This document shows, piece by piece, positions 1-10,256 of a DNA stretch of 10,256 bases (position 1 is the first letter of the stretch; every line of letters starts with the position of its first letter). The notes below the pieces were generated by a model, which searched no databases, was not told where the DNA came from, and was given only the letters and a program-made list of their open reading frames with translations. The translations under genes and the position numbers were made by a program. Source of the stretch: Sulfurovum sp. (lineage in GTDB: Bacteria > Campylobacterota > Campylobacteria > Campylobacterales > Sulfurovaceae); the NCBI GenBank assembly GCA_027046415.1, contig JALTYW010000196.1, positions 1 to 10,256 of the forward strand, in the 5' to 3' direction.

Positions 1-26
1 CAATATACCTACAATGGAGCATAACT

Positions 27-488
27 ATGGAAAAGAGTGTTATACTTGAACAACTTAGAGCTGCAAAAGCTGCACACATAAACTGGGTTCAGAGAGCAAA
101 AATGCTTATCTCCGGATTTAAAATCGATGAGGATGCAATACCAGTCAACTCTACACAGTGCCGTTTTGGACAATGGTTCTACTCCGATGCCCAAAAGCTC
201 AACGGACTGAGAAACAACTCTATCGAGTGTCTCTCAAAAATTGAAAAACTGCATTTCGATCTGCACGACATCTATCTGAACATTTACAAAATCTATTATG
301 ATATGGAACCACAGGGATTTTTCAGCAAACTTTTTGGAAAAAAGAAAAAGATCACAGAAGAGGCATCCAAACTTGCAAAAGAGTATTTCGACGATATGGA
401 AAAGGTTTCCAAAGAATTGGTGGAAGAGATTAATATTATGGAGAGAAGGATTATTGCACTGCCGGAAGAGGAGCTTAGCGCACTATAG
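27..488 (+). CDS. Stand-alone CZB (chemoreceptor zinc-binding) domain protein
   Basis: Small soluble protein of 153 residues built around a CZB domain, the zinc-binding sensor module known from cytoplasmic chemoreceptors and from the diguanylate cyclase DgcZ. The expected 3-His/1-Cys zinc site is visible: His17 (in HINW), Cys45 (in CRFGQWFY, the family hallmark CxxGxW) and His76 and His80 (in HFDLH). In known CZB proteins the cysteine makes zinc binding sensitive to oxidants such as hypochlorous acid; that role here is inferred. No output domain is attached. Instead residues 97-108 form an aromatic and strongly basic stretch (FFSKLFGKKKK) followed by a helical tail to residue 150. The start is supported by GGAG at 16-19, seven bases before the ATG. 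It has no signal peptide. Its last codons overlap the convergent antiporter gene. It probably acts in trans on a receptor or cyclase, partner unknown. Confidence 0.88.
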   Translation: MEKSVILEQLRAAKAAHINWVQRAKMLISGFKIDEDAIPVNSTQCRFGQWFYSDAQKLNGLRNNSIECLSKIEKLHFDLHDIYLNIYKIYYDMEPQGFFSKLFGKKKKITEEASKLAKEYFDDMEKVSKELVEEINIMERRIIALPEEELSAL

Positions 489-500
489 CTCATTTAGTGC
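480..500. repeat. Inverted repeat spanning two overlapping convergent stop codons
   Basis: A 6-base-pair perfect stem (GCACTA at 480-485, TAGTGC at 495-500) with a 9-base loop covers the tail-to-tail junction of the CZB and antiporter genes. The palindrome CTATAG at 483-488 supplies the TAG stop of both genes, one on each strand. No T-run follows on either side, so it does not meet the usual pattern of an intrinsic terminator; any bidirectional termination role is a guess. Confidence 0.4.
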
Positions 501-2126
501 CGCATCATCATCCGTGATGTGGCAAACCAACACCTCCCGTGAAAGCATATCTGCAATCGTATCTCGTGCATTGATGACAGAGGAGATACCCATCTCTTTA
601 TAGGTCTGCTCCTCCTGAGCATTATTGACCTTGACCACACTTTTGATCTGTTTGCCAAAGGATGCGATATTTTCGCAAATAAGCCGTCTTTGCAGTTCAT
701 TCTCCACCGTGACGACCACAGCGGCAGAGTTTTCTACATTGAAGTGTGAGAGTACCATTTTCTGGGCAGCATTGGCAAGGAAAATGGACTCTTCCCCCTT
801 GGCAAGCACACTGTCTACAATCTTGACATCATGCTCAAGGATTACATAGAGCAGATGATGTCTTCTGAGTGTTTCAACAACACGTTCCCCAACCGGACCG
901 TATCCACAGACAATGACATGGTTGGAAAAGCTCGCACCCACCATCGCACGTTCACGCAGGCTTTCGGGTTCCTGCATAAATCTATTTGTCAAACGCTTAA
1001 TATTTCTAAGCACAAAGGGCGTAACGATCATCGAAAAGACCACAGTGACAATGAGTACCTGATTGACCTCAGGAGAGATGATATTTTTCGCTCTCGCAAG
1101 CGCAAAAACAGCCAAAGCGAACTCCCCTACTTGAAAAAGTGCCAGCGCAGTTTTGACAGCGGTACGCTTTTGTGTCCATGTACGCAAAACAGCGTAGATC
1201 ACCAGTGCCTTCAGCAGCATGATCGCTACAAGCAGGGCAATGATGTAGTGCATATAGTGTACCAGCGAATGCCAATCTATAAGCATACCGATGGTGACAA
1301 AAAAGACGCCAAGGAGTATGTCACGGAAAGGAATGAGGTCTGCTTCAATGCGGTAGCGGTATTTTGTCTCTGAAAGGATCATCCCCGCAAGGAATGCCCC
1401 CAGTGAATAGGTAAACCCGACACTCTCTGCAAAGACAGAAGCACTCAGCACTCCCAGCAGTACAGCAATGAGAAATATCTCTTCAGATTCACTCGAAACG
1501 ATCCAGTCAAAAAAGCGCTCTATGAGATATTTTCCCAGTATATACATAACAATGAAGATAACGACAGCACCGCCAAACGTGCGTAAAAGCATGGTACCTA
1601 CCGAAGCTGTCTCGGAGCTGAAAAAAGAGACCATCAGCAGCAGCGGAATGACAGCAAGGTCCTGAAAGAGCAAAATCCCCAGAGAGAGCCTGCCGTATCC
1701 TGAGTGAATCTCATTGTTCTCGTTGAGTATTTTCAATACGATTGCCGTCGATGAGAGTGCCAACGCAAAGCCTATGACAATAGCGGCACGGATATGCTGT
1801 TCAAAAGCGAAATAGGCAATGGCGGTAAAGAGCATACCCGAAAGCATCACCTGTAGACCGCCAAAGAGGAATACCTCCTTTTTCATGCTTTTAAGATGTG
1901 CTACCGAAAACTCAAGACCAATGGTAAACATGAGAAAGACAATGCCAAACTCCGCCAGATGCATCAGAAATGTTTTTGACTCTTCTGCAAAATGAAAGAT
2001 GGATGAGATAATAAATCCTGCTGTGACGTATCCTATGACTGTAGGAATCTCAAAACGTTTGAAGAGTACGTTGAGTACAGTGGCGATGGCAATCGTAAAG
2101 ATAAGGATGCTCAGTGTATGTTCCAT
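483..2126 (-). CDS. CPA2/Kef-family monovalent cation:proton antiporter with TrkA-N domain
   Basis: Inner-membrane transporter of 547 residues that should exchange K+ or Na+ for protons. Residues 1 to about 380 are a chain of hydrophobic helices of the sodium/hydrogen-exchanger fold. They include the CPA2 signature FQDLAVIPLL (154-163, with the expected ion-site Asp156) and the PFRDILLGVFFVTIGMLID segment (266-284). Residues about 401-520 are a cytoplasmic TrkA-N/RCK Rossmann domain, with the nucleotide-binding GYGPVG at 408-413 and an acidic residue, Glu431, after the second strand. No TrkA-C domain follows, and the protein is shorter than E. coli KefC (620). No KefF/KefG-type partner gene lies beside it in the window, so glutathione gating cannot be assumed. 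The start has a modest GGAA at 2132-2135, five bases upstream, and a perfect -10 box further up. Family assignment is firm; the ion transported is not. Confidence 0.9.
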   Translation of the reverse strand: MEHTLSILIFTIAIATVLNVLFKRFEIPTVIGYVTAGFIISSIFHFAEESKTFLMHLAEFGIVFLMFTIGLEFSVAHLKSMKKEVFLFGGLQVMLSGMLFTAIAYFAFEQHIRAAIVIGFALALSSTAIVLKILNENNEIHSGYGRLSLGILLFQDLAVIPLLLMVSFFSSETASVGTMLLRTFGGAVVIFIVMYILGKYLIERFFDWIVSSESEEIFLIAVLLGVLSASVFAESVGFTYSLGAFLAGMILSETKYRYRIEADLIPFRDILLGVFFVTIGMLIDWHSLVHYMHYIIALLVAIMLLKALVIYAVLRTWTQKRTAVKTALALFQVGEFALAVFALARAKNIISPEVNQVLIVTVVFSMIVTPFVLRNIKRLTNRFMQEPESLRERAMVGASFSNHVIVCGYGPVGERVVETLRRHHLLYVILEHDVKIVDSVLAKGEESIFLANAAQKMVLSHFNVENSAAVVVTVENELQRRLICENIASFGKQIKSVVKVNNAQEEQTYKEMGISSVINARDTIADMLSREVLVCHITDDDAALNEL

Positions 2127-2152
2127 AAAAATTCCAAATTGTTTTTGATACC

Positions 2153-2158
2153 ATTATA
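2153..2158 (-). promoter_or_regulatory. -10 box of the antiporter promoter
   Basis: Read on the minus strand this is a perfect TATAAT, 26 bases before the antiporter ATG, giving a predicted leader of roughly 20 bases. No convincing -35 lies 16-18 bases upstream, which is common in Campylobacterota, where the -35 is weakly conserved. Confidence 0.6.
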
Positions 2159-2192
2159 CACGATTCTAACCCCCTTTTCACGAAGATTTGGA

Positions 2193-2198
2193 TAAAAT
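2193..2198 (+). promoter_or_regulatory. -10 box of the ychF operon promoter
   Basis: TAAAAT in the context TTTGGATAAAATCA, typical of housekeeping -10 boxes in this phylum, 26 bases before the ychF ATG. The bases 17 upstream are C-rich, with no -35. It is only about 35 bases from the opposing antiporter -10, so the two promoters sit back to back in one short region. Confidence 0.5.
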
Positions 2199-2224
2199 CA
2201 CGCAATTACGTATGAAGGATTATC

Positions 2225-3328
2225 ATGGGACTTGGCATAGGACTCGTTGGACTGCCGAATGTCGGCAAATCGACCACATTTAACGCATTGACAAAAGCAC
2301 AGAACGCAGAGAGCGCAAACTACCCTTTCTGTACCATCGAACCCAACAAAGCGGTCGTACCGGTACCCGATACGCGTCTGGAGGAGCTGGCAAAGATCGT
2401 CAACCCTGAGCGTATTCAGCACTCTACACTTGACTTTGTGGACATTGCGGGGCTGGTCAAAGGGGCAAGCAAAGGTGAAGGACTGGGCAACAAATTCCTC
2501 AGCAACATCCGTGAGACTGAGGTGATTTTGCAGATCGTCAGATGTTTTGAAGATGAGAACATCACCCACGTTGAGGGCAGCATAAACCCGGTACGTGACA
2601 TTGAGATCATCGAGACAGAACTGCTGCTTGCCGATATGGATGCGCTTGAAAAGCGTATTACAACCCTACAGAAAAAGGCGAAAGGCAACGACAGAGATGC
2701 GAAACTGCAACTGCCGGTTGCACAGGCACTGTTAGCGCATCTTGAGAGTGAACAGCCTGCTTCTACTTTTCCGGACAGAGAGAATGAAGGATTCATCACC
2801 CTGCTTCGAGATCTGAGGCTGCTGAGCAACAAAGAGATCATGTACGGTGCCAATGTCGATGAGGACGGGCTTGCCGAAGACAACGAATATGTTCAGGCAC
2901 TCAAAGCCTACGCAGCCGAGCGTAACCGTGAAGTGATCAAGCTCTGCGCCAAAGTCGAAGAGGAGATGGTAGAGTTTGATGATGAAGAGAAGATGGAAAT
3001 GCTCGAATCACTTGGTGTCAATGAGTCCGGACTCGATCAGATCATCCGCAAAGGATTTGAAAAGCTTGGACTTATGAGCTACTTCACTGCCGGTGTCAAG
3101 GAGGTACGTTCCTGGACCATCAAACAGGGCACTACCGCACCCAAAGCTGCTGCGGTCATCCACAACGACTTTGAAAAAGGCTTTATCCGTGCTGAAGTGA
3201 TCAGCTACGAAGATTTCATTGCCTGTGGCGGTGAACAGGGAGCCAAAGAGGCAGGCAAAATGCGTCTTGAAGGGAAAGAGTACATTGTGCAAGATGGCGA
3301 TGTCATGCACTTCAGATTTAACGTATAG
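2225..3328 (+). CDS. ychF: YchF/Obg-like ATPase (redox-regulated translation-associated ATPase)
   Basis: Full-length YchF (367 residues; E. coli 363), a cytosolic P-loop ATPase of the Obg family that binds ribosomes and modulates translation and stress responses. Visible motifs are the P-loop GLPNVGKST (9-17), the G3 motif DIAG (73-76) within the highly conserved stretch up to LGNKFL, and NVDE (210-213) at the G4 position. That NxxE in place of NKxD is what gives this family ATP rather than GTP preference. His115 in the ENITHVEG stretch matches the conserved histidine needed for hydrolysis in homologues. A helical segment lies around 130-200 and a TGS domain at about 284-366 closes the protein (ending GDVMHFRFNV). 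AAGGA at 2215-2219, five bases before the ATG, fixes the start. It heads the six-gene plus-strand run. Confidence 0.97.
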   Translation: MGLGIGLVGLPNVGKSTTFNALTKAQNAESANYPFCTIEPNKAVVPVPDTRLEELAKIVNPERIQHSTLDFVDIAGLVKGASKGEGLGNKFLSNIRETEVILQIVRCFEDENITHVEGSINPVRDIEIIETELLLADMDALEKRITTLQKKAKGNDRDAKLQLPVAQALLAHLESEQPASTFPDRENEGFITLLRDLRLLSNKEIMYGANVDEDGLAEDNEYVQALKAYAAERNREVIKLCAKVEEEMVEFDDEEKMEMLESLGVNESGLDQIIRKGFEKLGLMSYFTAGVKEVRSWTIKQGTTAPKAAAVIHNDFEKGFIRAEVISYEDFIACGGEQGAKEAGKMRLEGKEYIVQDGDVMHFRFNV

Positions 3329-3339
3329 AGGAGTCTATC

Positions 3340-3801
3340 ATGAAAAAAATGCTGCTGATTGGCGCTGCTCTGCTGGCTATGACAGGATGTGACAACAAAA
3401 AAGGTGCTTTTTTAGAGAGTGTACCTTCTCAAAATGATGTCCCCACTGCCGTTGCCAAGTTTCTGAAGATCCTTGAGGCAAAGCACTTGACCCACTTTGC
3501 CACCATAGACCATGCGGCAAATGCAAAAAAGGTTGGTATGGAACTCAAGCCTGAGACAGTTATACTCTTTGGCAACCTGAAAGCGGGTACAAAACTGATG
3601 CAGTGCAACCCTTCCATCGGGATGGATCTGCCGCTGAAGATGCTCTTTACGACTGACTATGAGGGAGATACCACCATCTCCTACACCAATCCGGAGTACT
3701 GGACACTCAAACACAACATCAAAGACAAAGCATGTTTAGGTATCATTCAGAAGGTGCATGTCGCTATGAAAGAACTTGCCGAAGCGGCAGCCAAAAAGTA
3801 A
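3340..3801 (+). CDS. DUF302-family lipoprotein
   Basis: Exported protein of 153 residues with a lipoprotein signal: Lys2-Lys3, a hydrophobic core, then AMTGC with Cys17 as the likely lipidated residue. The mature part matches the DUF302 family. Diagnostic pieces are IDHAANAKKVGMELKPE (57-72), FGN at 77-79, GTKLMQ (83-88), DLPLK (96-100) and SYTNPEYW (114-121). DUF302 proteins are single-domain and common in sulfur- and metal-metabolising bacteria, but their biochemical role is not established. GAGGAG at 3328-3333 overlaps the ychF stop and lies six bases before the ATG, so translation is likely coupled to ychF. Only 20 bases separate it from the next gene, another exported protein, suggesting joint expression. 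Cys89 and Cys132 could form a disulphide; that is inference. Confidence 0.88.
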   Translation: MKKMLLIGAALLAMTGCDNKKGAFLESVPSQNDVPTAVAKFLKILEAKHLTHFATIDHAANAKKVGMELKPETVILFGNLKAGTKLMQCNPSIGMDLPLKMLFTTDYEGDTTISYTNPEYWTLKHNIKDKACLGIIQKVHVAMKELAEAAAKK

Positions 3802-3810
3802 TACAGCACA

Positions 3811-3816
3811 AAGGAT
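3811..3816 (+). promoter_or_regulatory. Ribosome binding site fixing the yceI-like start
   Basis: AAGGAT lies a normal 5-6 bases before the ATG at 3822 and decides between that start and longer in-frame starts back to 3732 that would overlap the DUF302 gene. The first residues from 3822 form a classic signal peptide, which agrees. Confidence 0.75.
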
Positions 3817-3821
3817 ATCTC

Positions 3822-4430
3822 ATGAACAAACTCTTTCTCTCCCTTTTGGTTCTCGGATCACTGACTTACGCAAAGACCGGCTGCGTGCTGGTTCAATCCA
3901 ACAAAGTCGATGTCACATGGAAAGCGTTCAAAACACCTAAGAAAATCGGTGTAGGCGGAAAGTTTACACAGGTTGACTACACTTCCCCAGCCAAAGAAGG
4001 AAAGAACTTTCGTGCTCTGCTGGTTGGTGCTGCTGTAGACATAGATACCCACTCGGTCAACTCCGGCAATGCCCCTCGTGATGCCAAGCTTGTCAAATTC
4101 TTCTTCTCTCAGCTAAGCAATATGCACATTACCGGGAAGATCACAGACATAAAGGCGGATGCCCATACCAAAGGCAAGCCCTACACCGGGAAACTGACTG
4201 TCATGATCGACATGAACGGGAAATCTGTCCCCACCCTAATGCAGTACCGCTATGCAGATGGCACATTTGAAGCGCATGGGAGTATCGACCTTGCCAAGTT
4301 CGCTGCCCTCGATGCGCTCTCCGGTTTGACAAAGGCGTGTTATGAACTGCACAAAGGAAAGACATGGGCAGACGTGGAGATCGGCTTCACTACCGATATT
4401 GAAGCGACACAATGCCAAACGGAGAAGTAA
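3822..4430 (+). CDS. Exported YceI-like (polyisoprenoid-binding fold) protein
   Basis: A 202-residue periplasmic protein. Residues 1-17 are a signal peptide, with cleavage expected after LTYA. The rest fits the YceI lipocalin-like family, whose known members bind isoprenoids inside a beta-barrel. Supporting pieces are the opening strand VDVTWKAFKTPKKIGVGGKF (29-48), the DIDTHSVNSGNAPRDAKLVKFFF block (73-95), which parallels the family's SIdT...RD.hL..dFF pattern, ITGKI (103-107) and the closing DVEIGFTTDIEA strand (184-195). Actual ligand and role are unknown. Cys21, Cys173 and Cys198 remain in the mature protein. It lies in a pair with the upstream DUF302 lipoprotein, both exported, and is followed after five bases by the DUF1456 gene, so it is part of the same transcript. 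Confidence 0.85.
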   Translation: MNKLFLSLLVLGSLTYAKTGCVLVQSNKVDVTWKAFKTPKKIGVGGKFTQVDYTSPAKEGKNFRALLVGAAVDIDTHSVNSGNAPRDAKLVKFFFSQLSNMHITGKITDIKADAHTKGKPYTGKLTVMIDMNGKSVPTLMQYRYADGTFEAHGSIDLAKFAALDALSGLTKACYELHKGKTWADVEIGFTTDIEATQCQTEK

Positions 4431-4435
4431 CATAG

Positions 4436-4918
4436 ATGCCTATCGATACAAATGAGATCCTCTACCGTCTCCAGCAGGCACTTGGTCTCTCACTCGATGA
4501 GATGCTTAAAGCCTATGAACTTGCAGAATATCCCATGGAGCAGGAACACCTTGAGGCACTGCTCAAACGCAGACAGGACAAAGGGTTTCACCTCTGCAGC
4601 TATGAGGAACTTGGGGTTTTTCTTGACGGACTGATCATACTCAAACGCGGGCCAAGTCCCAAAAAGGCGAATGAAGATGATGCCGTACCGCTAACAAACA
4701 ACCTCATTTTAAAAAAACTTCGGGTAGCATTGGAATTGAAAGAGCCCGAAACAGAACTTATCTTCAACCTTGCAGATGTGATGCTCAGCAAACAGGAGCT
4801 CAAGTCACTCTTTAGAAAAGAGGAGCACAAGAACTTCAAGCCCTGTTCCAATGCGCTGCTGATGGTATTCATAGAGGGTTTGGAAGAGTACTGTTACGTC
4901 CCTGAAAGTGACGCATAA
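4436..4918 (+). CDS. DUF1456 (YehS-like) two-repeat helical protein
   Basis: Cytosolic protein of 160 residues with the two tandem copies typical of DUF1456, the family of E. coli YehS. Copy one spans about 6-72 and copy two about 87-153. Each begins with an N-(E/L)-I-L-x-x-L-x-x-A-L pattern (NEILYRLQQAL, then NLILKKLRVAL), continues with an acidic helix, then a (R/K)-x-x-x-x-K-x-F-x-x-C-S element (DKGFHLCS, NFKPCS) and a hydrophobic F-hydrophobic-(D/E)-G-L helix (FLDGLI, FIEGLE). No enzymatic motif is visible and the function of the family is unknown. No signal peptide. The ribosome binding site (GGAG, 4421-4424) is inside the end of the upstream gene and eleven bases away, rather distant, so translation may depend on coupling. 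Confidence 0.88.
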   Translation: MPIDTNEILYRLQQALGLSLDEMLKAYELAEYPMEQEHLEALLKRRQDKGFHLCSYEELGVFLDGLIILKRGPSPKKANEDDAVPLTNNLILKKLRVALELKEPETELIFNLADVMLSKQELKSLFRKEEHKNFKPCSNALLMVFIEGLEEYCYVPESDA

Positions 4919-4920
4919 AA

Positions 4921-4924
4921 GGAG
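4921..4924 (+). promoter_or_regulatory. Ribosome binding site fixing the phosphoribosyltransferase start
   Basis: GGAG is six bases from the ATG at 4931 but adjoins the in-frame TTG at 4925 and lies only three bases from the GTG at 4928. The spacing therefore selects 4931, giving a 149-residue protein. Confidence 0.7.
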
Positions 4925-4930
4925 TTGGTG

Positions 4931-5380
4931 ATGGCACACTATTATGACTACAATACATTTGTAAAAGATGTAAAAACACTGGTTAAAAAAACTTCCGATT
5001 TCAAACCGGATGCGCTGCTTGGCATTGCAAGAGGCGGGCTGACACTGGCACATGCCTTTGCGCAGGCAACGGATAACCGGAACCTTTTCAGTATCAACTC
5101 CATTCTCTACGACGGAGAAGTCAAACGTTCTCATCCAAAACTGATGAACCTTCCCGAGCTTGACGGAGCCAAAAAGGTGCTGATCCTTGATGATATCGTC
5201 GATTCCGGTCAGACACTTGTTGCTGTGCTTCGTGTCCTGCAGGAGCGTTACCCGGATACCCAATTCAAAAGTGCGACACTCTACTGCAAGAAAAACACAG
5301 TGATCGAACCCGATTACTGGCTGCACGAAGCGACAGAGTGGATCGACTTCTTCTGGGAAAAAGATTTTCTGGAAGAGTAG
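4931..5380 (+). CDS. Type I phosphoribosyltransferase, Gpt (xanthine-guanine) like
   Basis: Cytosolic enzyme of 149 residues with the type I phosphoribosyltransferase fold. It transfers ribose-5-phosphate from PRPP to a base, most likely a purine in salvage. The 13-residue PRPP-binding signature is complete: VLILDDIVDSGQT at 83-95, with the paired acidic residues Asp87-Asp88 and the DSGQT phosphate loop. IARGGL (32-37) supplies the pyrophosphate loop. The end (TEWIDFFWEKDF, 135-146) resembles the C-terminal W-I-x-x-x-W base-binding region of E. coli Gpt, and the length is close to Gpt (152). The family is therefore secure, but preference for xanthine, guanine or hypoxanthine cannot be read from sequence. 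Its stop codon directly abuts the mltG start with no bases between, indicating tight co-translation. Confidence 0.87.
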   Translation: MAHYYDYNTFVKDVKTLVKKTSDFKPDALLGIARGGLTLAHAFAQATDNRNLFSINSILYDGEVKRSHPKLMNLPELDGAKKVLILDDIVDSGQTLVAVLRVLQERYPDTQFKSATLYCKKNTVIEPDYWLHEATEWIDFFWEKDFLEE

Positions 5381-6367
5381 ATGAGGAGGAAGCTGTCCAG
5401 AAACTATCGCTACTTCGTATATTTTCTGGAACTGCTTATCGCCCTCTCTGCCCTGCTTCTTTTCTACAACTTTTTCATCCCCATCGGCAAAGAGGGCAAA
5501 AGCATCTACTTTCCAGACTGTAACCGTACTGCCGTACTCGATACGCTCCGTAGGTACGGCTATAACATTACCGATTTTGACACGCTGTTACTCTCTGAAA
5601 ACAACCTTCCCAAAAAGGGATGGTACACCATCACCCATACCCAAAGCGGCAGATACGCCTTTTTTCATCATCTTGCCGACCAACGTGCCAAAACCATGTG
5701 GGTAAAGGTCTTCGCCGGAGAGACCACAGAGGAGATGCTCTCCCGTCTGGCGCACGATACCAAACGTGACCTTCCAAAACTCAAACAATACTACAGCCAA
5801 GAACAGCATCTGTTGGAGGGTGATATCTTTGCCGGGAAATACCTAATCGCCAGAGATGCTGACGCACAAGCAGTGATAGACTACCTCTTTCTCCACTCAC
5901 AGCGAAAGCTTGAAAGCTTCAAGAGACAGTTTTACTGCTATGGGCTGGATGATGGGATGCTAAAGAGCCTTGTCACCATCGCTTCCATCATCCAAAAAGA
6001 GACCAACGATGTCAAAGAGATGCCGATGATCGCATCGGTCATCTACAACCGTCTGCACAAAAAGATGAAACTGCAGATGGACAGCACCCTCAACTACGGC
6101 AGCTACTCCCACTGCATCGTCACCCCGGAGCGGATCAAATGCGATACAAGCCTTTACAACACCTACAAATACAAAGGTCTTCCCCCTGCACCGCTTGGTA
6201 CAGTCTCCATGGAGGCACTCAGAGCGGCAATGTTTCCGGCAAAAAACGATTATCTCTTCTTCATGCTCACCCCAACAGGCAAACACTCCTTCAGCAAGAC
6301 CTACAAAGAACACCTTGCTGCGTTGAAGTCGTTTCGGGAGTATCAGAAGGAGAAAGTAAAAGAATAA
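5381..6367 (+). CDS. mltG: Endolytic murein transglycosylase MltG
   Basis: Membrane-anchored YceG/MltG-family enzyme of 328 residues (E. coli 340). It cuts nascent glycan strands in the periplasm and is thought to act as a chain terminator for peptidoglycan synthesis. One transmembrane segment lies at about 11-33 after a basic N-terminus. A LysM-like region follows (about 105-160, including ETTEEMLSRLA and LLEGDIFAGKYLI). The catalytic domain contains ASIIQKETND with the catalytic glutamate expected at 207, then ASVIYNRLHKKMKLQMDSTL (218-237) and the KGLPPAPLG block (265-273). Two cysteines, 245 and 254, flank a short loop and could pair in the periplasm. GGAAGAG at 5371-5377 inside the previous gene serves as ribosome binding site. 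It is the last gene of the plus-strand run and ends three bases from the convergent propeller gene, with no terminator visible. Confidence 0.95.
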   Translation: MRRKLSRNYRYFVYFLELLIALSALLLFYNFFIPIGKEGKSIYFPDCNRTAVLDTLRRYGYNITDFDTLLLSENNLPKKGWYTITHTQSGRYAFFHHLADQRAKTMWVKVFAGETTEEMLSRLAHDTKRDLPKLKQYYSQEQHLLEGDIFAGKYLIARDADAQAVIDYLFLHSQRKLESFKRQFYCYGLDDGMLKSLVTIASIIQKETNDVKEMPMIASVIYNRLHKKMKLQMDSTLNYGSYSHCIVTPERIKCDTSLYNTYKYKGLPPAPLGTVSMEALRAAMFPAKNDYLFFMLTPTGKHSFSKTYKEHLAALKSFREYQKEKVKE

Positions 6368-6370
6368 TAC

Positions 6371-9097
6371 CTACTTGATCTGCCAAACCTTCACTTCTCT
6401 TGCCATCAAGACAAACTTATCGGAGTCATCTAAAAACATCCCGCCGACAATTTTATCACCGTTAATGATATCGTACTGCTCAGTTTGATCCAACTTCCAC
6501 AAAAAAGCACCCTGTTCACCTGTAACCAGCATATACTTATGATCTTTGCTGATCGTAACATACTTCGCTCCCATATAGACATCGGCATCATAGGTTTTTA
6601 CGACTTTCCCGGTTTTTATATCCATGAAGTTAACTTTACGATTTTGAGAGGCAATAATCAAAATATTTTGATTCTCTTTGTCAAATGCCAATGCCCCTAC
6701 TTTGCGTATACCGCTATCTTTTAGACTGTCCACATAAGATATAGTAACATCAGAGCCAAACAGTGATCTGTTAATTTTCCACCTTTCTATGTCCCCTTTA
6801 TTACTGCCTATATAAAGCATTTTCCCATCAGGAGATACGGTTAGTGCACTTATGCTTGTAAAGTTATATTTTTGTGATACAGGTATAAACTTTGGTTTGA
6901 GTGTGGCTGTTATCTCCCCACTTTCAATATCTATAAAATGGATTACTTTGTCTATCGTCACAAGCGTTTTATTATCAGGCAAAAACAGTTTAACTCCACC
7001 AATCTTCTTTTTGATCGTCTTAATGATCCTGCTTTGCTGCATATCCCAAATATAGATCGTCGATCCATACCTTCCAATAGCCATATATCTGCCATCAGGT
7101 GACAGTGCTGCATAAAAACTGTTCTCTAATTTAGCCGGCAGTTTCTGTACTACTGTCTGAAGCTTGGCATCATAGAGTTTTGCACTGTTACCGCTTATGG
7201 CAAAGTTGCTCTTTCCTTGTATATAGGCGGCACTATACGGATTGTAGTGCAGTACATCAATCGTATTGACAGCATCCACGCGTCCATAGGCACTGTCGAG
7301 TGACGTTTGTCTATACTTACGTTTTACAATCATCGACTCACGTACGAAACTAATGGTATTTTTCTCCTGCTTCTTGCATACCCTCTGTGCCTGCTTATAG
7401 ATGTAATGGTTAAGCTTTAGTTTGTCATTGTTAACCATGATATAGTCGATACCTTCATAGGTTTTGTTATTGAAAAAGATGAAATCATTTTTATTGAGTT
7501 GGATAAAGTCTGTACAAAGCTTACCTTTTGGAATACCCATATAGGTCAGTTTGATCCCGCCTTGAGGCATACCCGATATCAACACACGCTCACCCATTGG
7601 TGCCTTGATGGTTCCGTTTGCGTCTATCCATTTTTTTGCAACAATACCCTTAGCTACAGCACGTTGGTTATTGAGATATGGTGTCGGTCTGTTTTCAAAC
7701 ACCTTTGCATAATATTTGAGGATTTCATCTTTTTGGCTGATCGCATTTCTCATATCATATGCAGTAAAACGTGATGCAGGTTTCATGGAATGCTGCTTAT
7801 GCATAGATTTTCCAGGCATGAGAAGTGTCTGGTTACAATCAAAAAAGAGCTTTAGTTCAGGGGTTGCGCCCTCTTCATCCATCTTCATCTTAATGGTCAT
7901 TTTCCACCACATCTGTGCATTGAAGATATTACTGTAAAAAGTCTCTTTGATCCCCTCGATACGAAAATCTTTAACACGCGACATGATAAGAGCAAATGCT
8001 TCTTTCTCGTTGCCATGCACAAGACACTCTTCCAAACGCAACAACTTCAAAGCGGCCAAATTCGGTGTAGGTGCCGATCGTTTTTGTAGTTGGCTTTTCA
8101 TCAAAGATAGATACTGCTCTGCATACTTTTTCTTTTGGGGATCTTTCTCGTACCGCTTTAAAAATGCTGAAAGATTGGCAAGTTTTACGTGCAGTTTTTT
8201 TTCTTCTTTGGTTTTCTTTTTTTTCTCAACCTTGGGTACAAATGGATCTAGGTGCATTTTGGTAATATTGTTTTCACAGTAAGACTCTATCTCTTTTGGC
8301 AAAAATTCATGTTTTAGCCCATAATATTGGATGGAAACAATCCTATGTACCAGTTTTCTCTTGAAGTTATGGTAGAACTCTCCGTTTACATAGAGGTTCT
8401 CCTGCTTTTGACACGCTTCAAGATAGAGCATCTCCTGTTTCATTTTTTTGCGCTTTTCAGGCTTGTCATAGTTGCGCAGCATCTCTTCTCTCAAGTATGC
8501 TTCACGCAGGAGCATATCTTTTTGCAAAGGTGTCACTTTCATATGCTCTATTTGATCAAATATATTTTTGGGAACCATATTTGGCGGGTATCTTTTCAAT
8601 GTCGTCAGATTATAGTCCGGCATATCGGCATTTTTGGGAAGCAGCCTGTATTTTGGCGGATCAAGCAGAATGATCTTGCGCAGTATGGCATCATACTTTC
8701 TCATTCTCGCAGAAGATTCCGAAGCTCCATCCACATTGATGCTCCCCTCTACCCTGCGCAATTTTTTCAATCGTCTGCGTGCCTCTTCAGTTTGGACAAG
8801 TGTCTCTTCCAAAATATCATCAAACCTGTAGTAGAGTTTACACTCACTTTCAATATCACTAACAATATGCCACAAACGCCAGTAATCAAGTTCCGTTTTA
8901 ACAAGGGCTTCTCGTTTGTCCACATGGTCTATACGGTACTGCAATGCCAACAGGTACGCTGTAAGCAATGTTTTATCCTCTTTGGAAAAACAGGAAAAGG
9001 AGTCAATGAGCTGTTTGCTCTCGACAGGGAGTGTTTTGGCAAATTCAGCGGCAAAGAGGAATTGTACGAGAAGCAGAAAGGGCAGAAGTTTTTTCAT
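6371..9097 (-). CDS. Large exported protein with PilS-like pilin head region and C-terminal WD40-like propeller
   Basis: A 908-residue protein with a signal peptide (1-16, cleavage expected near LFA|AEF), so periplasmic or surface-located. I do not recognise the whole protein. Residues 17-440 are mostly charged helices with no family I can name, including a lysine-rich linker at 289-301. Residues about 444-590 resemble the globular part of type IVb PilS-like pilins: YLNNQRAVAKGIV (474-486), NGTIKAPMGERVLI (494-507), GIPKGKLC (521-528) and VCKKQEKNTISFV (573-585), with Cys528 and Cys574 placed like the pilin disulphide. Residues about 620-908 form seven WD40-like blades, for example SPDGRYMAIG and IYIWD, SPDGKMLYIG, and the final VKVWQIK. 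AAGG at 9107-9110 lies nine bases before the ATG. It follows the 60-residue gene by 16 bases and is more A+T-rich than its surroundings. Function unknown; a structural or adhesive envelope role is inference. Confidence 0.8.
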   Translation of the reverse strand: MKKLLPFLLLVQFLFAAEFAKTLPVESKQLIDSFSCFSKEDKTLLTAYLLALQYRIDHVDKREALVKTELDYWRLWHIVSDIESECKLYYRFDDILEETLVQTEEARRRLKKLRRVEGSINVDGASESSARMRKYDAILRKIILLDPPKYRLLPKNADMPDYNLTTLKRYPPNMVPKNIFDQIEHMKVTPLQKDMLLREAYLREEMLRNYDKPEKRKKMKQEMLYLEACQKQENLYVNGEFYHNFKRKLVHRIVSIQYYGLKHEFLPKEIESYCENNITKMHLDPFVPKVEKKKKTKEEKKLHVKLANLSAFLKRYEKDPQKKKYAEQYLSLMKSQLQKRSAPTPNLAALKLLRLEECLVHGNEKEAFALIMSRVKDFRIEGIKETFYSNIFNAQMWWKMTIKMKMDEEGATPELKLFFDCNQTLLMPGKSMHKQHSMKPASRFTAYDMRNAISQKDEILKYYAKVFENRPTPYLNNQRAVAKGIVAKKWIDANGTIKAPMGERVLISGMPQGGIKLTYMGIPKGKLCTDFIQLNKNDFIFFNNKTYEGIDYIMVNNDKLKLNHYIYKQAQRVCKKQEKNTISFVRESMIVKRKYRQTSLDSAYGRVDAVNTIDVLHYNPYSAAYIQGKSNFAISGNSAKLYDAKLQTVVQKLPAKLENSFYAALSPDGRYMAIGRYGSTIYIWDMQQSRIIKTIKKKIGGVKLFLPDNKTLVTIDKVIHFIDIESGEITATLKPKFIPVSQKYNFTSISALTVSPDGKMLYIGSNKGDIERWKINRSLFGSDVTISYVDSLKDSGIRKVGALAFDKENQNILIIASQNRKVNFMDIKTGKVVKTYDADVYMGAKYVTISKDHKYMLVTGEQGAFLWKLDQTEQYDIINGDKIVGGMFLDDSDKFVLMAREVKVWQIK
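6374..7240 (-). other. Seven-bladed WD40-like beta-propeller region
   Basis: Protein residues about 620-908 hold seven repeats of some 35-45 residues. Each has a hydrophobic strand, a D/N-G or similar turn, an I-G or T-G strand and a closing W/F-D-I-type strand. Closing strands read KLYDAKL, YIWDMQQ, HFIDIES, ERWKINR, NFMDIKT, FLWKLDQ and KVWQIK. Seven blades would make one closed propeller, usually a binding platform for proteins. Confidence 0.75.
7328..7768 (-). other. Type IVb (PilS-like) pilin head domain, putative
   Basis: Protein residues about 444-590. The order of elements matches the soluble part of PilS-type pilins from memory of that family: an amphipathic helix, a Y-x-L-N-N...A...G-I-V segment, an I-x-x-P-x-G-x-x-V-x-I strand pair, a V/I-P...C turn and a terminal C...N-T-I-S/T-F strand. 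The hydrophobic N-terminal assembly helix and prepilin cleavage site of a true pilin are absent. This is pattern recognition without a profile search. Confidence 0.5.
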
Positions 9098-9113
9098 AAA
9101 AAGAAACCTTTTA

Positions 9114-9296
9114 TCATAATTGAAATACTTTTTTCATAACCTGTATCAGTCGGGAAAAAGCTGAACCAACGTTTTTATTCTGTTCCTTTTCCTTTCTGTC
9201 ATCCAACTTATGCAGCGTAGACGTTACCGTCTCCAACTGCCTCGAAAGGGTCTCTTTTGCCCGTTGAAGATGTTTGGGTTTAAAATCACTCCGCAT
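9114..9296 (-). CDS. 60-residue basic helical small protein, translationally coupled
   Basis: I do not recognise this protein. It is a 60-residue, strongly charged and probably all-helical chain without signal peptide or cysteine. Leucines and valine at 10, 17, 21, 24, 28 and 31 are spaced like a coiled coil. Residues 44-60 (GSAFSRLIQVMKKVFQL) look like a basic amphipathic helix that could touch a membrane or pack on a partner. Reasons to think it is real: its ATG lies inside the end of the upstream OmpA-like gene (11-base overlap), a good GAAGG (9303-9307) sits six bases before it, and it fills the space between two co-directional genes, ending 16 bases before the next start. It probably works with the two proteins beside it, as a small partner or chaperone of the coiled-coil protein; that is inference. 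Confidence 0.65.
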   Translation of the reverse strand: MRSDFKPKHLQRAKETLSRQLETVTSTLHKLDDRKEKEQNKNVGSAFSRLIQVMKKVFQL

Positions 9297-10256
9297 CGAG
9301 CACCTTCTCTATCTCATGCATCGCATCTTCGTTTCTGAGCCTGAACTTGATCTCAATGCGTCTTGAAGCCTCTTTGTCTTCTACGCCGTTAACAAGTACA
9401 GGGTCAAGATAGGCACGTCCGGAAGCGACCAGCAGTGGTTGGAGGTTGTACTTTTTGGCGATGTCAAGCGTCAGCAGGTAGTGCATGACCGCATAGGCGC
9501 GCTTCTGGGAGAGGTCGAGGTTGTAGAGATAGCCGCCGTCACTGTCGGTATGGCCCTCAATGATGATCTTGTCTAAGTAAGGTTTGATGGCAGGGTTGGT
9601 CACCAGTGTACCGATGTACTCTTCAAAGGCACGTTTGAGCTCACCCTTTGCACTCTCTTTAAGCACTGCACTTCCTTTGTCAAACAGGACATTGGATGCC
9701 AGTTTGAGTGAGCCGCTTTTCTTGTCTATGCGTACTTTCTCCCCAAGTGCCTCTTTGAGTGCGGCGATAACCTTGAGTCTGATGCCCGTTAACGCTTTGA
9801 TCTTCGCCTTTTGCTGCTGAAGCTTGGCAATAAGCGTATCGTACTTTGTCTGCTTCTCATCGAGTGCATTGAGCAGCTGCAGCATCTTTGCATCGTTGGC
9901 TTTGATGGTTGCGTCACGCTCAGTCAGCTTGTTGGAGAGCACTACGACCTTTCCCTCATATGCTTTCAGTTGTTTACGCGTATCTGCCAATGTACTGTTG
10001 GTATCATTTAGCAGATTCTGTACCAGCACGATCTTCTTGCTCAGTACATCTTTTTGGGTATTTGCCTGAGCGAGCATACGGTTTAGCTTGCGTATCTCAT
10101 CCTCTTTGAGTTTGAGGGTCTGCATCTTTTCCTGCAGCTGATTCTGTGTTGCATCGAGGCGTGCTTTGTTCTCGTTCAGGTCTCTGTGCAGCGCTTCGAG
10201 GATGGACTCTTTGTTTTTGAGTGTTTGAGAGAGTGCGGTGAGCCTGTCCTCTTTGT
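9286..10256 (-). CDS. OmpA/MotB-type peptidoglycan-binding protein with long coiled coil (5' end outside window)
   Basis: The reading frame is open to the right edge, so the N-terminus is missing; 323 residues are visible. The visible part begins with a long coiled coil of heptad-like Leu/Lys/Glu/Gln sequence from 10254 to about 9770. The stretch upstream of the Met codon at 10123-10125 is equally coiled-coil and has no stop, so that Met is not the true start. A C-terminal OmpA/MotB domain covers 9331-9708: strand VLFDKGSAVL, then IIIEGHTDSDGG (9535-9570), NLDLSQKRAYAVMHYLL with the conserved N...LS..RA pattern, ASGRAY, and ASRRIEIKF. This domain binds diaminopimelate in peptidoglycan through its Asp and Arg. 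Related proteins have an N-terminal transmembrane helix and often pair with a MotA/TolQ/ExbB-like channel gene just upstream; whether that holds here cannot be seen. First of three co-directional genes. Confidence 0.85.
   Translation of the reverse strand, partial: KEDRLTALSQTLKNKESILEALHRDLNENKARLDATQNQLQEKMQTLKLKEDEIRKLNRMLAQANTQKDVLSKKIVLVQNLLNDTNSTLADTRKQLKAYEGKVVVLSNKLTERDATIKANDAKMLQLLNALDEKQTKYDTLIAKLQQQKAKIKALTGIRLKVIAALKEALGEKVRIDKKSGSLKLASNVLFDKGSAVLKESAKGELKRAFEEYIGTLVTNPAIKPYLDKIIIEGHTDSDGGYLYNLDLSQKRAYAVMHYLLTLDIAKKYNLQPLLVASGRAYLDPVLVNGVEDKEASRRIEIKFRLRNEDAMHEIEKVLDAE
9303..9307 (-). promoter_or_regulatory. Ribosome binding site of the 60-residue gene, inside the OmpA-like gene
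   Basis: Read on the minus strand this is GAAGG in the context AGAGAAGGTG, six bases before the ATG at 9296. It lies within the last codons of the upstream gene and supports both the reality of the small gene and its coupling to upstream translation. Confidence 0.6.

Follow-up and report, generated by a model that had tools for sequence, protein, structure and literature searches.

A type IVb pilin-like head predicted as an internal module of a likely exported helical-propeller protein in Campylobacterota

Described settings of pilin heads

As presented in PMC10191384 and PMC8179133, pilins are defined by a class III leader together with a hydrophobic helix. In the modular pilins treated in PMC8179133 (Streptococcus sanguinis PilB and PilC, CofB), and in the predicted case of Caulobacter CpaL (PMC12607857), a pilin and a larger functional module share one chain whose pilin module is N-terminal; PilB carries a class III leader and is expected to polymerise through that module, and the known fusions of a pilin with other modules, in the account of PMC8179133, place the pilin first. 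The 908-aa protein considered here resembles these modular pilins in carrying a predicted pilin head and larger modules in one chain, but differs in that its head is internal and lacks the helix. It is comparable with the PilS-type type IVb pilins (PF08805; IncI plasmid PilS, 3fhu; CofA and TcpA by fold) in its predicted alpha-beta head, the order of the elements, the cysteine pair, and the last strand motif; unlike them, its head has no hydrophobic alpha1-N, is not N-terminal, lies between two domains, and scores under the PF08805 cut-off. With the PilC/PilY1 tip proteins, as portrayed in PMC8179133 and PMC10191384, it shares its large size, modular build, and C-terminal beta-propeller, although PilY1 is described there as not itself a pilin and as having its own propeller family (IPR008707), whereas here a WD40-like propeller and a pilin head occur in the same chain. 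The Geobacter split pilins reported in PMC10191384 likewise have their head in a chain that lacks the stick helix, but stick and head are there two proteins of the major pilin, and the head is here one module of 908 residues. A literature search found no description of an internal pilin head module devoid of its helix.

Domain layout and family of the 908-residue protein

The DNA analysed (hereafter, the window) is the 10,256-nt stretch at positions 1-10,256 of the forward strand of contig JALTYW010000196.1 (assembly GCA_027046415.1), from Sulfurovum sp. (Campylobacterota). The gene and its parts, all on the minus strand, are as follows.

6371..9097, minus: multi-domain protein of 908 aa, with putative signal peptide, helical domain, predicted pilin head, and WD40 propeller; open reading frame with 58 relatives among the matches listed
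9047..9097, minus: residues 1-17, hydrophobic N-terminus, putative Sec signal peptide, from sequence and hydrophobicity
7823..9046, minus: residues 18-425, all-helical domain with six conserved cysteines (AF2 pLDDT 88.8, pTM 0.69)
7757..7822, minus: residues 426-447, variable linker by the relatives' identity
7328..7756, minus: residues 448-590, type IVb pilin head domain by predicted fold, structure comparison, and profile comparison
7700..7753, minus: residues 449-466, first helix, read as alpha1-C with no alpha1-N before it, aligned from PilS residue 32 on
7514..7516, minus: Cys528, in the register of the first PilS head cysteine (hhalign and conservation)
7376..7378, minus: Cys574, in the register of the second PilS head cysteine (hhalign and conservation)
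7208..7327, minus: residues 591-630, variable linker by the relatives' identity
6374..7207, minus: residues 631-908, WD40-type beta-propeller, from profile matches

In the protein search, which scored the 7991 candidates with most words in common, the best 120 of 144 matches were listed; the first 58 are the relatives, of which 53 align over 94% or more of the protein and five are shorter. The remaining 62 of those listed span 9 to 33% and are taken as propeller-only matches. Identity with the window protein, averaged over the 53 full-length relatives, amounts to 55% for the helical domain, 54% for the head, and 38% for the propeller, and falls to 19% and 30% in the linkers before and after the head, which marks the head as a discrete, strongly conserved unit. 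The order of helical domain, head, and propeller is conserved across the family, in agreement with the internal module that an earlier note on this DNA had proposed. Six cysteines of the window protein lie in the helical domain and its remaining two in the head, and each of the eight is conserved in 49 to 54 of the 54 full-length sequences.

The N-terminus, with a hydropathy of 1.62 over its best 19 residues (Kyte-Doolittle), reads as a putative Sec signal peptide. Comparison of the helical domain (residues 18-425) with the PDB gave no clear match, and these 408 residues were found only in this protein family. Many WD40 models match residues 636-876 in the profile search, PF00400 passes its threshold in a scan of the propeller by itself (31.1 vs 27 bits), and WD40-type models top the best 25 families listed for the propeller, the PilY1-type propeller serving as comparison. 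Some members (P0037, P0038, L015 6972-9842, minus strand, and L016 6895-9765, minus strand) are extended at the N-terminus, with a CFEAYRAEKISKQ-like segment close to the start.

Resemblance of the head to PilS and the missing filament helix

A pilin-like head had been placed by the earlier note at 7328-7768, equivalent to residues 444-590, and the elements named there do occur in the order stated (YLNNQRAVAKGIV, NGTIKAPMGERVLI, GIPKGKLC, VCKKQEKNTISFV) in the translation of these residues. The two cysteines said to sit at the pilin disulphide positions are also found in PilS register, with both of them paired by hhalign: Cys528 is present in 59/59 family sequences and Cys574 in 58/59, the exception, P0056, ending before that position. 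The predicted fold of residues 448-590, in a structure comparison of the kind that the note had suggested, matches PilS, CofA, and TcpA far above unrelated folds, with PilS at the top of the match list, so that the head is predicted to have the type IVb pilin head fold. Against PilS, hhalign gives a score of 34.2, whereas the highest-scoring of 99 column-shuffled decoys reaches 20.1 and the reversed profile 14.6; when 17 slices of the protein were compared with the PilS profile, the four over the domain core scored 30.1-33.7, and the other 13, some of them touching the domain edges, 8.5-17.6. Since decoys, reversed profile, and remaining slices all score lower, the resemblance goes beyond chance, and profile comparison supports homology of the head domain to PilS.

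The PF08805 model does not match the window's own head sequence, and it weakly matches three of 29 family members (best E 0.013), under the curated cut-off; the match inspected in detail reaches 14.9 bits vs a cut-off of 22 bits, and four real PilS score 69-134 bits. By that cut-off the head falls outside PF08805, and its predicted fold is nevertheless the type IVb pilin head fold that characterizes members. This sub-threshold position leaves some room for a pilin-like fold reached by convergence or belonging to another family such as IseA (PF16800), with a fortuitous sequence match to PilS, and PF16800 itself gives E 0.0039 in the best of three relatives. Nevertheless, the PF16800 match inspected in detail (E 0.077) spans residues 6-96 of 151, whereas the PilS alignment runs through both cysteines and the last strand of the head, PilS tops the structure list, and the decoys score far below the PilS match; convergence or an IseA affiliation appears highly improbable, and the type IVb pilin-head reading of the earlier note finds support in both fold and profile-profile comparisons.

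The hydrophobic helix required for filament assembly is absent, as had been claimed. Ahead of and along the first helix of the head, taking the head to start at the part aligned from PilS residue 32 on, the best 19-residue stretch does not exceed 0.37 (Kyte-Doolittle) in any of 59 sequences; in each of seven real PilS pilins, by contrast, the first 80 residues include a 19-residue stretch averaging 2.19-3.01. The head is moreover internal to the 908-aa chain, which has no N-terminal pilin module of the kind typical of modular pilins. As pilins are defined by leader and helix, the 908-aa protein does not qualify as a pilin, modular or otherwise. The head would act as a single subunit, since nothing adjoining it in the chain could insert into a filament core.

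Distribution, genome neighbourhood, and a proposed role

The family is rare, with a long match in three of 397 genomes of the phylum, the source genome included, and in the same three among 398 genomes of the order. Named organisms, available for ten of the 58 relatives, are Campylobacterota, Campylobacterales, Sulfurimonas, or Sulfurovum; P0036 and P0037 bear the names Sulfurimonas sp. HSL1-2 and HSL1-6. The gene also lies on contigs of Sulfurimonas, Arcobacter, and Sulfurovum MAGs (four loci). Ankyrin repeats occur within the chain of P0014, P0049, P0051, and P0053 and in neighbours of the gene at L013, L014, L015, and L016, and were not recognised among the ORFs scanned in L011, L012, and the window; these are plain counts. 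At L014, a fusion of MFS transporter, acyltransferase, and AMP ligase (6463-9918) adjoins the gene, and the cut ORF beside it at L013 (1-3069) has a C-terminal end similar to that fusion. In the Arcobacter MAG (L012), the gene stands between what we take to be flagellar genes (4450-9304) and a presumed prophage stretch (13229-22707).

The neighbours of the gene in the window are these.

9114..9296, minus: 60-aa ORF adjoining the gene, its start matched in five same-genus loci without the 908-aa gene (locus comparison)
9286..10254, minus: OmpA-family protein resembling MotB/ZorB, truncated at the contig end, left of the putative insertion place (profile and locus comparison)
5381..6367, plus: MltG (YceG), convergent, right of the putative insertion place (profile and locus comparison)

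The 60-aa ORF gave no family match. A search of 25 same-genus genomes for both flanking genes (MotB-like and MltG) found them adjoining in five, all of which were fetched; elsewhere they lie on different contigs or far apart, or were not both found. In these five loci, 121 to 165 bases by ORF coordinates separate the stop codons of the two genes, vs 2,918 in the window, and in each of them (5/5) the MotB-like gene and the matched start of the small ORF adjoin MltG with no 908-aa gene in between; the three of these genomes searched for the protein (G219, G225, G531) have no long match to it anywhere. Gain of the 908-aa gene between the MotB-like and MltG genes is the simplest reading, because the gene is so rare, although its loss in the five loci may be an alternative.

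In the window, the gene comes after the ZorB/MotB-like gene and the small ORF, all three on one strand, and a ZorA/MotA-like gene lies on a contig that apparently continues the window's, which could suggest that the protein is functionally part of a MotAB/ZorAB-like pair and acts as its periplasmic effector. The five loci in which the MotB-like gene and the small-ORF start occur without it argue against this, as does the small ORF, for which the six other carrier loci gave no clear match (best E 0.078, with L011 truncated 326 bases ahead of the gene), and such a functional link seems improbable. The MotA/MotB-like pair comprises window 9286-10254 (minus strand) and L039 297-1412 (minus strand). 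The best NCBIfam matches of the MotA-like protein are Zorya ZorA models, far under their cut-offs, the MotB-like relative in L034 best matches ZorB1, far under cut-off as well, and the MotB-like gene was matched in 21 of the 25 same-genus genomes.

The main rival explanation places the protein at the end of a type IV pilus or of a type II secretion pseudopilus, as a cap or decoration. Its head would dock on minor pilins or, in the manner of the Geobacter split pilins, on a separate stick protein, and its propeller would present a binding surface as in PilY1. GspF/PilC-family genes in all seven carrier genomes examined and a prepilin peptidase in five of them are consistent with this, as is the existence of split stick/head pilins and PilY1 tip proteins reported in PMC10191384 and PMC8179133. 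The presence of GspF is, however, uninformative, since it was found in 26/26 genomes of the genus, including nine without the 908-aa protein by search; no pilus gene was recognised among the ORFs scanned around the gene at seven loci, and PF08805 exceeded its cut-off in none of the seven carriers (weak matches in three, best E 0.056), whereas the same search matched in 3/3 plasmids. The tip, cap, or adhesin role guessed in the earlier note thus gains nothing from linkage to any recognised pilus gene, and a place at a pilus end is considered unlikely. In one carrier genome, a weak PF08805 match (G400:C110:170-319, minus strand, E 0.12), on the same contig as a GspF gene, may belong to an ordinary pilin.

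The preferred reading of residues 448-590, towards which the evidence leans slightly, is that of a pilin head without its polymerising helix, a likely disulphide-locked interaction module in a likely exported, non-filament binding scaffold. For the family as a whole, whose named members so far all belong to Campylobacterota and which has no link to a known pilus, it is reasonably probable that a type IVb pilin head was released from its filament role and taken over as a monomeric binding module inside an exported scaffold of helical domain, pilin head, and propeller, in some cases with ankyrin repeats. The protein would be exported by Sec, and disulphides, a Cys528-Cys574 bond probably among them, would lock the head and the helical domain in the periplasm or outside the cell. 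Without the filament helix it would stay soluble, with the head acting as a single subunit; the helical domain and the head may form a constant core docking the protein to one partner, and the faster-changing WD40 propeller, ankyrin-extended in some relatives, may bind another.

The usual definition of a pilin rests on the N-terminal leader and helix, and for this reason surveys that look for the leader, such as the one of modular pilins in InterPro outlined in PMC8179133, miss heads that are used without them. A family in which the head is strongly conserved and the filament helix absent would demonstrate that the head has a use of its own, and the 908-aa proteins would provide a clean setting in which to study the binding partners of pilin heads.
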